Source: Methanobrevibacter sp. (lineage in GTDB: Archaea; Methanobacteriota; Methanobacteria; Methanobacteriales; Methanobacteriaceae). Taken from it: 64,000 nt of DNA. The DNA lies in NCBI GenBank assembly GCA_024689425.1, contig JAILDN010000033.1, positions 1 through 64,000 on the forward strand, in the 5' to 3' direction. The notes beneath the pieces were generated by a model. That model had not been told where the DNA came from. It saw only the letters and a list, made by a program, of their open reading frames with translations, and did not search any database. The position numbers and the translations under genes were made by a program. Of this stretch, positions 1 through 64,000 are shown piece by piece. Within the stretch, counting starts at the first letter, position 1, and every line of letters begins with the position of its first letter.

Positions 1-192
1 AATTGAAAATTCACTCTAAAATTGAGTATAATAAAAAGTAATACTATTTTAAATAGTAAAATGAATAATTAAATAGGTTAACAGTGTTATATAAAAGTAA
101 TACTAAAAATGAAAAATTAGTGAAAAAAGTAATAAATTAATTTATATAAGTAATAATACATAAATCACTTATGAAAAACACATGGTGATTAA

Positions 193-816
193 ATGCATTT
201 ACCTGATGGGATAGTACCCTTAAATCAAGCGTTAATATATTGGATTATTACATTAATCATAATGAGCTTATTCTTCTACAAATTTTCAAAAGACGAAAAC
301 AAAGGAAAAAGAATAGTATCAATGGCAATATTTAGTGTGTTTACAATAACTGTAACCTCATTATCTATTCCATCCCCATTTGGAGTTCCGATCCACTTCT
401 TTTTAATACCTCTTGTTGCAATACTGCTAGGACCTTTAAGTTCCAATATTGTTTCATTTTTAAGCCTCCTGATGCAGGCATTACTATTGAATATGGGTGG
501 AATAACAATACTTGGAGCCAATTTCATAGTTATGGGATTAATATTGTCCTTTGCAACATTTGGATTCTATAGATTATTTGAAGATATAAATAAGAAATTT
601 GCAATATTTGCTTCAACATTAATAGGAATAATGGCTGCAACATTTGGGCAAATAGTAATATTACTAATATCAGGAGCAATGAACTTTGATTCCCTGCTTG
701 CAACATTACTACCGTTCTACTTATTTATCTCAATAATAGAAGGATTTTCAAATGTAATCATTATAAGCGCGATTGAAAGAATAAAACCAGAAATAATGGA
801 AATTAATAAAATATAG
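193..816 (+). CDS. cbiM: CbiM/NikM-like energy-coupling factor transporter substrate-specific protein
   Basis: MHLPDGIVP start (metal-ligand MH of CbiM/NikM), multiple TM helices. Confidence 0.85.
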   Translation: MHLPDGIVPLNQALIYWIITLIIMSLFFYKFSKDENKGKRIVSMAIFSVFTITVTSLSIPSPFGVPIHFFLIPLVAILLGPLSSNIVSFLSLLMQALLLNMGGITILGANFIVMGLILSFATFGFYRLFEDINKKFAIFASTLIGIMAATFGQIVILLISGAMNFDSLLATLLPFYLFISIIEGFSNVIIISAIERIKPEIMEINKI

Positions 817-824
817 GTGAAAAA

Positions 825-1310
825 ATGAAATATTTAAAAATTTTAATACTATTATCTGCATTATTACTTGGAATAAGTACAGTTTCAGCACATGGGGTCG
901 ATATAACAAACGACACAATGGTAATAGCAAACGAAACTAACGGTCAACTTATAAAAAATATTGCAGATGCAAATGGAATTAATATAAGTGTTTATAAATT
1001 TAATTCAGCTGATGAAGTAGCACACATCTTAGAACACAGTGTGAATAACACAAACAAAAGAATTCTAGTTTTAGCGTATCAAAACATTGCCAAAGACTTT
1101 TTAAAAAATCATTCGGATTTATCAAATAGGATAATTGTCGTTGATGATGTAAATAATGATACGATACTTAAAGGTTTACATGAGATTTTCAACGTCAAAA
1201 CCGGAAATGCTGGCGAAAGCAACTTTGGATTACCATTGATTATAGGAATAGTGATTGGTATACTCGCCGGTATAGGGTGCGGTGTTTTAATAATGAAAAA
1301 GAAAAATTAA
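825..1310 (+). CDS. Secreted single-pass membrane protein encoded directly after cbiM; unknown function
   Basis: N-terminal signal peptide (LLLGISTVSA), C-terminal TM plus KKKN, 8-bp gap to cbiM. Confidence 0.6.
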   Translation: MKYLKILILLSALLLGISTVSAHGVDITNDTMVIANETNGQLIKNIADANGINISVYKFNSADEVAHILEHSVNNTNKRILVLAYQNIAKDFLKNHSDLSNRIIVVDDVNNDTILKGLHEIFNVKTGNAGESNFGLPLIIGIVIGILAGIGCGVLIMKKKN

Positions 1311-1311
1311 G

Positions 1312-1335
1312 TATTTAGGTTATTTAACCTAAATA
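1312..1335. terminator. Bidirectional hairpin terminator between convergent genes
   Basis: TATTTAGGTTA-TT-TAACCTAAATA perfect 11-bp arms followed by T-rich run. Confidence 0.6.
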
Positions 1336-1913
1336 TATTTTTTTAAAAAATTTTCAAACTCTTTTAAAGTTCTATCTAATGATTTCATCCCATACTCATC
1401 TTTTTTAATATCATCTAAACTGTCATTTGACCAGAAAGAAGCACCAAGATTAGATCCAAACGGACCTCCGCTAACAGGAATTATTCCATGAATCATGAAA
1501 TAAGTTATATTTTTTAAGTGGGCAAAATCCTGTCCGCCTGTGCGGTCTCCACCAACTGCGATGCTCATTCCAATTTTTCCTCTTAACAGATTATAGTCAA
1601 CCGCTTCAAAAGCACGTGTTCTATCCATAATGGCTGCCAGATTACTTGAGATTCCACCGCTTTGAATAGAAGTGGCTAAAATGATTCCATCAGCTTCCTG
1701 TAACCCCTTATAAACATCTGCCATGTCATCTTCTATGATACATTTTTTATTTTCCAGGCAATAATCACAATGCATACAAGGTTTAATATCCTTTCCAAAG
1801 CAAGAAAATAATTCTGTTTCAAACCCATCACTTTCAAGCTTTTCTAAAGCACTTTTAACAACATATTCTGTTGTATTACTCCTAGGACTTCCACAAATTC
1901 CAAAAACTTTCAT
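1329..1913 (-). CDS. Flavodoxin/NADPH-dependent FMN reductase family iron-sulfur flavoprotein
   Basis: MKVFGICGSPRSNTTEYVV and CMHCDYCLENKKCIIEDDM cysteine motif. Confidence 0.8.
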   Translation of the reverse strand: MKVFGICGSPRSNTTEYVVKSALEKLESDGFETELFSCFGKDIKPCMHCDYCLENKKCIIEDDMADVYKGLQEADGIILATSIQSGGISSNLAAIMDRTRAFEAVDYNLLRGKIGMSIAVGGDRTGGQDFAHLKNITYFMIHGIIPVSGGPFGSNLGASFWSNDSLDDIKKDEYGMKSLDRTLKEFENFLKKYI

Positions 1914-2044
1914 TTTAATCAGATACATATATGGATTTTAGAATTAATAAAAATTTCTTCTAAAGTTTATCCACAATTCATGCAAAATTTTATTAATATC
2001 TAAACTTCATAAATTATTATAATAGTAATTATTGAGGATTATGC

Positions 2045-2890
2045 ATGAAAGTAGGAAAGGGTGTTGTAAAAAAATATTCAAGAGAATATCATAGGACTCT
2101 CAAAAATGGTGAGAGGAAAAAATATACTACTGAGCAGATTCAAATTACAGTGCCAAAAAATGAAGATATTTATACTAATCAAGAAGATGTTCTCATTATC
2201 CCTGAATCCGAAATTGAAAACTTTAATAATTTACAAGAAGAATTAGATTTTCAAAAAATAGCTAACTATTTTTATGTAGAGGAAGTGGAAAAATTGGAAA
2301 GGCAACTTAAAGAAGCGGACCCTTCAAAATACGAAAAAATTATTGAGGAACTCAAAAAAGAACTCCATTCAAAAGAAAATGAAATTAATGACTTAGAATC
2401 CATTAATTCTAAAGCAAAACAAAAAACGTTAGCTATTTTAAAAGAAGAAAATGACACGATTAAAAACAAGCATTCCAAATTAATTGAAGAAAATGAAAAT
2501 CTAAAAAACAAATATGTTAACATGAAAATTGAGAACGAGAATCTCAAAAACAAATACACAAGTATTAAAGAAGAAAATAAAAACCTTAAAAGCAAATGTT
2601 CCAATTTAAAAGAAAAACATGCTGACATTAAAAATAGTTACGATAACATAACAACCAAATATGATCAATTGAAACAGGAAAATCTTAACACTAAAACCTC
2701 TTATGCAGAAATGTATGCTGTCAATGAAGATTTAGAAAAAGATTATGACGATTTACGCCTAGATTACAATGATTTGGTTGACAAATATAATAATTTAGAA
2801 GAAGAATTATATAAATTAAAAACAACTAAAACTCGCGATGAATACATTGCTAGCAGAGTTAAAGAATTTATTTTAAATAATGAACTTTAA
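2045..2890 (+). CDS. Long coiled-coil protein of unknown function
   Basis: Extended ENxNLKNKY-type repeats across ORF; conserved-looking N-terminal ~60 aa. Confidence 0.55.
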   Translation: MKVGKGVVKKYSREYHRTLKNGERKKYTTEQIQITVPKNEDIYTNQEDVLIIPESEIENFNNLQEELDFQKIANYFYVEEVEKLERQLKEADPSKYEKIIEELKKELHSKENEINDLESINSKAKQKTLAILKEENDTIKNKHSKLIEENENLKNKYVNMKIENENLKNKYTSIKEENKNLKSKCSNLKEKHADIKNSYDNITTKYDQLKQENLNTKTSYAEMYAVNEDLEKDYDDLRLDYNDLVDKYNNLEEELYKLKTTKTRDEYIASRVKEFILNNEL

Positions 2891-3165
2891 AATTGATAAT
2901 CGTCCTTAAATTCAGGATTCCATCTTTTTAAACCTGGAATAAAAGTTGTTGTAATACCAGTTGCAGTAGTTTCAGGCAATCTTGGATTTTTTTCCATCAT
3001 CTCTTTTGACTTACGGATAATCATCTCTCTTAATGTGATGTCCGGTTCTGTGTATTTTCCGTCTTGAAAGCAATCCTTACAAAATTCTGGGTTTAGACTA
3101 CCGTCTTCATTTGTTCCATAATCTTCTTTTACAATAGGCCTGCCACAAGAATTACAAAATCCCAT
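2887..3165 (-). CDS. Zinc-ribbon protein of unknown function
   Basis: CNSCGRP...CKDCF. Confidence 0.65.
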   Translation of the reverse strand: MGFCNSCGRPIVKEDYGTNEDGSLNPEFCKDCFQDGKYTEPDITLREMIIRKSKEMMEKNPRLPETTATGITTTFIPGLKRWNPEFKDDYQF

Positions 3166-3214
3166 GAGAATACCTCTTTTTTAAAAAAAAATAGAAAATA
3201 AATTAGAAATTAAT

Positions 3215-4450
3215 CTAATTTACTTGTTCGTCTTCATCCATTGCAAGTCTCATATTATCAGGGTCAGGTGGGAAATGAGCCAAGAAGTCTTGAGCGGATC
3301 TTCTGACATCCCTTGAACCGATGATATATCTTCCTGCAATAATTACATCTGCACCTTTTTCGATAGCTTCTTCAACATTTTCTGGAGTAATTCCACCAGC
3401 TACTGCTATAAGGCCACCGCCAAGGATTTCTTTAATCTTTTTAATGTTACCCCATTCAGTCATTTCACTGACATCTTCACCTTTTTCAGCTTTGTAGGTT
3501 TCGAGGTCAACATTTCTGTGTAATAATACTATATCTGGTTTTAAATCATCAGGTAATTGTGACAATTTATCTTCAAAGTCTTTAACATTCATCATGTCTA
3601 AGATAGCATAAATACCTTGTTTTTGGGTTTCGTGAATAGCTTTCTTAATAGATTCGATAGTACCGAGTCCAGAAATAGCTACTGCATCAGCAGTTGCGTC
3701 TGCAGCCATTTTAATTTCTACACGACCAACATCCAAAGTTTTTAAATCAGCAATAATGAATGCAGATGGGCGAAGGGCTCTGATATCTTCAACTACACCG
3801 ACGCCGAATTTTTTAACGAGTGGTGTACCTGCTTCAACAAGCACTCTTTCCTTGTCAGGTAAATCACCGAGGATTTTTGCCATTGCTTCTTTACTGTCCA
3901 AGTCAAGTGCAACTTGTAAGTAAGGTGGAGACCAAAGTTTTTGTACTCTGAATCCCATGATTGGGTGGGTTCCACGATCTTTTTCTGCAAGTACTTTATC
4001 AATTGATGGGTATCCTTCCATAGCTCTTCTAATAGCTAATTTAGTTGCACCATAGTTATATTGATAAATTTTCCTGAAATCTTTTGCAGAAGGGTCGATG
4101 AATACACTAACATTGATGACAATGTCTTCTACAATTTCTTTTGGAATATATCCGTCTTCTACTGCATCAGCTACTGCTCTTGCAACAGCAGTTTGTGCAG
4201 GTCCAAATATTTTACTAGCATCTTCTAAATCACCAACAGTTACTTTAGGAATAATTAAAGTAGCTGGTTTGGTCATTAAATTTGGTCTAATTACACTAGT
4301 TAATGGAGTGTGACCTATTGAGAGGTTAGACAATCCATTAGCGAAAGCTTGACCAACAGGTCCGAATTTATCACCAATTAATAAATCAATGTGGGCTAAT
4401 TCAGGGCCGTCTCCAATAAGAGCTTCTCCGATTCTATACATTGGGTCCAT
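3215..4450 (-). CDS. fae-hps: Bifunctional formaldehyde-activating enzyme / 3-hexulose-6-phosphate synthase (Fae-Hps)
   Basis: N-terminal Fae ([21 protein letters not shown]) fused to HPS TIM barrel ([23 protein letters not shown]). Confidence 0.95.
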
Positions 4451-4505
4451 TAAATTTCCTCCGTTATAATAACACTTAATAATTTATTTTTATTTGTAAA
4501 TATAA

Positions 4506-6329
4506 TTATTGGAAATTAATCCTTTTTGAGATATCTTTTGGTAAAGGTAATCTTCTATAAGGCATTCCTTTAGTTTTTTCTTTAATTTCTGCAATTAATT
4601 CATCTACATCCATATCGACTTTTTCGCCAGTTTCACGAACTGTTACTTGGAATTTGCCAGATTCAACTTCTTTATCCCCTATTACAAAGATATAAGGAAT
4701 CCATTCTTTTGAAGCATTTCTGATTTTTTTACCAACGCTTTCATCACGGTCATCTACATCCACACGGATGTTTGAACCATTGATTTTGTCGTATATTTCA
4801 TTTGCAAATTCTTTATGAGCTTCTCCAACAGTTATAATTCTAGCTTGAATTGGGCTTAACCAAGTAGGTAACATTGGAGATTTTTCATTTAATTCAATAG
4901 CTGTTTTTTCAAGCATTGCACATAAAACCCTTTCAATACTGCCTGTTGGAGAACAGTGCAAGATTGTTGGGTTATGCTGTTTACCATCTTCACCTAAGTA
5001 TTCAATATCAAATCTCTTACCGCTTTCAACATCGATTTGAACAGTAGGATTTTCAATTGGACGACCTAAGAAGTCGATGTTTGCTAAATCTATTTTACAA
5101 ACCCAATAATGATGTCTTTCAGGTAATACTTCTAAAAGAATTGGTTTATCGAATTTGCGGGCAATTTCATACATCCATTCTTCATTGTCGTCGAAGAAAT
5201 CTTGAGTAGCTCTGAAAATTACTTCAAAGTCTAAGTTCAAGTCATCCCCGGTTTGTAAACACATGTCAGTTTGAGTTGCAAATTCATCTAAAGATGCAGG
5301 AATATCAGCACAGAAAGAGTGGAAATCCGGCATTGTAAATGCTCTTAATCTCTTAAGGCCAACAACTTCCCCTTTTTTCTCATATCTAAAACTGTAATGT
5401 GTTAATTCGAAAATTTTAGCAGGTAAATTTTTCCAGGTCAAGAATGAATCACTTAATAATCTGAATGCACCGAAACAAGCTGCAAATCTTAACATTAAGT
5501 TCTTTTTAGTGTCAGTTCTGTATTGTCTTTCACCAAATTTATATGCATGCTCATAAATTGCCTGATTGTCCAAATCATAGAAGATTGGAGTTTCAACAGG
5601 CATTGCACCACGGCTAACAACTAAATCATAAACATAATCATCTAGCAAATCTCTAATTAATTTTCCTTTTGGATACCAGCGGAGATTACCAACATCAGAT
5701 GCAGGTTCATAATCACAAATTTCCTTTTCCCTCATTAACTTAACATGAGGAGGTTCACCTTCATCGGATGCACCTTGACCTAATTCATAATCAACAAGTT
5801 GTTTGAATGCTTTATTATCGAATTTAAAGTCTTCAATTTCAGTAATCTTATCTCCTTCAAGAATTTGCCATTTAGAAGGTTTTCTCTCGATTTTTTCTTC
5901 TTCGGTGTCTGCAGTTATAGTTCTTGAAAGTTCACTTAATGGGTGACCTTTACAAGAGATTTCGAATGCTTTATACCATCCGAATGGCACTCTTTGAACA
6001 TTTAAATCTTCTTCTAAAAGAGCTTTTTCAGCATCTTTTAAAATTTCAACAGCCACCTTAGGTGAGCTTAATGATGAAGATAAATGAGCATATGGATATA
6101 AAACAATATTCTCTGCTTTAACTTGGTCATTAGTTTTTAAAACCTCTTTAACTAAATTTTGAACAATTCCTTGAGGATTATCTTCGTCTTCTTTCTCAAC
6201 AGCTGTAAATACTACTAAAGAATCGTCAAAGGCCCCAGCATGCTTAGCCTCATCGATTTCTTCGGCTACAGGTGTTTTCTTTTTAACATTATAATTTAAA
6301 TAATCAGAATGAATCAACAGTATTCTCAT
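4506..6329 (-). CDS. thrS: Threonine-tRNA ligase, archaeal type
   Basis: Archaeal N-terminal editing domain ([13 protein letters not shown]) plus class II core. Confidence 0.95.
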
Positions 6330-6503
6330 TTGACCACCATATATTATGATTTAATTTTTGGATTTAATATTATATATAAATTTACATATTGAAAAGAAAA
6401 TTCGTTATATTATTAAAAATAGTGATAAAAATCTATGAAATTTAAAAATAATAGATAAAAATAAAAAAAGAGATAAAATAATAATATTTTATCTGAAACA
6501 TGT

Positions 6504-7430
6504 TTATTTGCCATTAATGATTTGTTCTTTAGTAAAACCAAATTTATCAGATAACTCCTCCACCGTATAACGACAATCAGGATCATTAACCAGTTCTCTT
6601 AAAACACTTAAAGAACCAATAATTTTACCTTCAGCTTTACCTTCAGCCTTACCTTCAGCTTTACCTTCGGCTTTACCATTAACAAATCCACGATTCTCAA
6701 TTTCTTTTTCCATATCTCCAAATCTTAATGTTTCTTTCAATCCAACCACCTCTTCTAATCTCAGGATATCTTCAATAGTCTTGGCATACTTACGAATGAT
6801 ATATCGACTACAAAAAATCATTTCAATTTTAAAATGCATATTTACTGCTTTAGCGATGTTAATTAAATGACATACAATCTCTAAAATTTCAGAATTATCT
6901 TCTTCAAATGTCCTAATCACAAGTATTAGCCAAATGAATTCAAGTTTGGTGAGAACTTTCTTACTTTCTATTTTAGTTTTTATATTACTTAATATTTTTT
7001 CACCATCATAATTTAAATATGAGATAATCTGTGGTCTCAAAATATCTGAAGGCGAAAATTTATATTCTTTTAAACATCTATTTGAAGGTAGTGAAGTAGT
7101 TATTACGGACAAAACAGGTAAATTAAATGAATATTTGTGATTTGTCCTATATTTGTCAATTTTTTTATATGTTTTTTCATTGACACTACTTGTTTCATCC
7201 TCTACATTAATTATCATTTGATGATTGTTATCCAGCAATGTCAGATAACTGATGTCAGCTTCAGCCATTGTCCCATCACTATTTGCATTCTTGTTTGGAC
7301 ATCTCCCCTGAAATATGCCGGGGAAATTGAATAATTTATGCATTGTTGGGCAATTATTATCAAAAAGCCTCTGATGAAGATAATCCATAGGTTTGGATAT
7401 GCGATATTCATCTAAATTTTTATCTACCAT
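6504..7430 (-). CDS. Rpn/PD-(D/E)XK nuclease family transposase-like protein
   Basis: Rpn-like layout (N-terminal nuclease-like region, C-terminal KAEGKAEGKAEG repeat and helical tail). Confidence 0.6.
   Translation of the reverse strand: MVDKNLDEYRISKPMDYLHQRLFDNNCPTMHKLFNFPGIFQGRCPNKNANSDGTMAEADISYLTLLDNNHQMIINVEDETSSVNEKTYKKIDKYRTNHKYSFNLPVLSVITTSLPSNRCLKEYKFSPSDILRPQIISYLNYDGEKILSNIKTKIESKKVLTKLEFIWLILVIRTFEEDNSEILEIVCHLINIAKAVNMHFKIEMIFCSRYIIRKYAKTIEDILRLEEVVGLKETLRFGDMEKEIENRGFVNGKAEGKAEGKAEGKAEGKIIGSLSVLRELVNDPDCRYTVEELSDKFGFTKEQIINGK
6613..6680 (-). repeat. In-frame 12-nt tandem repeat encoding (GKAE)n
   Basis: Reiterated cagctttacctt units on + strand, protein GKAEGKAEGKAEGKAEGK. 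Confidence 0.85.
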
Positions 7431-7618
7431 ACTAATCTCCTAATTTCCGGAAATTAAAATAAAGTTACTTAAGCGATTATATGATTTGTAAAAAGAATTA
7501 TATAAGTTATTTAGTTTTTTTAAGATTAAAATATGTGTTTTATACAATATAACTTGATTAAATCAATATTTTATTCAAAAAGTAAAATTATTTAATAAAA
7601 AAAGTAAAATTATTATTC

Positions 7619-8962
7619 ATGAGAATTATTTTAGCAGGAACTGGTAGTGCAGTTGGAAAGACAACAATTGCAACTGGAATTATGAAAGCCTTATCTGAAA
7701 AATATAATGTACAGCCATTTAAAGTAGGGCCAGACTATATTGATCCCTCTTATCATACATTAGCAACTGGAAATACATCAAGAAACTTAGATTCCTTTTT
7801 TATGCATGATGGGCAGGTAAGAGATTCATATAATAAAGGAATGAAAGATAAAGATATTGCAATTATTGAGGGTGTCAGAGGCCTTTATGAAGGAATTGAT
7901 TCCATTAACGACATTGGAAGTACTGCATCAATAGCTAAATCATTGAAAGCTCCTGTTATTTTAATAATTAATTCTAGAAGTTTAGTTAAGAGTGCTGCAG
8001 CATTAGTTTTAGGTTTTAAAAGTCTAGACCCTGAAATCAACATTGCTGGTGTTATTTTAAATAAAGTTAAAAACAAAGCACATTACCTTAAGACTAAAAA
8101 ATCAATTGAAGAAATCACTGACACTGAAGTTATTGGCGGCATTGTTCGTGACGACAATATTTCAATTGAACAAAGGCATTTGGGCCTTGTTCCTGCACGT
8201 GAGCGAGAAAATTCATTGAAATTTATTGATATCTGGTCTGAAACAATTAAAAATTCCATTGATTTAGACCGTTTAGTTGAAATCGCCAAGACTGCACCAA
8301 AAATCACCTCTGATTTAGAACCTATTTGGAACAAACTAAACAAGCAAAAAGTTAAAATTGGAGTTGCATATGATGAAGTCTTTAATTTCTATTATAAGGA
8401 AAATATTGAATCATTAGAGGCGAATAATGCGAAAATAGAATATTTTTCACCATTAAACGATGAAAATTTACCTGATATCGATGGATTATATATTGGTGGA
8501 GGATATCCGGAACTATTCTCAAAAGAACTATCGCAAAATACCGGCATGCTTCGCCAAATCAAAGACTTCCACTTAGATAACCGTCCAATTTTTGCCGAAT
8601 GCGGTGGTTTAATGTATCTTATGAACTCCATTCATGAAGAGAAGGTGGTAGACGTATATCCATACAAATCAATTCTAACGGACCGTGTTCAAGCACTGAA
8701 ATATACGATTGCTGAAGTTCAGCAAGACAATATTATCTCCAAGAAAGGTGAAGTTTTCCATGGACACGAATTCCATTACTCAAAAGTAATTGTCGACAGC
8801 CCAAAACATGACTTCGCATTCAAAATAACCCGTGGAAAAGGTTCTTACAATAATTTAGATGGATTTATGGAAAAAAATACACTAGCAAGCTATGTTCACA
8901 CACATGTCGCTGCAATGCCTGATTTCGGAGGCAACTTATGCATTTCAGCGATAGAAAAATAG
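7619..8962 (+). CDS. cfbB: Cobyrinate / Ni-sirohydrochlorin a,c-diamide synthase (CbiA/CfbB)
   Basis: N-terminal P-loop [11 protein letters not shown]-terminal GATase [10 protein letters not shown]. Confidence 0.88.
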
Positions 8963-9990
8963 ATTTTTTTCAGCCATACATCCTGCCAATATTTATTTTA
9001 GTCATTTTAGTGATGGGTTATATCGGATCATTTAACTACAGATTTGAAAATCCGCTTAACACCCAAACAATACTTACAATTATTTTTGCGGCCATTGTTT
9101 TTTCAATAGCTGTATTTATCACTTCAAAAAAGTTTACAATAGAAAAAACTAAAGAAATAAATTTTCTATCGGAGAAAATCTTAGTAATATTTGTCATTAT
9201 AGCCCTTATATTGCAAAGCTTAAATATGCTTTTGCTTGGTGGAATACCCTTATTTGATAGTGTATTGAAATCAAAAGCCACAACCAATCTTTGGAGAATT
9301 GCATATCCGCTATTTTTAATTTTAATTAATATATTGCTTGCTAAATACTATGACAGAAAATATCTGATACTTGTTTTGCTTGGAGCATTGGTTTTCGGTC
9401 TTAACGGATATAGAACATCGGTCGTTGGCATTATTGGAAGTGTCTTCATTACAATGTACTACCTTGGGAAAATTTCAAGAAAAATAGCTTTGCTATTCAT
9501 TATAGTCATTGCAATTGGAGCAATGGGTATCGGATACATTGCAACACAATCTATTGCAACACAAGGATGGGTACTTAATCCGGTTGAATTAGTATTTTAT
9601 AGGCTGGCATTTACGCTAGAAGTGTTTGAAAAAATCATACCATTAGCTGGAACTACACATGGACACATATTATCAATGATATTCTCATCTGGAAGTCCCA
9701 GATCATTTATAGGCAATTATGTCCTTCATTATGATGTTTGTTTAACTTCAACACTATTTGGACCTGTAATGCTTGATTTTGGATATGTCGGCCTTACAAT
9801 TCAAATGCTTTTTATGGGCGCATTTTTAAAAATAATTCATTTAATAGCCAAAGAAGGAGTAGGAATTGGAATTTATTCAATAATTTTAACCCATACCTTG
9901 ATATGGATTGAAACCGGTCCAACTGACATTATGATTTGGTTTTTATACTTATTAGGCCTAATTCTGGTAATTCTAGTTAAAAGAAATTAG
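8938..9990 (+). CDS. Multi-TM membrane protein, oligosaccharide repeat unit polymerase-like
   Basis: About 10 hydrophobic segments, NGYRTSVVG motif; overlaps cfbB 3' end. Confidence 0.55.
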
Positions 9991-10162
9991 AAATCATCAT
10001 CTAATTTTAAAAAGTCCATGATGTTAATAGCATAGTATTTTTTGAAATCAATAACTTCTTTTTAAGTTTTATATCTTCTCGTAACCTGAAACAGAATAAA
10101 ATCAATTAACACATATTCTAAAAAAATTGATTACATAAATTAAAAAGGCAAAAAATTTGTAA

Positions 10163-11110
10163 TTAAATGAAGATTAAAATAATCAATATTATGAGTGAAA
10201 TAAAGAATATCACTGTTCCACGAGTAATAAAGAACCTTGATCTATCTGCAAATACAAAGGTCAAACCATAAGATAAAAGTAAAGCGACAACCATCTCAAT
10301 TAAACCGCTTATACCATAATCTATTTTCATTAAGTTACCAAAAATGAAAGACAATAAATATGAAACTATTACAACTAAAGCAATTGTAACAAATGGATTG
10401 CTTAAAATAGGCTGTAAACGGTCAAACCATGAAGGTTGAGAATAATAATTATAATTATAAAGATTTGTATTTGTCGGATATAAACTATTATGCTGTTGTT
10501 TTTTCTTTTTTCTATTTAATAATGAAGTTAAGAAATTATTAGAAGAACTTTTATAGTCATCAACTTGAGGATATAAAGTATTCTTATAAACAACAGGATT
10601 TTCATCTCTTCTGCGCATTATATATTCCATATCAGAAGCATCATAAGTGTATTCCGGATATTCTTCCTCAATATAATCAACATCGCCTGTAGAATAGTCA
10701 TTGCTATCCAAAGTAGTTTGTTGAGAATTATCCTGATATTTCTTTGCAAGTTCCAATAAGTTGTCCCTATCCACTAATTTAATGTTTTTCCTAAGGGCAT
10801 AATTGGTAGCTTGATTATCAAAGTAAGCAGAAGTAACAACAGCGACTTTAGAAGCCTTTAAGCTATCGCCCGCATCCTCCATTTCTTTTAATAAATCAAT
10901 CCCAACTTCGAATTCCTTATCATAGTTATTACATGCTAAAACAACTCCAAAATCTCCAATAGTGGTTGGAAGCACAGCATATATATCAATAACTCTTTGT
11001 GATGTTTTAAAGTTCTTATAAACCTTAAAACCAGAATCCTCTAGAACTTTTGCAATAAAATTAATCAATTGAGGTTTTTCCAAAATTCCACCTGCATGTT
11101 TTCTTATCAA
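10163..11110 (-). CDS. Mrr/restriction-endonuclease-like N-terminal domain fused to C-terminal TM helices
   Basis: FKVYKNFKTSQRVIDIYAV...VVLACNNYDKEFEVGIDLLKEM core; three C-terminal hydrophobic helices. Confidence 0.55.
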   Translation of the reverse strand: MIRKHAGGILEKPQLINFIAKVLEDSGFKVYKNFKTSQRVIDIYAVLPTTIGDFGVVLACNNYDKEFEVGIDLLKEMEDAGDSLKASKVAVVTSAYFDNQATNYALRKNIKLVDRDNLLELAKKYQDNSQQTTLDSNDYSTGDVDYIEEEYPEYTYDASDMEYIMRRRDENPVVYKNTLYPQVDDYKSSSNNFLTSLLNRKKKKQQHNSLYPTNTNLYNYNYYSQPSWFDRLQPILSNPFVTIALVVIVSYLLSFIFGNLMKIDYGISGLIEMVVALLLSYGLTFVFADRSRFFITRGTVIFFISLIILIILIFI

Positions 11111-11208
11111 TATAATTTATAAATTAAATTATTATTAAACTTTTTTATAATCATTTTTTAAGAGATTAACAAAAATGTTTTAATAATTTAAAATACTTAA
11201 TAGATACT

Positions 11209-11988
11209 ATGAAAGCTTTAATAAGTAATGACGATAGTGTAACTGCATCAGGAATACTTGCTGCTAAAAATGCAGTTAAAGATTTGTGTGATACTGTTGT
11301 TGTAGCTCCAGAGACTCAACAAAGTGGAATTGGTCATGCATTAACATTATACGAGCCATTAAGAGTAAATGAAAGAATATTGAAAGATGGAAGTAAAGCT
11401 TATGGAGTAAACGGAACTCCAACGGATGCAGTAACTATCGGTTTATTTGAAGTGCTTGATGAAAAACCTGACCTAATGATATCTGGAATAAATACCGGTT
11501 ATAATATCGGACAGGCCGAATTGACTACATCCGGAACGGTTGGAGCAGCCATTGAAGCAGCCAGTTTCGGCATCCCCACAATAGCAATTTCTCAAGAAGT
11601 AACAAGAGACGATATAAAATTTGAAAGTGGGGAAATAGATGTGGATTTCGAATTTGCAAAAAAAATGCTTAACAAGATTGCAAAAATAGTATTGAAAAAA
11701 GGATTGCCAGAAGGAATTGACTTATTAAACGTTAATATTCCAGAAAAGCCTATTGATGATGAATTTGAAGTTGTGCACTTAGGAAAAAGAATGTATGTTC
11801 CTGTAATTGAAACAAGAGCAGATCCAAGAGGCCGACCTTATTATTGGATTGGTGGTGAACCTTATTCAGAATATGAAGAAGGTAGTGACGGTTACGAACT
11901 AAAAATAAAACAAAAAACTACTATTACTCCATTAAAAATTGATTTAACTGGAGATTTGAAAGAATTTAAAGATTTTTTAGAGATTTAA
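11209..11988 (+). CDS. surE: 5'/3'-nucleotidase SurE
   Basis: ALISNDDSVTASGI, SGINTGYNIG, YSGTVGAA-like core. Confidence 0.93.
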   Translation: MKALISNDDSVTASGILAAKNAVKDLCDTVVVAPETQQSGIGHALTLYEPLRVNERILKDGSKAYGVNGTPTDAVTIGLFEVLDEKPDLMISGINTGYNIGQAELTTSGTVGAAIEAASFGIPTIAISQEVTRDDIKFESGEIDVDFEFAKKMLNKIAKIVLKKGLPEGIDLLNVNIPEKPIDDEFEVVHLGKRMYVPVIETRADPRGRPYYWIGGEPYSEYEEGSDGYELKIKQKTTITPLKIDLTGDLKEFKDFLEI

Positions 11989-12120
11989 ATCTTTAAGTAT
12001 CTTATCTCTTTCTTCACGAAGTTCTTTTAGAATTTTTTCATCAGTGCAACCGTCTTTTTCGAGTTTTGCTATAGTTCTAGTAATAGCTTCTAAATTGCTT
12101 TCTAATTGATTGATTGACAT
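11977..12120 (-). CDS. Small 47-aa helical protein (not in supplied ORF track)
   Basis: My translation: MSINQLESNLEAITRTIAKLEKDGCTDEKILKELREERDKILKDLNL*; overlaps last 12 bp of surE. Confidence 0.5.
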   Translation of the reverse strand: MSINQLESNLEAITRTIAKLEKDGCTDEKILKELREERDKILKDLNL

Positions 12121-12184
12121 AGTATAATATTAAAACATTAAAGTATATAAATCTAGAATATAAAGTATAATATACATTAAAGGG

Positions 12185-12391
12185 TTGGAAAACATGACTG
12201 ACAAAGAACAAGTAAATAAGTTATTTAAACAATTTAAAAATAAAAATGTAACTGTAGAATTAAGAGACAACAACCAAGCCGAAGGCAAAATAATCGCTAT
12301 TGATAATTACTTAAATATCGTTTTAGAAAATGAAAATGGTATTGAGACTTTAAAAGGTGGAAATATAGTTTACGTTAGCTTAAAAGAATAG
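12185..12391 (+). CDS. LSm/Sm-like archaeal protein
   Basis: Sm fold pattern: VTVELRDNNQAEGKIIAIDNYLNIVLEN...LKGGNIVYVSL. Confidence 0.9.
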   Translation: MENMTDKEQVNKLFKQFKNKNVTVELRDNNQAEGKIIAIDNYLNIVLENENGIETLKGGNIVYVSLKE

Positions 12392-12396
12392 CTAAC

Positions 12397-13401
12397 TCAA
12401 TAATCTACTTCAATACCTAAAATCTCTTTTTCACCATTATAAACATCACACGCTATTTGAGCAGCGCCAATTGCTCCTGATTCTTTAGAAATTACTTTTA
12501 ACTCGTATTTATTTTTAAAGTATTTATTAATTTCATCTTCAAAGTTAAATGGTTCTTTTGCACTTCCAATGGAGCCTGTCAAAACAATGCCTTCAATATC
12601 GTTTTTACAAACAACGTCCAAACCTGCAATTTCCATAGCTACGGTCATTATCAATGTGTCAATGGCCAGTTTAGCTTTTTCATCACCATTAACATAGTTT
12701 TCTAACAGCTGATTTTTCATGTTGGCTACTTTTCCATCTATTCCTGCAATTTTAATTGCGCCGGCATGTGAAAAACATTCATTTGCTGTTTTTCTGCCTT
12801 CATCAATGTCACGTATCATTTCTAAATCAATTGGTCCATGAACAATGCCCATCGCTCCAACACATGCATCTATAGCCCCTTTAATTTTAGAATCCTCGAT
12901 TAATATATCAACGCTGTTGGATGATATATCTGCAACGATATAATTTTTCCAGCCGGTTTCCTTGAATGCATTATATGAAATACTCACCTTCTCAGGACTG
13001 GCTTGATGTGAATAAGCTGCATTAAATAACTCGTTTAATGAAGTAGAATCCTTGTGAAGACCAGGTATCATGATTGATGGAATATTTGAATTTTCCAACT
13101 CTGAAAATACAGAGGTTCCCCCGCCGGTAACTTTACCTGCACCGTTAATGGAAAGAATACCCCTATTTTCCACTTTTTCAGTCGGTAAGATCTTATTAAA
13201 ACCATCACCCATAGCATAAGTAATGGCCATTAATTTTACAGTGCTTAAATCAACTCTTTTAGACAATTCTTCAATAGCTGATACTTTTCCACTTTTTGAA
13301 TCTTCCCTATCAATTTTAAAAATATCAATTATTTTTCCATCACCGGACATCAGACAAAAGGAAATGCCTGTTGTACCATGATCCATTCCAATAAAAACCA
13401 T
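12397..13401 (-). CDS. Methanogenesis marker protein 12
   Basis: MVFIGMDHGTTGISFCLMS ASKHA-like N terminus; start chosen at internal Met of the track ORF. Confidence 0.85.
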   Translation of the reverse strand: MVFIGMDHGTTGISFCLMSGDGKIIDIFKIDREDSKSGKVSAIEELSKRVDLSTVKLMAITYAMGDGFNKILPTEKVENRGILSINGAGKVTGGGTSVFSELENSNIPSIMIPGLHKDSTSLNELFNAAYSHQASPEKVSISYNAFKETGWKNYIVADISSNSVDILIEDSKIKGAIDACVGAMGIVHGPIDLEMIRDIDEGRKTANECFSHAGAIKIAGIDGKVANMKNQLLENYVNGDEKAKLAIDTLIMTVAMEIAGLDVVCKNDIEGIVLTGSIGSAKEPFNFEDEINKYFKNKYELKVISKESGAIGAAQIACDVYNGEKEILGIEVDY

Positions 13402-13489
13402 ATTAATTCTCCAATTTGGATATTGTTTAAAAATCAATAGCTAAAAGTATTAAATAAAATAATAATAAAAAAAAGTTTAAAAGATGAAT

Positions 13490-14482
13490 TTAATCATCTT
13501 TTTGTAATCCACAAGCTTTTCTAAGTCTTTCACCAACAATTTCAATGTCTTTTTGCCCTTCAGCAGCTCTCATTTCTTTTAAGTTAGCTCCGTCAGTAGC
13601 GTTTTCTTCAGCCCATTGTTTTTTGAAGGTTCCATCTTGGATTTCTTTTAAAACTTGTTTCATACCGTCTTTTGCTTCTTGAGTAATGATTCTATTTCCT
13701 CTTGTTAAACCACCATATTCAGCAGTGTTACTTACGTCTGTCCACATTCCAGCGAAACCTTTTTCGTAAATTAAATCAACGATGAGTTTTACTTCGTGAC
13801 AGGTTTCAAAGTAAGCAATTTCTGGTTGGTATCCTGCTTCAACCAAAGTGGTGAATCCTGCATTGATTAATTCAGTAATACCACCACATAAAACGGTTTG
13901 TTCACCGAATAAATCAGTTTCGGTTTCTTCTTGGAAAGTAGTTTCTAAAACTCCTGCTTTAGTTAAACCACAAGCTTTTGCCATACCCAATGCAAGTTGT
14001 AGTGCATCACCGGTTGCATCTTGTTGGACTGCAACTAAACCTGGAATACCGAATCCTTCTTCATAAGTTCTTCTTACCATGGATCCAGGTCCTTTTGGTG
14101 CAAACATTACGACATTTACATCTTCATTAGGTTTAATTAAGCCAAAATGAATATTATAACCGTGAGAGAATGAGATAGTGTTTCCACTTTCTACATAAGG
14201 TGCAATTTGTTCTGCGTAAACTTTTTCTTGGATTTCATCAGGAAGTAAAATGTGAATGATGTCTGCTTCCTTAGCTGCATCTTCAATAGTTTTAACTGTC
14301 ATTCCGTCTTCTTTAACTAAATTCCAAGAACTTCCATTTTCACGAACACCAACAATAACATTAGCACCACTATCAGCCATGTTTCTGGATTGTGCTCTAC
14401 CTTGAGACCCATAACCGATTACAGCAATTGTTTTTCCTTCAAGTGCATCAGTATTTACATCTGCATCATAATACATTTTCAT
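13490..14482 (-). CDS. ilvC: Ketol-acid reductoisomerase
   Basis: [35 protein letters not shown]. Confidence 0.97.
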
Positions 14483-14612
14483 TTATAACATCTCCTTGAA
14501 AAAATAATTAGATTAAAATTATCAATTATATAATATTGTTTTTGATATTTAAATAAGTAACGAGTATCAGAATAGTAAAATTTTTTTAAAATAATCTAAA
14601 TATATAATAGAT

Positions 14613-14646
14613 GTAATACCTTTTGGTATTACTATAGATCTATAGT
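14613..14646. promoter_or_regulatory. Two overlapping perfect palindromes upstream of a secreted protein gene
   Basis: GTAATACC-TTTT-GGTATTAC (14613-14632) and ACTATAGATCTATAGT (14631-14646). Confidence 0.5.
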
Positions 14647-14687
14647 GGATATAATTAAGCAATTGATTATATATCAAAGGAGACTTT

Positions 14688-16301
14688 ATGAAAAAACATG
14701 GTGTTATCATGGTTTTTTTATTAATTTTAGCACTGTGTTCACTAAGTATTGTTTCAGCTAACGAAAATGTAACCGCTAGTAGTGATGGTACACAAAAATC
14801 ATTAAATCAGGGGAATACTCCAATAGAAAATATTGGAAACAATGAATCGGGCACCGTTAATGTTCCTTCAAAATCATGCTCAGATTATCCGAATAACGGG
14901 ATAAATAATGAAACGAACGAACCGCAAAACGTTAATGTTCCTTCAAATTTATATTTGAGTTATTCAGATAATGAGATAAATTATGAACCTGAAGAACCAC
15001 AAAATATTGATGTTCCTTCAAATTCATATGATGATTCAGATGATGGGATAAATTATAAGTTAAATACCGATGGATTGTCGGATTCAAGTATAAATGAATT
15101 GCCCTGCTCAAATATTATTGATTCGAGAGAATCATTAGATGTGTTTGAACTGGCTGAGATTAATGATAAAACCGAAAAAAATGTTTTAAATAAAATAAAG
15201 AATTCTCCTAATGGATATGTAACACATAGTAATGGTAATCTTTTGATGTTACCTTTAACTAAAACGAATTTAAACGTAGTAAACAAAGAATCTTTATCAA
15301 TGAGATTTAATGAGAATGAAACTGAAAAATTACAAACATTTGGTAATGATGGTCTAACTGATAATTCATGGAGTAATCCTCAAATAAACGAGGTTATTTC
15401 CGGAATTACTAGTCCTTTAGAAAGACCGCTTTCAACCGGAGTCAGTAATGAAGAAAATAATTATCCACAAAATGATTTACCTCTTGAGAATGCGCAAAAA
15501 AATATAGTAGGTGTTTCAAGAGACTTTGATGATGATGCATTTATTTGGAGTGAAAATCCAGATAAAAGAGCGTTGGTCATTGTTGATATGGTAAATAAAA
15601 CTACAGATGGAGTTTTAAAATTAAACCTTAATGAAAAACAAGAAGATTTAAAAGCAATAACGTCAAATGAAATTAAAGAAATTGGTGTTAATGCAAGTTT
15701 AATAGCTTTAGATTATTTCAAATCACAAGGTATTAATATTCAGAAAGGTTATCCATATCTCTATGTATTAACCTCAGCAAGTGAGGTTAAAATAAACGAA
15801 ACAAGCACTGATGAAGCCATTGATGGTATTTCAGAAGTACTTGGATTGGAATTGAATAAAAATATATTTCCTATACATAATCCATTATGGAAGGATTTAA
15901 TATTTTATTATATATGGGTAAACAGTGCCAATAATAAAGATATGTCTTCATATGCATTAAAATACGATGATAAGACATCTAAGTTAATTGTATCTGAAAA
16001 AATTAAAAAACAAGGAGATCTAATTGCATATAAAATGGGTTTATATGAAAAATATTGCCCAGGGCCAAAACCTCATTACAATGGGGGAACAGTAATAGTT
16101 AACAAAATAAATACTGTAAATTTAGATAATAATAATACTACTGCAGATGTTAACAATACTACAAGTACTGGCAATAAAATCAAGAAAAATCTTGAAAACT
16201 CAATTGTATACAGCGGTAATCCTTTTAATGTGTTATACACATTAATTGCAATTTTAATCGTATCTGCAATATTTGGTGTTGGATATTCAAAACGTGACTA
16301 A
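14688..16301 (+). CDS. Secreted, membrane-anchored adhesin-like protein with N-terminal low-complexity repeats
   Basis: Signal peptide VFLLILALCSLSIVSA; EPQNVNVPSN repeats; C-terminal TM followed by KRD. Confidence 0.6.
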   Translation: MKKHGVIMVFLLILALCSLSIVSANENVTASSDGTQKSLNQGNTPIENIGNNESGTVNVPSKSCSDYPNNGINNETNEPQNVNVPSNLYLSYSDNEINYEPEEPQNIDVPSNSYDDSDDGINYKLNTDGLSDSSINELPCSNIIDSRESLDVFELAEINDKTEKNVLNKIKNSPNGYVTHSNGNLLMLPLTKTNLNVVNKESLSMRFNENETEKLQTFGNDGLTDNSWSNPQINEVISGITSPLERPLSTGVSNEENNYPQNDLPLENAQKNIVGVSRDFDDDAFIWSENPDKRALVIVDMVNKTTDGVLKLNLNEKQEDLKAITSNEIKEIGVNASLIALDYFKSQGINIQKGYPYLYVLTSASEVKINETSTDEAIDGISEVLGLELNKNIFPIHNPLWKDLIFYYIWVNSANNKDMSSYALKYDDKTSKLIVSEKIKKQGDLIAYKMGLYEKYCPGPKPHYNGGTVIVNKINTVNLDNNNTTADVNNTTSTGNKIKKNLENSIVYSGNPFNVLYTLIAILIVSAIFGVGYSKRD

Positions 16302-16303
16302 GT

Positions 16304-16337
16304 AATATTTCACAATTCTTTGTGAAATATTTTTTTT
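16304..16337 (+). terminator. Hairpin terminator
   Basis: AATATTTCACAA-TTCT-TTGTGAAATATT then TTTTTTT. Confidence 0.7.
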
Positions 16338-16393
16338 CTTTTTTTGATGAATTTTATATATTTAAAAAAATAAAAGTAATAATGTGAATTTTA

Positions 16394-16825
16394 ATGAATA
16401 ATAACTATATACGTTTCTTAGTGATAAATTTTATATCATCTCTCATAATTTCATATGTAGTGTGTGCTATGTTAGATACATATGGGTTGCATGATGTGCT
16501 ATACATCGGCAATTTGTTCGGAGCATACTTCCTAGTGATTTTTGGAGTTAATATACTCGTTGAAGAGAATGTTGTGTCAAATGACTATCATAGATTCCTT
16601 CTTGTATTTATATATCTCATACTCTTTGACCTTTCATTTATCTTTATAATACCGCACTTCTTTAAATATAATATGTTTTTAACAACAGACATCATATATT
16701 TAACCTTAAAAGGGTTTAAAATAAATATTGTGTTTAATCCAGTGGTTTATATTCTTATTTTCTCATTAATAATACTGATTTTTAATTATATACTCTACAG
16801 GTATATGAAAAAATTAAGGGCTTGA
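16394..16825 (+). CDS. Small membrane protein of unknown function
   Basis: Four hydrophobic segments. Confidence 0.5.
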   Translation: MNNNYIRFLVINFISSLIISYVVCAMLDTYGLHDVLYIGNLFGAYFLVIFGVNILVEENVVSNDYHRFLLVFIYLILFDLSFIFIIPHFFKYNMFLTTDIIYLTLKGFKINIVFNPVVYILIFSLIILIFNYILYRYMKKLRA

Positions 16826-17338
16826 ACTTACTTTCTGTTGAAATGATGGATTTTCAAGTTTCAATAGGAATAATTTTCTATCGATTCCGCCCGCATAACC
16901 GGTTAAACTTCCATTCGAACCAATAACTCTGTGACAGGGAATTATTATGGAAATCGGATTGTGACTTACCGCTCCACCAATAGCCTGAGCAGACATTTTT
17001 TCAATTCCTCTTTCAAAAGCGATCCGTTTAGCAATGTCATTGTAAGTGATGGTTTTACCATATGGAACCTCACAAAGAATTCTCCAAACCTCTTTCCTAA
17101 ATTCAGTTCCTTCGAGATCCAAATCAAGTTCGATGCTTTGGGGTTTTTTACCATCAAAATAATGATTCAGCCATTTTTTGGCATTTATTAGTACTTCATC
17201 TTCTTTTTCGACCAATTCTTCATTGATATTGGCTAAATAGTATTTTTGGCCTTTAAACCATGCTCCTATTAGCTTATCATTTCGAGAACAAAGTAAAAAA
17301 TCTCCAATGGGAGATTTATAGACTGAATAATTAATCAT
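16814..17338 (-). CDS. ogt: Methylated-DNA-[protein]-cysteine S-methyltransferase
   Basis: Active site IIIPCHRVIG. Confidence 0.95.
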   Translation of the reverse strand: MINYSVYKSPIGDFLLCSRNDKLIGAWFKGQKYYLANINEELVEKEDEVLINAKKWLNHYFDGKKPQSIELDLDLEGTEFRKEVWRILCEVPYGKTITYNDIAKRIAFERGIEKMSAQAIGGAVSHNPISIIIPCHRVIGSNGSLTGYAGGIDRKLFLLKLENPSFQQKVSSSP

Positions 17339-17365
17339 TTTAAAAAAAATAAGAAAAATAGATGA

Positions 17366-17893
17366 TTAGTAACCATCTACTAAAACGTTTAACTCACCAG
17401 TTACAATATCTATGATAAGACCGTGAACTGGTACATCAGGAATTAATGGGTGGTTTTTGATTTTTTCAACAACATTCTTTACATTTTCTTCTTCAGATTC
17501 AAATCCACCTATCCATTCGGATAAATCATATTTTGCAATATCTTCTTCTTTAATTCCTCTTGCAATCATTTTTTCTTTTAAAGCTTCAGCATCGGCTCCG
17601 GCCATACCACATTCAGTGTGACCTACGACCATCACTTCTTCAGCTCCAAGATTGTACAATGCAGCAGCAATAGATCTTATTGCATCTTCACCAACGATTG
17701 AATTTCCGGCATTTCTGACAATTTTAGCATCCCCTCTTTCAAGGCCTAATGCCGGTTCAAAAAAGTCGATTAATCTGCAGTCCATACAAGTTAAAATAGC
17801 TAACTTCTTTTGTGCATGGTGAGACATTTCTTTGCCTTCAAAGTTTTCCACAAATTTCTTATTATCTTCCAAAACATTTTCCAATATAGTCAT
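17366..17893 (-). CDS. Beta-class carbonic anhydrase
   Basis: CMDCRLIDF, GHTECGMAG zinc ligands; start at MTILENV. Confidence 0.9.
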   Translation of the reverse strand: MTILENVLEDNKKFVENFEGKEMSHHAQKKLAILTCMDCRLIDFFEPALGLERGDAKIVRNAGNSIVGEDAIRSIAAALYNLGAEEVMVVGHTECGMAGADAEALKEKMIARGIKEEDIAKYDLSEWIGGFESEEENVKNVVEKIKNHPLIPDVPVHGLIIDIVTGELNVLVDGY

Positions 17894-17894
17894 T

Positions 17895-18377
17895 TTAAAC
17901 CCCCCTTGACATTGCAGTGAGCCCGGTTCTTGAAATCCTTTTGATTCCATAACCTTTTAATAAAGATATAAATGCATTAATTTTTTCCATATCACCAGTA
18001 ATTTCAATGATTAATGTTTCTTCAGTGACATCAACGATTTTTGCTCTGAAAATATTTACATACTGTATTATTTCAGCTCTGGCTTTTTCATTAGGAATAT
18101 TTACTTTAACCAAACATAATTCCCTTTTAACTGCATTTTTAGAAATATCTTTAATCTTGATAACGTCAACTAACTTATTCAATTGCTTAGTGACTTGTTC
18201 TAATATATTATCATCAGCTTTTACAGTAATTACCATTCTTGCAAGTCCTTCAACTTCTGATTCGCCGACTGTAATACTGTCAATATTAAAATCTCTTCTT
18301 GTAAATAGGCCAGCAACTTTTTGTAGAACACCTGGTTTGTTTTCTACTAATGTGCTTATAACATGATATTTTTCCAT
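17895..18377 (-). CDS. ilvN: Acetolactate synthase small subunit
   Basis: VENKPGVLQKVAGLFTRRDFNIDSITVG. Confidence 0.96.
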   Translation of the reverse strand: MEKYHVISTLVENKPGVLQKVAGLFTRRDFNIDSITVGESEVEGLARMVITVKADDNILEQVTKQLNKLVDVIKIKDISKNAVKRELCLVKVNIPNEKARAEIIQYVNIFRAKIVDVTEETLIIEITGDMEKINAFISLLKGYGIKRISRTGLTAMSRGV

Positions 18378-20072
18378 TTAAATCACATCTTTTTCTAGTT
18401 TATATTCACCTATCATTTCGTTTATGCCTGCTCCCGGAGGCAACATTGGAAGTGCTTCATTTGGATCAACAACAACATCGATTAAGACTGCTTCATTATC
18501 CTTTATTGCGGTTTTTAAAGCTTCTTTTGTTTCACCTGGCTTTTCAACTCTAACTGCATTAACTCCGAAACTTTCAGCCAACTTCACGAAGTCCGGTGAG
18601 TGTCCCAATTTAGTTTCAGAATGCCTTCTATCATATAATAAGCTTTGCCATTGATAAACCATTCCCAAAGTTCTATTTTCTAATACTACTGCAATGACAG
18701 GTATGTCATATTCATAAACGGTAGCCAATTCCTGACAGACCATTAAAAATCCGCCGTCTCCATTAACGGAAACAACAACATCTTCAGGACAGGCCACTTT
18801 AGCTCCAATAGCTGAAGGGAAACCGAATCCCATAGTACCCAATCCACCGGATGAAATGAATTTACGTGGCTTTTGAGCGTCATAAAAATGGGCTGCCCAC
18901 ATTTGATTCTGGCCAACGTCAGTTGTTAATATGGAATCCGGAGTTAAAACTTCACTAATTTCTTTAATTACTGACTGTGGCTTAAGCGGTACGTCATCAT
19001 AGGTAACTCTTGGCAATAATTCCTGCTTTCTTTTTTGAATTTTACTAGTCCATTCATTTACGTCTTTGGAAACTTTGTAATTTTTAAATAAGTCATTCAA
19101 TTGATTTAAGATATTTTTAGCATCTCCTACAATCGGTAAATCAACAGAAACATTTTTGCCAATCTCTGCCGGGTCAATATCGATATGGATTACCTTACTG
19201 TCGGGAACAAAACTGTCTAATCTTCCGGTAGTTCTGTCTGAAAATCTTATACCGATAGCTATTAATAAATCACATTCATTGACTGAATCATTTGAAACTT
19301 TTCTTCCGTGCATTCCAAGCATTCCTAAAGCTAAATCTTCAGTTTCATCAATAGCTCCTTTTCCTAAAAGTGAAGTCATGACAGGGGCATTGATTAAATG
19401 TACAAATTCATGTAGTTCTTCACAAGCGTTTGCTAAAATTACACCTGCTCCCGCAAGAACCATCGGTCTTTTAGCTTCTTTTATTAAATTATACGCTTTT
19501 TTAATTTGTCTAGGATTGCCTTTTAAAGTAGGATTGTAACCAGGAGTTTGAATCAGATTATCGTCAAATTTTGTCAGTTCGCCTTCTTGAACTTCTTTTG
19601 GAACATCTATCAATACAGGCCCAGGCCTTCCGCAAGTAGCTATATCAAAACTTGTTTTAATAACTGAAGGTATTAAATCTGGATCTCTTGGCTGGAAACT
19701 ATGTTTGGTAATAGGCATAGTAATTCCAATAATATCTGCTTCCTGAAATGCATCATTTCCTATTAAATGAGTAGGAACTTGTCCGGTTATAGCTACAACA
19801 GGAGAAGAATCCATAAAAGAAGTAGCAATTCCTGTAACTAAGTTAGTTGCACCTGGTCCAGAAGTTGCCAAACACACACCAACTTTACCTGAAGCTCTTG
19901 CAAATCCATCTGCTGCATGAGCCGCTGCCTGTTCGTGTCTAACTAGGATATGGTTGATGTCTGCATCATATAACATATCATAGAAAGGTATGGTTTGTCC
20001 TCCAGGATAACCAAATATTGTCTCTACTCCCATTTTTTTAAGGGATTCAATAATCGCTTCTCCGCCTCTCAT
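18378..20072 (-). CDS. ilvB: Acetolactate synthase large subunit
   Basis: GYPGGQTIPFYD...HEQAAAHAADGFARASGKVGVCLATSGPGATNL. Confidence 0.97.
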   Translation of the reverse strand: MRGGEAIIESLKKMGVETIFGYPGGQTIPFYDMLYDADINHILVRHEQAAAHAADGFARASGKVGVCLATSGPGATNLVTGIATSFMDSSPVVAITGQVPTHLIGNDAFQEADIIGITMPITKHSFQPRDPDLIPSVIKTSFDIATCGRPGPVLIDVPKEVQEGELTKFDDNLIQTPGYNPTLKGNPRQIKKAYNLIKEAKRPMVLAGAGVILANACEELHEFVHLINAPVMTSLLGKGAIDETEDLALGMLGMHGRKVSNDSVNECDLLIAIGIRFSDRTTGRLDSFVPDSKVIHIDIDPAEIGKNVSVDLPIVGDAKNILNQLNDLFKNYKVSKDVNEWTSKIQKRKQELLPRVTYDDVPLKPQSVIKEISEVLTPDSILTTDVGQNQMWAAHFYDAQKPRKFISSGGLGTMGFGFPSAIGAKVACPEDVVVSVNGDGGFLMVCQELATVYEYDIPVIAVVLENRTLGMVYQWQSLLYDRRHSETKLGHSPDFVKLAESFGVNAVRVEKPGETKEALKTAIKDNEAVLIDVVVDPNEALPMLPPGAGINEMIGEYKLEKDVI

Positions 20073-20222
20073 TTTAAAAACCTTTATATATCTTTTATTA
20101 TGAAGTAATCTTTGTAAAGTTCAATATATATAATTATTCTTAACAGAATTTTGATGAAAAAATTGAAAAGTTTAAATATGAAAAAAACATAGTTAAACAC
20201 AAGTAATACACGAGATGATTTC

Positions 20223-20567
20223 ATGAATTATTCAAAATTATTATGTCATCGCATACCTGAAAGAAGTTTTTTCATAAAAAACCATCAGTTTCCAGTATGT
20301 GCACGATGCACCGGCTTTTATACTGGACTGGCTGTATTTTTAGTTTATAATTTCTTCTTTAGGATAAATTACACACCTGAATTATTTGTAATTGCAGTGA
20401 TACTCCTGATTCCTACTACAATTGATGGCTTTACTCAATTATTAGGATATAGGAAAAGCAACAATACTCTAAGATTTACGACAGGCTTTATAGGTGGCAT
20501 AGGTTTAATAATAATCATGAAAATGGCTGTTAGGATGTTATATTTAATTATGGGGGTATATTTATGA
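20223..20567 (+). CDS. DUF2085-like small membrane protein
   Basis: LLCHRIPERSFF...PVCARCTGFYTG. Confidence 0.75.
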   Translation: MNYSKLLCHRIPERSFFIKNHQFPVCARCTGFYTGLAVFLVYNFFFRINYTPELFVIAVILLIPTTIDGFTQLLGYRKSNNTLRFTTGFIGGIGLIIIMKMAVRMLYLIMGVYL

Positions 20568-20836
20568 TAATTTGTCCAGAATGTGGAACTGAAAATCCTC
20601 AAAACGGTAAATTCTGTAGAAATTGCGGTGTTAATTTAGTTCATGATTATAAAACAACAGAAAAAACGGAACCGCCAAAAAAGGCAACAGTTATAGATAA
20701 TACGCAAAATCAACAACAAACAGTCAATAATACAACATCGACTAAAAAAAGCAATAGTGATGTTGGCGGTATTTTAGCTTGTTGTATCTGTTTAATATTT
20801 ATATTTATAATCTTTGCAATTTTCGGAGGACTTTAA
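20564..20836 (+). CDS. Zinc-ribbon membrane protein
   Basis: CPECGTENPQNGKFCRNCG plus C-terminal TM. Confidence 0.7.
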   Translation: MIICPECGTENPQNGKFCRNCGVNLVHDYKTTEKTEPPKKATVIDNTQNQQQTVNNTTSTKKSNSDVGGILACCICLIFIFIIFAIFGGL

Positions 20837-21741
20837 TCCTTTAGATAATAATAAAGAACAGCTTTTTGTGCATGAAGCCTATTTTCGGCTTCATCATAAA
20901 CAACAGATTGAGGACCATCGATGACATCTGAGGTAACTTCTTTTCCTCTAATTGCCGGCAGACAATGCATAAATATTGCATCATCATTAGCCAAATCCAT
21001 CAATTCTTTATTGACTTGATACGGTTTTAAATCGATTTCTCTTTGAGCCGCTTCGGCTTCATCACCCATACTGACCCAAACGTCAGTATAAACAATGTCA
21101 ACATTATCCAGTGCAACATTGATATCATCAGAAATAGTAATTTCAGTATTATTCTCTTTAGCAAACTCCAAAGCTATTTTGACAGTGTTTTCATTTGGTT
21201 CATAGCCTTTAGGGCATGCAACAGACATATCCATGCCTAAAAGAGGAGCAATTAAAAGAAGGGAATTACATACATTGTTTCCATCGCCTACGAAACATAT
21301 TTTTTTATCATCAAAAGATCCGAAATGCTCTTTAATTGTTAACACGTCAGCCAGCGCCTGACAAGGGTGTTCCAAATTAGTTAATCCGCTGATGACAGGG
21401 ACATCTGAATATTTGGCTAATTCTATTACGTCATCATGTTCAATAGCCCTGATCATTATTCCGTCAACAAAACGGCTCAATACCTTAGCTGTATCAGAGA
21501 TAGGCTCTCCTCTGCCCATCTGTAAGTCATTGGATGACAAAAATATTGCTCTTCCGCCTAACTGATACATTCCAACATCGAAAGAGACTCTTGTTCTAGT
21601 TGATGATTTTTGAAAAATCATTGCTAAAGTCTTACCTTCTAGCGGTTTTTCTTCCTTTTTGCCTGCTTTGATTTCACTAGCCAAATCAATTATGTATGAT
21701 ATGTCCTCTTTAATATCACAAATAGATAATAAACTATCCAT
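20833..21741 (-). CDS. argF: Ornithine carbamoyltransferase
   Basis: FQKSSTRTRVSFDVGMYQLGG; HPCQALAD; MHCLPA. Confidence 0.96.
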   Translation of the reverse strand: MDSLLSICDIKEDISYIIDLASEIKAGKKEEKPLEGKTLAMIFQKSSTRTRVSFDVGMYQLGGRAIFLSSNDLQMGRGEPISDTAKVLSRFVDGIMIRAIEHDDVIELAKYSDVPVISGLTNLEHPCQALADVLTIKEHFGSFDDKKICFVGDGNNVCNSLLLIAPLLGMDMSVACPKGYEPNENTVKIALEFAKENNTEITISDDINVALDNVDIVYTDVWVSMGDEAEAAQREIDLKPYQVNKELMDLANDDAIFMHCLPAIRGKEVTSDVIDGPQSVVYDEAENRLHAQKAVLYYYLKD

Positions 21742-22090
21742 TAAAATCCCCTCTAAGAAAATAAGATATTTATTAATTATATATATTAAATGTTATGTTT
21801 TCATTTTAAATCTTATTATCACGAATTGTAGAAATTATAGGCACCAAAAAGAACAGATAAATGAAATTACTTGAAAAATTGAAATCAAAAAGATTTACAA
21901 TAACTGGGAATGCCATTAGCATATGGAATGTATGGAAGATATATTTTTTCTCATCATTTGAAAGTTTTCTTTAAAGAAACTCTCTCTTGTCAGATAGCAA
22001 ATTAATACTCTAAAATAATTTTAATTTTTTAAGTGAATATATACATTTAAAACTATTAAAAAATATAATTATAAACTAGTAGGCGATTAA

Positions 22091-23740
22091 ATGAAAAGTG
22101 ATAATATTAAAAAAGGAATTCAACGAGCTCCCCACAGGTCTTTATTGAGAGCTTGCGGATTAGGTGACGATGATTTTGAAAAGCCGTTCATCGGAATAGC
22201 AAACAGTTTTACTGATATTGTTCCCGGCCACATCCACCTCAGAGATCTTGTTGAATTTGTAAAAGAAGGTATCATAGCTGCCGGAGGTGTCCCTTTCGAA
22301 TTTGACACAATGGCAATCTGTGATGGAATCAGTATGAATCACGAAGGAATGAAATATTCACTCCCTTCAAGAGAAATAATAGCTGCAACGGTTGAAAGCA
22401 TGACAAAAGGACATGCTTTTGACGGGTTGGTATTAATTCCTAGCTGTGATAAAGTCGTTCCGGGTATGATTATGGGTGCTTGCCGCGTAAATATCCCAAG
22501 TATTGTTGTTACTGGCGGACCAATGGCAGCGGGAAATTACAAAGGAAAAAATGCTGATTTAATTACTGTCTTTGAAGCCGTTGGAGAATACTCCGCCGGA
22601 AAAATTCCAGAAGAGGAAGTTTATGAAATGGAGAAATGTGCTTGTCCGGGTCCTGGAAGCTGCTCCGGATTATTTACGGCAAACACAATGGCCTGTATTT
22701 CTGAAACATTAGGTTTATCTCTTCCATTATGCGCAACAACCCATGCCAATACCGAAGAAAACAATAAAATGGCTTATGAAAGTGGAAAACAAATTATCGA
22801 ATTAGTTAAAAACGATATAAAACCATCTGATATTTTAACACAGAACTCATTCAATAACGCTATTGCAATAGACATGGCCTTAGGTGGTTCATCAAACACT
22901 GCACTTCACATTCCTGCAATCGCAAGTGAAGTAGAAGGCATCTCTGTTGATTTAGAATTATTTGACAAAATCAGCCGTGAAATTCCACATATTACATTAA
23001 TTTCACCTGCAGGTGAAGATACGATGATGGACTTGCACTTGGCTGGAGGAATTCCTGCAGTTTTAAAAACATTGGAAAATAAAATTGACACTACTCCACT
23101 TACAGTAACGGGCAAAACAATCGAAGAAAACCTTAAAGATGTTGAAAATAAAAATACTGACGTTATTCACACATTGGATAATCCATATCATGAAGATGGT
23201 GGAATAGCTATTTTAAAAGGTAATATTGCTCCAAACGGCAGTGTAGTTAAAAAAGGTGCAGTTGCAGAGGAACTAATGCATCTTAAAGGACCTGCCAAGG
23301 TATATCATTCCGAAGAAGAAGTGACAAAAGCTATATTCAATCATGAAATTGAAGAAAGGGATATTGTCGTGATTATCTATGAAGGTCCAAAAGGCGGTCC
23401 TGGAATGAGAGAAATGTTAAATGCCACTTCAGCATTAGCAGGAATGGGAATTAAAGATGTCGGCCTTATAACTGACGGAAGATTCTCCGGAGGAACTCGT
23501 GGCCCATGTATAGGACATGTTTCACCTGAAGCAATGGCATCCGGACCAATTGTGGCCGTTAAAAATGGAGACATTATTGAAATTGACATTAAAAACAGAT
23601 CCATTAATGTGGAACTGACCGATGAAGAAATAGCTGAAAGATTAAAATCTGTAAAACATCCGAAAAGTGATGTTGATGGTTGGTTAAGCATTTATCAAAA
23701 ATTAGTTCAGTCTGCAGACAGTGGAGCTATTTTAAGGTAG
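22091..23740 (+). CDS. ilvD: Dihydroxy-acid dehydratase
   Basis: [36 protein letters not shown]. Confidence 0.97.
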
Positions 23741-23747
23741 TGTTATA

Positions 23748-25022
23748 ATGGAAATATTAAAATACTCCGAAATTGATTTAGCAGAAACAATAAAAAGATC
23801 AGAACAGGATGTAAACAATGTTTTAGATACTGTTTCTGAAATTTTAAACAATGTTCGTGAAAATGGTGATGAAGCTTTAAAATCATATACTGAAAAATTT
23901 GACGGAGTTTTAGTTGAAGATTTAAAAGTATCTAAAGAGGAAATTAAGGAAGCCTACGATACCTTAGACGATTCATTATTAGATGCTTTAAAACGGGCTG
24001 CATCCAATATTGAAAAATTCCACAAAAAACAAATCCCTGAAGAATGGGAAATCGAAGTAAACCCTGGAATTACTGCTGGCCAGATTGTTAGAGCCATAAA
24101 CTCAGCAGGCTGTTATATCCCTGGAGGAAGAGCAGCTTATCCTTCTTCAATATTAATGACCGTTATCCCTGCTAAAATTGCAGGCGTAGAGAAAGTAGTC
24201 TGCGTTACACCGCCTCAAAAAGACGGGAAAATCCTGGATGCAATTCTTGTTGCAGCAGACATTGCAGGTGCAGATGAAATCTATAAAGTGGGCGGCGCTC
24301 AGGCAATTGGTGCATTGGCATATGGAACTGAGTCTGTGCCAAGGGTTGAAAAGATTGTTGGACCTGGAAATATTTTCGTGACTGCCGCCAAAAAATTAGT
24401 CTACGGCCAAGTGGATATTGAGTTTCCGGCAGGCCCGTCTGAAGTATTGATTTTAGCCGATGAAACTGCAAACGCCGAATTTTTAGCAACAGACATTTTA
24501 GCTCAAGCAGAGCATGACCCTAATGCATCCTGCTTTTTGGTGACTGACAGTGAAGAATTGGCTTTAAAAACTGATGAATTTGTTAAAAAATTAACTGAAA
24601 CTGCCCCTAGACGTGAAATAATAGAAGAGTCATTGTCAAAAAGTGGAAAAATTATTATCACTACTACATTCGATGAAGCAATTCATGTCACAAATGAATA
24701 TGCTCCTGAACATTTAATCATATCCACAAAAGAGGATGATGAAACATTATCACAAATCAAAAATGCGGGTTCCATATTTTTAGGAGCTTACTCTCCGGTA
24801 GCAGCAGGAGACTACGGATCCGGAACAAATCACGTATTGCCTACAGGCGGCGGAGCAAAAATGTATTCAGGCCTTTCAACTGAAGCATTTATTAAAAAAC
24901 CTACTGTACAAAGAATTACAAAAGAAGGTTTGGAGGAATTATCCAAAACATCAGTTCCAATAGCTGAATATGAAGGATTCTTTGCTCACGCAAATTCATT
25001 TAAAACAAGATTAAAAAAGTGA
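23748..25022 (+). CDS. hisD: Histidinol dehydrogenase
   Basis: [35 protein letters not shown]. Confidence 0.97.
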
Positions 25023-25035
25023 TTAAAAATCACTT
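25017..25035. terminator. Bidirectional hairpin at convergent gene ends
   Basis: AAGTGATT-AAA-AATCACTT. Confidence 0.5.
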
Positions 25036-25762
25036 AAACATTAATTGATGGCGGTAAGCTCTTGCTATTACCATAATCAATTAATATATCAATACAAATT
25101 TCTAACAGCGTTGATGGGGATATGTCGGCAACACCTGATTGATAAACACCAACGTAGTTTGGAATAGCCCCATTACCTTCTATCCATGTTGAAAATCTTT
25201 TACACATGTCCACATAATTCACCTGCAAAATATTTTGTGGAGAATCACGGCCGGTAGGGTGCGAAGCGTAAGAAGGATCTCCAACGGATATTACTGCATT
25301 CGGATTACCATTTCCAATCAAATATATGGATTTGGTTAAAATATAGAGACATTGTGATTTGGATAGGGAAAGTGATTTGAACTGTACCGGGAAATTGCCT
25401 CCGGAACTTCTTATAGCACTAGCTAACGCCGGAGCTTCGCTTACAGGAAAACTGCTTAGTGAAACAGGGTTTGAAGATGAGCTGACAGATGAATATTGCT
25501 GTGAACTGCCACCACTGCTGGCGGAATGTCCGTTATTAAACAAACCAGTTCCAAAAGCAACAAATACAATAGCTAGAATGGCAATTGCAGCGATTAAAAC
25601 ACCGATAAGTATTTTTTGATTCCTATCTTCACTATCAGCCGAATCATTCTTGCTAACGTTGGAAATATTGCTTTGATTGTTGCGGGATTTTATTTTACAG
25701 CCGCAATACTTGCAAAACTTTGAATCATCTTTTAATTCTTTCCCACAACTAGGACAAAACAT
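25034..25762 (-). CDS. Zinc-ribbon membrane protein with C-terminal pseudomurein-binding-repeat-like domain
   Basis: CPSCGKELKDDSKFCKYCGCKI, TM helix, then WIEGNGAIPNYVGVYQSGVADISPSTLLEI resembling PMB repeats. Confidence 0.6.
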   Translation of the reverse strand: MFCPSCGKELKDDSKFCKYCGCKIKSRNNQSNISNVSKNDSADSEDRNQKILIGVLIAAIAILAIVFVAFGTGLFNNGHSASSGGSSQQYSSVSSSSNPVSLSSFPVSEAPALASAIRSSGGNFPVQFKSLSLSKSQCLYILTKSIYLIGNGNPNAVISVGDPSYASHPTGRDSPQNILQVNYVDMCKRFSTWIEGNGAIPNYVGVYQSGVADISPSTLLEICIDILIDYGNSKSLPPSINV

Positions 25763-25975
25763 AAAACTACCTCTTTTCGAATTAATTAATTCACTTTTAT
25801 TACTACTTATAACTTTATTTTTTTTTAATAAAAAAATTTTCTCTTAAGGATTATTTTTTTTAATTTAGAAAAATCCGAAACAAAATAATTCAATTTTTAC
25901 ATACTTTTATTAAAGATTAAATCAAAATTTAAATACATAATGAAAATTTAATTTTTACAGCCTGAGGTGAATTAA

Positions 25976-27295
25976 TTGCAAGGTTTATTAAATGATTGGA
26001 GAAGAACTAATTACGCTAAAGATACTACTCCAGAGTTATCTGGAGAGGATGTTACTATCATGGGTTGGGTTCATGAAATCCGTGATTTAGGCGGAATTAT
26101 ATTCGTTATTATCCGTGATGTGACTGGTAGAATACAAATTACAGCACCTTCTAAAAAAGTAGATGCTGAAATATTAGAAGAATTAAGAGCTTTTAGAAAA
26201 GAATCCGTTGTAGCCATTAAAGGTACTGTTCAGGATGCAGGAAAAGCACCAAACGGTGTTGAAATCATTCCAAAAGAAATTAAAATATTGAACTTAGCTA
26301 ATCAACCTTTACCAATGGATCCAACAGAAAAAGTAAGAGCTGAAATTGATACAAGACTTGATTCAAGATTCTTGGACTTAAGAAAAGAAAACGTGTCCGC
26401 AATCTTTAAAATCAAAGGACAAATGTTCCATACCATTAGAGATTTCTTTTATGAAAATGGATTTTATGAAATTAATACTCCTAAACTCGTAGCTTCAGCT
26501 ACTGAAGGTGGAACAGAACTATTCCCGATTACTTACTTTGAAAAAGAAGCATTCCTCGGTCAATCCCCACAGTTATACAAACAAATGATGATGGGTAGTG
26601 GAATGGATAAAGTATTTGAAATAGGTCAGATTTTCAGAGCAGAAGAGCATGATACCTTAAGACACTTGAACGAAGCTATTTCCATAGATGCGGAAGCTTC
26701 CTTTATGGATGACGAAGACGTAATGAAAATCTTAAACGACATGATTGTTAATGTTGTTAATGACGTTAGAGAAAACTGTTCTAACGAATTGGAAATTTTA
26801 GGCCACGAATTGCCTGAAGTTGATGAAGCATTCCCACACGTTACCTATGATGAAGCAGTAGACATCGTCAACTCAAAAGACATTGAAATGGAATGGGGAG
26901 AAGATTTATCCCGTGCTGCTGAAAAGGCATTAGGCGACACCATGGGAGGATTCTACTTCCTAACCAAATGGCCTTCAGCAATCAAACCGTTCTATGTAAT
27001 GCCATTTGAAGATGATGGAAAATATGCACATGCATTCGACTTAATGTATAACAACTTGGAATTGTCTTCCGGAGCTACTCGTGTCCACCAATACGATTTA
27101 CTTGTAAAACAAATTGAAGAAAGAGATTTGAACCCTGACGGATTTGGAAGCTACTTAAAAGCATTCGAATACGGTATGCCTCCACATGCAGGATGGGGTG
27201 TAGGTGCCGACAGATTAACTATGGTGCTTACCGGATCTGAAAACATTCGTGAATGTGTACTCTTCCCAAGAGACAGACACAGATTAACTCCATAG
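25976..27295 (+). CDS. aspS: Aspartate-tRNA ligase, archaeal type (TTG start)
   Basis: [19 protein letters not shown]; class II motifs; C-terminal [13 protein letters not shown]. Confidence 0.96.
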
Positions 27296-27300
27296 ATAAA

Positions 27301-28488
27301 ATGGATTATGATATAGCTATTATAGGTGGTGGTCCGGCTGGAATAGCTTCTGCTATTGCATGCCCCAGGGACTTGAATGTAGTATTGCTTGAAAAGAATT
27401 CCTCATTGGGTAAAAAACTGCTTTTAACCGGTGGGGGAAGATGCAATATTACAAACAACAAACCACTTAAAAAGCTATTGAACTCCTATGATGCCAAAAA
27501 CTTTTTAAAACACTCATTTTATACCTTCACCAACGAAGATTTATACTCACTTTTTGATTTTGATTTTATACAAGAAGATGACAACAGAATTTTTCCGGAA
27601 AGTGAAAGATCAGTCGACGTTTTGAATGGCTTGATTGAACACCTCGATAATGTTGAAATCAAGTATAATTATGAAGTAACTAAAATCGATGCCGGCTTTA
27701 TTATAAACGATGAGATAAAAGCTCAAAAAATTATAATAGCCACCGGAGGAGCCACATACCCTCAAACCGGATGCAGCATTGAAAACTATTCTTTGATTAA
27801 TGAGCCAAAAACCAAAATAAAATATGGCTTAGCTCCATTAATAACTAAAGAAGATTTAAGCAAAATAGCTGGAATAACGCTGAAAAATGTTGAATGCATT
27901 TATAAAAAGACTAAAATTAAGGGTGATGTCTTGATAAGCCATGTGGGGCTGACCGGTCCGGGCATAATTAATTTAAGCAATGAAATATCAAAGGATATGG
28001 ACTATGATATACTGGATAGTGAAAGTGACATTACTTGCGAAATAGCTATTGATTTGGTTCCTAATTTTTCTCGTGAAGAGCTAAAAAATAAATTCAATAA
28101 GGATTTCCAGAAAAAGGGAAAAACATTTATTAAAAATTACTTAAAACAGTTTTTAACCAATAATTTCATAGAATTCTTCTTAAAGAGAATCGATATCTCT
28201 GCGGACACCCAGTTAAGTAGAATAGATAAAAAAAGTAAAAATCGCCTGATTGAAACATTGAAAAGATTGAACTTTGATATTGCTGATTTTAATCGTCAAT
28301 TAGCTAAAATAACAATTGGTGGAGTTGATTTGAATAATATTAATCCAAAAACCATGGAATCAAAAATAACTCCAAACCTGTATTTTGCAGGAGAGATTTT
28401 AGATTTGGATGGTCCAACAGGAGGATATAATCTAAAAATAGCTTTTTCAACCGGTTTTTTAGCTGGGAAATCTGCGAGTGAACATTAA
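27301..28488 (+). CDS. NAD(P)/FAD-dependent oxidoreductase, HI0933 family
   Basis: YDIAIIGGGPAGIASAIA; LLTGGGRCNITN; DGPTGGYNL. Confidence 0.88.
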   Translation: MDYDIAIIGGGPAGIASAIACPRDLNVVLLEKNSSLGKKLLLTGGGRCNITNNKPLKKLLNSYDAKNFLKHSFYTFTNEDLYSLFDFDFIQEDDNRIFPESERSVDVLNGLIEHLDNVEIKYNYEVTKIDAGFIINDEIKAQKIIIATGGATYPQTGCSIENYSLINEPKTKIKYGLAPLITKEDLSKIAGITLKNVECIYKKTKIKGDVLISHVGLTGPGIINLSNEISKDMDYDILDSESDITCEIAIDLVPNFSREELKNKFNKDFQKKGKTFIKNYLKQFLTNNFIEFFLKRIDISADTQLSRIDKKSKNRLIETLKRLNFDIADFNRQLAKITIGGVDLNNINPKTMESKITPNLYFAGEILDLDGPTGGYNLKIAFSTGFLAGKSASEH

Positions 28489-28768
28489 TAATCTCTTAAA
28501 AAATTAGATTATTAATAATTCAAATCTATGAGAGTTAAGTCTTCTAAATTAAGAGTAATTCCAATTTTATGAATCTTCAATATTTTTGTTTAATTTCTAT
28601 CATAACATTTATTTTTATTAAAAAACTATATAAATTAGTTAGTTTCAAATAAAAACAATTCTATTTCCTTAAATCAATATTTTAAACATTTTAATATTTT
28701 TTCGGATATATATAAAAATTACTCAAATACTAAAATATTTTAACTGTTTTTTTACATATAGTTATATT

Positions 28769-29398
28769 ATGACAGACCAAATGTTTATGGGTGCATCAAC
28801 TAAACAAGGCCTTGATATTGCTACTAAAAGTAGAGAAATTATACGTGGCCTTATTGGTGATGAGATTAAAGACTTAAAACCTGCTGAAAAGGACATTGTC
28901 GAGCGTATTGTTCACTCAACAGCAGACCCAGAATATGCTAAACTCGTTTGCATCAGTGATGATTTCGTTGATGCTGCAATGAAATCTTTAAGGAATAACG
29001 AAACAATTCTAACCGACATTAATATGGTCAAATATGGAATTACCCGTTATGAAGGTGAGGTTGAGTGCTATATTAAAAACGAGGAAGTTAAAAAAATAGC
29101 TAAAGAGCATCAAATTACAAGGGCTGCTGCAGCTATCAGATATGCCAGTGAAAACGATTTTGAAGGAATCGTTGTTTCCGGAAATGCGCCAACGGCTGTT
29201 TTTGAAGCTATGGATTTATATCAAAAAGGCGAAATGAATCTTAAGGCTATTGTTGGAGTTCCTGTTGGTTTTGTTGGAGCTGCTGATTCAAAGGAAGCTT
29301 TAAGAAATTCCAATATTCCTAATATCATCACAGAAGGTCCTAAAGGCGGAACACCTATAGCAGTTGCCTGCGTAAACTCATTAATCCAACATTTATAG
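28769..29398 (+). CDS. cbiC: Precorrin-8X / cobalt-precorrin-8 methylmutase
   Basis: [39 protein letters not shown]. Confidence 0.93.
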
Positions 29399-29405
29399 TG
29401 ATAAA

Positions 29406-30680
29406 ATGACTGAAGAATTATTTAATGAATCAAAAAAATACTTCCCTGGCGGAGTCAATTCCCCAGTGCGCGCATTTAAACCTTATCCGTTCTTTGTTGA
29501 AAGTGCTGAAGGATGTAAAATAACAGATAGTGAAGGAAATACTTATATTGATCACTGTCTTGCTTATGGTCCATTAATACTTGGACATGCCAACCCTAAA
29601 GTCGTGCGTGAAGTTTCAAATCAGCTAACTATCGGTACAGCTTATGGTGCACCGACTGAAAATGAAATTAGACTTGCGCGTGAAGTTGTTGATAGGATTC
29701 CGTCTGCTGAGATGGTCAGATTTTGTAATAGTGGAACTGAAGCTACAATGAGTGCCATCAGACTGGCAAGAGGTTTCACCGGTCGCGATAAAATCATTAA
29801 ATTTGAAGGAGCCTATCATGGAGCTCATGATTATGTTTTAGTTAAAGGCGGTTCAGGTGCTGCATGCCTGCCGGATTCTGCAGGAATACCAACCGATACC
29901 ACTAAAAATACATTGTCCGTTCCATTTAATGATGAAGAAGCTTTAACTGATTTGATTGAAAAAGAAGGAGAAAATATCGCTTGTCTGATAATGGAAATTG
30001 TAATGGGAAATGTTGGATGTATTGAACCGAAACCTGGATTTTTGGAGTTTGTACGTAAGATAACTGAAGAAAATAATATAGTGTTAATATTTGATGAAGT
30101 AATTACTGGTTTTAGAGCTTCAAAAGGCGGTGCTCAAGAATATTACGGAGTCACTCCTGATTTGACAACATTAGGTAAGATTGTTGGTGGAGGACTTCCT
30201 ATGGGTGCTTTCTGTGGTAAAAGAGAAATCATGGAACTGATAGCTCCTCAAGGACCAGTCTATCAGGCAGGAACATTTAGTGGTAACCCAATTTCTGTCC
30301 AAGCAGGATTATCTACATTGTCCCAGTTAGATGATAAGTTTTATAAAGACCTAGAAAGAAAAGGTAATTTCTTGAGAGGAAACATTGAATCAATCATAGA
30401 TGATGAACAGTACAATATTCAATGCGTAGGTCTTGCATCAATGTTTCAGATTTATATGAATCCTGCTGAAGTATATAATTACGCTGATGCTAAAAAATCA
30501 GATGCAGATAGATTCTTAAGATACTTTAGAGCCCTTTTAAAAGAGGGCGTGTTCATTCCACCAAGCCAATTTGAGTGCAATTTCATATCAAGTGCACACG
30601 GCATGGATGATTTACAGAATACGGCTGAAGCGATTGAAGTTGCTTTAGCTATAGCTTTTAAAAAGAAAAATAAATTTTAG
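29406..30680 (+). CDS. hemL: Glutamate-1-semialdehyde 2,1-aminomutase
   Basis: [39 protein letters not shown]. Confidence 0.97.
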
Positions 30681-30688
30681 GTGTTAAA

Positions 30689-31114
30689 ATGGAAATCGAT
30701 TACAAAGAAATATTAACATACGTAATTATTCTTGTAATTGTTTTAATTGTTGCTCAACATTTAAATGTTGTTGTTTCAGGAAGTATGGAGCCAGTATTCT
30801 ATAGAGGAGATATTGTAGCTGTTGAAAAAGCTAATTTATTTGGAATACAGGAGTTTAATCCTGATGATGTGAAAGTCGGTGATATTGTTGTATATAATGC
30901 GAAATGGTTCAACCAACCGGTCATTCACAGAATCGTAGGTATTTCTAAAATAAATGGAACGACAATGTACATTATAAAAGGGGATAATAACAATCGAAGT
31001 GATCCATATTATGTAAGTAGTGACCAGATAACGGCAAGGGTAGTGAATGTCGGAGATAAACCGCTTGTCATACCGTATATCGGTCATATTTCCTTATGGT
31101 TAAGAGGATTATAA
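30689..31114 (+). CDS. Signal peptidase I
   Basis: [29 protein letters not shown]. Confidence 0.9.
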
Positions 31115-31132
31115 TTATTATTAGGTGAGTAA

Positions 31133-32833
31133 ATGTATTTCGAAATTGAAAAACAAGCTATTGATGCTTTAAATAAAGCATTAGATCAATATGATGAAGA
31201 AATTGATAGAAATTTCCGTCTAGACTTTCCGCCTGATCCAAAATTAGGTGATTTGGCCAGTACAATAGCCTTCGCACTTACAAAAAAATTAAAAACTTCA
31301 CCAAATCTTGTTGCTGAAGACTTAGTTTCTAAAATTGAAGTGCCTGAGATATTTGAAAAGGTCCAAAACTTCGGTCCTTATGTAAATTTCTTCATTGACT
31401 ATTCAAAATTCTCAAAATTATTGCTTGAAAAAGTGGATGAAAATTATGGTCAGCTGGAAAAAGCGGATGAAAAAGTCGTTTTAGAACACACATCTGCAAA
31501 TCCGAACGGACCTTTGCACATTGGACATGTTCGTAATTCCATTTTTGGTGATTCACTGTCAAGACTTTTGAAATTGGCCGGCCGTGAAGTTGAAACCCAA
31601 TACTATGTAAATGACATGGGGCGCCAAATTGCCATAATCGTTTATGGTATTACTGAAATGGGATTGAAAATCGAAGAGCAAGAAGGAGAAAAAATCGATG
31701 AAAAAATCGGCAAACTATACTTTCTGGCCAATAAGGAAGTTGATGAAAACGAAACTGCAAATGAACGCGTAAGCGAACTCATTCAAAATTATGAAAGGGG
31801 CGAAGACGAAGATTTGAATGCCGTTTTCGAAGATGTAGTCGAAAAATGTGTCAGCGGAATAAAAGAGACCCTTCACAGAATCAACATCTATCATGATGAC
31901 TTTGTATGGGAAGGCACATTCATTAGAAACGGCGATGTGGATGCCCTTGTAAAATACTTTGAAAAAGAAGGATTCGTATCCCATGAAGAAGTGGACTATA
32001 TCGATTTAACTTTCTATAATATTGAAAAGGAGTTTGTCTTGAGAAGGTCAAACGGCACATCACTTTATTCTACGAGAGATTTGGCATATCATAGATACAA
32101 GGCCACATTAGGTGATACCGTTCTTGATATTTTAGGTTCAGACCACAAATTATCTTCAAAGCAAATGAAAGTAATATTTGAAGAAATATTAAGAGAAAAG
32201 GCTCCGGAAGTAATTTTCTATGAATTCATTACCTTGCCTGAAGGCTCAATGTCTACACGGAAAGGAAAATTCGTTTCTGTTGATGATTTGGTTGATGAAG
32301 CCATCTCAAGAGCAACAAAAGAAATAAAATCCAGAAATCCTGATTTAACTGATGAGGAAATTGCACCGATGGCTGAACAAATCGGAATTGGAGCTATCAG
32401 ATTCTTCATTGCAAAGCTATCCCCTGAAAAGCACTTGACATTCAAATGGGATGAAGCATTGAGCTTTGAGCGAGGATGCGCTTCAATACAATATGCGCAT
32501 GCAAGAGCCTGTAAACTCCTGAACAAATCCTGTAAGGACATATCCACCTTAACGATTGATGAATCTTGGATTCCAAATGAAACTGAGAAAGATTTAGTAA
32601 GGTTAATAGCTAAATTCCCGCAAGTTGTTGAAGACTGTGCCAATAAGAAAAGGGTTCACAACATTACCCAATACTGTCAGGATTTAGCAGGATCATTCAA
32701 TAAATTCTACAAATCAGAACAGGTTATCGGTTCAGATGTAGAAGACACAAGACTAATTTTAGTTGACAGAGCTAAAACAACTATTAAAAACGCTTTAGAC
32801 ATTTTAGGAGTACCTGCTCCTGAAAAAATGTAG
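31133..32833 (+). CDS. argS: Arginine-tRNA ligase
   Basis: HTSANPNGPLHIGHVRN; MSTRKGKFV. Confidence 0.97.
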   Translation: MYFEIEKQAIDALNKALDQYDEEIDRNFRLDFPPDPKLGDLASTIAFALTKKLKTSPNLVAEDLVSKIEVPEIFEKVQNFGPYVNFFIDYSKFSKLLLEKVDENYGQLEKADEKVVLEHTSANPNGPLHIGHVRNSIFGDSLSRLLKLAGREVETQYYVNDMGRQIAIIVYGITEMGLKIEEQEGEKIDEKIGKLYFLANKEVDENETANERVSELIQNYERGEDEDLNAVFEDVVEKCVSGIKETLHRINIYHDDFVWEGTFIRNGDVDALVKYFEKEGFVSHEEVDYIDLTFYNIEKEFVLRRSNGTSLYSTRDLAYHRYKATLGDTVLDILGSDHKLSSKQMKVIFEEILREKAPEVIFYEFITLPEGSMSTRKGKFVSVDDLVDEAISRATKEIKSRNPDLTDEEIAPMAEQIGIGAIRFFIAKLSPEKHLTFKWDEALSFERGCASIQYAHARACKLLNKSCKDISTLTIDESWIPNETEKDLVRLIAKFPQVVEDCANKKRVHNITQYCQDLAGSFNKFYKSEQVIGSDVEDTRLILVDRAKTTIKNALDILGVPAPEKM

Positions 32834-32834
32834 A

Positions 32835-32858
32835 TGAGTTGAAATTTTAACTCATCTT
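32835..32858 (+). terminator. Hairpin plus T-run after argS
   Basis: GATGAGTT-gaaatttt-AACTCATC followed by ttcttttttttg. Confidence 0.6.
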
Positions 32859-33346
32859 AAAATTCTTTTTTTTGTAATAATTATTTATACTAATTTAAAA
32901 TTAATTAAAAATTTAATTATTGATTATTTTTAATTTATTATACACAAAATAAGAAATTAATTTGATTTGGAAGATATATTAGAAGAAATTAATAAAAAAC
33001 TACCAAAAAAGGACATTCGATGAATATTATGAAGAATTATTTTGAAAGATTGTAATGAACTACTAAAAAATTATAACCTAAAACACTTGCCTAGAAAAAA
33101 AGATAACAAATCTAAATTTATACATGAATTTTTTCAATACTTATTTTCCATGATTTCATAAGGCAACATTCATTAATTTTAATCTGACTTGATGTTCAAA
33201 TGCAATGGAGTTTCAGGACCGGATTCTAACTTCAATTAAATTGATTTTATGACTCAAAAAAATAGTTAATACTGATGAAAGTATTAAAATAATTGATTGA
33301 AAATCCATGATAATTAATTGGAATTAAGAAATAGTAAATGAGAATT

Positions 33347-34482
33347 AGTTAAGTATATACCAGAAGTGACGAAAATTTCATTTTCTGAAACGTTTATATC
33401 ATCCCCATAGCTTCAATACCATGAGCATTTCCAACAACATCAACATAATTATTAGATATTGTTGAATAAGATCCACCATAAATAGCCGCATTGAATATAA
33501 CTGAATTAGAAACTGAATTATTTTGAATAATTGAATTTGATCCAGTTACAATACCAAATTCCGCACCAGTCAATGAGTAAGTATCATAATCCTTACCTGT
33601 CAAGTTAACTAAAACGTTATTGACAATTGTAGTATTATCATCACCGGATATTCCCCTGTAAGCACCAATTATCCTATTTGAATCTATTCTATTTCCGCTT
33701 CCAAAAACTTGAATAGCGTAACACCAGGAAGTCGGGACGACAATGCATCTTAAAGTATTGTTAAAAATGACATTATTGTCTGAAATACCTCCATCAAAAT
33801 AAACACCACTACCCCATTTGGAAAGATAAATGGAGTTGGCATCTTCAAATTCAAGATAGTTATTAGCAATGTAATTATTGTGTGCACCACCAAGAACTAT
33901 GTTTGAAACGGATTTGGTAAGGGATTCCTCCTTATATGAACCTGCCTTCAAATGATTGTTAACGATTGTATTATGACAAGCATTAGTATTTAAAATAATA
34001 TTAAATGAACTAGGACCTGTAGAATAAATACTGGAATCCTTAAACGTACAATTGGAAGCCTCAAACAATACACCAAAGGAATTGGTATTTACAATATGCA
34101 AACCTGTAAGATTACTTCCACTTGCACCCTCTGCAAGAATAACAGGACAATTTTGTAATAAACAATTGGACCCCACAATATTTACAGGAACATTAATCCT
34201 GAATGTCCTATCACTAAAAGTCCCAATCAAATTAATTGTATCCCCCTCTTTTACATTGGCATATGAATTTGGGATACCAATGCCTGAATTAAAAAATGCT
34301 GCCTGATTATCATCAGTTACATTAAATACAGTGGGGCTTGATTGAACGACTGGCGAATTAGACGCCTGGACATTCGTAGCGTTGACATCACTAGCACTAA
34401 CAACATTGATTGATAGAATGATACATCCAATAAGTAATAATAAACACCATTTGATAACTAAAATTATGTTTATAAATAAACA
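33347..34482 (-). pseudogene. Degraded adhesin-like right-handed beta-helix protein
   Basis: Track ORF 33394-34230 extends in frame upstream to a signal peptide with no start codon; a 1-nt frameshift at ~33398 restores ...GDDINVSENEIFVTSGIYLTNSH. Confidence 0.7.
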
Positions 34483-34605
34483 AGTTATATTTATATCTAA
34501 TTAGAATATTTAATGTTTTGGAAAAAATCAAAAAAAAACAGATTATACATTTTTCAAGTAATCCCAAAAAAAGTAATTTTATGATTCTAAAAACACCCTT
34601 TATTA

Positions 34606-35028
34606 CTAGATTAATGCTTCACTAATTAATCTAAGCGTATTTTTATAATTAAAAAACTCTTCATCACCAATAATATTTCTAATCTTTTCATCCCACATTT
34701 CATCATAATCCATGACTTTCTGTGCGGTTCTTTTACCTTTTTCAGTGATTTCGATTTTTTTAGTTCTCTTATCCTGAATTCGAATAATGAAGCCCTTATC
34801 TTCCAGCTTCTTAAGGTTTCTTGTTATCGTGCTTTCATTCAAATGAAAAGATTGGGCCAGCTGTTCCTGAATAATGCCTTCATTTTTGTAAATTTTGATT
34901 AATAACGGGAAAAGACCAAAACTTAAATCCTCATCCTTTACTTTCTCATTCAGGAATTTGGCATGTTCCCTGTAAATTATAGAAACTAACGGCACCGTTG
35001 GAATATCATCATCAAGCTTTGATTTCAT
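34606..35028 (-). CDS. MarR family transcriptional regulator
   Basis: QEQLAQSFHLNESTITRNLKKLEDKGFIIRIQDKRTKKIEITEKG winged helix. Confidence 0.9.
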   Translation of the reverse strand: MKSKLDDDIPTVPLVSIIYREHAKFLNEKVKDEDLSFGLFPLLIKIYKNEGIIQEQLAQSFHLNESTITRNLKKLEDKGFIIRIQDKRTKKIEITEKGKRTAQKVMDYDEMWDEKIRNIIGDEEFFNYKNTLRLISEALI

Positions 35029-36388
35029 CTTCTTTACCCCTTATCAACTTATTGATATACAATTCAATGCATGTATAACAGATGAGAGATCCTATTCCAC
35101 CACCCAAAAGCATTCCGCAATATATTCCAAACTCGCCGAGGTTAAATACAAATCCTAAAAGATATGCAAAAATTAAAACTAGAATAAATTCCCTAAATGA
35201 AGTTAAAATAAAGGATATTATTCCTTTTCCAACGCCCTGGAAAACGTTTCCCGCACTTGCTCCAAATGGAACATATAAAATAAATAAACACATCAACTGC
35301 AGGAAGCTTGCTATTAACGGCTCCAGCTGAGCACTATTTTTAGAATATGAAAATATGAATGCAATTTGATTTGAAAACACATTTAATATAATGCAGACTA
35401 TTATTGATGCAATCAAAGCGACTTTTACGGCATAACGTACAGTGATTCTTAGATTTTCATATTTTTTTGCTCCAAATGCCACTCCTGCAACTGAAATGGC
35501 TGCAGTTCCAACCCCAATTGCCGGAAGCATTCCAATGTTTATGATTCTCCATCCTGCAGTATAGACAGCCACTGCAACCGGTCCGGAAACAACAGTGAGC
35601 ATATAATTCACAAATATTGTCAAAACGGATAATACCAACTGTTCTAAGCTTGCCGGAATACCAACAATCAAAATATCCTTATACATTACCCAGTCATTTG
35701 TAAAGTCCTTAAAATCATATGAGAGATAGGTGTCCCTTTTAACGAAAATCCAATAAAACATTAAAAGCAGGCTTATGAAGGGACCAATGGCCGTTGCCCA
35801 TGCAGCTCCGGCAATCCCCATGTTTAATGTGTAAATTAATATCGGATCTAAAATCATGTTTATTATGGCCGCAATTGCAATTGGAATTGTCGCTCTTTTT
35901 ATATCCCCTTCCGCTCTGAATGCTCCACCTACAATCGGAGGCATTAAAAGTGCAAATGTCCATGCAAATACAATTATTCCATAATCCATTGCATACTTCA
36001 ATACGCTAGAGGCACCCATCATATTAAGCAACGGCTTCATAAACACGATGAAAATGATTGAAACTACAATTGAAACAATTATGCTTAAGATTAAATTGTG
36101 TATTGCTGCATTATTGGCTGATGATTTGTCTTGGGCTCCGATGTATCTTGAAATCAATGAGTTACCTCCGGCACCAATTCCATTTCCAAATCCGACAATA
36201 ATCAAAAATAGTGGTGTGATGTATCCAAGAGCGGCTAATGGTTCTGGACCAAGTCCCGCTACCCAAATACTATCAATTATATTATTCGCAAAAATTAAAA
36301 ACATACTGGCTATAATCGGCAATGATAACTTGTTTATAGCTTTTTTAGGGTCTCCCGTAATCATCTCTATATTTTCATTTTTTTCCAT
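35012..36388 (-). CDS. MATE family efflux transporter
   Basis: 12-TM, GLGPEPLAALGYITPLFLIIVGFGNGIGAGGNSLISRYIGA; start chosen at MEKNENIE preceded by GAGAGG. Confidence 0.9.
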   Translation of the reverse strand: MEKNENIEMITGDPKKAINKLSLPIIASMFLIFANNIIDSIWVAGLGPEPLAALGYITPLFLIIVGFGNGIGAGGNSLISRYIGAQDKSSANNAAIHNLILSIIVSIVVSIIFIVFMKPLLNMMGASSVLKYAMDYGIIVFAWTFALLMPPIVGGAFRAEGDIKRATIPIAIAAIINMILDPILIYTLNMGIAGAAWATAIGPFISLLLMFYWIFVKRDTYLSYDFKDFTNDWVMYKDILIVGIPASLEQLVLSVLTIFVNYMLTVVSGPVAVAVYTAGWRIINIGMLPAIGVGTAAISVAGVAFGAKKYENLRITVRYAVKVALIASIIVCIILNVFSNQIAFIFSYSKNSAQLEPLIASFLQLMCLFILYVPFGASAGNVFQGVGKGIISFILTSFREFILVLIFAYLLGFVFNLGEFGIYCGMLLGGGIGSLICYTCIELYINKLIRGKEDEIKA

Positions 36389-36399
36389 ACTCTGCCTCT

Positions 36400-36433
36400 C
36401 TTGCATATGCAACTGTACAATTGTATATGCAAG
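36400..36433. promoter_or_regulatory. 34-bp near-palindromic operator, likely for the MarR protein
   Basis: CTTGCATATGCAACTGTACAATTGTATATGCAAG, 15 of 17 pairs symmetric, immediately 5' of MATE RBS. Confidence 0.65.
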
Positions 36434-36527
36434 TGTTAGTATTTAAATATTTACATTAAATCAAAAAAAATGTTAAAAAATCAATAGTGTCACCTCTAAA
36501 AAATTAAAAAATTGATTTTTTTATGTT

Positions 36528-36780
36528 TTATTGCATGAAAAATTTCTTTTGGCTATTTGCTAAAATTTTTATGCCACCTTCATTTTTATTAAAGAAATCA
36601 ATGCAAGCATGATGCACCGATAATATCAAATCTTGAAATTCAATGTCTTTCCCTGTTGCTAATTTTAAGAGCAATATTTGCACATTCTTTTGCAGATAAG
36701 TGTCTTCCATGACTTTTAGTGTTTTCATGCAATCCTAAAACTTCTTTAATATTATTTATAATGTCATTTTCTAATATAAC
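36528..36780 (-). pseudogene. Frameshifted gene remnant
   Basis: Frame 1 VILENDIINNIKEVLGLHENTKSHGRHLSAKECANIALKI continues in frame 2 as ATGKDIEFQDLILSVHHACIDFFNKNEGGIKILANSQKK. Confidence 0.35.
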
Positions 36781-36957
36781 TTATTCCAATACAACAAATT
36801 TAAAGCATGTTGAAGTCACTGCATAAAATTGTAGTGAAAAAAACAAAATATATAAAGTTATTGACAAAAATGTTCTGATTTAAAAAAATTCAAATTTTAA
36901 ACAATTGCCATTATTTAAATACATTTAAGAATAAACTTTAATCAAGGAGAATCTATT

Positions 36958-38268
36958 ATGAAAGTTTTAGTTGTTGGAACAGGTGCTCGTGAACATGCAA
37001 TAGCTGATGGTTTAAAGGACGATGTTGAGTTATACTGTTACATGAGCAAAGTAAACCCTGGAATGAGTAAAATTGCAGAGTTTAAGCAAGGAAATGAAGG
37101 AGAAGTCGAAAAAGTAGCAGAATATGCAAAAGAAAATGGAATCGAAATTGCATTTATCGGTCCTGAAGCTCCATTAGAAAAAGGAATTGTGGATGAGCTT
37201 GAAAAGAATGGAATAAAATGTGTCGGACCTTGCAAAAGTGCTGCCAGAATAGAAACCGACAAATCATTCATGAGAAAATTATTTGAAGATTATGAAATTG
37301 ACGGATCATTAATTTACAGGGTATTTGACAATTACGAAGATTTAAGCGCTTTTCTTGATGATTTCGACAGGGACGTAGTAGTTAAGCCTGTGGGATTGAC
37401 AGGTGGAAAAGGAGTAAAAATAGTTGGCGACCACCTTAAAGATAACAATGAAGCTAAAGAATACTCAAAAGAAGTTATCGATAATGCAATGGGCGGATTT
37501 GCACAAGTAATCATTGAAGAAAGAGTCATTGGAGAAGAATTTACAATCCAAGCATTTTGTGATGGTGAACACTTAGCTCCAATGCCTGCTGCTCAAGACC
37601 ACCCTCATGCATTTGAAGGGGATATAGGTGCAATTACTGGTGGAATGGGTTCATACTCAGATGCCGATGGATTGTTACCGTTTTTAACTCAAGATGATTA
37701 TGACAGCGCCGTAAAAATCATGGAAGATACAATCAAGGCTATTGCAAAAGAAGCCGAACCTTACAAAGGTATTTTGTATGGTCAATTTATGCTAACTGCT
37801 GATGGACCTCGTCTAATTGAATATAACGCCAGATTCGGTGACCCGGAAGCAATGAACGTTTTACCGTTGCTCAAAACTCCATTAATCGATGTCTGCAAAG
37901 CAATTGTTGATGGTACTTTAGATGAAGTGGAATTTGAACCGAAAGCAAGCGTATGTAAATATATTGTACCTGACGGATATCCGGAAACTGAATACGCAGG
38001 AGAACTAATTGAAGTTGATGAGGAAGCCATTGAGGAAATGGGTGCAAAAGTATTTTATGCAGCCGTCAGCCTTGAAGATGATGGCATCCATTTATCCGGT
38101 TCCAGGGCTTTAGGCATAGTTGCAAGTGGAGAAACAATTACCGAAGCAGAAAAAATAGCTGAAAAAGCATGTGAATATGTGAAAGGTAATGTTTACCACA
38201 GAAGCGATGTCGGAACCGACAAACTCGTTGCAAAACGTGTCGAACATATGAAAGAAATTTTAAACTAA
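36958..38268 (+). CDS. purD: Phosphoribosylamine-glycine ligase
   Basis: [37 protein letters not shown]. Confidence 0.96.
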
Positions 38269-38337
38269 ATTTCTTTTATCTTATTTTTTTAATTTTTCAA
38301 TCCAAAATTACTATCACTTCAATTGAAATTACGATTA

Positions 38338-38360
38338 ATTATCTTAATAGTTAAGATAAT
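38338..38360. promoter_or_regulatory. Perfect inverted repeat upstream of radical SAM gene
   Basis: ATTATCTTAA-TAG-TTAAGATAAT, 10-bp arms. Confidence 0.4.
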
Positions 38361-38481
38361 AACTATAAAAATTTTAAAATTAAACATCAAAATAAAAGAG
38401 GTAATTTGCTGAAAATAATGTTTGCAAATGCATTATCTAACTAAAATAAAAATAAATATAATAAACTAAAAATATTCTACC

Positions 38482-39600
38482 ATGAGCACTTTGGAAAAAA
38501 TGAAAATACTGACAGACTCTGCACAATATGATTTATGCGATTATGTAAATCACAACAAGAGTTCACAAGTCAATTTACCTGGAATCTATCATGCAACAGG
38601 ACACAATGGCTGTCAGATTCCACTTTTCAAAACGCTCTTAACAAACAAATGTAAAAATGATTGTAAATACTGCATCAACCAATCAAAAAGAAACTTTACA
38701 AGACTTGAACTGTCACCAAACGAACTTGCAAAGGCCTTTCTCAACTATTATAATAGGGGATTGGTAAACGGACTGTTTTTAAGCTCAGGCATCGATAGGG
38801 ATGAAGATCTCACAATGGAAAAAACAATCGAAACAATCAGAATATTGAGAAAAGATTACGGTTACGATGATTATATCCATTTAAAAATAGTGCCTGGAGC
38901 ATCAAAAGATTCAATTAAAAGAGCAATGTCTCTTGCAAACAGAGTAAGTATCAATATAGAAGCTGCAACAGCCTCCGGGCTTGCGGAACTAACATCTACC
39001 AAAGATTATAATAAAGATATTTTGAAACGCCTGCACTGGATTGACAGTCTACATGGCAAAAGTACAACTTATCCAAATTCTACACATACAACACAACTGA
39101 TTGTCGGTGCGAACAATGAAAGTGACAGGGAAATTCTACGGAGAATGGAAAAAATATACAATAAAACTAAATTGAAGAGAACATATTTCTCTGCATTCTC
39201 ACCAATTGAAGAAACAGAATTTGCGAAAAAAGAGGCTTGCAGTACTGACAGAACGGCAAAATTATATAATGCGGATAGTTTACTTAATGATTATAATTTT
39301 AAACTTGATGAACTTGTTTTTGATGAAAACAACCAACTTTCATTAACTCAAGATCCAAAGATTTTAGCAGCTGAAAACATGAATATATTTCCTGTAGAAA
39401 TCAACACCGCACCATTTATTGAGCTGATTAGAGTACCTGGAATAGGTGTAAAATCGGCAAGAAAAATTATATCTATTAGGAAAAAAATGCCTTTCACTAA
39501 TAAAAATGAGCTAAAAAAATTAGGGGTAATAGTGGAAAGGGCTGAAAAATACATCAAAATTGACGGTAATTTCCAAAGTCTATTGGATAATTTTGAATGA
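38482..39600 (+). CDS. Radical SAM protein with helix-hairpin-helix C terminus, putative DNA modification/repair type
   Basis: CKNDCKYCINQ radical SAM cluster; PFIELIRVPGIGVKSARKIISIRKK HhH. Confidence 0.85.
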   Translation: MSTLEKMKILTDSAQYDLCDYVNHNKSSQVNLPGIYHATGHNGCQIPLFKTLLTNKCKNDCKYCINQSKRNFTRLELSPNELAKAFLNYYNRGLVNGLFLSSGIDRDEDLTMEKTIETIRILRKDYGYDDYIHLKIVPGASKDSIKRAMSLANRVSINIEAATASGLAELTSTKDYNKDILKRLHWIDSLHGKSTTYPNSTHTTQLIVGANNESDREILRRMEKIYNKTKLKRTYFSAFSPIEETEFAKKEACSTDRTAKLYNADSLLNDYNFKLDELVFDENNQLSLTQDPKILAAENMNIFPVEINTAPFIELIRVPGIGVKSARKIISIRKKMPFTNKNELKKLGVIVERAEKYIKIDGNFQSLLDNFE

Positions 39601-39602
39601 AA

Positions 39603-40160
39603 TTATAGATTGTCAAATAATTTCCAAATATCAGGATATTTTTTTGATACGGCTTCATCTATAAGAATAGATGCTTCCCTACTGATACTGAATTCCGGCT
39701 CAGTTTTCCTTAAATATCTAAATACGGCAGCAGATCTGGATGACCACAAGGTTATTCTTGGATTTTTATCTACAATATCTAAAACTTCAGCTACATTCTC
39801 CTGTTTCTTAATTTCTTGTGTATCAGATAAGTCTTCTTCATAATCATGATTGCTAGGTAAATCTTCGGATGTTTGAGTATCTTGCGTGTCATTCGTTTGT
39901 ATTTCATTATCGGATGCTTCTTCCTCTTCTTTTTGAACTTCAATATCTTCTTCAACATTTTCATCAACTACACTAGAATCACTAGTATCATCTACACTAG
40001 ATTCACTGTCTACCTTATCGGAAGTAGAATCAGTCTGTAAAGAATCTTGATTATCTTCTTTTAACATGTCTTCTAAAGATTGAGCACCATTACTATCAAA
40101 ATCCTCATCATAATAATCAGGAATTAAAGAATCTAACCCTTTTCCAAGACCGCCTGGCAT
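39603..40160 (-). CDS. ParA-partner protein with ParB-like N-terminal motif
   Basis: MPGGLGKGLDSLIP start, acidic D/E/S-rich linker, ~60-aa helical C-terminal domain; 33 bp downstream of parA. Confidence 0.6.
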   Translation of the reverse strand: MPGGLGKGLDSLIPDYYDEDFDSNGAQSLEDMLKEDNQDSLQTDSTSDKVDSESSVDDTSDSSVVDENVEEDIEVQKEEEEASDNEIQTNDTQDTQTSEDLPSNHDYEEDLSDTQEIKKQENVAEVLDIVDKNPRITLWSSRSAAVFRYLRKTEPEFSISREASILIDEAVSKKYPDIWKLFDNL

Positions 40161-40193
40161 TTAATCACTCCATCAAATAATAAATAAAAAATA

Positions 40194-41024
40194 TTAAATT
40201 TTTTGTATACCTCTACTATTTATATTAATTTCACTCATAGAAACCTTATTGTTCTGTTCATCTCTTTCTAATATTTCTTTTGCCAATTTTAAATACGCAT
40301 TAGTTCCAGTACTTTCTGGATCATAAATCAAACAAGGTTTTCCAAAACTAGGTGCTTCTGCTAAACGTATGTTCCTAGGAATAATTGTTTTAAAGAGTAA
40401 ATTTGTTCCACCGAAGTAGCTTTTCAATTCTTTATGGACATCTTTACTTAACCTAGTTCTCTTATCATACAAAGTAAGCAAAATTCCCTTAATTGGGGTA
40501 GGGCTCCTGAGTCTTTTTTCAACAAGTTTGATAGTATTTATCAAATCAGCAACACCTTCAAGTGCATAATATTCCGCTTGAATCGGTATCAATACACTAT
40601 CTGAGGCCACTAATGCATTTACGGTGAGAACACCTAATGAAGGAGGTAAATCGATGAATATGTAATCAAAAAGTGGAATAACGTCTTTAAGAGTGTCTTT
40701 CAATATAATATGATAATTTTCTTTTTGACTTAACTCTACACCCGCTCCACTCAATGAGATATTGCTTGGGACAATGAATAAATTTTTTATAAAAGTTGGG
40801 ATAGTTGCTTTTTTAACATTGATATCCCCTATAATTGCATCATAAATTGTGTTTTGCAATTCGTTTTTATCGATTCCAAAACTTGTTGTTGCATTAGCCT
40901 GAGGATCCATATCGACAACTAAAACAGATTTTCCCATGACCGCTAGAGAAGTTGCAGTGTTTACAACAGTTGTTGTTTTTCCACAACCTCCTTTTTGATT
41001 CATTACGGCTATTACTTCACTCAT
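40194..41024 (-). CDS. parA: ParA/Soj family chromosome partition ATPase
   Basis: NQKGGCGKTTTVVNTATSLAVMGKSVLVVDMDPQANATTSFG; IFIDLPPSLGVLTVNAL. Confidence 0.95.
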   Translation of the reverse strand: MSEVIAVMNQKGGCGKTTTVVNTATSLAVMGKSVLVVDMDPQANATTSFGIDKNELQNTIYDAIIGDINVKKATIPTFIKNLFIVPSNISLSGAGVELSQKENYHIILKDTLKDVIPLFDYIFIDLPPSLGVLTVNALVASDSVLIPIQAEYYALEGVADLINTIKLVEKRLRSPTPIKGILLTLYDKRTRLSKDVHKELKSYFGGTNLLFKTIIPRNIRLAEAPSFGKPCLIYDPESTGTNAYLKLAKEILERDEQNNKVSMSEININSRGIQKI

Positions 41025-41050
41025 TAAATAATTCTCCTGATAAGTCTGAA

Positions 41051-41512
41051 CTTTAAGTTAAAAGGGTTATAAATAACCCTCTAACTTAAATGAGATAAAT
41101 TATAAGTTAACATGAATAAGTTAAAGTTTAAGTTAAAAGGTCTAACAGTAGATGTTAAACCTTAAAACTTATTGAGATAAATTATAAGTTAACATGATAA
41201 GTTAAAAGAAATACCTTAATACTTGTAAATTATCGCCTAAAACTTCTAAGTGAGCGGGTAAAACTTACAATTGATAAGTTAAACCCCCAAACTTAAAAGT
41301 GATAAATTTTAAGTTAGCATGAATAAGTTACAAGAGATAACTTTTAACATTTAAGTTATTATAAATAAGTTAAAAGATTTAAGTTTTAACTATTAAGTTA
41401 TATTTTATAACTTCAACCTTATAAAGTATTTGTTTTCACAGATAAGTTATTAGTTATAAGTGATAAGAAATAAGTTATTATTAGTTATAAGTGATAAGTT
41501 ATAAGTAAAAAA
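41051..41512. repeat. Iteron-like repeat array upstream of parA (candidate centromere/operator)
   Basis: About 16 TAAGTT plus 4 AACTTA hexamers; three ~43-bp units at 41083, 41166, 41290; TTAGTTATAAGTGATAAG at 41450 and 41481. Confidence 0.8.
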
Positions 41513-41527
41513 AAGAAAAAAAATAAA

Positions 41528-41544
41528 AGAGTGAAAATCACTCT
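41528..41544 (-). terminator. Hairpin terminator of trpB2
   Basis: AGAGTGA-TTT-TCACTCT followed on minus strand by TTTATTTTTTTTTC. Confidence 0.6.
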
Positions 41545-42844
41545 ATTTTGCATTTTGCATTGTACCTTCAAAGTAGGAAGCGTATCCTTTCAAGTCAAGC
41601 ATTCCATGGCCTGAGAAATTAAGTACAATGGTTTTTTCCTCACCAGTCTCTTTGCATTTCAATGCTTCATCAATGGCAACCCTAATTGCATGAGTAGTTT
41701 CAGGTGCTGGAACAATTCCTTCATTACGAGCAAAAGTAACACCAGCTTCGAAAACATCCTTTTGATGAACAGCTCTAGGTGAAATGTAACCTTCTTTGGT
41801 TAAAAGAGAAACAATTGGAGACATTCCATGATATCTTAATCCTCCAGCGTGTACAGTAGGAGCAACAAAGTCGTGACCTAAGGTAAACATCTTAAGCATA
41901 GGAGTAAATCCATTTATGTCACCGAAGTCGTAATCATAAGTACCTTCAGTCAAGGTAGGACATGCACTAGGTTCAACAGCAATGAATTCAGTGTCTGAAT
42001 TTCCATCAATCTTATCCTTGATGAATGGGAATAAAGATCCGGCCAAATTACTGCCTCCACCAGCACAAGCAATCATGACATCAGGTTCTTCTTCAGCCTT
42101 TTCAAGTTGAACCTTTAATTCCTGACCGATAATGGTTTGATGTAACATTACATGGTTTAAAACACTACCTAAGGAATATTTGACTTCATCATTGAGTAAA
42201 GCTTCTTCCATAGCTTCTGAAATTGCAACACCTAAAGATCCAGGATGTTCGGGATTTTCTTTTAAGATTTGACGTCCGATTTCAGTATTTTCACTAGGTG
42301 AAGCGAAGACTTGACTATCATAGATGCTCATGATATTTTTCCTGTCAGGTTTTTGGTTAAATGAAACCTTAACCATATAAACAGTACAGTCCAAATCAAG
42401 TAAATTACATGCTAAAGATAAAGCAGTACCCCATTGGCCTGCTCCGGTTTCAGTAGTTAACCTTTCAACACCTTCTTTTTTAGCAAAATAAGCTTGAGGA
42501 ATAGCTGAATTCAATTTGTGTGATCCGGTGGGAGAAGTATCTTCTCTTTTGTAGTAAATTTTAGCAGGAGTATTTAAAAATTTTTCAAGCCTTGTAGCTC
42601 TAAATAAAGGGGAAGGTCTTCCCATTTGCATATATAATTCTCTAACTTCATTAGGGATAGAAATATATCTGTCAGAAGCAAATTCTTGAGCTAAAGCAGA
42701 TTTTGTAAATGCTTTTTCTAAATCTGCAATCTGATTTTTTCCCTCACTATTTTTTGGCTCCGGGAGTGCTTCAGGCAAATCTGCAAGAATATTATACCAT
42801 TTTTTTGGCACTTCATCGGAATCTAAAGTAATCTTATAATTCAT
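41543..42844 (-). CDS. trpB2: TrpB2-type tryptophan synthase beta-like protein
   Basis: [25 protein letters not shown]; start chosen at MNYKITLDS. Confidence 0.93.
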
Positions 42845-42881
42845 GATAATAGTTATAATTGATGTACTATTTAAAGCTTTG

Positions 42882-42899
42882 TTGTACAAAAAAGTACAA
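42882..42899. promoter_or_regulatory. Palindromic TRP-box-like site at trpB2
   Basis: TTGTAC-AAAAAA-GTACAA. Confidence 0.5.
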
Positions 42900-42936
42900 T
42901 TAAGATATTAATAAAATGACAAATATAAAAAATATT

Positions 42937-43974
42937 ATGAGAATATTAGCTATTGATGTAGGAACAGGAACACAAGACATAATGATATATGATGACGAAA
43001 AAGAACTGGAAAATTCCATTAAAATTGTTCTGCCATCACCACATATGTACATCTCACAACAAGTAAGGGAAATAGAAAATGACCTTTATTTCATCGGAGA
43101 AATAATGGGTGGAGGAAAAATAAAAAAGACACTATTAGAACATATGGAAAAGGGATATAAAGTAGTGATGGAAGAAATCCCTGCAAAAACAATAAGAGAC
43201 AAAATATCCCAGGTAGAAGCGTTAGGTATAGAAATCGCCCAAAAAGACAAGGAATATAAAGGCTTTACAAAAATCGAACTCGGAGACATCAATATCACAA
43301 AATTATCCGAATTCATGCTTGGCTATGATTTGGAATTTGATTTCGATGAAATAGCAATAGCAGTTCAGGATCACGGATACAATGAAAATATGGGAGACAG
43401 AGACTTCAGATTTGAAAAATTCCGTGAAAAATTATCTGAACCGATAAAACCTGAAGAATTTGCGTTTAAAGGAAATGTTCCGGATTACTATACAAGAATG
43501 AAAGCTGTTGAAAGGTCAATAGAAAGCGAAGGAATCAATAAAAAAGCTCTCATAATGGATACAAAATTTGCATCAATAACAGGAATGTGCTATGATGAAG
43601 ACGCATCAAAACTCAATAGCTTCATTGCAATAGACATCGGAAACGGACACACAACAGCAGCATCAATAGAAGACGGTAAAATACAGGGAATATTTGAACA
43701 TCACACCTCATCATTAACTCCTGAAAGCTTAGAAAATTACCTTAAACGCTTGGCAGAAGGAACAATTACCAATGAAGAAGTTTATAATGACCACGGCCAT
43801 GGGGCTCACGTGATAAATCCTATAAGTAAAATCGAAAAGGTTATAGTAACAGGTCCTAAACGTGAATTAATTGAAAAAACAAACTTAGATTGGCATCATG
43901 CCTGCCCCGGCGGGGATGTTATGATGACCGGAACCGTTGGATTAATAAAGGCACTTGAGGAATACAATGCTTAA
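42937..43974 (+). CDS. DUF1786 family protein (ASKHA-like)
   Basis: MRILAIDVGTGTQDIMIYD; FIAIDIGNGHTTAASIE. Confidence 0.8.
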   Translation: MRILAIDVGTGTQDIMIYDDEKELENSIKIVLPSPHMYISQQVREIENDLYFIGEIMGGGKIKKTLLEHMEKGYKVVMEEIPAKTIRDKISQVEALGIEIAQKDKEYKGFTKIELGDINITKLSEFMLGYDLEFDFDEIAIAVQDHGYNENMGDRDFRFEKFREKLSEPIKPEEFAFKGNVPDYYTRMKAVERSIESEGINKKALIMDTKFASITGMCYDEDASKLNSFIAIDIGNGHTTAASIEDGKIQGIFEHHTSSLTPESLENYLKRLAEGTITNEEVYNDHGHGAHVINPISKIEKVIVTGPKRELIEKTNLDWHHACPGGDVMMTGTVGLIKALEEYNA

Positions 43975-44626
43975 GATGGATTCACATATTCACAGTGAAT
44001 ATTCCCCCGATTCAAAATCAAAACTAGAAGATATAATTAAAATAGCTAAAAGTAAAAATATCGATATCATAGGGATAAGTGACCATAATACTGTAGAGGG
44101 ATCAAAAACTGCACAAAAACTAACAGAAAAAGATGAAGAGATATTTGTAATGCCTTCAATTGAAATCTCTTCATTGGAAGGCCATATTATAGGATATGGC
44201 TGTGAAGAAAATATAAAAAGAGATTTGAGTCCATCAGAAACAATAGATTTGATTCATGACCAAGGCGGATTAGCCATAATACCACATCCATACTGCTTTT
44301 ATAGACATGGCCTTTTGTGTAAAGCTGACTATAAAGACCTAAAAATCGATGCAATTGAAACTAAAAACGCAAGGTTCATTATTGGATACTGTAATAACAA
44401 GGCAAAAAATCTGTCAAAAAAGGAAAATCTAGCAGGATTGGGAGCTAGTGACGCCCATTACTATAAATTTATCGGTGATTGCTACTCCAATATAGACTGT
44501 GAAAAAGACATAGACAGCATATTAAAAGCAATTAAAAAAAGCAAAATCGAAGCAAAGGGCAAAGGCACGTCAAACATTAAACTGACGCAGTATCTGATTA
44601 ATTATAAAATACTAAAAAAAATATAG
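43967..44626 (+). CDS. PHP domain metal-dependent phosphoesterase
   Basis: MDSHIHSEYSPDS; GISDHNTVEG; GASDAHY. Confidence 0.9.
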   Translation: MLKMDSHIHSEYSPDSKSKLEDIIKIAKSKNIDIIGISDHNTVEGSKTAQKLTEKDEEIFVMPSIEISSLEGHIIGYGCEENIKRDLSPSETIDLIHDQGGLAIIPHPYCFYRHGLLCKADYKDLKIDAIETKNARFIIGYCNNKAKNLSKKENLAGLGASDAHYYKFIGDCYSNIDCEKDIDSILKAIKKSKIEAKGKGTSNIKLTQYLINYKILKKI

Positions 44627-44636
44627 TTAAAAAGAG

Positions 44637-44909
44637 TTAAATACTCTTTTCAAGTGTAATTTGAATAATAGAAACATTAGTCTTTTCACCATTATAGTTT
44701 TCAACTTCTTCGGTAGATATATGAATATCAGCAACTTCTGCATCTTGTACAAAACTGTTTCTAACAATTTCGGCAGTATCAACAGCACGACTAATAGCTC
44801 TTCCTCTAGCTCTTAAAATAACGTGATCGTTATCATTGAATTGTGTTACAACTGCCAATACATAGTTCATGACCGGTTTGCTACCAATTAAAACTGTGTT
44901 TTCTTCCAT
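44637..44909 (-). CDS. albA: DNA-binding protein Alba
   Basis: [20 protein letters not shown]...[18 protein letters not shown]. Confidence 0.95.
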
Positions 44910-44947
44910 GCTTTCACTCCATTTAATGAATTGTTGTTTAATTTAAA

Positions 44948-46489
44948 TTATTTATTTGATCTTTGAATTAACAATAGCTTATTAATTGAGTCCAGTACCG
45001 CTAAAATACTAGCCATGACAATATCATCATTAATGGCTCTACCAGTGGATTTATTGCCCTTATCATCAGATGATATAACAAAAACATCAGCTAAAGCATC
45101 AGTACCACCATTTATCGCTTCAAGATTATACTCTTCAAGCTCAATGTTCATTGTGCCTTCAATAAGTTCTCGAATAGCATTTATTGCAGCATCTACAGGA
45201 CCTACACCTGTTTTTGAAGTTTCTTTTTCAACTCCATCTATTTCTAATTTTACTGTTGCTGTAGGAGAAACAATAGCTCCACTTAAAAGCCCTAAACCTT
45301 TAAGTTTGATAGGCGTTTCGCGAGCAGAACCAAGTTCAGTTAAAGCAATAGCTTTTAAATCATCGTCTGTTACACACTTTCCCCTATCGCCTAATGCTTT
45401 AATCTGTGAATATACCTTTTCAAACTGATCATCATCCAAATCAATGTGATAATCATTAAGTTTTGACTTTAACGCATTGGCACCAGTATGTTTACCCAAT
45501 ACAATTTTTCTTGAATGGCCAACAAGTTCTGGTGAAATAGGTTCATAAGTTGATGAATTATTCAAAATACCATGAACATGAATACCTGATTCGTGGGCAA
45601 ATGCATTATCTCCAACAATTGGTTTGTTTACTGGCATTTTTACACCAGTCAATCTACCAACGAACTCAGATAGACTATATAATTGAGAAGTATCAATGTT
45701 TAAGTCAATTCCATAAGCGGCATAAAGTGCAACAACAATCTCTTCAAGTGAAGTGTTTCCGGTGCGCTCACCCATACCATTAACTGTTACATGGGTTTGA
45801 TTAGCACCGCATTCAATAGCTGTTAAAGTATTAGCAGTTGCTAAACCAAAGTCATTATGAAAATGGACGCTGACTGGAGCTTTAAAGTAAGATTTAATAT
45901 CAGTTATTAATTCTTTTGTAATAATAGGTGTGAGAACCCCAACAGTATCGGGAATATCAATAAAGTCTGCACCCGCATCAATAACCGCGTCAAAAATATC
46001 AAATAAAAACTCCCTTTCAGTTCTGGTAGCATCTTCCGCGGAAAATTCTACAGCCAAACCATGGTCTTTAGCATACTCAACAGCGTCTACCGCAGTTGAA
46101 ATAATAGTTTCTTTAGACATTTTTAATTTATAGTCTCTATGCAATGGAGAAGTGCCTATAAAAGTATGGATATATTCCAAATCAGCATCTAAAACAGTGT
46201 CTATATCACTTTTGATACTGCGTGCCAAACCTACAATGGTAGAGTCCAAATCCAAAGATTTAATTTCACTAGCTGCCTCAAACTCACCATTGGATGCTGC
46301 AGGAAAGCCAGCTTCAATTTTATCTACACCCAAACTGTCAAGTTTTTGGGCTATTTGAATCTTTTCATCCACCGTTAATGCAACTCCAGGAGTCTGTTCT
46401 CCATCCCTAAGAGTTGTATCAAAAATATAAATCTTATCGGCAAGATTCATATTTTCCTTTTTTAAGGTTTCAATATTTTTACCATACAT
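44948..46489 (-). CDS. leuA: 2-isopropylmalate synthase / (R)-citramalate synthase family
   Basis: [33 protein letters not shown]-terminal regulatory domain. Confidence 0.85.
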
Positions 46490-46578
46490 AGTAAAATCTC
46501 CATTTGGTATAATTAATTAATTGTTTTTATATTTTTAAATACTTATCGTTTAATTAAACAAAATATGAAAGTTAAAAC

Positions 46579-46626
46579 TGTACAATATTTCAACAATCAA
46601 CTACTTTTTTTGTACACAATTGTACA
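46579..46626. promoter_or_regulatory. Three TGTACA boxes upstream of leuA
   Basis: TGTACA at 46579, 46611, 46621. Confidence 0.5.
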
Positions 46627-46721
46627 ATTAAAAAAATAATTAACAGAACCAATCAATAAATTTTACATAACATGATTCAAATCAATAGTTTAAATTATTA
46701 GATAAAATAAAATATTAAGTA

Positions 46722-47444
46722 ATGAAAATCGGTTTTACAACACTGGCTATGTTTATGGATGACAATTTAGAAATTATCAAAACAGCTAAAGAGAATAACT
46801 TTGAAATGATTGAAATACTTGGAGAATCACCTTTTTTTAAAAAAAGTGATACAATGGCCTTTAAAGACTGTGGACTTGAAGTATCAATCCATGCACCTAC
46901 TGTCGATATAAATATAGCTAGTTTAAATGATGGAATAAGACAAGAAAGCGTTAAACAAATGAAAGATTGTATAGATTATGCTGAAAGCATTAACGCAAGT
47001 GCTATAACCGTGCACCTGGGAAAAATCGGTCGTAACGATCCGCCACTAAGACAGGCGGCAATGGAATTTTCATGCGAAAGCGTGGGCCAGCTAGTTGATT
47101 ATGCAGAAAATGTAATAATCTCCATTGAAAATATGCCTGTTCGAAAAGCATTTCTTGGAAATAAAATTGAAGAGCTGGAATTTATCCAAAATGAAACTGG
47201 ATGTAACTTAACCATTGATGTGGGCCACGGAAACACGACTGGAAACAATGAGGAATTATTGGAATTAAAAAACATAACATATTGCCATTTAAATGATAAT
47301 GACGGCGTTAAAGACCAGCATATTACCCTGGGTGATGGAACGCTTGATTTGGAACTGCTTAAAAAAATAAAAAAAGGAATTATAGAGCTTAACAATTTCG
47401 ATAATATATTAAAAAGTAGAAAAGTAATTGAAAATATTATCTAA
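46722..47444 (+). CDS. Sugar phosphate isomerase/epimerase (AP endonuclease 2 TIM barrel) family
   Basis: ASAITVHLGKIG; VIISIENMP; LTIDVGHGN; CHLNDNDG. Confidence 0.8.
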   Translation: MKIGFTTLAMFMDDNLEIIKTAKENNFEMIEILGESPFFKKSDTMAFKDCGLEVSIHAPTVDINIASLNDGIRQESVKQMKDCIDYAESINASAITVHLGKIGRNDPPLRQAAMEFSCESVGQLVDYAENVIISIENMPVRKAFLGNKIEELEFIQNETGCNLTIDVGHGNTTGNNEELLELKNITYCHLNDNDGVKDQHITLGDGTLDLELLKKIKKGIIELNNFDNILKSRKVIENII

Positions 47445-48235
47445 AAGTCAATTTGCGTAACTTCACGAATGCTTTCAATAATATAGTCAGTTTTATCCAT
47501 CAGTTTAGGTGAGACTTCTTCCTGTTGTTCAACAGTTAATACACTAACATCAGCCCTGTTAAATGCTAAAACATCATTTAGGCCGTCTCCAACCATCATT
47601 ACTTTATACCCATCATCCTGAAGGGATTTAACAACCTCACATTTACCTCTAGTTGAAACGCTGCCATGGGCATTATCCTTATCAACACCCAGCATGTCAG
47701 CCAATCTGTTGATTGCTCCTTTCCTATCTCCTGAAGCCAAAACGATTTCACATCCATGGGATTTCAAATTTTCTATCGTATCCAATACACCGTCAAACAG
47801 CTTCCCAGAAGAGGTTATCGTATAAGAAATAATTCCTAAATCCATATCAATGATAACTGCGGATCCATTACATAACTCCATATGTGGAACCAATTCCTTT
47901 AAAATCGGGAATCCATCAGTAATATCCGATACGACAGCATATTTTTCATTGTATAAAATATCCCTGACTTTATCTTTTGTAGTTTCAAAATTTGTAAAGC
48001 TTACATCAAAATCAATATCGAACTCTTTAATAACATCAGAAAGCAAAGTATTGGAATCAAGGTCCAATAGCTTATTTGTATTATATTGAAGAACAACTAA
48101 TGCAAGAGAGTCCTTTTGGTCAATTAAATCAAGTGAATTAATATCTGTGAATAATTTGCCGGAAGTCACATCTTTAATAACCCTATATCTCTCTATTAAA
48201 GTTCCTGAGTTATCAAATACAACAGCTTTTTTCAT
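47441..48235 (-). CDS. HAD superfamily hydrolase
   Basis: VFDNSGTLIERYR; LASGDRKGAINRLA; VMMVGDGLNDVLA. Confidence 0.85.
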   Translation of the reverse strand: MKKAVVFDNSGTLIERYRVIKDVTSGKLFTDINSLDLIDQKDSLALVVLQYNTNKLLDLDSNTLLSDVIKEFDIDFDVSFTNFETTKDKVRDILYNEKYAVVSDITDGFPILKELVPHMELCNGSAVIIDMDLGIISYTITSSGKLFDGVLDTIENLKSHGCEIVLASGDRKGAINRLADMLGVDKDNAHGSVSTRGKCEVVKSLQDDGYKVMMVGDGLNDVLAFNRADVSVLTVEQQEEVSPKLMDKTDYIIESIREVTQIDF

Positions 48236-48285
48236 GATAATAAGTATTAAAAAATTAAGTATTAAAGGTTATTCATTTAACAAAT

Positions 48286-48335
48286 AATTATAAGTTATAA
48301 GTGATAAGTATCAAAAACTTATAAGTTATAAGTAA
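48286..48335. repeat. Satellite copy of the parA-upstream iteron
   Basis: AGTTATAAGTGATAAG at 48293-48308 identical to 41452 and 41483; also ACTTATAAGTTATAAGTAAAT. Confidence 0.65.
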
Positions 48336-48414
48336 ATAATCCGGCTTAAAAAAAACCAAGTTATATAAATATTAAAAAATAAATCTATATTTATTATATT
48401 TATTAGGTGTTTTA

Positions 48415-49785
48415 ATGAACGTTATTGAAAAATTAAATTCCATCAAAAATGGAGAATTAACAGCTAAGGAAAATGTTGAAAACTTCCTTAAAGTAATTAA
48501 AGAAAAAAATGACTCCATTAATGCTTTTATTGAATTAAACGAAGAAAATGCTTTAAAACAAGCAGAAGCTATTGATGAAAAAATCGCAAATGGAGAAGAA
48601 GTTGGAAGCCTTGCAGGTTTAGTATTTGGTATCAAAGCAAATATAAATGTAGAAGATATTATCATTTCTGCAGCTTCAAAAACCTTAGAAAATTACTTTG
48701 GAAGTTATAATGCAACCGTAGTAGACAAAGTATTAGCAGAAGATGGAATAATAATTGGTATTACAAATATGGATGAGTTTGCAGCAGGCAGTTCAACCGA
48801 AACCTCATATTATGGACCTACCCAAAACCCAAAAGCATTAGGCAGGATTCCGGGAGGTTCCTCAGGTGGAAGTGCTGCGGCTGTTGCGGCTGAAATGTGT
48901 GACATTGCATTAGGTTCAGATACCGGTGGATCCATCAGAAACCCTGCATCACATTGTGGTGTTATTGGATTTAAACCTACATATGGTGCCGTTTCAAGAC
49001 AAGGTTTACTTGATTTATCAATGAGTTTAGACCAAATTGGACCATTTGCAGAAGATATCAGTGGTATTGCTCTTGCATTAAATAGCATTGTAGATTATGA
49101 TGAAACTGAATGTACCACAATCAACTGGGAGAAACCAGACTTCACTGAAGTTTTAAAAGACACTTCCCTTGAAGGCATGAAAATAGCTGTGTGTAAAGAA
49201 TTCATCGAAGTGACTGACGATGAAATCAACAAAACAATCAACAAAGCTATCAATAAATTAGTTGATGCCGGTGCAGAGCTTGTAGAAGTTTCATTTGACC
49301 ATATTGACTTATGTTTACCTACATATTACTTAATCAACTATGTTGAGTTCTTCTCAGCAACAAGAAAATATGACGGAAGGGATTACGGATACAGAATAGA
49401 AGAAGTTTGTGGAGATGAAGTTTTAAGAAGAATCAAAATAGGTTCCCACATTGCACAAGCTGAATTCAGTGGAAAATACTACAAAAGAGCTCTTCAAGCA
49501 AGGTCTCTTATCCGTGATGAAATCAATGCAATGCTTGAAAACGTTGACTTGATTGTAGGTCCAACCGTTCCAAAACTTCCTCACGAAATTGGTGATGAGT
49601 TAGATCCTATGGAAATGTATGCATACGACGTATTGACTGTAATTGCAAATCTTGCAGGTATTCCAGCAGGAAGCATTCCTGCAGGTACAGTTAACGACAT
49701 TCCAGTAGGACTTCAAATTCAAGCAAAACCATTGGAAGACGAAAAAATAATTAAAGCAATGAGTGTATTTGAAAACACTCAATAG
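48415..49785 (+). CDS. gatA: Asp/Glu-tRNA amidotransferase subunit A
   Basis: GSSTETSYYGPTQNP..GGSSGGSAAAVAA; GSDTGGSIRNPASHCGVIGFKPTYG. Confidence 0.96.
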   Translation: MNVIEKLNSIKNGELTAKENVENFLKVIKEKNDSINAFIELNEENALKQAEAIDEKIANGEEVGSLAGLVFGIKANINVEDIIISAASKTLENYFGSYNATVVDKVLAEDGIIIGITNMDEFAAGSSTETSYYGPTQNPKALGRIPGGSSGGSAAAVAAEMCDIALGSDTGGSIRNPASHCGVIGFKPTYGAVSRQGLLDLSMSLDQIGPFAEDISGIALALNSIVDYDETECTTINWEKPDFTEVLKDTSLEGMKIAVCKEFIEVTDDEINKTINKAINKLVDAGAELVEVSFDHIDLCLPTYYLINYVEFFSATRKYDGRDYGYRIEEVCGDEVLRRIKIGSHIAQAEFSGKYYKRALQARSLIRDEINAMLENVDLIVGPTVPKLPHEIGDELDPMEMYAYDVLTVIANLAGIPAGSIPAGTVNDIPVGLQIQAKPLEDEKIIKAMSVFENTQ

Positions 49786-50094
49786 GGTTTTTAAAACCCT
49801 TATTTATACTTTTTTTGCAACTACTTTTTATTTATCTGTTCTTTTTTTCATTATAGAAATGTTGTGAGAACATTTCAACTGCAAAGCCTTCATCGTTTAA
49901 TCTTTTGAAACTGCAGTTTGGATAAACACGCTTAAAATGTTCAAATTGACTGATAAAATACGATTGAAAATTCACTGATTCTATAATTTTAATAATTAAT
50001 TTAGATTAATATTAAAAAAAATTTTACACTTGAAATCAATGTCCAAAAAAATATAAAAATTATTAATTATTATAATAATAATTGAGGTTATTCT

Positions 50095-51585
50095 ATGACA
50101 AAAATTGGACTTGCTTATGTAAAAGGTGCAGTTCCTGGTTTTGAAGATTTTGGAAATTTACCAACCGATATTGTAAAGGAAAACGGTTTGGTAAATGGAA
50201 ATAAAGCTAGCGAAGAACTTGACGCACTGATTATACCTGGCGGAACACTAATCGAATCAAATGACATCAACATCGAATTAAATAAAGAAATTATGAAAAT
50301 GGCAAAAATGGGAAAGCCGATTATTGGAATATGTGCAGGTTTTCAATTATTATCAAATCAAATAGATATCGGCCGTAAATCAGAAGTTCCTATTGTAAAA
50401 GATGGCTTAGGTATAATAGATGTTGAATTTTCTCCATTGATTACAAGTGACCGTGTCAAAGCAAAAGTATTTGACAACTCATTTCTAACAAAAAATCAAA
50501 TAGAAGATGTTGACGGGTTCCATACCCATACATATGGAAAGGTTGTTGGAGATGCGAAGCCGTTATTCTACTCAAAAGTCCAAAGAATGAATTATGGAGA
50601 CACCAATGAAGCTGGAGACTATAATATATTCTCCGGAGCATGCAACGATGACGGAAATGTTATTGGAACAATGATCCATAATATATTAGATGAAAATCCG
50701 ATATTAGTAGAAAACCTATTGAATCAAATAGACGCTAAAGATGTTGATGAAATTTACAATAGAAATAAAGGTGTAAAAAAATACATTCAAAGTGAAGTCG
50801 GAATTAATACAGACATTAAAATACCTCAAAAAAAGATTAATGATAAGCCTAAATTCCTAATGATTGGAAGTAACGGGTCTGATTCTGGAAAAACCTTCAT
50901 CCTAACCGGTTTAGCAGGTGCACTGAGAAAAAGAGGATATAAAGTAGCGCTTCTGAAAGTCGGTCCTGACGTTCGTGACATAATTCCCGGATTATATTTG
51001 ACAAAAGATTACATGCATGAATACAGTTCCATTAAAATCGGGCACTTGGGTTGGAGTGACATCAAATCTACAATAGCTAAACTGAACTCTACAGATTATG
51101 ATATAGTACTGATAGAGGGAGTCATGAGTGTATTTACCGGTTTGTTAAACGAAAAAGTTCCGTTTTCGGCTGCAGAAATAGCCATGTCATCTAACATACC
51201 AATGCTATTGATGTCTGGTGTCAATAAGGGCGGTATTGAAACGGCTGCCGTTGATTTGGTTGCACATGCCAACATGTTAGAGAAATTTGGTGTTGACGTG
51301 AAAGGAATTCTATTAAACAAAGTATACAACCAGGACATATTCGACAACGTCGTACCATACATCAAAAACAATACGAATGTTGATGAAATATTCAGCGTTG
51401 GAAAATTAAAGCTTAAAACAAGAGGATTCACTCCCGAAATAGAAATAAGATATGATTTATTTACCCATGCGGCACTTGACTTGGTTGAAGAATCCTTAAA
51501 CATTGATAAAATAGCCAATATGGCAAGTGAAGTTCAATTCAATAGAATTATTCCATTTGAAGAAATTAAAAATACGGTGAAATAA
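50095..51585 (+). CDS. CobB/CobQ-like protein with N-terminal glutamine amidotransferase and C-terminal P-loop domain
   Basis: N-terminal IIPGGTLI...IIGICAGFQLLS; C-terminal MIGSNGSDSGKTFILTGL. Confidence 0.8.
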   Translation: MTKIGLAYVKGAVPGFEDFGNLPTDIVKENGLVNGNKASEELDALIIPGGTLIESNDINIELNKEIMKMAKMGKPIIGICAGFQLLSNQIDIGRKSEVPIVKDGLGIIDVEFSPLITSDRVKAKVFDNSFLTKNQIEDVDGFHTHTYGKVVGDAKPLFYSKVQRMNYGDTNEAGDYNIFSGACNDDGNVIGTMIHNILDENPILVENLLNQIDAKDVDEIYNRNKGVKKYIQSEVGINTDIKIPQKKINDKPKFLMIGSNGSDSGKTFILTGLAGALRKRGYKVALLKVGPDVRDIIPGLYLTKDYMHEYSSIKIGHLGWSDIKSTIAKLNSTDYDIVLIEGVMSVFTGLLNEKVPFSAAEIAMSSNIPMLLMSGVNKGGIETAAVDLVAHANMLEKFGVDVKGILLNKVYNQDIFDNVVPYIKNNTNVDEIFSVGKLKLKTRGFTPEIEIRYDLFTHAALDLVEESLNIDKIANMASEVQFNRIIPFEEIKNTVK

Positions 51586-52010
51586 TGGCTCTTAATCTAA
51601 GTCCAGAGCAAGGAGTCAAACTTACAAAAAAAGATAGGGCTCACGTTTTAGCAAAAATGCGCCAGGGATGGAAAGCGAACTGTTTGATTCCTGACTATGT
51701 ATTTGATGAAAACGGAGATATCCAAATAGGATCTCCAAAAAACCGTCGTGTAGTAAAAATTGTAAAAATCTTAGATGATGGAATTCATGTTGAAAATGCA
51801 CTTAAAAACAAAACATTGAGGGTTCCATGGGATAAAATTTCAATAGTGGAACCTACAAAAGAAGTGCGTGACGGTTTAAAAGTGGGAATGTATGACGGCA
51901 AATACATTGTATTCGGCATCTATAACTCTTATAAAATACAGCAAAATACCCAATTCATAATTAACTACATTCAAAACAAAAAAATGGATAATACTAACAT
52001 GTACAGTTAG
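51585..52010 (+). CDS. Conserved-looking hypothetical protein, translationally coupled to upstream gene
   Basis: 1-bp overlap with upstream stop; no recognised domain. Confidence 0.6.
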   Translation: MALNLSPEQGVKLTKKDRAHVLAKMRQGWKANCLIPDYVFDENGDIQIGSPKNRRVVKIVKILDDGIHVENALKNKTLRVPWDKISIVEPTKEVRDGLKVGMYDGKYIVFGIYNSYKIQQNTQFIINYIQNKKMDNTNMYS

Positions 52011-52693
52011 TATTCTTCTAAATATTTGTTTATGATGTCTTCGCCTCTAAGCAAGACTAATCCGTTTTCTTCAGCATATTTACGAGCATCGGCAATTGAT
52101 GTTGCTTGACCGGTTTCACCATCCATCATTTCGCAAACAACACAAACCGGAGTAACGCCTGCCATTTCACATAATGCAAGACCAATTTCAGTGTGTCCTC
52201 TCCTGTTTTTAACAAGCCCATCTGCTCCTCTTAAAAGACAAACGTGACCAGGTGATCTGAAAGTTGCACCAAATTCATCAAATCTTTCATCTTTCATCAT
52301 TTTAGCCATTTCACTAATGGTCATTGCTCTGTCATGGTCTGTAACACCTGTAAAAGATTTTCTATGGTTTGTCCATATGGAAAATGAAGATCTCTCATCA
52401 TAAGGAATATCGGTAGGTGCTAGTTTAGCTAATTCAGGAAATTTTTCGGTTGCCGCTTCCATAATATCCACCATGAACGGCAAATGAATAGCGTCACAGA
52501 AATCTGCATGTAAACAGTTACAGATTAAACCTCCGGCATCATTTCTCATGGTAGCTATTGATTTTGGAGTAACGAATTCGGAAGCTATAATCATGTCAAC
52601 TTCCCCTTCCCTATCATCATCATCAAAAACTAAAACGAATTCACCATTTTTAATAGCTTCTAAAGCTTTATCTAAATTTGTTTCTTGATTCAT
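52007..52693 (-). CDS. ribB: 3,4-dihydroxy-2-butanone 4-phosphate synthase
   Basis: FDDDDREGEVDMIIASEFVTP; RRGHTEIGLALCEMAG. Confidence 0.96.
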   Translation of the reverse strand: MNQETNLDKALEAIKNGEFVLVFDDDDREGEVDMIIASEFVTPKSIATMRNDAGGLICNCLHADFCDAIHLPFMVDIMEAATEKFPELAKLAPTDIPYDERSSFSIWTNHRKSFTGVTDHDRAMTISEMAKMMKDERFDEFGATFRSPGHVCLLRGADGLVKNRRGHTEIGLALCEMAGVTPVCVVCEMMDGETGQATSIADARKYAEENGLVLLRGEDIINKYLEEY

Positions 52694-52741
52694 AGTAATG
52701 TCTCCTTGTGTACTAGAACCAGGGCTAAAAAATAATCTACT

Positions 52742-52866
52742 TATTCTCTTCCATCCGGACTATACCGTCGGTTTTGGAATCTCACCAAATCAACACTTTC
52801 GTGCTCGTGGACTTATTTTATTAAAATCACCACCGGTGGGGAATTGCACCCCGCCCTGAGAACGTA
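52742..52866 (-). ncRNA. FMN riboswitch (RFN element)
   Basis: Minus strand TTCTCAGGGCGGGGTGCAATTCCCCACCGGTGGTGATTT...CCACGAGC...GATTTGGTGAGATTCCAAAACCGACGGTATAGTCCGGATGGAAGAGAA. Confidence 0.95.
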
Positions 52867-52905
52867 TAAAAAAATTTATCAGTTATTATATAAAATATTT
52901 TTGAT

Positions 52906-53280
52906 TTAAAATTCAATACTTAGTAAATCGCCGTCTTCCAAATTAAATATATCACGCAACTTTTCTTCAGCGATGACTTCTATATACTTTTCGGAATGCT
53001 CTGTTTTGGCTGGAAAAACGATAGCTCCTTCAATTTCATCGTTTAAAGTAGCTTTAATGTATTTGACTGCACCAAAACCTTCATCAGGTTCTATAATATT
53101 TTCACAATTGTCTTTAATGTCATTAATTTGATTTAAACACTCGTCAGGAACAATAAGATTTAAAGTTCCGGGAAAGGGTTTAAAACCACAGTTTTTGATA
53201 AAATTATCAACATAAAAATCCTGTGAAAGAAAATGAGTAGCTTTTCCTAAACCTGTTGTTACTTCACCATTAAATTTCAT
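52906..53280 (-). CDS. ribK: CTP-dependent riboflavin kinase (archaeal RibK)
   Basis: GEVTTGLGKATHFLS; FKPFPGTLNLIV; GFGAVKYIKATL. Confidence 0.93.
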   Translation of the reverse strand: MKFNGEVTTGLGKATHFLSQDFYVDNFIKNCGFKPFPGTLNLIVPDECLNQINDIKDNCENIIEPDEGFGAVKYIKATLNDEIEGAIVFPAKTEHSEKYIEVIAEEKLRDIFNLEDGDLLSIEF

Positions 53281-53367
53281 TCAATAACCTCTAATTATCA
53301 TATTATCAATTAACATATTTATATTAATTATTAACAACAAAGTAAAATTATATAATTTTGAAAGGTA

Positions 53368-55017
53368 TTGAAAATGGAAGTTAAAAATATTTCAACTGAC
53401 GTACTGATAGTTGGATCAGGAGGAGCCGGTGCAAGAGCAGCAATTGAAGTAGATAATGCTGGTCTTAAAGCATTGATCGTATCAAAAGGCTTGTCATTTA
53501 GGTCTGGTTGTACAGGAATGGCAGAAGGCGGATATAATGCCGTTTTTAAAGCTGTCGATGAAGAGGATTCTATAGACGCCCATATAAAAGACACTTTAAA
53601 AGGTGGTAGTTATCTCAACGATAAAAGATTAGTCGATATTTTAGTAAATGAATCACCTAAAAGATTAATTGATTTAGAAAACTATGGAGCCTTATTCGAC
53701 AGACAAGAAAATGGTAAAATAAATCAAAGGCCATTCGGCGGGCAAACATACAGAAGAACTTGTTTCCAAGGAGACCGTACTGGAGCCGAACTCTTAAATG
53801 CCCTAAAAGAAGAAATCATAAAAAGAGATATAGAGTGCATAGAAGAAGTAATGATAACTTCTCTTGTACAGGACGGGCTTCAAGTAATAGGTGCAACCGG
53901 ATTTGACTTAAAAGACTCAAGTCTGATATACTTCAAAGCTAAAGCCGTGATTTTAGCTAGTGGTGGAGCCGGCCAATTATATCCTGTAACTTCCAATACC
54001 TTTCAAAAAAACGGAGACGGCTTTGCAATAGCCTACAGGGCCGGAGCCAACCTTGTCGATATGGAACAGGTGCAGTTCCACCCTACTGGAATGGTAACCC
54101 CCGAATCAAAAAAAGGCGTATTGGTTACTGAAGCTGTAAGAGCTGAAGGTGGAATACTACTAAACAAAGACGGCGAACGTTTTATGGCTAAATATTCACC
54201 TGAAAAAATGGAACTGGCAACCCGTGATGTAGTTGCAAGGTCAATCTATCAGGAAATCATCGAGGGAAGAGGCAGCGAACATGGTGGAGTATATCTTGAC
54301 ATTTCCCATTTGGATGATGATTTGATTGACGAAAAACTTGAAACAATGGTTTTGCAGTTTGAAAACGTTGGCGTTGACATCAAACATGAACCGATTGAAG
54401 TAGCTCCAACGGCACACCACTTTATGGGCGGTATAAAAATTAAAACCGATGCATCAACTTCACTTCCTAATCTATTCGCTTGCGGTGAAGTATGCGGAGG
54501 AGTTCATGGCGCTAACCGTTTAGGTGGTAATGCTTTAGCCGATACTCAAGTATTCGGTAAAATAGCTGGTGAAAGTGCATCTAAAACGGCCAAAAATACT
54601 GAATTAAAAGAAAATCCTGAAATGGTAGAAGCAGAAAAAGAAAGAATTGAAGGAATAATAAAACCAGGCTCCATTAAAGCAAAAGACTTTAAAGAAAACA
54701 TTAAAAAACTGATGTGGGAAAAAGTAGCTATTGTCCGTGACGAAAAAACTCTAAACGAAGCCTTAAGAGAGCTTCAGGAAATGCAAAAAGAGTTAAGCGA
54801 TTTGGATGTATCCGCTAAAAATCAATATAATACTGAACTTTTAACCGCTCTTGAAGTAATTAACATGGTTGAAATCTGTATTTTGGTTGTAAAATCAGCA
54901 ATATTGCGTCGTGAAAGTAGGGGCGCACACTTCAGAAGTGATTTCCCTGAAAGCATTGACGCTTGGAAAAGAAGTATTGTATTAAATAAAAATAAAATAA
55001 AATTTGAAGCTAGATAG
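53368..55017 (+). CDS. tfrA: Fumarate reductase/succinate dehydrogenase flavoprotein subunit, TfrA-like
   Basis: DVLIVGSGGAGARAAIEV; HPTGMVTPESKKGVLVTEAVRAEGGILLN. Confidence 0.88.
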   Translation: MKMEVKNISTDVLIVGSGGAGARAAIEVDNAGLKALIVSKGLSFRSGCTGMAEGGYNAVFKAVDEEDSIDAHIKDTLKGGSYLNDKRLVDILVNESPKRLIDLENYGALFDRQENGKINQRPFGGQTYRRTCFQGDRTGAELLNALKEEIIKRDIECIEEVMITSLVQDGLQVIGATGFDLKDSSLIYFKAKAVILASGGAGQLYPVTSNTFQKNGDGFAIAYRAGANLVDMEQVQFHPTGMVTPESKKGVLVTEAVRAEGGILLNKDGERFMAKYSPEKMELATRDVVARSIYQEIIEGRGSEHGGVYLDISHLDDDLIDEKLETMVLQFENVGVDIKHEPIEVAPTAHHFMGGIKIKTDASTSLPNLFACGEVCGGVHGANRLGGNALADTQVFGKIAGESASKTAKNTELKENPEMVEAEKERIEGIIKPGSIKAKDFKENIKKLMWEKVAIVRDEKTLNEALRELQEMQKELSDLDVSAKNQYNTELLTALEVINMVEICILVVKSAILRRESRGAHFRSDFPESIDAWKRSIVLNKNKIKFEAR

Positions 55018-56314
55018 CTTTTTTAAGCTCATCTAATGCTTCTCTTGCTTTTTTATAAATATCCTGTTCATCCAATGTAGTTAATTTTCTGTTTTCCATT
55101 AATATTTGACCATTACAAATGGTAGTATCTACATTTGATCCATTAGCAGAATAAATAATATTTGAACTTAAATTAGAACTATCTGGAACCATATTAGCAC
55201 TGTTTGTATCAATTAAGATTAAATCTGCTTTTTTACCGACTTCAACAGTTCCGATTTCATCTTCTAATCCAAGTGCACGAGCACCATTTATTGTACCCAT
55301 AGCCAATGATTCATCGGATGTCAATACTTTAGGATCAAGTGTTGCAACTTTTTGAAGTAAGCTGGCTGTTTTCAATTCTTCAATTAAATCCAAATTATTA
55401 TTTGAAGATGCTCCATCAGTTCCGATAGCCACACAAATATCGTTTTCAAGTAATTTAGATACTGGAGCTATTCCTGATGCCAATTTCATATTACTGCATG
55501 GGTTGTGGGAAATTTTAACATCCTTTTCCTTAATAATTTCAATCTCATTGTCACTTAGCCATACGCTGTGTGCGCATACAACATCTGGACCTAAAAATCC
55601 GATTGAGTCTAAATATTCAAAAGGCCTTAATCCTTTCTCAGAGCTCACATCATTGATTTCCTTTTGAGTCTCACTCACGTGTATGTGGATACCTATGTTA
55701 TTTTCATCTGCAAGTTTCCTAACTTCTTTTAATAATTCTTCAGAAGCAGTATAAGGGGAATGTGGTCCGAAAAATACTTTGATTCTTCCATCAGCAGTAT
55801 TATGGCAGTTTTTATATAACTGAAGGTTCTCTTCAATTTCAGCTTTTCTTTTTTCCTCATCACCAAAATCAATCATACCGTATGACAATACCGCTCTGAT
55901 ACCGGATTCCTCAATAGCCTTTGCAACATCTTCCATGTAAAAGTACATGTCAGAGAATGTTGTAGTACCGGATTTAATTAATTCGACTGCCCCTAAAAGA
56001 GCACCAATATAACAATAATATCCATTAAGATTTGCTTCAACAGGCCATATGTTATCATTTAACCACTCATCAAGACTTAAATCATCTGCAAGTCCTCTAA
56101 ATAAGGTCATTGATAAATGTGTATGGGTATTTACTAAACCTGGAAGTAATATTTTTTCTGTAGCATCAATAATTTTATCAACGTTTTCATCAGTAATTTC
56201 ATCGGATATTTCAGAAATTAAATCATTTTTAATTAAGATGTCCTGTGGTTTGTTAATAAAATTATTCGGGTTTAAAATTAATGCGTTTTTAATTAAAATT
56301 GTATTATTTTCCAT
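55010..56314 (-). CDS. dadD: 5'-deoxyadenosine/MTA/SAH deaminase, amidohydrolase family
   Basis: LPGLVNTHTHLSMTLFRGLADDLSLDEWL; HVSETQKE; GTDGASSNNNLDL. Confidence 0.88.
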   Translation of the reverse strand: MENNTILIKNALILNPNNFINKPQDILIKNDLISEISDEITDENVDKIIDATEKILLPGLVNTHTHLSMTLFRGLADDLSLDEWLNDNIWPVEANLNGYYCYIGALLGAVELIKSGTTTFSDMYFYMEDVAKAIEESGIRAVLSYGMIDFGDEEKRKAEIEENLQLYKNCHNTADGRIKVFFGPHSPYTASEELLKEVRKLADENNIGIHIHVSETQKEINDVSSEKGLRPFEYLDSIGFLGPDVVCAHSVWLSDNEIEIIKEKDVKISHNPCSNMKLASGIAPVSKLLENDICVAIGTDGASSNNNLDLIEELKTASLLQKVATLDPKVLTSDESLAMGTINGARALGLEDEIGTVEVGKKADLILIDTNSANMVPDSSNLSSNIIYSANGSNVDTTICNGQILMENRKLTTLDEQDIYKKAREALDELKKAI

Positions 56315-56356
56315 AATAACACCTAAAAAAAATAAAAAAAGTATGACTTATAAAAA

Positions 56357-56569
56357 TTATAAGTCTAATTCGTTGACTGCGAATTTAATATCTTCAGCTT
56401 TAATAGTTTTACGTTTTGCTAATTTTGCAGCTTCATTAGCTTTAATAGCAATGTTACGTGCAATTTCTTCTAATGCTTCAGCTAATTCAACTTTAGCGTC
56501 TTCACTAACTCTTTCAGCACCAGTGTCTTTAATGATTCTTGCGATAGGAGCTTTTGGTATTTCTGCCAT
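56357..56569 (-). CDS. Archaeal histone
   Basis: MAEIPKAPIARIIKDTGAERVSEDAKVELAEALEEIA. Confidence 0.97.
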   Translation of the reverse strand: MAEIPKAPIARIIKDTGAERVSEDAKVELAEALEEIARNIAIKANEAAKLAKRKTIKAEDIKFAVNELDL

Positions 56570-56756
56570 ATTTTCACCTCACAATATAATTAATTAAAAC
56601 TTCATGACATTAATTAGCCAATCATAAGTTAAATATTTTATAGTAGTTAATTATATTTAAATATTTGGGTAAGTTTAGGCATTCCTTAAAATTTTAAAAA
56701 AAGTATTTTAAAGAAAGATAGATATAATTATATACAAAGAAACGATTGGTGTTGAG

Positions 56757-57617
56757 ATGAAATTAAAAATTGCAGTTCCATCAAAAGGAAGAATAAGTAA
56801 TCCCTCAATAGATATTCTTGAAAAAGCGGGATTAGGTTTAAAAGATAATAATAATCGACAATTAATCTCAAAAACTCATAATGAAAATATTGACATAATG
56901 TTTGCAAGAGCATCCGATATTCCGGAATTTGTATCTGACGGCATTGTTGATATGGGAATTACAGGTATTGACTTGATTCAGGAAAGTGAAAGTGAGGTTA
57001 TAGAACTTCTTGATTTGAACTTCGGTCAAACAAAGCTTGTTTTAGCTTCCCCAGAAGAAAGTGAAATAAATTCTATCAACGACTTGACCTCAGAAATGAC
57101 AATAGCTACTGAATTTCCTACATTGACAAGAAAATTCTTAGAAGAACATGGTTTAAAGTCAAAAATAGTGAAGCTAAGCGGATCAACTGAAATTGCTCCA
57201 TTCATCGGTGTTTCAGACTTAATTACTGATTTGACCAGTACCGGAACCACGTTAAAAATGAATCATTTGAAAATAATTGATACTATTCTTGAAAGTACAA
57301 TCGTTTTAATTACAAATGAAGATGCTTTAACTGAGAAAAAGTCATTAGTTGAAGCTGTTAACAGAAGCATTAAAGGAGTAATTGATGCTTTTGGCAAAAA
57401 GCTCATTATGATGAATGTGAAAGCTAAAGATTTAGAGGAAGTAAGAAAACTGATGCCGTCAATGGAAGGACCAACAGTATCAGAAGTACTATCAAAAGAA
57501 AAAGTTGTTGCTATTCAGGCTGTAGTTGATGAAAGCCAAGTCTTTGAACTTGTTAATGACTTAAGAAATGCCGGTGCAAAAGATATTCTTGTTGTACCTA
57601 TTGAAAGGATTATATGA
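56757..57617 (+). CDS. hisG: ATP phosphoribosyltransferase (long form)
   Basis: LKIAVPSKGRISNPSIDILEKAGL; DLTSTGTTLK. Confidence 0.96.
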   Translation: MKLKIAVPSKGRISNPSIDILEKAGLGLKDNNNRQLISKTHNENIDIMFARASDIPEFVSDGIVDMGITGIDLIQESESEVIELLDLNFGQTKLVLASPEESEINSINDLTSEMTIATEFPTLTRKFLEEHGLKSKIVKLSGSTEIAPFIGVSDLITDLTSTGTTLKMNHLKIIDTILESTIVLITNEDALTEKKSLVEAVNRSIKGVIDAFGKKLIMMNVKAKDLEEVRKLMPSMEGPTVSEVLSKEKVVAIQAVVDESQVFELVNDLRNAGAKDILVVPIERII

Positions 57618-58108
57618 AAATCGCAATTATCTATTCCACATTAATTGAAGATACTAAAAAGTCTGCATTGTTATTGAAAGATTTAATCAATGCAGATGTA
57701 AAATTGATTTCGATAGAAAATGTAAAAGACCTTTGCCTATTGAAATATAATTTGATTATTTTAGGAGTCTCAACATACAACAATAAAGTGCAAGGTTCAT
57801 TCAAAATATACGTTTCAAGAAATATCAAAACGTTGATCGAAAAACCTACCGCATTATATGTAAATAGTGATGAAAATTTAGATAGGAAAGTAAAATTGAA
57901 TAAAGTATTTACAAAGGAATTAATAGAATCTTCAATTGTATGCTCAAACTTCGGTTATGAAATAAATACAGATACAGGAAATTTCATGCAAAAGAGAAAA
58001 AGTAAAAAAATCCTTGAAAAAAATGAAAATGTTCCACACTTGAACGAAAATGAAATAAGAAATTATGCTAACAAAATTAATAATTTAATTAAAAAAAGGG
58101 TTGATTAA
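57614..58108 (+). CDS. Flavodoxin-like protein
   Basis: IAIIYSTLIEDTKKSALLLKDLI; LIILGVSTYNNKVQGSFK. Confidence 0.65.
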   Translation: MKIAIIYSTLIEDTKKSALLLKDLINADVKLISIENVKDLCLLKYNLIILGVSTYNNKVQGSFKIYVSRNIKTLIEKPTALYVNSDENLDRKVKLNKVFTKELIESSIVCSNFGYEINTDTGNFMQKRKSKKILEKNENVPHLNENEIRNYANKINNLIKKRVD

Positions 58109-59036
58109 AATTTTTAAATTAAAAAACATCATTTCAATTAAAGATTTTGAAAGATTAGACATTGACTATATATTGGAAGAAGCATCAAAATTAGAGAATA
58201 TTGCTCAATCAAAAGAAGTTTCAGAAGAATTAAAAGGAAAAATATTAGGATTAATGTTTTTTGAACCGTCTACAAGGACAAAATTGTCATTTGAAACTTC
58301 CATGAAACGTTTAAGCGGACAATGCATCGGCTTTGAAAACACCGGTTCTTCAAGTGTATCTAAAGGTGAAAGCATTGCCGATACCGCGAAAATGTTTGAA
58401 GGATACAGTGATGCTTTGGTAATTAGACATGAATTGGAAGGAGTATCAAAATTCATTTCCGATATAGTGGATATCCCTGTCATTAATGCAGGCGACGGAT
58501 CAAGTCAACACCCAACCCAAACACTACTCGATTTATACACAATTAAAAAAGAACTCGGCTCAATCGACAACTTAAAAATAGCATTGATAGGAGATTTGAA
58601 ATTTGGACGTACAGTACACTCCCTAGCCAATGCATTAGGATTATACGAAAATGTAGAACTATACTTTGTTGCACCGAATGAACTGAAAATGCCGCAAGAG
58701 GTTCTTCATGATTTGGATGAAATGAACATGTCTTATACAGAAGTTTCAAAAATCGAAGAGGTTATTGACAAAGTAAACGTCTTATATGTTACCAGAATTC
58801 AAAAAGAGCGTTTTGCTGACATTGAAGACTATCTACAAATAAAAGGTGCTTATAAAATAAATAAAAAAATGTTAGAAGGTAAGGATTTAATTGTAATGCA
58901 TCCTTTACCTAGAATCGATGAAATCGATGGTGATGTTGATAATACGAAATACAACAAGTATTTCACCCAAGCAGCAAATGCTGTACCTGTGAGAATGGCA
59001 ATATTGAAAACATTAATAAAAAACAACCCTAAATAG
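58101..59036 (+). CDS. pyrB: Aspartate carbamoyltransferase catalytic subunit (TTG start)
   Basis: [36 protein letters not shown]. Confidence 0.96.
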
Positions 59037-60183
59037 ATGAAAATAAACTTGATTCAAGTAAATCCTCATCACATTGCAATTTAATAATGTTGGTTCTGCC
59101 CTTTCCACGTCCACGTGAAATAGTATTTGTTGAAATAATACCAAGCATTTCAAGCTCGTTGATAAAGTCAAAGATTCTTCTGTAAGTTACGGCATCTTTT
59201 TTAGAAACTTCAGTATATGCTTCATATAATTTTCCAGAAGTAATTTCTTCTTTTTCATTTGTTAAGTTTAAAATAGCTTCAAGTACTCTTTGCTGTTGTG
59301 TAGGAAGTGTTTTTACAACATCAACAAATTTATCATGTTCTATTCTATCTTTAGCCATTCTTACATGTTCACTTTTAATAGTTTCAGTGCCTTCTTCTTC
59401 AGCTATAAATCCAGAAGTTTTTAACAAGTCAAGAGCAAACCTTGCATCCCCTTCCTCTTTAGCAGCCATTGCGGAACACAATGGGATAACATCCTTTTCA
59501 ACAACGTTTTCCTTGAAAGCCAATTTAGCCCTATCATTTAAAATATCCGTTAACTGATCTGCACCATAAGGAGGGAAAACAATTTCCTTATCATTCAAAC
59601 TACTGGTAACCCTAGACTTAATTAATCCTTTAAAGTCAAGGAAATTACTAATTGATAAAATTGAAACATTGTCCGTTCTAGTTAATGTGTATAAAATTCC
59701 GTCCCCATCTTTATTAAGCAATATATCAATTTCGTCTAAAATAACAATTAAAATGAGTTTTTTTCCAAAAGCATTAGTTCTGAAAATATCACGGAATGTA
59801 TTGACAACTTCCGCTTTGGTCCATCCCCTATGAGGAACATCACGGCCAAGTTTTTGACATAATTGAGCTAGAACCTGATATTCTGTTGTATAATCGGTAC
59901 ATCTAATATATTCAATTTTAATAAAGACGTCCTGGTCTGCTGAATACTCTAAAAGTTGTGAACGAGCAAATTTTGCAGCCGCAGTTTTTCCTGTTCCAGT
60001 TTTACCGTAAATTGTAATGTTTGATGGTGTAACATCATTTAATGCATCAACCCAATATCTTGCAATTTGTGTAACTTGATCCTCCCTGTGTAATAACTTA
60101 TCTGGTAAAAACCTATGATCTAGTGGTTTTTTATCCTTAAATATTAAATTTTCTTTCTGAATATTTTCGAAAATATTGCCCAT
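59029..60183 (-). CDS. cdc6: ORC1-type DNA replication initiator (Cdc6/Orc1)
   Basis: [44 protein letters not shown]; winged helix. Confidence 0.96.
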
Positions 60184-60230
60184 TTTCTCACCTATAAAAA
60201 TTATAAAAAATAGAAAAATAACATAAGTAT

Positions 60231-60494
60231 GATTTCCAGTGTTAATATATAAACAAGCTCTTAAATAAAGTTTTTCATTGTAAAATTGATATGATATTAA
60301 AATATTACCTAAAATTGAAAAAATAAAAACTGATAAAAATCAATTAAAATTAAAATAATAAACTAAAAAGTAATATTATTATAAACATGAAATGAATATT
60401 TATTTATTTTAAATTTAAAAGAATATAATCAAATTAAAAAAATAAATATGTGGAGTAGCATTTCAAATAAAAGGGTAGTATTTCAAATGTAAAA
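60231..60494 (-). promoter_or_regulatory. ORB-like elements upstream of cdc6
   Basis: Minus strand TTAACACTGGAAATC (60231-60245), TTTTACATTTGAAATAC (60478-60494), degenerate TTTTATTTGAAATGC (60458-60472). Confidence 0.4.
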
Positions 60495-60509
60495 ATTATA
60501 TGATAATCA

Positions 60510-63500
60510 TCATTTGATGACTATCGTATTTGCCTCATTTAAAAATGAATATGTCGTGGTAATTATATATTTTCCAGACTGAAGATTAATGTTCAAATAG
60601 GCAATACCATTGGACTGCGTTGTTCTAATATAAAAGACACCATTAATGTTAAATGTTACCTCAACACCACTCAACGGATTGCCGTTATTATTATCTAAAA
60701 TTAATGCGCCAAACTTAGAACCATCCCTATAATTCATTACAAGATTGGATGTTTTAATAGTGCTTAAAACCTTAACGTTGTTTGATACTCTATATCCGCC
60801 GTATTCTGCTGTAATTATATAATCATCCGGTTGTAAATTAATGTTTAATGAAGCGACACCGTTTTCATTAGAAGTCCTATAATAGAAAACACCATTAATG
60901 TTAAAGGATACGACAACGCCACTCAATGGATTACCTTGGTCATCTAAAACCTTTACGGAATATTTAGAAGTGTTTCTATAATATTTCACTAAATCCTTAT
61001 TTTCAACCAATTTAGGAAGAACTGTAATAAGGACACTTGCCATTTCATCAGTTTCCGGATTTATAACCGTTAAAATATATTTATCAGGATTCAAATTAAT
61101 ATTTAAACGAACAAATCCTGATGAATTTGTAGTACGATAGTATAATACCCCATTAATATTCATCGCAACGCTTTTTTCTATAACCGGTTTTCCTTCAAAA
61201 TCAACAATTTTGGCAACAAATTGAGAAGCATTTTTATAATATTTAACTAAACTATTTGCAATAACTGTGGATTTAATTGTTACTGTAACGTTTTTAAATG
61301 ATGACGCATACTTATTATCCCCATTAAATCTGATTAAAATAGAATAAGTATTTGAATTTAAATTTAAAGGCATTGAAGATGATCCATCAATTTTTGTAGT
61401 TCGAGTATATGTAACACCGTTTAAAGTAATAAATACCGTTTTATTTGATAGCGGATTATTCTTAAAATCTGTTAAGACGAAATAAAGTCTCGTTCCATCA
61501 TGATAATACATGTCAACATCGTTTGAATTTATTGAAGTAGAGACACGATCAATAACGAATGAATCCTTTATAATCAAATTATTATAATTGGTCTTACTGA
61601 ATTTAGCTTCAATAAGATAATTTCCAAAATCTAAATTATCCAAATCCAATATTGCTTCGCCATTAACCATTTTTAAATAATATAACTTTGAATTTACACT
61701 GACATTTAGGGTAGTGTCTATTTTATCCACGGATTTAAAGATTAAAGAAACATTATTTATGTTTTTAACAATATTTAAACTCAAATCAATATTTTTAGGA
61801 TTAACATTAAATTTGGTGGTATTCATGATTAAATTATAATTGTTATTTCCATTAAATACAATGATTGATGTGTATTTTGATGTATTAAGTAAAACTGGTA
61901 ACTTTTGAACAGAATTGGATTTAACAGTATAATCAACACCATTAATATTCAAAACACATTCCTCATTCAACTTATCACCATTCAAACCAACCAAAGAAAC
62001 ACTAACAACCAAATCATCACCATAAACAGCATCTTCGATATTCAAAGACAAATTAGGTGTAATCTTATTTACTTTGAAAGTATCCTTGGCATTTACGGAA
62101 TTATAATTATTATTTCCATTAAAGTAAACAAATGCAGTATAAGTAGAAGCATTAAGTAAAACAGGAAGCTTATTTAAAGAATTAGATTTAATATTATAAT
62201 TTACGTTATTAATACTTAAAACGATATTTTCATTTAATAATTTATTGTTTGAATCCATTAAAGTAGTATTAACAACCAAATATTCTCCAAAATTAATATT
62301 AGAAATATTTAAAGATAATGATGGTGTAGCTTTATTAACGCGAACTTTTAAATTAGAAGTAGCACCATTATAATTATTAGAACCTTTATAAATTAATTTA
62401 AAATCATGACTTCCCACATCAAAAATAGAATCCAAAACAGTTTCGGAATTTGAATCAATTATTTGAGATTTAGATCCGAAAACCAGGGTTAATTTATCAT
62501 TAATGAGTGAATTGGATGAATCGATAAGGGAATTTTTAATTACAAAATATTGTCCGTACATAATATCAGAAATATCTAAAGTCAAATCAACGTTTGCCTT
62601 GGAAACAGTGAAATTACAGGAAACATTACTGGAAATATGATTGATAGTCTCTTCTAAATAAAGATAAGCTGTGTAATTAGAAGCACTTAGCTTATTGTGA
62701 ATTACAAAAGGAACATTAGGTCCAATATCATATGTTCCAACACCCTTAATTGACAATTTAAGGTTATCATTACAATTTAAAAAGGTATTGACGATTAAAT
62801 CTTCACCATAAACTATACTAGGAATATTCATGGATAAAGCAGGGATGACTTTATTAACTGTGAATGTAGTTTTATTATCACACGGATTGTAATTTGTACT
62901 TCCCTTAAAGTAAACGAAAGCAGTGTAAGTATAAGCATTTAATGGAATAGATAAGTTATTAATACGATTAGATTTAACAGGATAATCAACACCATTAATA
63001 TTCAAAACACAATCATAATTTAATAATTTACCGTCTAAATCAACCAAGGAAACATTTACAAGTAAATTTTCACCATAAACAATATCCTTAATATTCAAAG
63101 ATACTCTGGAATCGGCTTTACTAACAGTTAAACTTGAATTAGAAACCGTGTATCTATGTGTTTCATCACCTTCAAAAATTAGATAAGCAATATAGTTACC
63201 TGCATCAATTAAATCTGTTATAGTTTGAATTGAATTTGATGTTATGCTATAGGTTTTATTTCCAATTTTCAAAAGTAACTCAGCATTGATAATATCTCCA
63301 TCAGTAGTTTTTAATGTGTTTTCAACAATTAATTTGCCACCATAACTAATATTTGATATATTGAATGATAAATTCGTATCATGTTGAATAAAAACTAATT
63401 TAGAAGAATTTGAAGAGGAATAAAACATATCTCCAATAAATATTGCTGTGATATTATGAATACCAAATCCTAAATCTAAATTTGATAAAACAACTTTACC

Positions 63501-64000
63501 ATTAGTTAAATTAAAGTTTTGGGTACTACCATCAATTTTTAAAATTATAGAACCATTAATATAATTATTACACTGATCTAAAACACTTACATTTAAATTA
63601 AGGGTTTTATTATCATTTAATGAATAATCCAATAAAATATTTGTTGGATATGGAATAATTGCGAAAGCCTTAATACAGGCCACTGAAGAAGAATAAGAGT
63701 GTCCTCTGCTTTCTAACACTAAAGTATAATTATATAAATCAAACCATTCATCACCATCATAACTAACGAATGAAACATTAGGATAATAATGGGTTCTTGT
63801 AGCATAAACTTTTTCAGAAATAGGAACCCAAGCTTCAGTAGACGTTTCAATTTTTAAAAGTATTTCAAAAGTATCTCCTTTTGATAGCGGAATAAATGAA
63901 TCTAAATTAAACGTGAAATAACCTGTTGGAGCCGTTCCATTTTGAATTGCTTTTAGTTCATTATTCACTCGAATTTCTGCTGTCCAATTACTGTCTGTAT
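60510..64000 (-). CDS. Adhesin-like surface protein with tandem Ig-like repeats (5' end beyond window)
   Basis: Reading frame open to window edge (TDSNWTAEIRVNNELK); many ~90-aa Ig-like repeats, Asn/Ser rich. Confidence 0.8.
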   Translation of the reverse strand, partial: TDSNWTAEIRVNNELKAIQNGTAPTGYFTFNLDSFIPLSKGDTFEILLKIETSTEAWVPISEKVYATRTHYYPNVSFVSYDGDEWFDLYNYTLVLESRGHSYSSSVACIKAFAIIPYPTNILLDYSLNDNKTLNLNVSVLDQCNNYINGSIILKIDGSTQNFNLTNGKVVLSNLDLGFGIHNITAIFIGDMFYSSSNSSKLVFIQHDTNLSFNISNISYGGKLIVENTLKTTDGDIINAELLLKIGNKTYSITSNSIQTITDLIDAGNYIAYLIFEGDETHRYTVSNSSLTVSKADSRVSLNIKDIVYGENLLVNVSLVDLDGKLLNYDCVLNINGVDYPVKSNRINNLSIPLNAYTYTAFVYFKGSTNYNPCDNKTTFTVNKVIPALSMNIPSIVYGEDLIVNTFLNCNDNLKLSIKGVGTYDIGPNVPFVIHNKLSASNYTAYLYLEETINHISSNVSCNFTVSKANVDLTLDISDIMYGQYFVIKNSLIDSSNSLINDKLTLVFGSKSQIIDSNSETVLDSIFDVGSHDFKLIYKGSNNYNGATSNLKVRVNKATPSLSLNISNINFGEYLVVNTTLMDSNNKLLNENIVLSINNVNYNIKSNSLNKLPVLLNASTYTAFVYFNGNNNYNSVNAKDTFKVNKITPNLSLNIEDAVYGDDLVVSVSLVGLNGDKLNEECVLNINGVDYTVKSNSVQKLPVLLNTSKYTSIIVFNGNNNYNLIMNTTKFNVNPKNIDLSLNIVKNINNVSLIFKSVDKIDTTLNVSVNSKLYYLKMVNGEAILDLDNLDFGNYLIEAKFSKTNYNNLIIKDSFVIDRVSTSINSNDVDMYYHDGTRLYFVLTDFKNNPLSNKTVFITLNGVTYTRTTKIDGSSSMPLNLNSNTYSILIRFNGDNKYASSFKNVTVTIKSTVIANSLVKYYKNASQFVAKIVDFEGKPVIEKSVAMNINGVLYYRTTNSSGFVRLNINLNPDKYILTVINPETDEMASVLITVLPKLVENKDLVKYYRNTSKYSVKVLDDQGNPLSGVVVSFNINGVFYYRTSNENGVASLNINLQPDDYIITAEYGGYRVSNNVKVLSTIKTSNLVMNYRDGSKFGALILDNNNGNPLSGVEVTFNINGVFYIRTTQSNGIAYLNINLQSGKYIITTTYSFLNEANTIVIK

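Follow-up and report, generated by a model that had tools for sequence, protein, structure and literature searches.

The DNA analysed here (the window, a stretch of 64,000 nucleotides) likely carries a euryarchaeal SegAB segregation system, in which SegB combines a ParB-type tail with an archaeal ribbon-helix-helix (RHH) domain and a lattice of heptads upstream of segA is the candidate centromere. We also favour, with only moderate confidence, a more general scenario for Euryarchaea: a bacterial-type ParA would work with an RHH protein to which a ParB activation tail has been fused, and this protein would coat an origin-proximal heptad-lattice centromere. As part of this chimeric scenario, and with the same reserve, the lattice would be a kind of centromere not described for archaeal chromosomes.

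Identification of segAB

The system is encoded on the minus strand by two adjacent genes, with these features:

39603–40160, minus strand: segB, 185 aa (open reading frame, homology to SegB in the PDB, genome counts)
39606–39791, minus strand: C-terminal RHH domain, residues 124–185 (PDB homology, conservation, weak Foldseek ranking)
39795–40118, minus strand: residues 15–122, an acidic linker with predicted disorder (pLDDT)
40122–40148, minus strand: ParB-type ParA-binding motif LGKGLDSLI, residues 5–13 (conservation, profile search)
40194–41024, minus strand: segA, a ParA-type Walker ATPase gene directly upstream of segB (open reading frame, homology, pocket residues)

The preliminary description had the right open reading frame for segB, but its coordinates covered only the N-terminal third of the gene. 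The layout that it gave is borne out: a GLGKGLDSLIP start, then the acidic linker, then a compact domain at the C terminus. The gene starts with an ATG, its N terminus reads MPGGLGKGLDSLIPDYYDEDF, and a GGAG lies 7–11 bases 5' of the ATG. Together with the start position common to the orthologues, this makes the use of a different start codon, raised in the same description, unlikely.

The C-terminal domain is, as judged by sequence, a homologue of the RHH domain of Saccharolobus solfataricus SegB. Searching the PDB with phmmer, we found S. solfataricus SegB with residues 101–182 and 124–182 (7duv, E=1.6e-6; 7dv2, E=1.1e-5), and a Thermococcales relative matches it at E=5.4e-11. The model of the domain has a pLDDT of 85, and a Foldseek search of the PDB ranks three SegB chains first, with weak scores. 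The AF2 monomer model contains helices and no beta strand; RHH proteins pair their strands between the two subunits of a dimer. This homology rejects a new C-terminal fold and puts the RHH domain of SegB in place of the new DNA-binding or oligomerisation module initially suggested. It also identifies the gene pair as a euryarchaeal segAB. SegB itself is a known family, and segAB has already been documented in Euryarchaeota (PMC5120986, PMC12284271). Pfam and NCBIfam scans of the SegBs examined gave no family matching at a meaningful score, in agreement with the expectation that the protein would be annotated as hypothetical and would lack the ParB DNA-binding domains. Fold searches with the full-length SegB model and against a viral structure library returned only noise. 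A match to McdB (6noy, E=0.17) falls on the acidic linker and was judged to be low-complexity noise.

Between its two ends, SegB is predicted to be largely unstructured: pLDDT is low over most of the region preceding the C-terminal domain, and about 43–52 over most of residues 41–110. In an alignment of 33 diverse SegBs, all invariant positions are in the tail (L5, G6, G8, L9) or in the C-terminal domain, and none in the linker. The orthologue alignment proposed as a check thus confines conservation to the two ends. Linker length varies by species, and the proteins range from 94 aa (little beyond tail and RHH domain) to more than 300 aa.

We found a SegB match in 142 of 154 genomes of Methanobacteria, the class of the source genome, including 87 of the 92 of good quality; the source genome has a single one. 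As expected for SegAB, segB lies directly downstream of segA. The pairing is found in Methanobacteria (including the named relatives Methanobrevibacter, Methanosphaera and other Methanobacteriaceae), Archaeoglobaceae, and one Thermococcales genome. The two genes are 33 bp apart in the window and −1 or 0 bp apart in most of the genus. The SegA of the window has 276 aa, for a genus median of 259, and the extra length is C-terminal. Convergent with segB, at 38482–39600, is a gene for a TIGR03916-type radical SAM protein with a putative role in DNA modification or repair, whose score is below the curated cut-off. One Archaeoglobaceae genome (G055) has a second segAB-like pair (L082/L110), with the tail KGKGIDALLP and a strongly divergent C-terminal domain.

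A heptad lattice upstream of segA

41040–41511, minus strand: candidate centromere or operator, heptad lattice AA[C/G]TTAT (repeat counts, spacing)

The 518-bp gap upstream of segA contains 20 copies of AACTTA, against at most three in any other 500-bp bin of the window, and the array spans about 470 bp. Its unit, AA[C/G]TTAT, corresponds to the 7-bp palindrome TAA[C/G]TTA in uninterrupted tandem copies. The 114 segA-upstream regions, which are unevenly sampled, dominated by the window's own genus (g1), and thus not independent, contain 699 TAACTTA sites for 57.6 expected. Among their same-strand ACTTA distances, 660 out of 746 are multiples of 7, against about 9 out of 60 in dinucleotide shuffles; outside the upstream regions, the fraction is 60 out of 135. 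The common inverted ACTTA distances all share one phase of the same 7-bp lattice. One genome (G049) has no TAACTTA site in the 350 bp before segA, and in genera g23–g27 (e.g., L063–L065) the segA-segB gaps of 29–451 bp may hold further copies.

The Sulfolobales SegB core, AGA[C/G]TCT, is present in one of the 114 upstream regions and absent from the array of the window. It does not define the family as a whole, since it is a Sulfolobales site that is reportedly degenerate in a euryarchaeon (PMC12284271): Thermococcus sibiricus, the only euryarchaeon analysed, has degenerate sites only and none near segAB. The canonical parS, TGTTTCACGTGAAACA, has only one match with two mismatches in the window (at 23518; 0.43 expected by chance). 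In the open-licence literature, the scope of our search, we found no report of the lattice, of SegB sites in methanogens, or of a ParB-type tail on SegB.

Lattice sites away from segAB

48286–48338, no strand assigned: second site with the heptad lattice, lying between genes, upstream of gatA and 7 kb away from segAB (20-bp pattern)
59029–60183, minus strand: orc1/cdc6 replication initiator gene, marking the likely origin region (homology)

A 20-bp lattice pattern has 10 matches in the window, for 0.06 expected, and these occur in two places only: the array and positions 48288–48338. Allowing up to two mismatches, we found 86 matches in nine genomes, against three for the reversed control. In three of these genomes (G046, G048 and G049; 1.2–1.7 Mb), the listed sites, once merged, group as 5, 4, and 6 sites within 75, 72, and 63 kb, respectively (P=2e-5, 3e-4, and 2e-6, computed after the clusters had been seen). 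Sites are more scattered in some other genomes (G029, G134).

The segAB locus is less than 50 kb from the best orc1/cdc6 match in 14 out of 17 genomes and 20 kb from it in the window; the distance is 200–310 kb in G038 and G049. An AT-rich gap adjoining orc1/cdc6 (60184–60509) may hold the origin. A canonical ParB was found above the cut-off in none of 15 genomes, and the source genome has no TIGR00180 match.

These results bear on two other readings of the lattice. SegB could repress its own operon from an array that is an autoregulatory operator and no centromere, self-repression being usual for many RHH partition proteins. The array of highest density immediately precedes segA, and the second site is also intergenic, both as expected for an operator. 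Each junction of the lattice forms a TTATAA, so that part of it may indeed act as a promoter or autoregulatory operator. Yet further sites lie at a distance from segAB, clustered within 63–75 kb in three genomes, and the 470 bp of the array exceed the usual length of operators. We therefore regard an exclusively regulatory array as rather unlikely; a regulatory role of the sequence upstream of segA may coexist with that of centromere. It is very unlikely that the lattice is bound by a protein other than SegB, such as one of the nucleoid proteins or Orc1/Cdc6, which binds origins. The proximity of orc1/cdc6 in most genomes would fit the latter, but the lattice is found upstream of segA across the class, and G038 has lattice sites just upstream of segAB even if the locus is 310 kb from orc1/cdc6. 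Moreover, archaeal origin boxes differ from the lattice in sequence.

The ParB-type tail and the pocket of SegA

The N terminus of SegB had been described as ParB-type, and a profile search agrees. An HMM built from 22 SegB tails and searched against all PDB chains ranks residues 3–18 of Thermus thermophilus Spo0J first (E=3.5e-4), followed by residues 5–20 of a ParB chain (6t1f, E=0.076). Every one of the 44 distinct SegBs of the genus carries the motif, as do nearly all the others once lineage variants are counted. Among the full-length SegBs from Methanobacteria, Archaeoglobaceae, and Thermococcales, only one LGKGI variant departs from LGxGL. In the 64 kb of the window, a degenerate DNA pattern encoding LG-x-GL-D/E-S/A-LI has a single occurrence, for 0.01 expected, which, together with the ranking of Spo0J and ParB, rejects a chance motif. 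SegB has been described as evolutionarily unrelated to ParB (PMC12284271).

The partner ATPases have apparently kept the other side of this contact. The SegA of the window scores 245 bits against bacterial ParA (8ray) and 67 against S. solfataricus SegA. In Myxococcus xanthus, the tail motif binds a pocket of the ParA dimer, its hydrophobic residues providing the binding and its central R/K the ATPase stimulation (PMC12462528). We mapped the pocket residues given in that study onto 119 SegAs using an alignment of SegA with bacterial ParA. L150 and L187 are identical in all 119, L192 is a leucine in 118, and V116, L152, and L155 correspond, with a single exception, to hydrophobic residues. All 119 conserve Y81 and E117. 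This mapping assumes that chain 8ray is M. xanthus ParA, in keeping with the D-to-A change of the chain and with its residues at every position cited. The SegAs thus seem, from sequence comparison, to retain the ParB-binding pocket of bacterial ParA.

The central K/R of the tail is more variable. It is replaced by Met in all seven members of genus g2 (L074, L164, L166–L170) and all three of genus g29 (L069, L159, L160), and by Leu or Asn in individual genomes outside these two genera; L057 and L071 are also among the SegBs with Met or Leu. In the 13 cases with Met, Leu, or Asn, which represent few independent events, the partner SegAs systematically lack the acids at E82 and D110 and keep Y81 and E117. 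Given the replacements in the tail, activation of SegA cannot depend on the central K/R everywhere. Since the M. xanthus R13A mutant binds ParA but almost loses ATPase stimulation (PMC12462528), the lineages without K/R would activate SegA differently or not at all.

That the tail resembles ParB by convergence or chance and makes no ParB-style contact with SegA is highly improbable: the motif is short and its K/R is replaced in some lineages, but Spo0J and ParB are ranked first in the PDB, the pocket is kept in the partner SegAs, and the tail core is as invariant as the DNA-binding domain, while a convergent origin alone would leave a shared mechanism possible.

A model for segregation

Taking the lattice as a centromere bound by SegB, we infer the following model. 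RHH dimers of SegB would probably bind the AA[C/G]TTAT heptads side by side and coat the lattice, both in the array that precedes segA and at a small number of sites in the surroundings of segAB and the origin. Their tails would then reach ATP-bound SegA on the nucleoid, where the central K/R, when present, would trigger ATP hydrolysis by analogy with ParABS. Repeated cycles of SegA would move the sister origins apart.

If the tail works as in ParB, the step triggering the ATPase would be common to bacterial and archaeal segregation, with an exchange of the DNA-binding half. The definition of the heptad lattice provides a testable candidate for an archaeal centromere in methanogens, and the lineages with Met or Leu in the tail are natural mutants for the study of the activation mechanism.

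Comparison with known systems

The SegAB of Saccharolobus/Sulfolobus (7duv, 7dv2) has the same organisation: a gene for a ParA-type ATPase followed by one for a small protein that is unstructured at its N terminus and ends in an RHH domain. Its sites lie both close to the operon and at other places of the chromosome (PMC12284271), as do the candidate sites described here. The Sulfolobales core AGA[C/G]TCT resembles TAA[C/G]TTA in being a 7-bp palindrome around a central C/G; the two differ in sequence, and the core does not match the heptad lattice. The stimulating peptide and the SegA surface of S. solfataricus reportedly differ from the bacterial ones (PMC12462528), whereas here the tail is of the ParB type and SegA is closer to bacterial ParA.

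The omega/delta system of pSM19035 also uses an RHH centromere-binding protein, together with arrayed 7-bp repeats that occur in either orientation (PMC9178275). The system described here is chromosomal and archaeal and has another heptad sequence; its SegB carries the chromosomal ParB motif that omega lacks (PMC12462528).

Compared with bacterial ParABS, SegB has neither the ParB/Srx CTPase domain nor the helix-turn-helix, and the window has no canonical parS. It shares with Spo0J/ParB the N-terminal LG[K/R]GL..L motif, matched by the pocket in ParA, and its candidate sites, like those of ParABS, cluster near the segregation genes and usually near the origin.

Follow-up and report, generated by a model that had tools for sequence, protein, structure and literature searches.

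What kind of element is the dense block of short repeats that lies upstream of a ParA-type ATPase gene in this Methanobrevibacter contig? An earlier note on the 64,000-nucleotide stretch of DNA analyzed here (the window) described it as a bidirectional iteron array composed of ~43-bp units. The whole array is contained in a single intergenic gap (Table 1) and adjoins a SegA/SegB gene pair, 18 kb from an Orc1/Cdc6 gene. On the sequence evidence, the most probable reading, to which we assign a likelihood of about three in four, is that a chromosomal SegAB partition system has in this array its SegB-binding centromere, the analog of parS, and probably its autoregulatory operator too.

Table 1. 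Coordinates of the repeat array and of neighboring features in the window; blocks A to D are from a scan for heptads
Feature	Position	Strand	Description
segB	39603..40160	-	185 aa; N-terminal GLGKGLDSLIP, acidic linker, C-terminal SegB ribbon-helix-helix domain
segA	40194..41024	-	ParA/Soj-type Walker ATPase, 276 aa; Pfam AAA_31, E=1.8e-62
Array gap	41025-41542		518 bp, between segA and TrpB-like gene
Heptad block A	41054..41123		Single 7-bp register
Heptad block B	41129..41191		Short, shifted register (41129, 41165, 41178, 41185)
Heptad block C	41198..41477		40 consecutive slots in an unbroken 7-bp register
Heptad block D	41481..41508		Four contiguous heptads, TTAGTTA TAAGTGA TAAGTTA TAAGTAA
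TrpB-like gene	41543-42847	-	Flanks the array gap on the side away from segA
Runner-up gap	48236-48414		Second to the array gap in the lattice comparison
Second, smaller heptad cluster	48291..48335		TAAGTTA TAAGTGA ... AAACTTA TAAGTTA TAAGTAA; 7 kb towards orc1
ribB-type DHBP synthase gene	52007-52693	-	Downstream of FMN riboswitch
FMN riboswitch	52739-52867	-	RF00050, 118.7 bits
orc1/cdc6	59029..60183	-	Replication initiator; TIGR02928, 3.4e-119; Pfam Cdc6_C, Cdc6_lid
Gap adjoining orc1	60184-60509		No heptads
AT-rich ORF	60510-63968	-	1152 aa, GTG start; adjoins orc1

The elementary unit of the array is not the ~43-bp repeat but a heptad, TAASTTA, a 7-bp pseudo-palindrome centered on G or C that is arranged head to tail on a 7-bp lattice. 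All of the longer units proposed earlier are present, the three of ~43-49 bp (at 41075, 41157 and 41282) being 76-88% alike, and TTAGTTATAAGTGATAAG is found as an exact pair, at 41450 and 41481. Both the longer units and this 31-bp-spaced pair are secondary features, pieces of the 7-bp lattice. The period is strict, with autocorrelation against dinucleotide shuffles giving z values of 4.1-7.9 at lags of 7, 14, 21, 28, 35, 42, 49 and 56, while all remaining lags in the gap have z ≤3. Thirty-two positions match TAASTTA at 6 or more of 7 nucleotides and fall into four register blocks. In block A, TAAGTTA at 41054 is followed by TAACTTA AATGAGA TAAATTA TAAGTTA ACATGAA TAAGTTA at 41082-41123, and in block C the mean match to the consensus is 5.25/7, compared with 1.9-2.3 in the six other registers. 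The bidirectional character that had been attributed to the repeats carries little weight, since TAASTTA is self-complementary except at its central G/C and, of the 18 AAGTTA cores, 15 share one orientation.

Both the host genome and the heptad are AT-rich, which could suggest low-complexity DNA or a functionless mutational tandem expansion; we give this explanation hardly any credence. TAAGTTA or TAACTTA occurs 16 times in the 518-bp gap, against a maximum of 4 and a mean of 1.1 in 300 dinucleotide shuffles, which bears out the earlier view that the repeats exceed what AT-richness would produce, and every 518-bp stretch of the window outside the array holds at most two. The composite pattern TAASTTA-N7-TAASTTA (≤1 mismatch) has 15 matches in the 64 kb, where 0.22 are expected, and all 15 are inside the array. 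Nor is a comparable repeat density, which would have made the array unremarkable, seen in other intergenic regions: the mean z over lags 7-28 is 5.4 in the array gap and ranges from -0.7 to 1.1 in the 20 control gaps, and, of the 21 intergenic regions in the window that are 150 bp or longer, the array gap alone has the lattice. Together with the retention of place and consensus across many species, and of exact heptad pairs upstream of segA even in genomes of 50% GC, the absence of the lattice from shuffles and control gaps refutes the low-complexity reading for the segA-proximal copies.

The genes beside the array indicate what might bind it. The closest solved relatives of SegA in a PDB search are bacterial ParA/Soj proteins (down to 5.6e-72). 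The segB product has no family match in Pfam or NCBIfam; a phmmer search matches it to Sulfolobus SegB (7duv, 7dv2; 1.6e-6), and with a profile built from 47 SegB orthologs the match to the same protein reaches 1.1e-12 over the ribbon-helix-helix region. In alignments, the NPRITLWS strand of this domain is almost invariant in the order and has the Sulfolobus counterpart DPKIGVWS. A model of full-length SegB (pLDDT 60) was uninformative in a fold search, and with a model of the C-terminal domain (pLDDT 80) the top PDB match in Foldseek was SegB, a weak one (E=0.42, Z about 3) obtained with a monomer, in which the dimeric ribbon cannot appear. Because the structural matches are weak, the ribbon-helix-helix assignment rests on homology in sequence, by which the segB product is a SegB homolog of this family. 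At its other end, the protein carries a peptide (MPGGLGKGLDSLIP) nearly alike to that of the bacterial ParB proteins retrieved in the same search (MAKKLGLGKGLSALIP), conforming to the ParA-binding pattern GLGKGL.ALIP of bacterial ParB; residues L5, G6 and G8 are invariant among the 47 aligned SegB proteins. The N-terminal region of bacterial ParB binds ParA and activates its ATPase (PMC12462528).

Comparison of orthologous regions, proposed earlier as a check, reveals the same lattice upstream of segA throughout the Methanobrevibacter group, where almost every gap has 7 as its best period. These 63 gaps have a median length of 450 bp and a median of 25 heptads (range 5-41). In Methanovirga (L090, L092, L098) the lattice is weak. 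Members of the Methanobacteriales that are more distantly related lack the long lattice and retain 2-4 contiguous heptads, mostly 40-120 bp upstream of segA. A heptad pair matching at 12 or more of 14 positions is found in 34 of the 35 testable regions outside the genus and is exact in 24, including the 50%-GC genomes of Methanothermobacter type. A closed genome from another family (G144, L217) encodes both SegA and SegB and has no TAASTTA heptads upstream of segA; its site may differ in sequence or may be displaced. Upstream of segA in a member of the Thermococcales (L110) there are scattered TAACTTA, TAAGTTC and TAACTTT and no lattice.

The segA gene lies 17.5-23.5 kb from the main orc1 in all 10 Methanobrevibacter genomes examined, and orc1/cdc6 likely marks the origin region. 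Repeats that are direct, AT-rich and close to a replication initiator gene could be taken for Orc1/Cdc6 origin boxes, or for a plasmid-type iteron or unwinding element. We regard this as very improbable. The gap adjoining orc1 is devoid of heptads, known Methanothermobacter origin boxes probably differ from the heptads in sequence, and a 7-bp lattice suits tandem ribbon-helix-helix dimers; moreover, the lattice follows segA rather than orc1, also in a genome (G136) where the two genes are ~300 kb apart. A plasmid iteron or plasmid origin is rejected because of the chromosomal gene context (purD, orc1/cdc6, amidase, OTCase), and no plasmid Rep gene occurs among the flanking genes examined. Of the original description, the parA connection and the proposed noncoding, protein-binding nature of the repeats stand and the iteron label does not, a partition array (centromere/operator) being the better reading. 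Two further features of the neighborhood may be recorded: the ORF that adjoins orc1 is very AT-rich, and an Rfam scan of the window returned as its sole match an FMN riboswitch upstream of a ribB-type gene, away from the array (Table 1). FMN riboswitches are mainly bacterial.

Heptads also recur away from segAB. The second cluster in the window has a syntenic counterpart beside the same HAD-hydrolase gene in nine other genomes, and in Methanobrevibacter genomes such extra clusters occupy a conserved place 5-11 kb from the array; three (G011, G029 and G033) have no second cluster. In five of 10 genomes (G010, G015, G036, G053 and G055) the syntenic cluster is flanked by convergent 3′ ends, and in G054 by tandem genes; it occurs on either side of the HAD-hydrolase gene, depending on the species. 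All genome-wide heptad counts are based on pattern searches. Four closed Methanobrevibacter genomes together yield 25 triple-heptad matches at ≤2 mismatches, of which 23 are no more than 12 kb from segA. In closed genomes of Methanothermobacter type, the heptad pairs group into 4-5 clusters no farther than 50 kb from segA, and the rest of each genome holds one isolated match or none (binomial p of 1e-5 to 9e-4 per genome); these clusters are in corresponding places between species, nearly all intergenic, and on the segA side of orc1. The five clusters of G146 are at about 1,286,879, 1,294,872, 1,317,957, 1,337,245 and 1,362,090. G136 has one heptad pair by orc1 and further clusters with segA.

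These distant clusters bear on whether the array is solely an operator. Autorepression of operons is common among ribbon-helix-helix partition proteins. The array stands directly upstream of segA, where it overlaps the promoter region, and the proximal end of block A is separated from the start codon by 30 bp. An operator role alone, in which SegB represses segAB transcription from a long autoregulatory site that has no centromere function, could explain this copy. Such a restricted role is nonetheless unlikely: hundreds of base pairs and about 25 heptads exceed what an operator needs, and the clusters recur far from segAB and are concentrated towards the origin. As several lie between convergent genes, with no promoter, they are not just operators, and a promoter operator would not explain a cluster that can be situated on either side of the HAD-hydrolase gene. 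Counting against the centromere reading are the three genomes that lack a second cluster, the heptad-free segA upstream region of G144, the ~300-kb separation of segA and orc1 in G136, and the weak fold match.

Less certain heptad-like sequences were also observed. Three Methanobrevibacter genomes have several heptad-like triplets spread over ~350 bp inside a single conserved ORF that lies 7-12 kb from segA on the side away from the origin (L236, L237 and L238, about 1690-2350). Possibly these are intragenic SegB sites such as those of Sulfolobus; since AT-rich coding DNA can mimic heptads, these third clusters are left without assignment as sites. In addition, a lone conserved triple heptad, TAAGTTTTAACTTATAACTTA, lies between tandem genes far from segAB in three genomes (G000 C6:5919, L239; G009 C6:17269, L240; G123 C1:51777, L241).

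The centromere reading invites comparison with partition systems already described. Like SegAB of Sulfolobales, this locus has a ParA-type ATPase gene followed by a gene for a homologous ribbon-helix-helix SegB, with sites upstream of segA that are clustered near an origin and share a 7-bp palindromic core with a central G/C. The Sulfolobus SegB consensus, TCTAGASTCTAGA, has AGASTCT as its core, a 7-bp palindrome centered on S (PMC12284271), in contrast to TAASTTA here, and it has no match in the window at ≤2 mismatches. The archaeal systems differ also in that the sites of Sulfolobales are single 13-bp elements (S1/S2 and dispersed TCTAGASTCTAGA) rather than a long continuous array, and in that the present SegB bears a ParB-like N-terminal peptide, its ATPase is closest in the PDB to bacterial Soj/ParA, and segA and segB are non-overlapping, with a 33-bp gap. 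The SegB consensus is lineage-specific (PMC12284271), and the Sulfolobus version does not define the SegAB family.

A second parallel is parS of plasmid pSM19035, the site of the δ/ω system, in which several arrays of contiguous 7-bp repeats upstream of partition genes are bound by a ribbon-helix-helix protein. Such sites are recognized by four or more contiguous 7-bp repeats upstream of partition genes, and the present array contains these. It differs in belonging to an archaeal chromosome and a SegB-family partner rather than to a plasmid and ω, in offering up to 40 in-register slots rather than 7-10 repeats, and in its consensus (TAASTTA versus WATCACW). With bacterial ParABS (Soj/Spo0J-parS) the locus shares a Soj-like ATPase, a ParB-like N-terminal peptide on the partner, and the placement of multiple sites towards the chromosomal origin; unlike ParB, the partner has no CTPase/HTH domain match in Pfam or NCBIfam. 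Canonical parS (TGTTTCACGTGAAACA) has one two-mismatch match in the window, at 23518 and 17 kb away, which is at chance level, and a bacterial parS at this locus is rejected.

How SegB would use such an array is suggested by precedent. The ω protein of pSM19035 binds contiguous WATCACW heptads, at least four of which are needed for full ParA activation (PMC9499535), and in crystals Sulfolobus SegB wraps DNA as a left-handed, ω-like superhelix (PMC9178275). On the basis of the ω pitch, the SegB superhelix and the 7-bp SegB core, we propose that each TAASTTA heptad would serve as the recognition site of one SegB ribbon-helix-helix dimer, with the pseudo-dyad on the central G/C; a 7-bp pitch is what tandem dimers of this kind need. 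Neighboring dimers would be spaced 7 bp apart and would join into an unbroken helical filament, up to ~40 heptads long, of the kind that ω forms on its parS. The many N-terminal peptides thereby displayed would bind nucleoid-bound SegA and stimulate its ATPase, and the combined action of the two proteins would move the newly replicated origin region. The smaller clusters across the flanking tens of kilobases would serve as auxiliary parS-like sites. The sequences establish the lattice with its conservation, its linkage to the origin and its copies away from promoters, as well as the homology of SegB; SegB binding, filament formation, SegA activation and segregation are all inferred steps of this scheme.

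We are evenly divided over a more specific proposal, that this is a long euryarchaeal single-register centromere in which a single uninterrupted superhelical filament of SegB is templated by about 40 7-bp sites that are in phase. Such an array would have grown in the Methanobrevibacter group from an ancestral site of 2-4 heptads, and its SegB would be a chimera that joins an archaeal ribbon-helix-helix domain to the ParA-activating peptide of bacterial ParB, with a ParA of bacterial type as its partner.

The location and nature of archaeal centromeres have been listed as an open question (PMC5120986), and we found no prior description of this array in the open-licence literature. A 2025 study of SegB that included a single euryarchaeon detected no site near its segAB genes and proposed that a quite different sequence exists there (PMC12284271). 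For the whole order Methanobacteriales, including genomes of M. thermautotrophicus type, the heptads supply a concrete candidate sequence together with a 7-bp lattice and a map across the genome, and the natural array makes an ω-like SegB superhelix directly testable. The results suggest that a 7-bp dimer pitch is common to archaeal SegB and the ω protein of bacterial plasmids. Judging from its sequence, the array conserved near the origin across Methanobacteriales is very probably the site at which SegB grips the chromosome to separate its copies.
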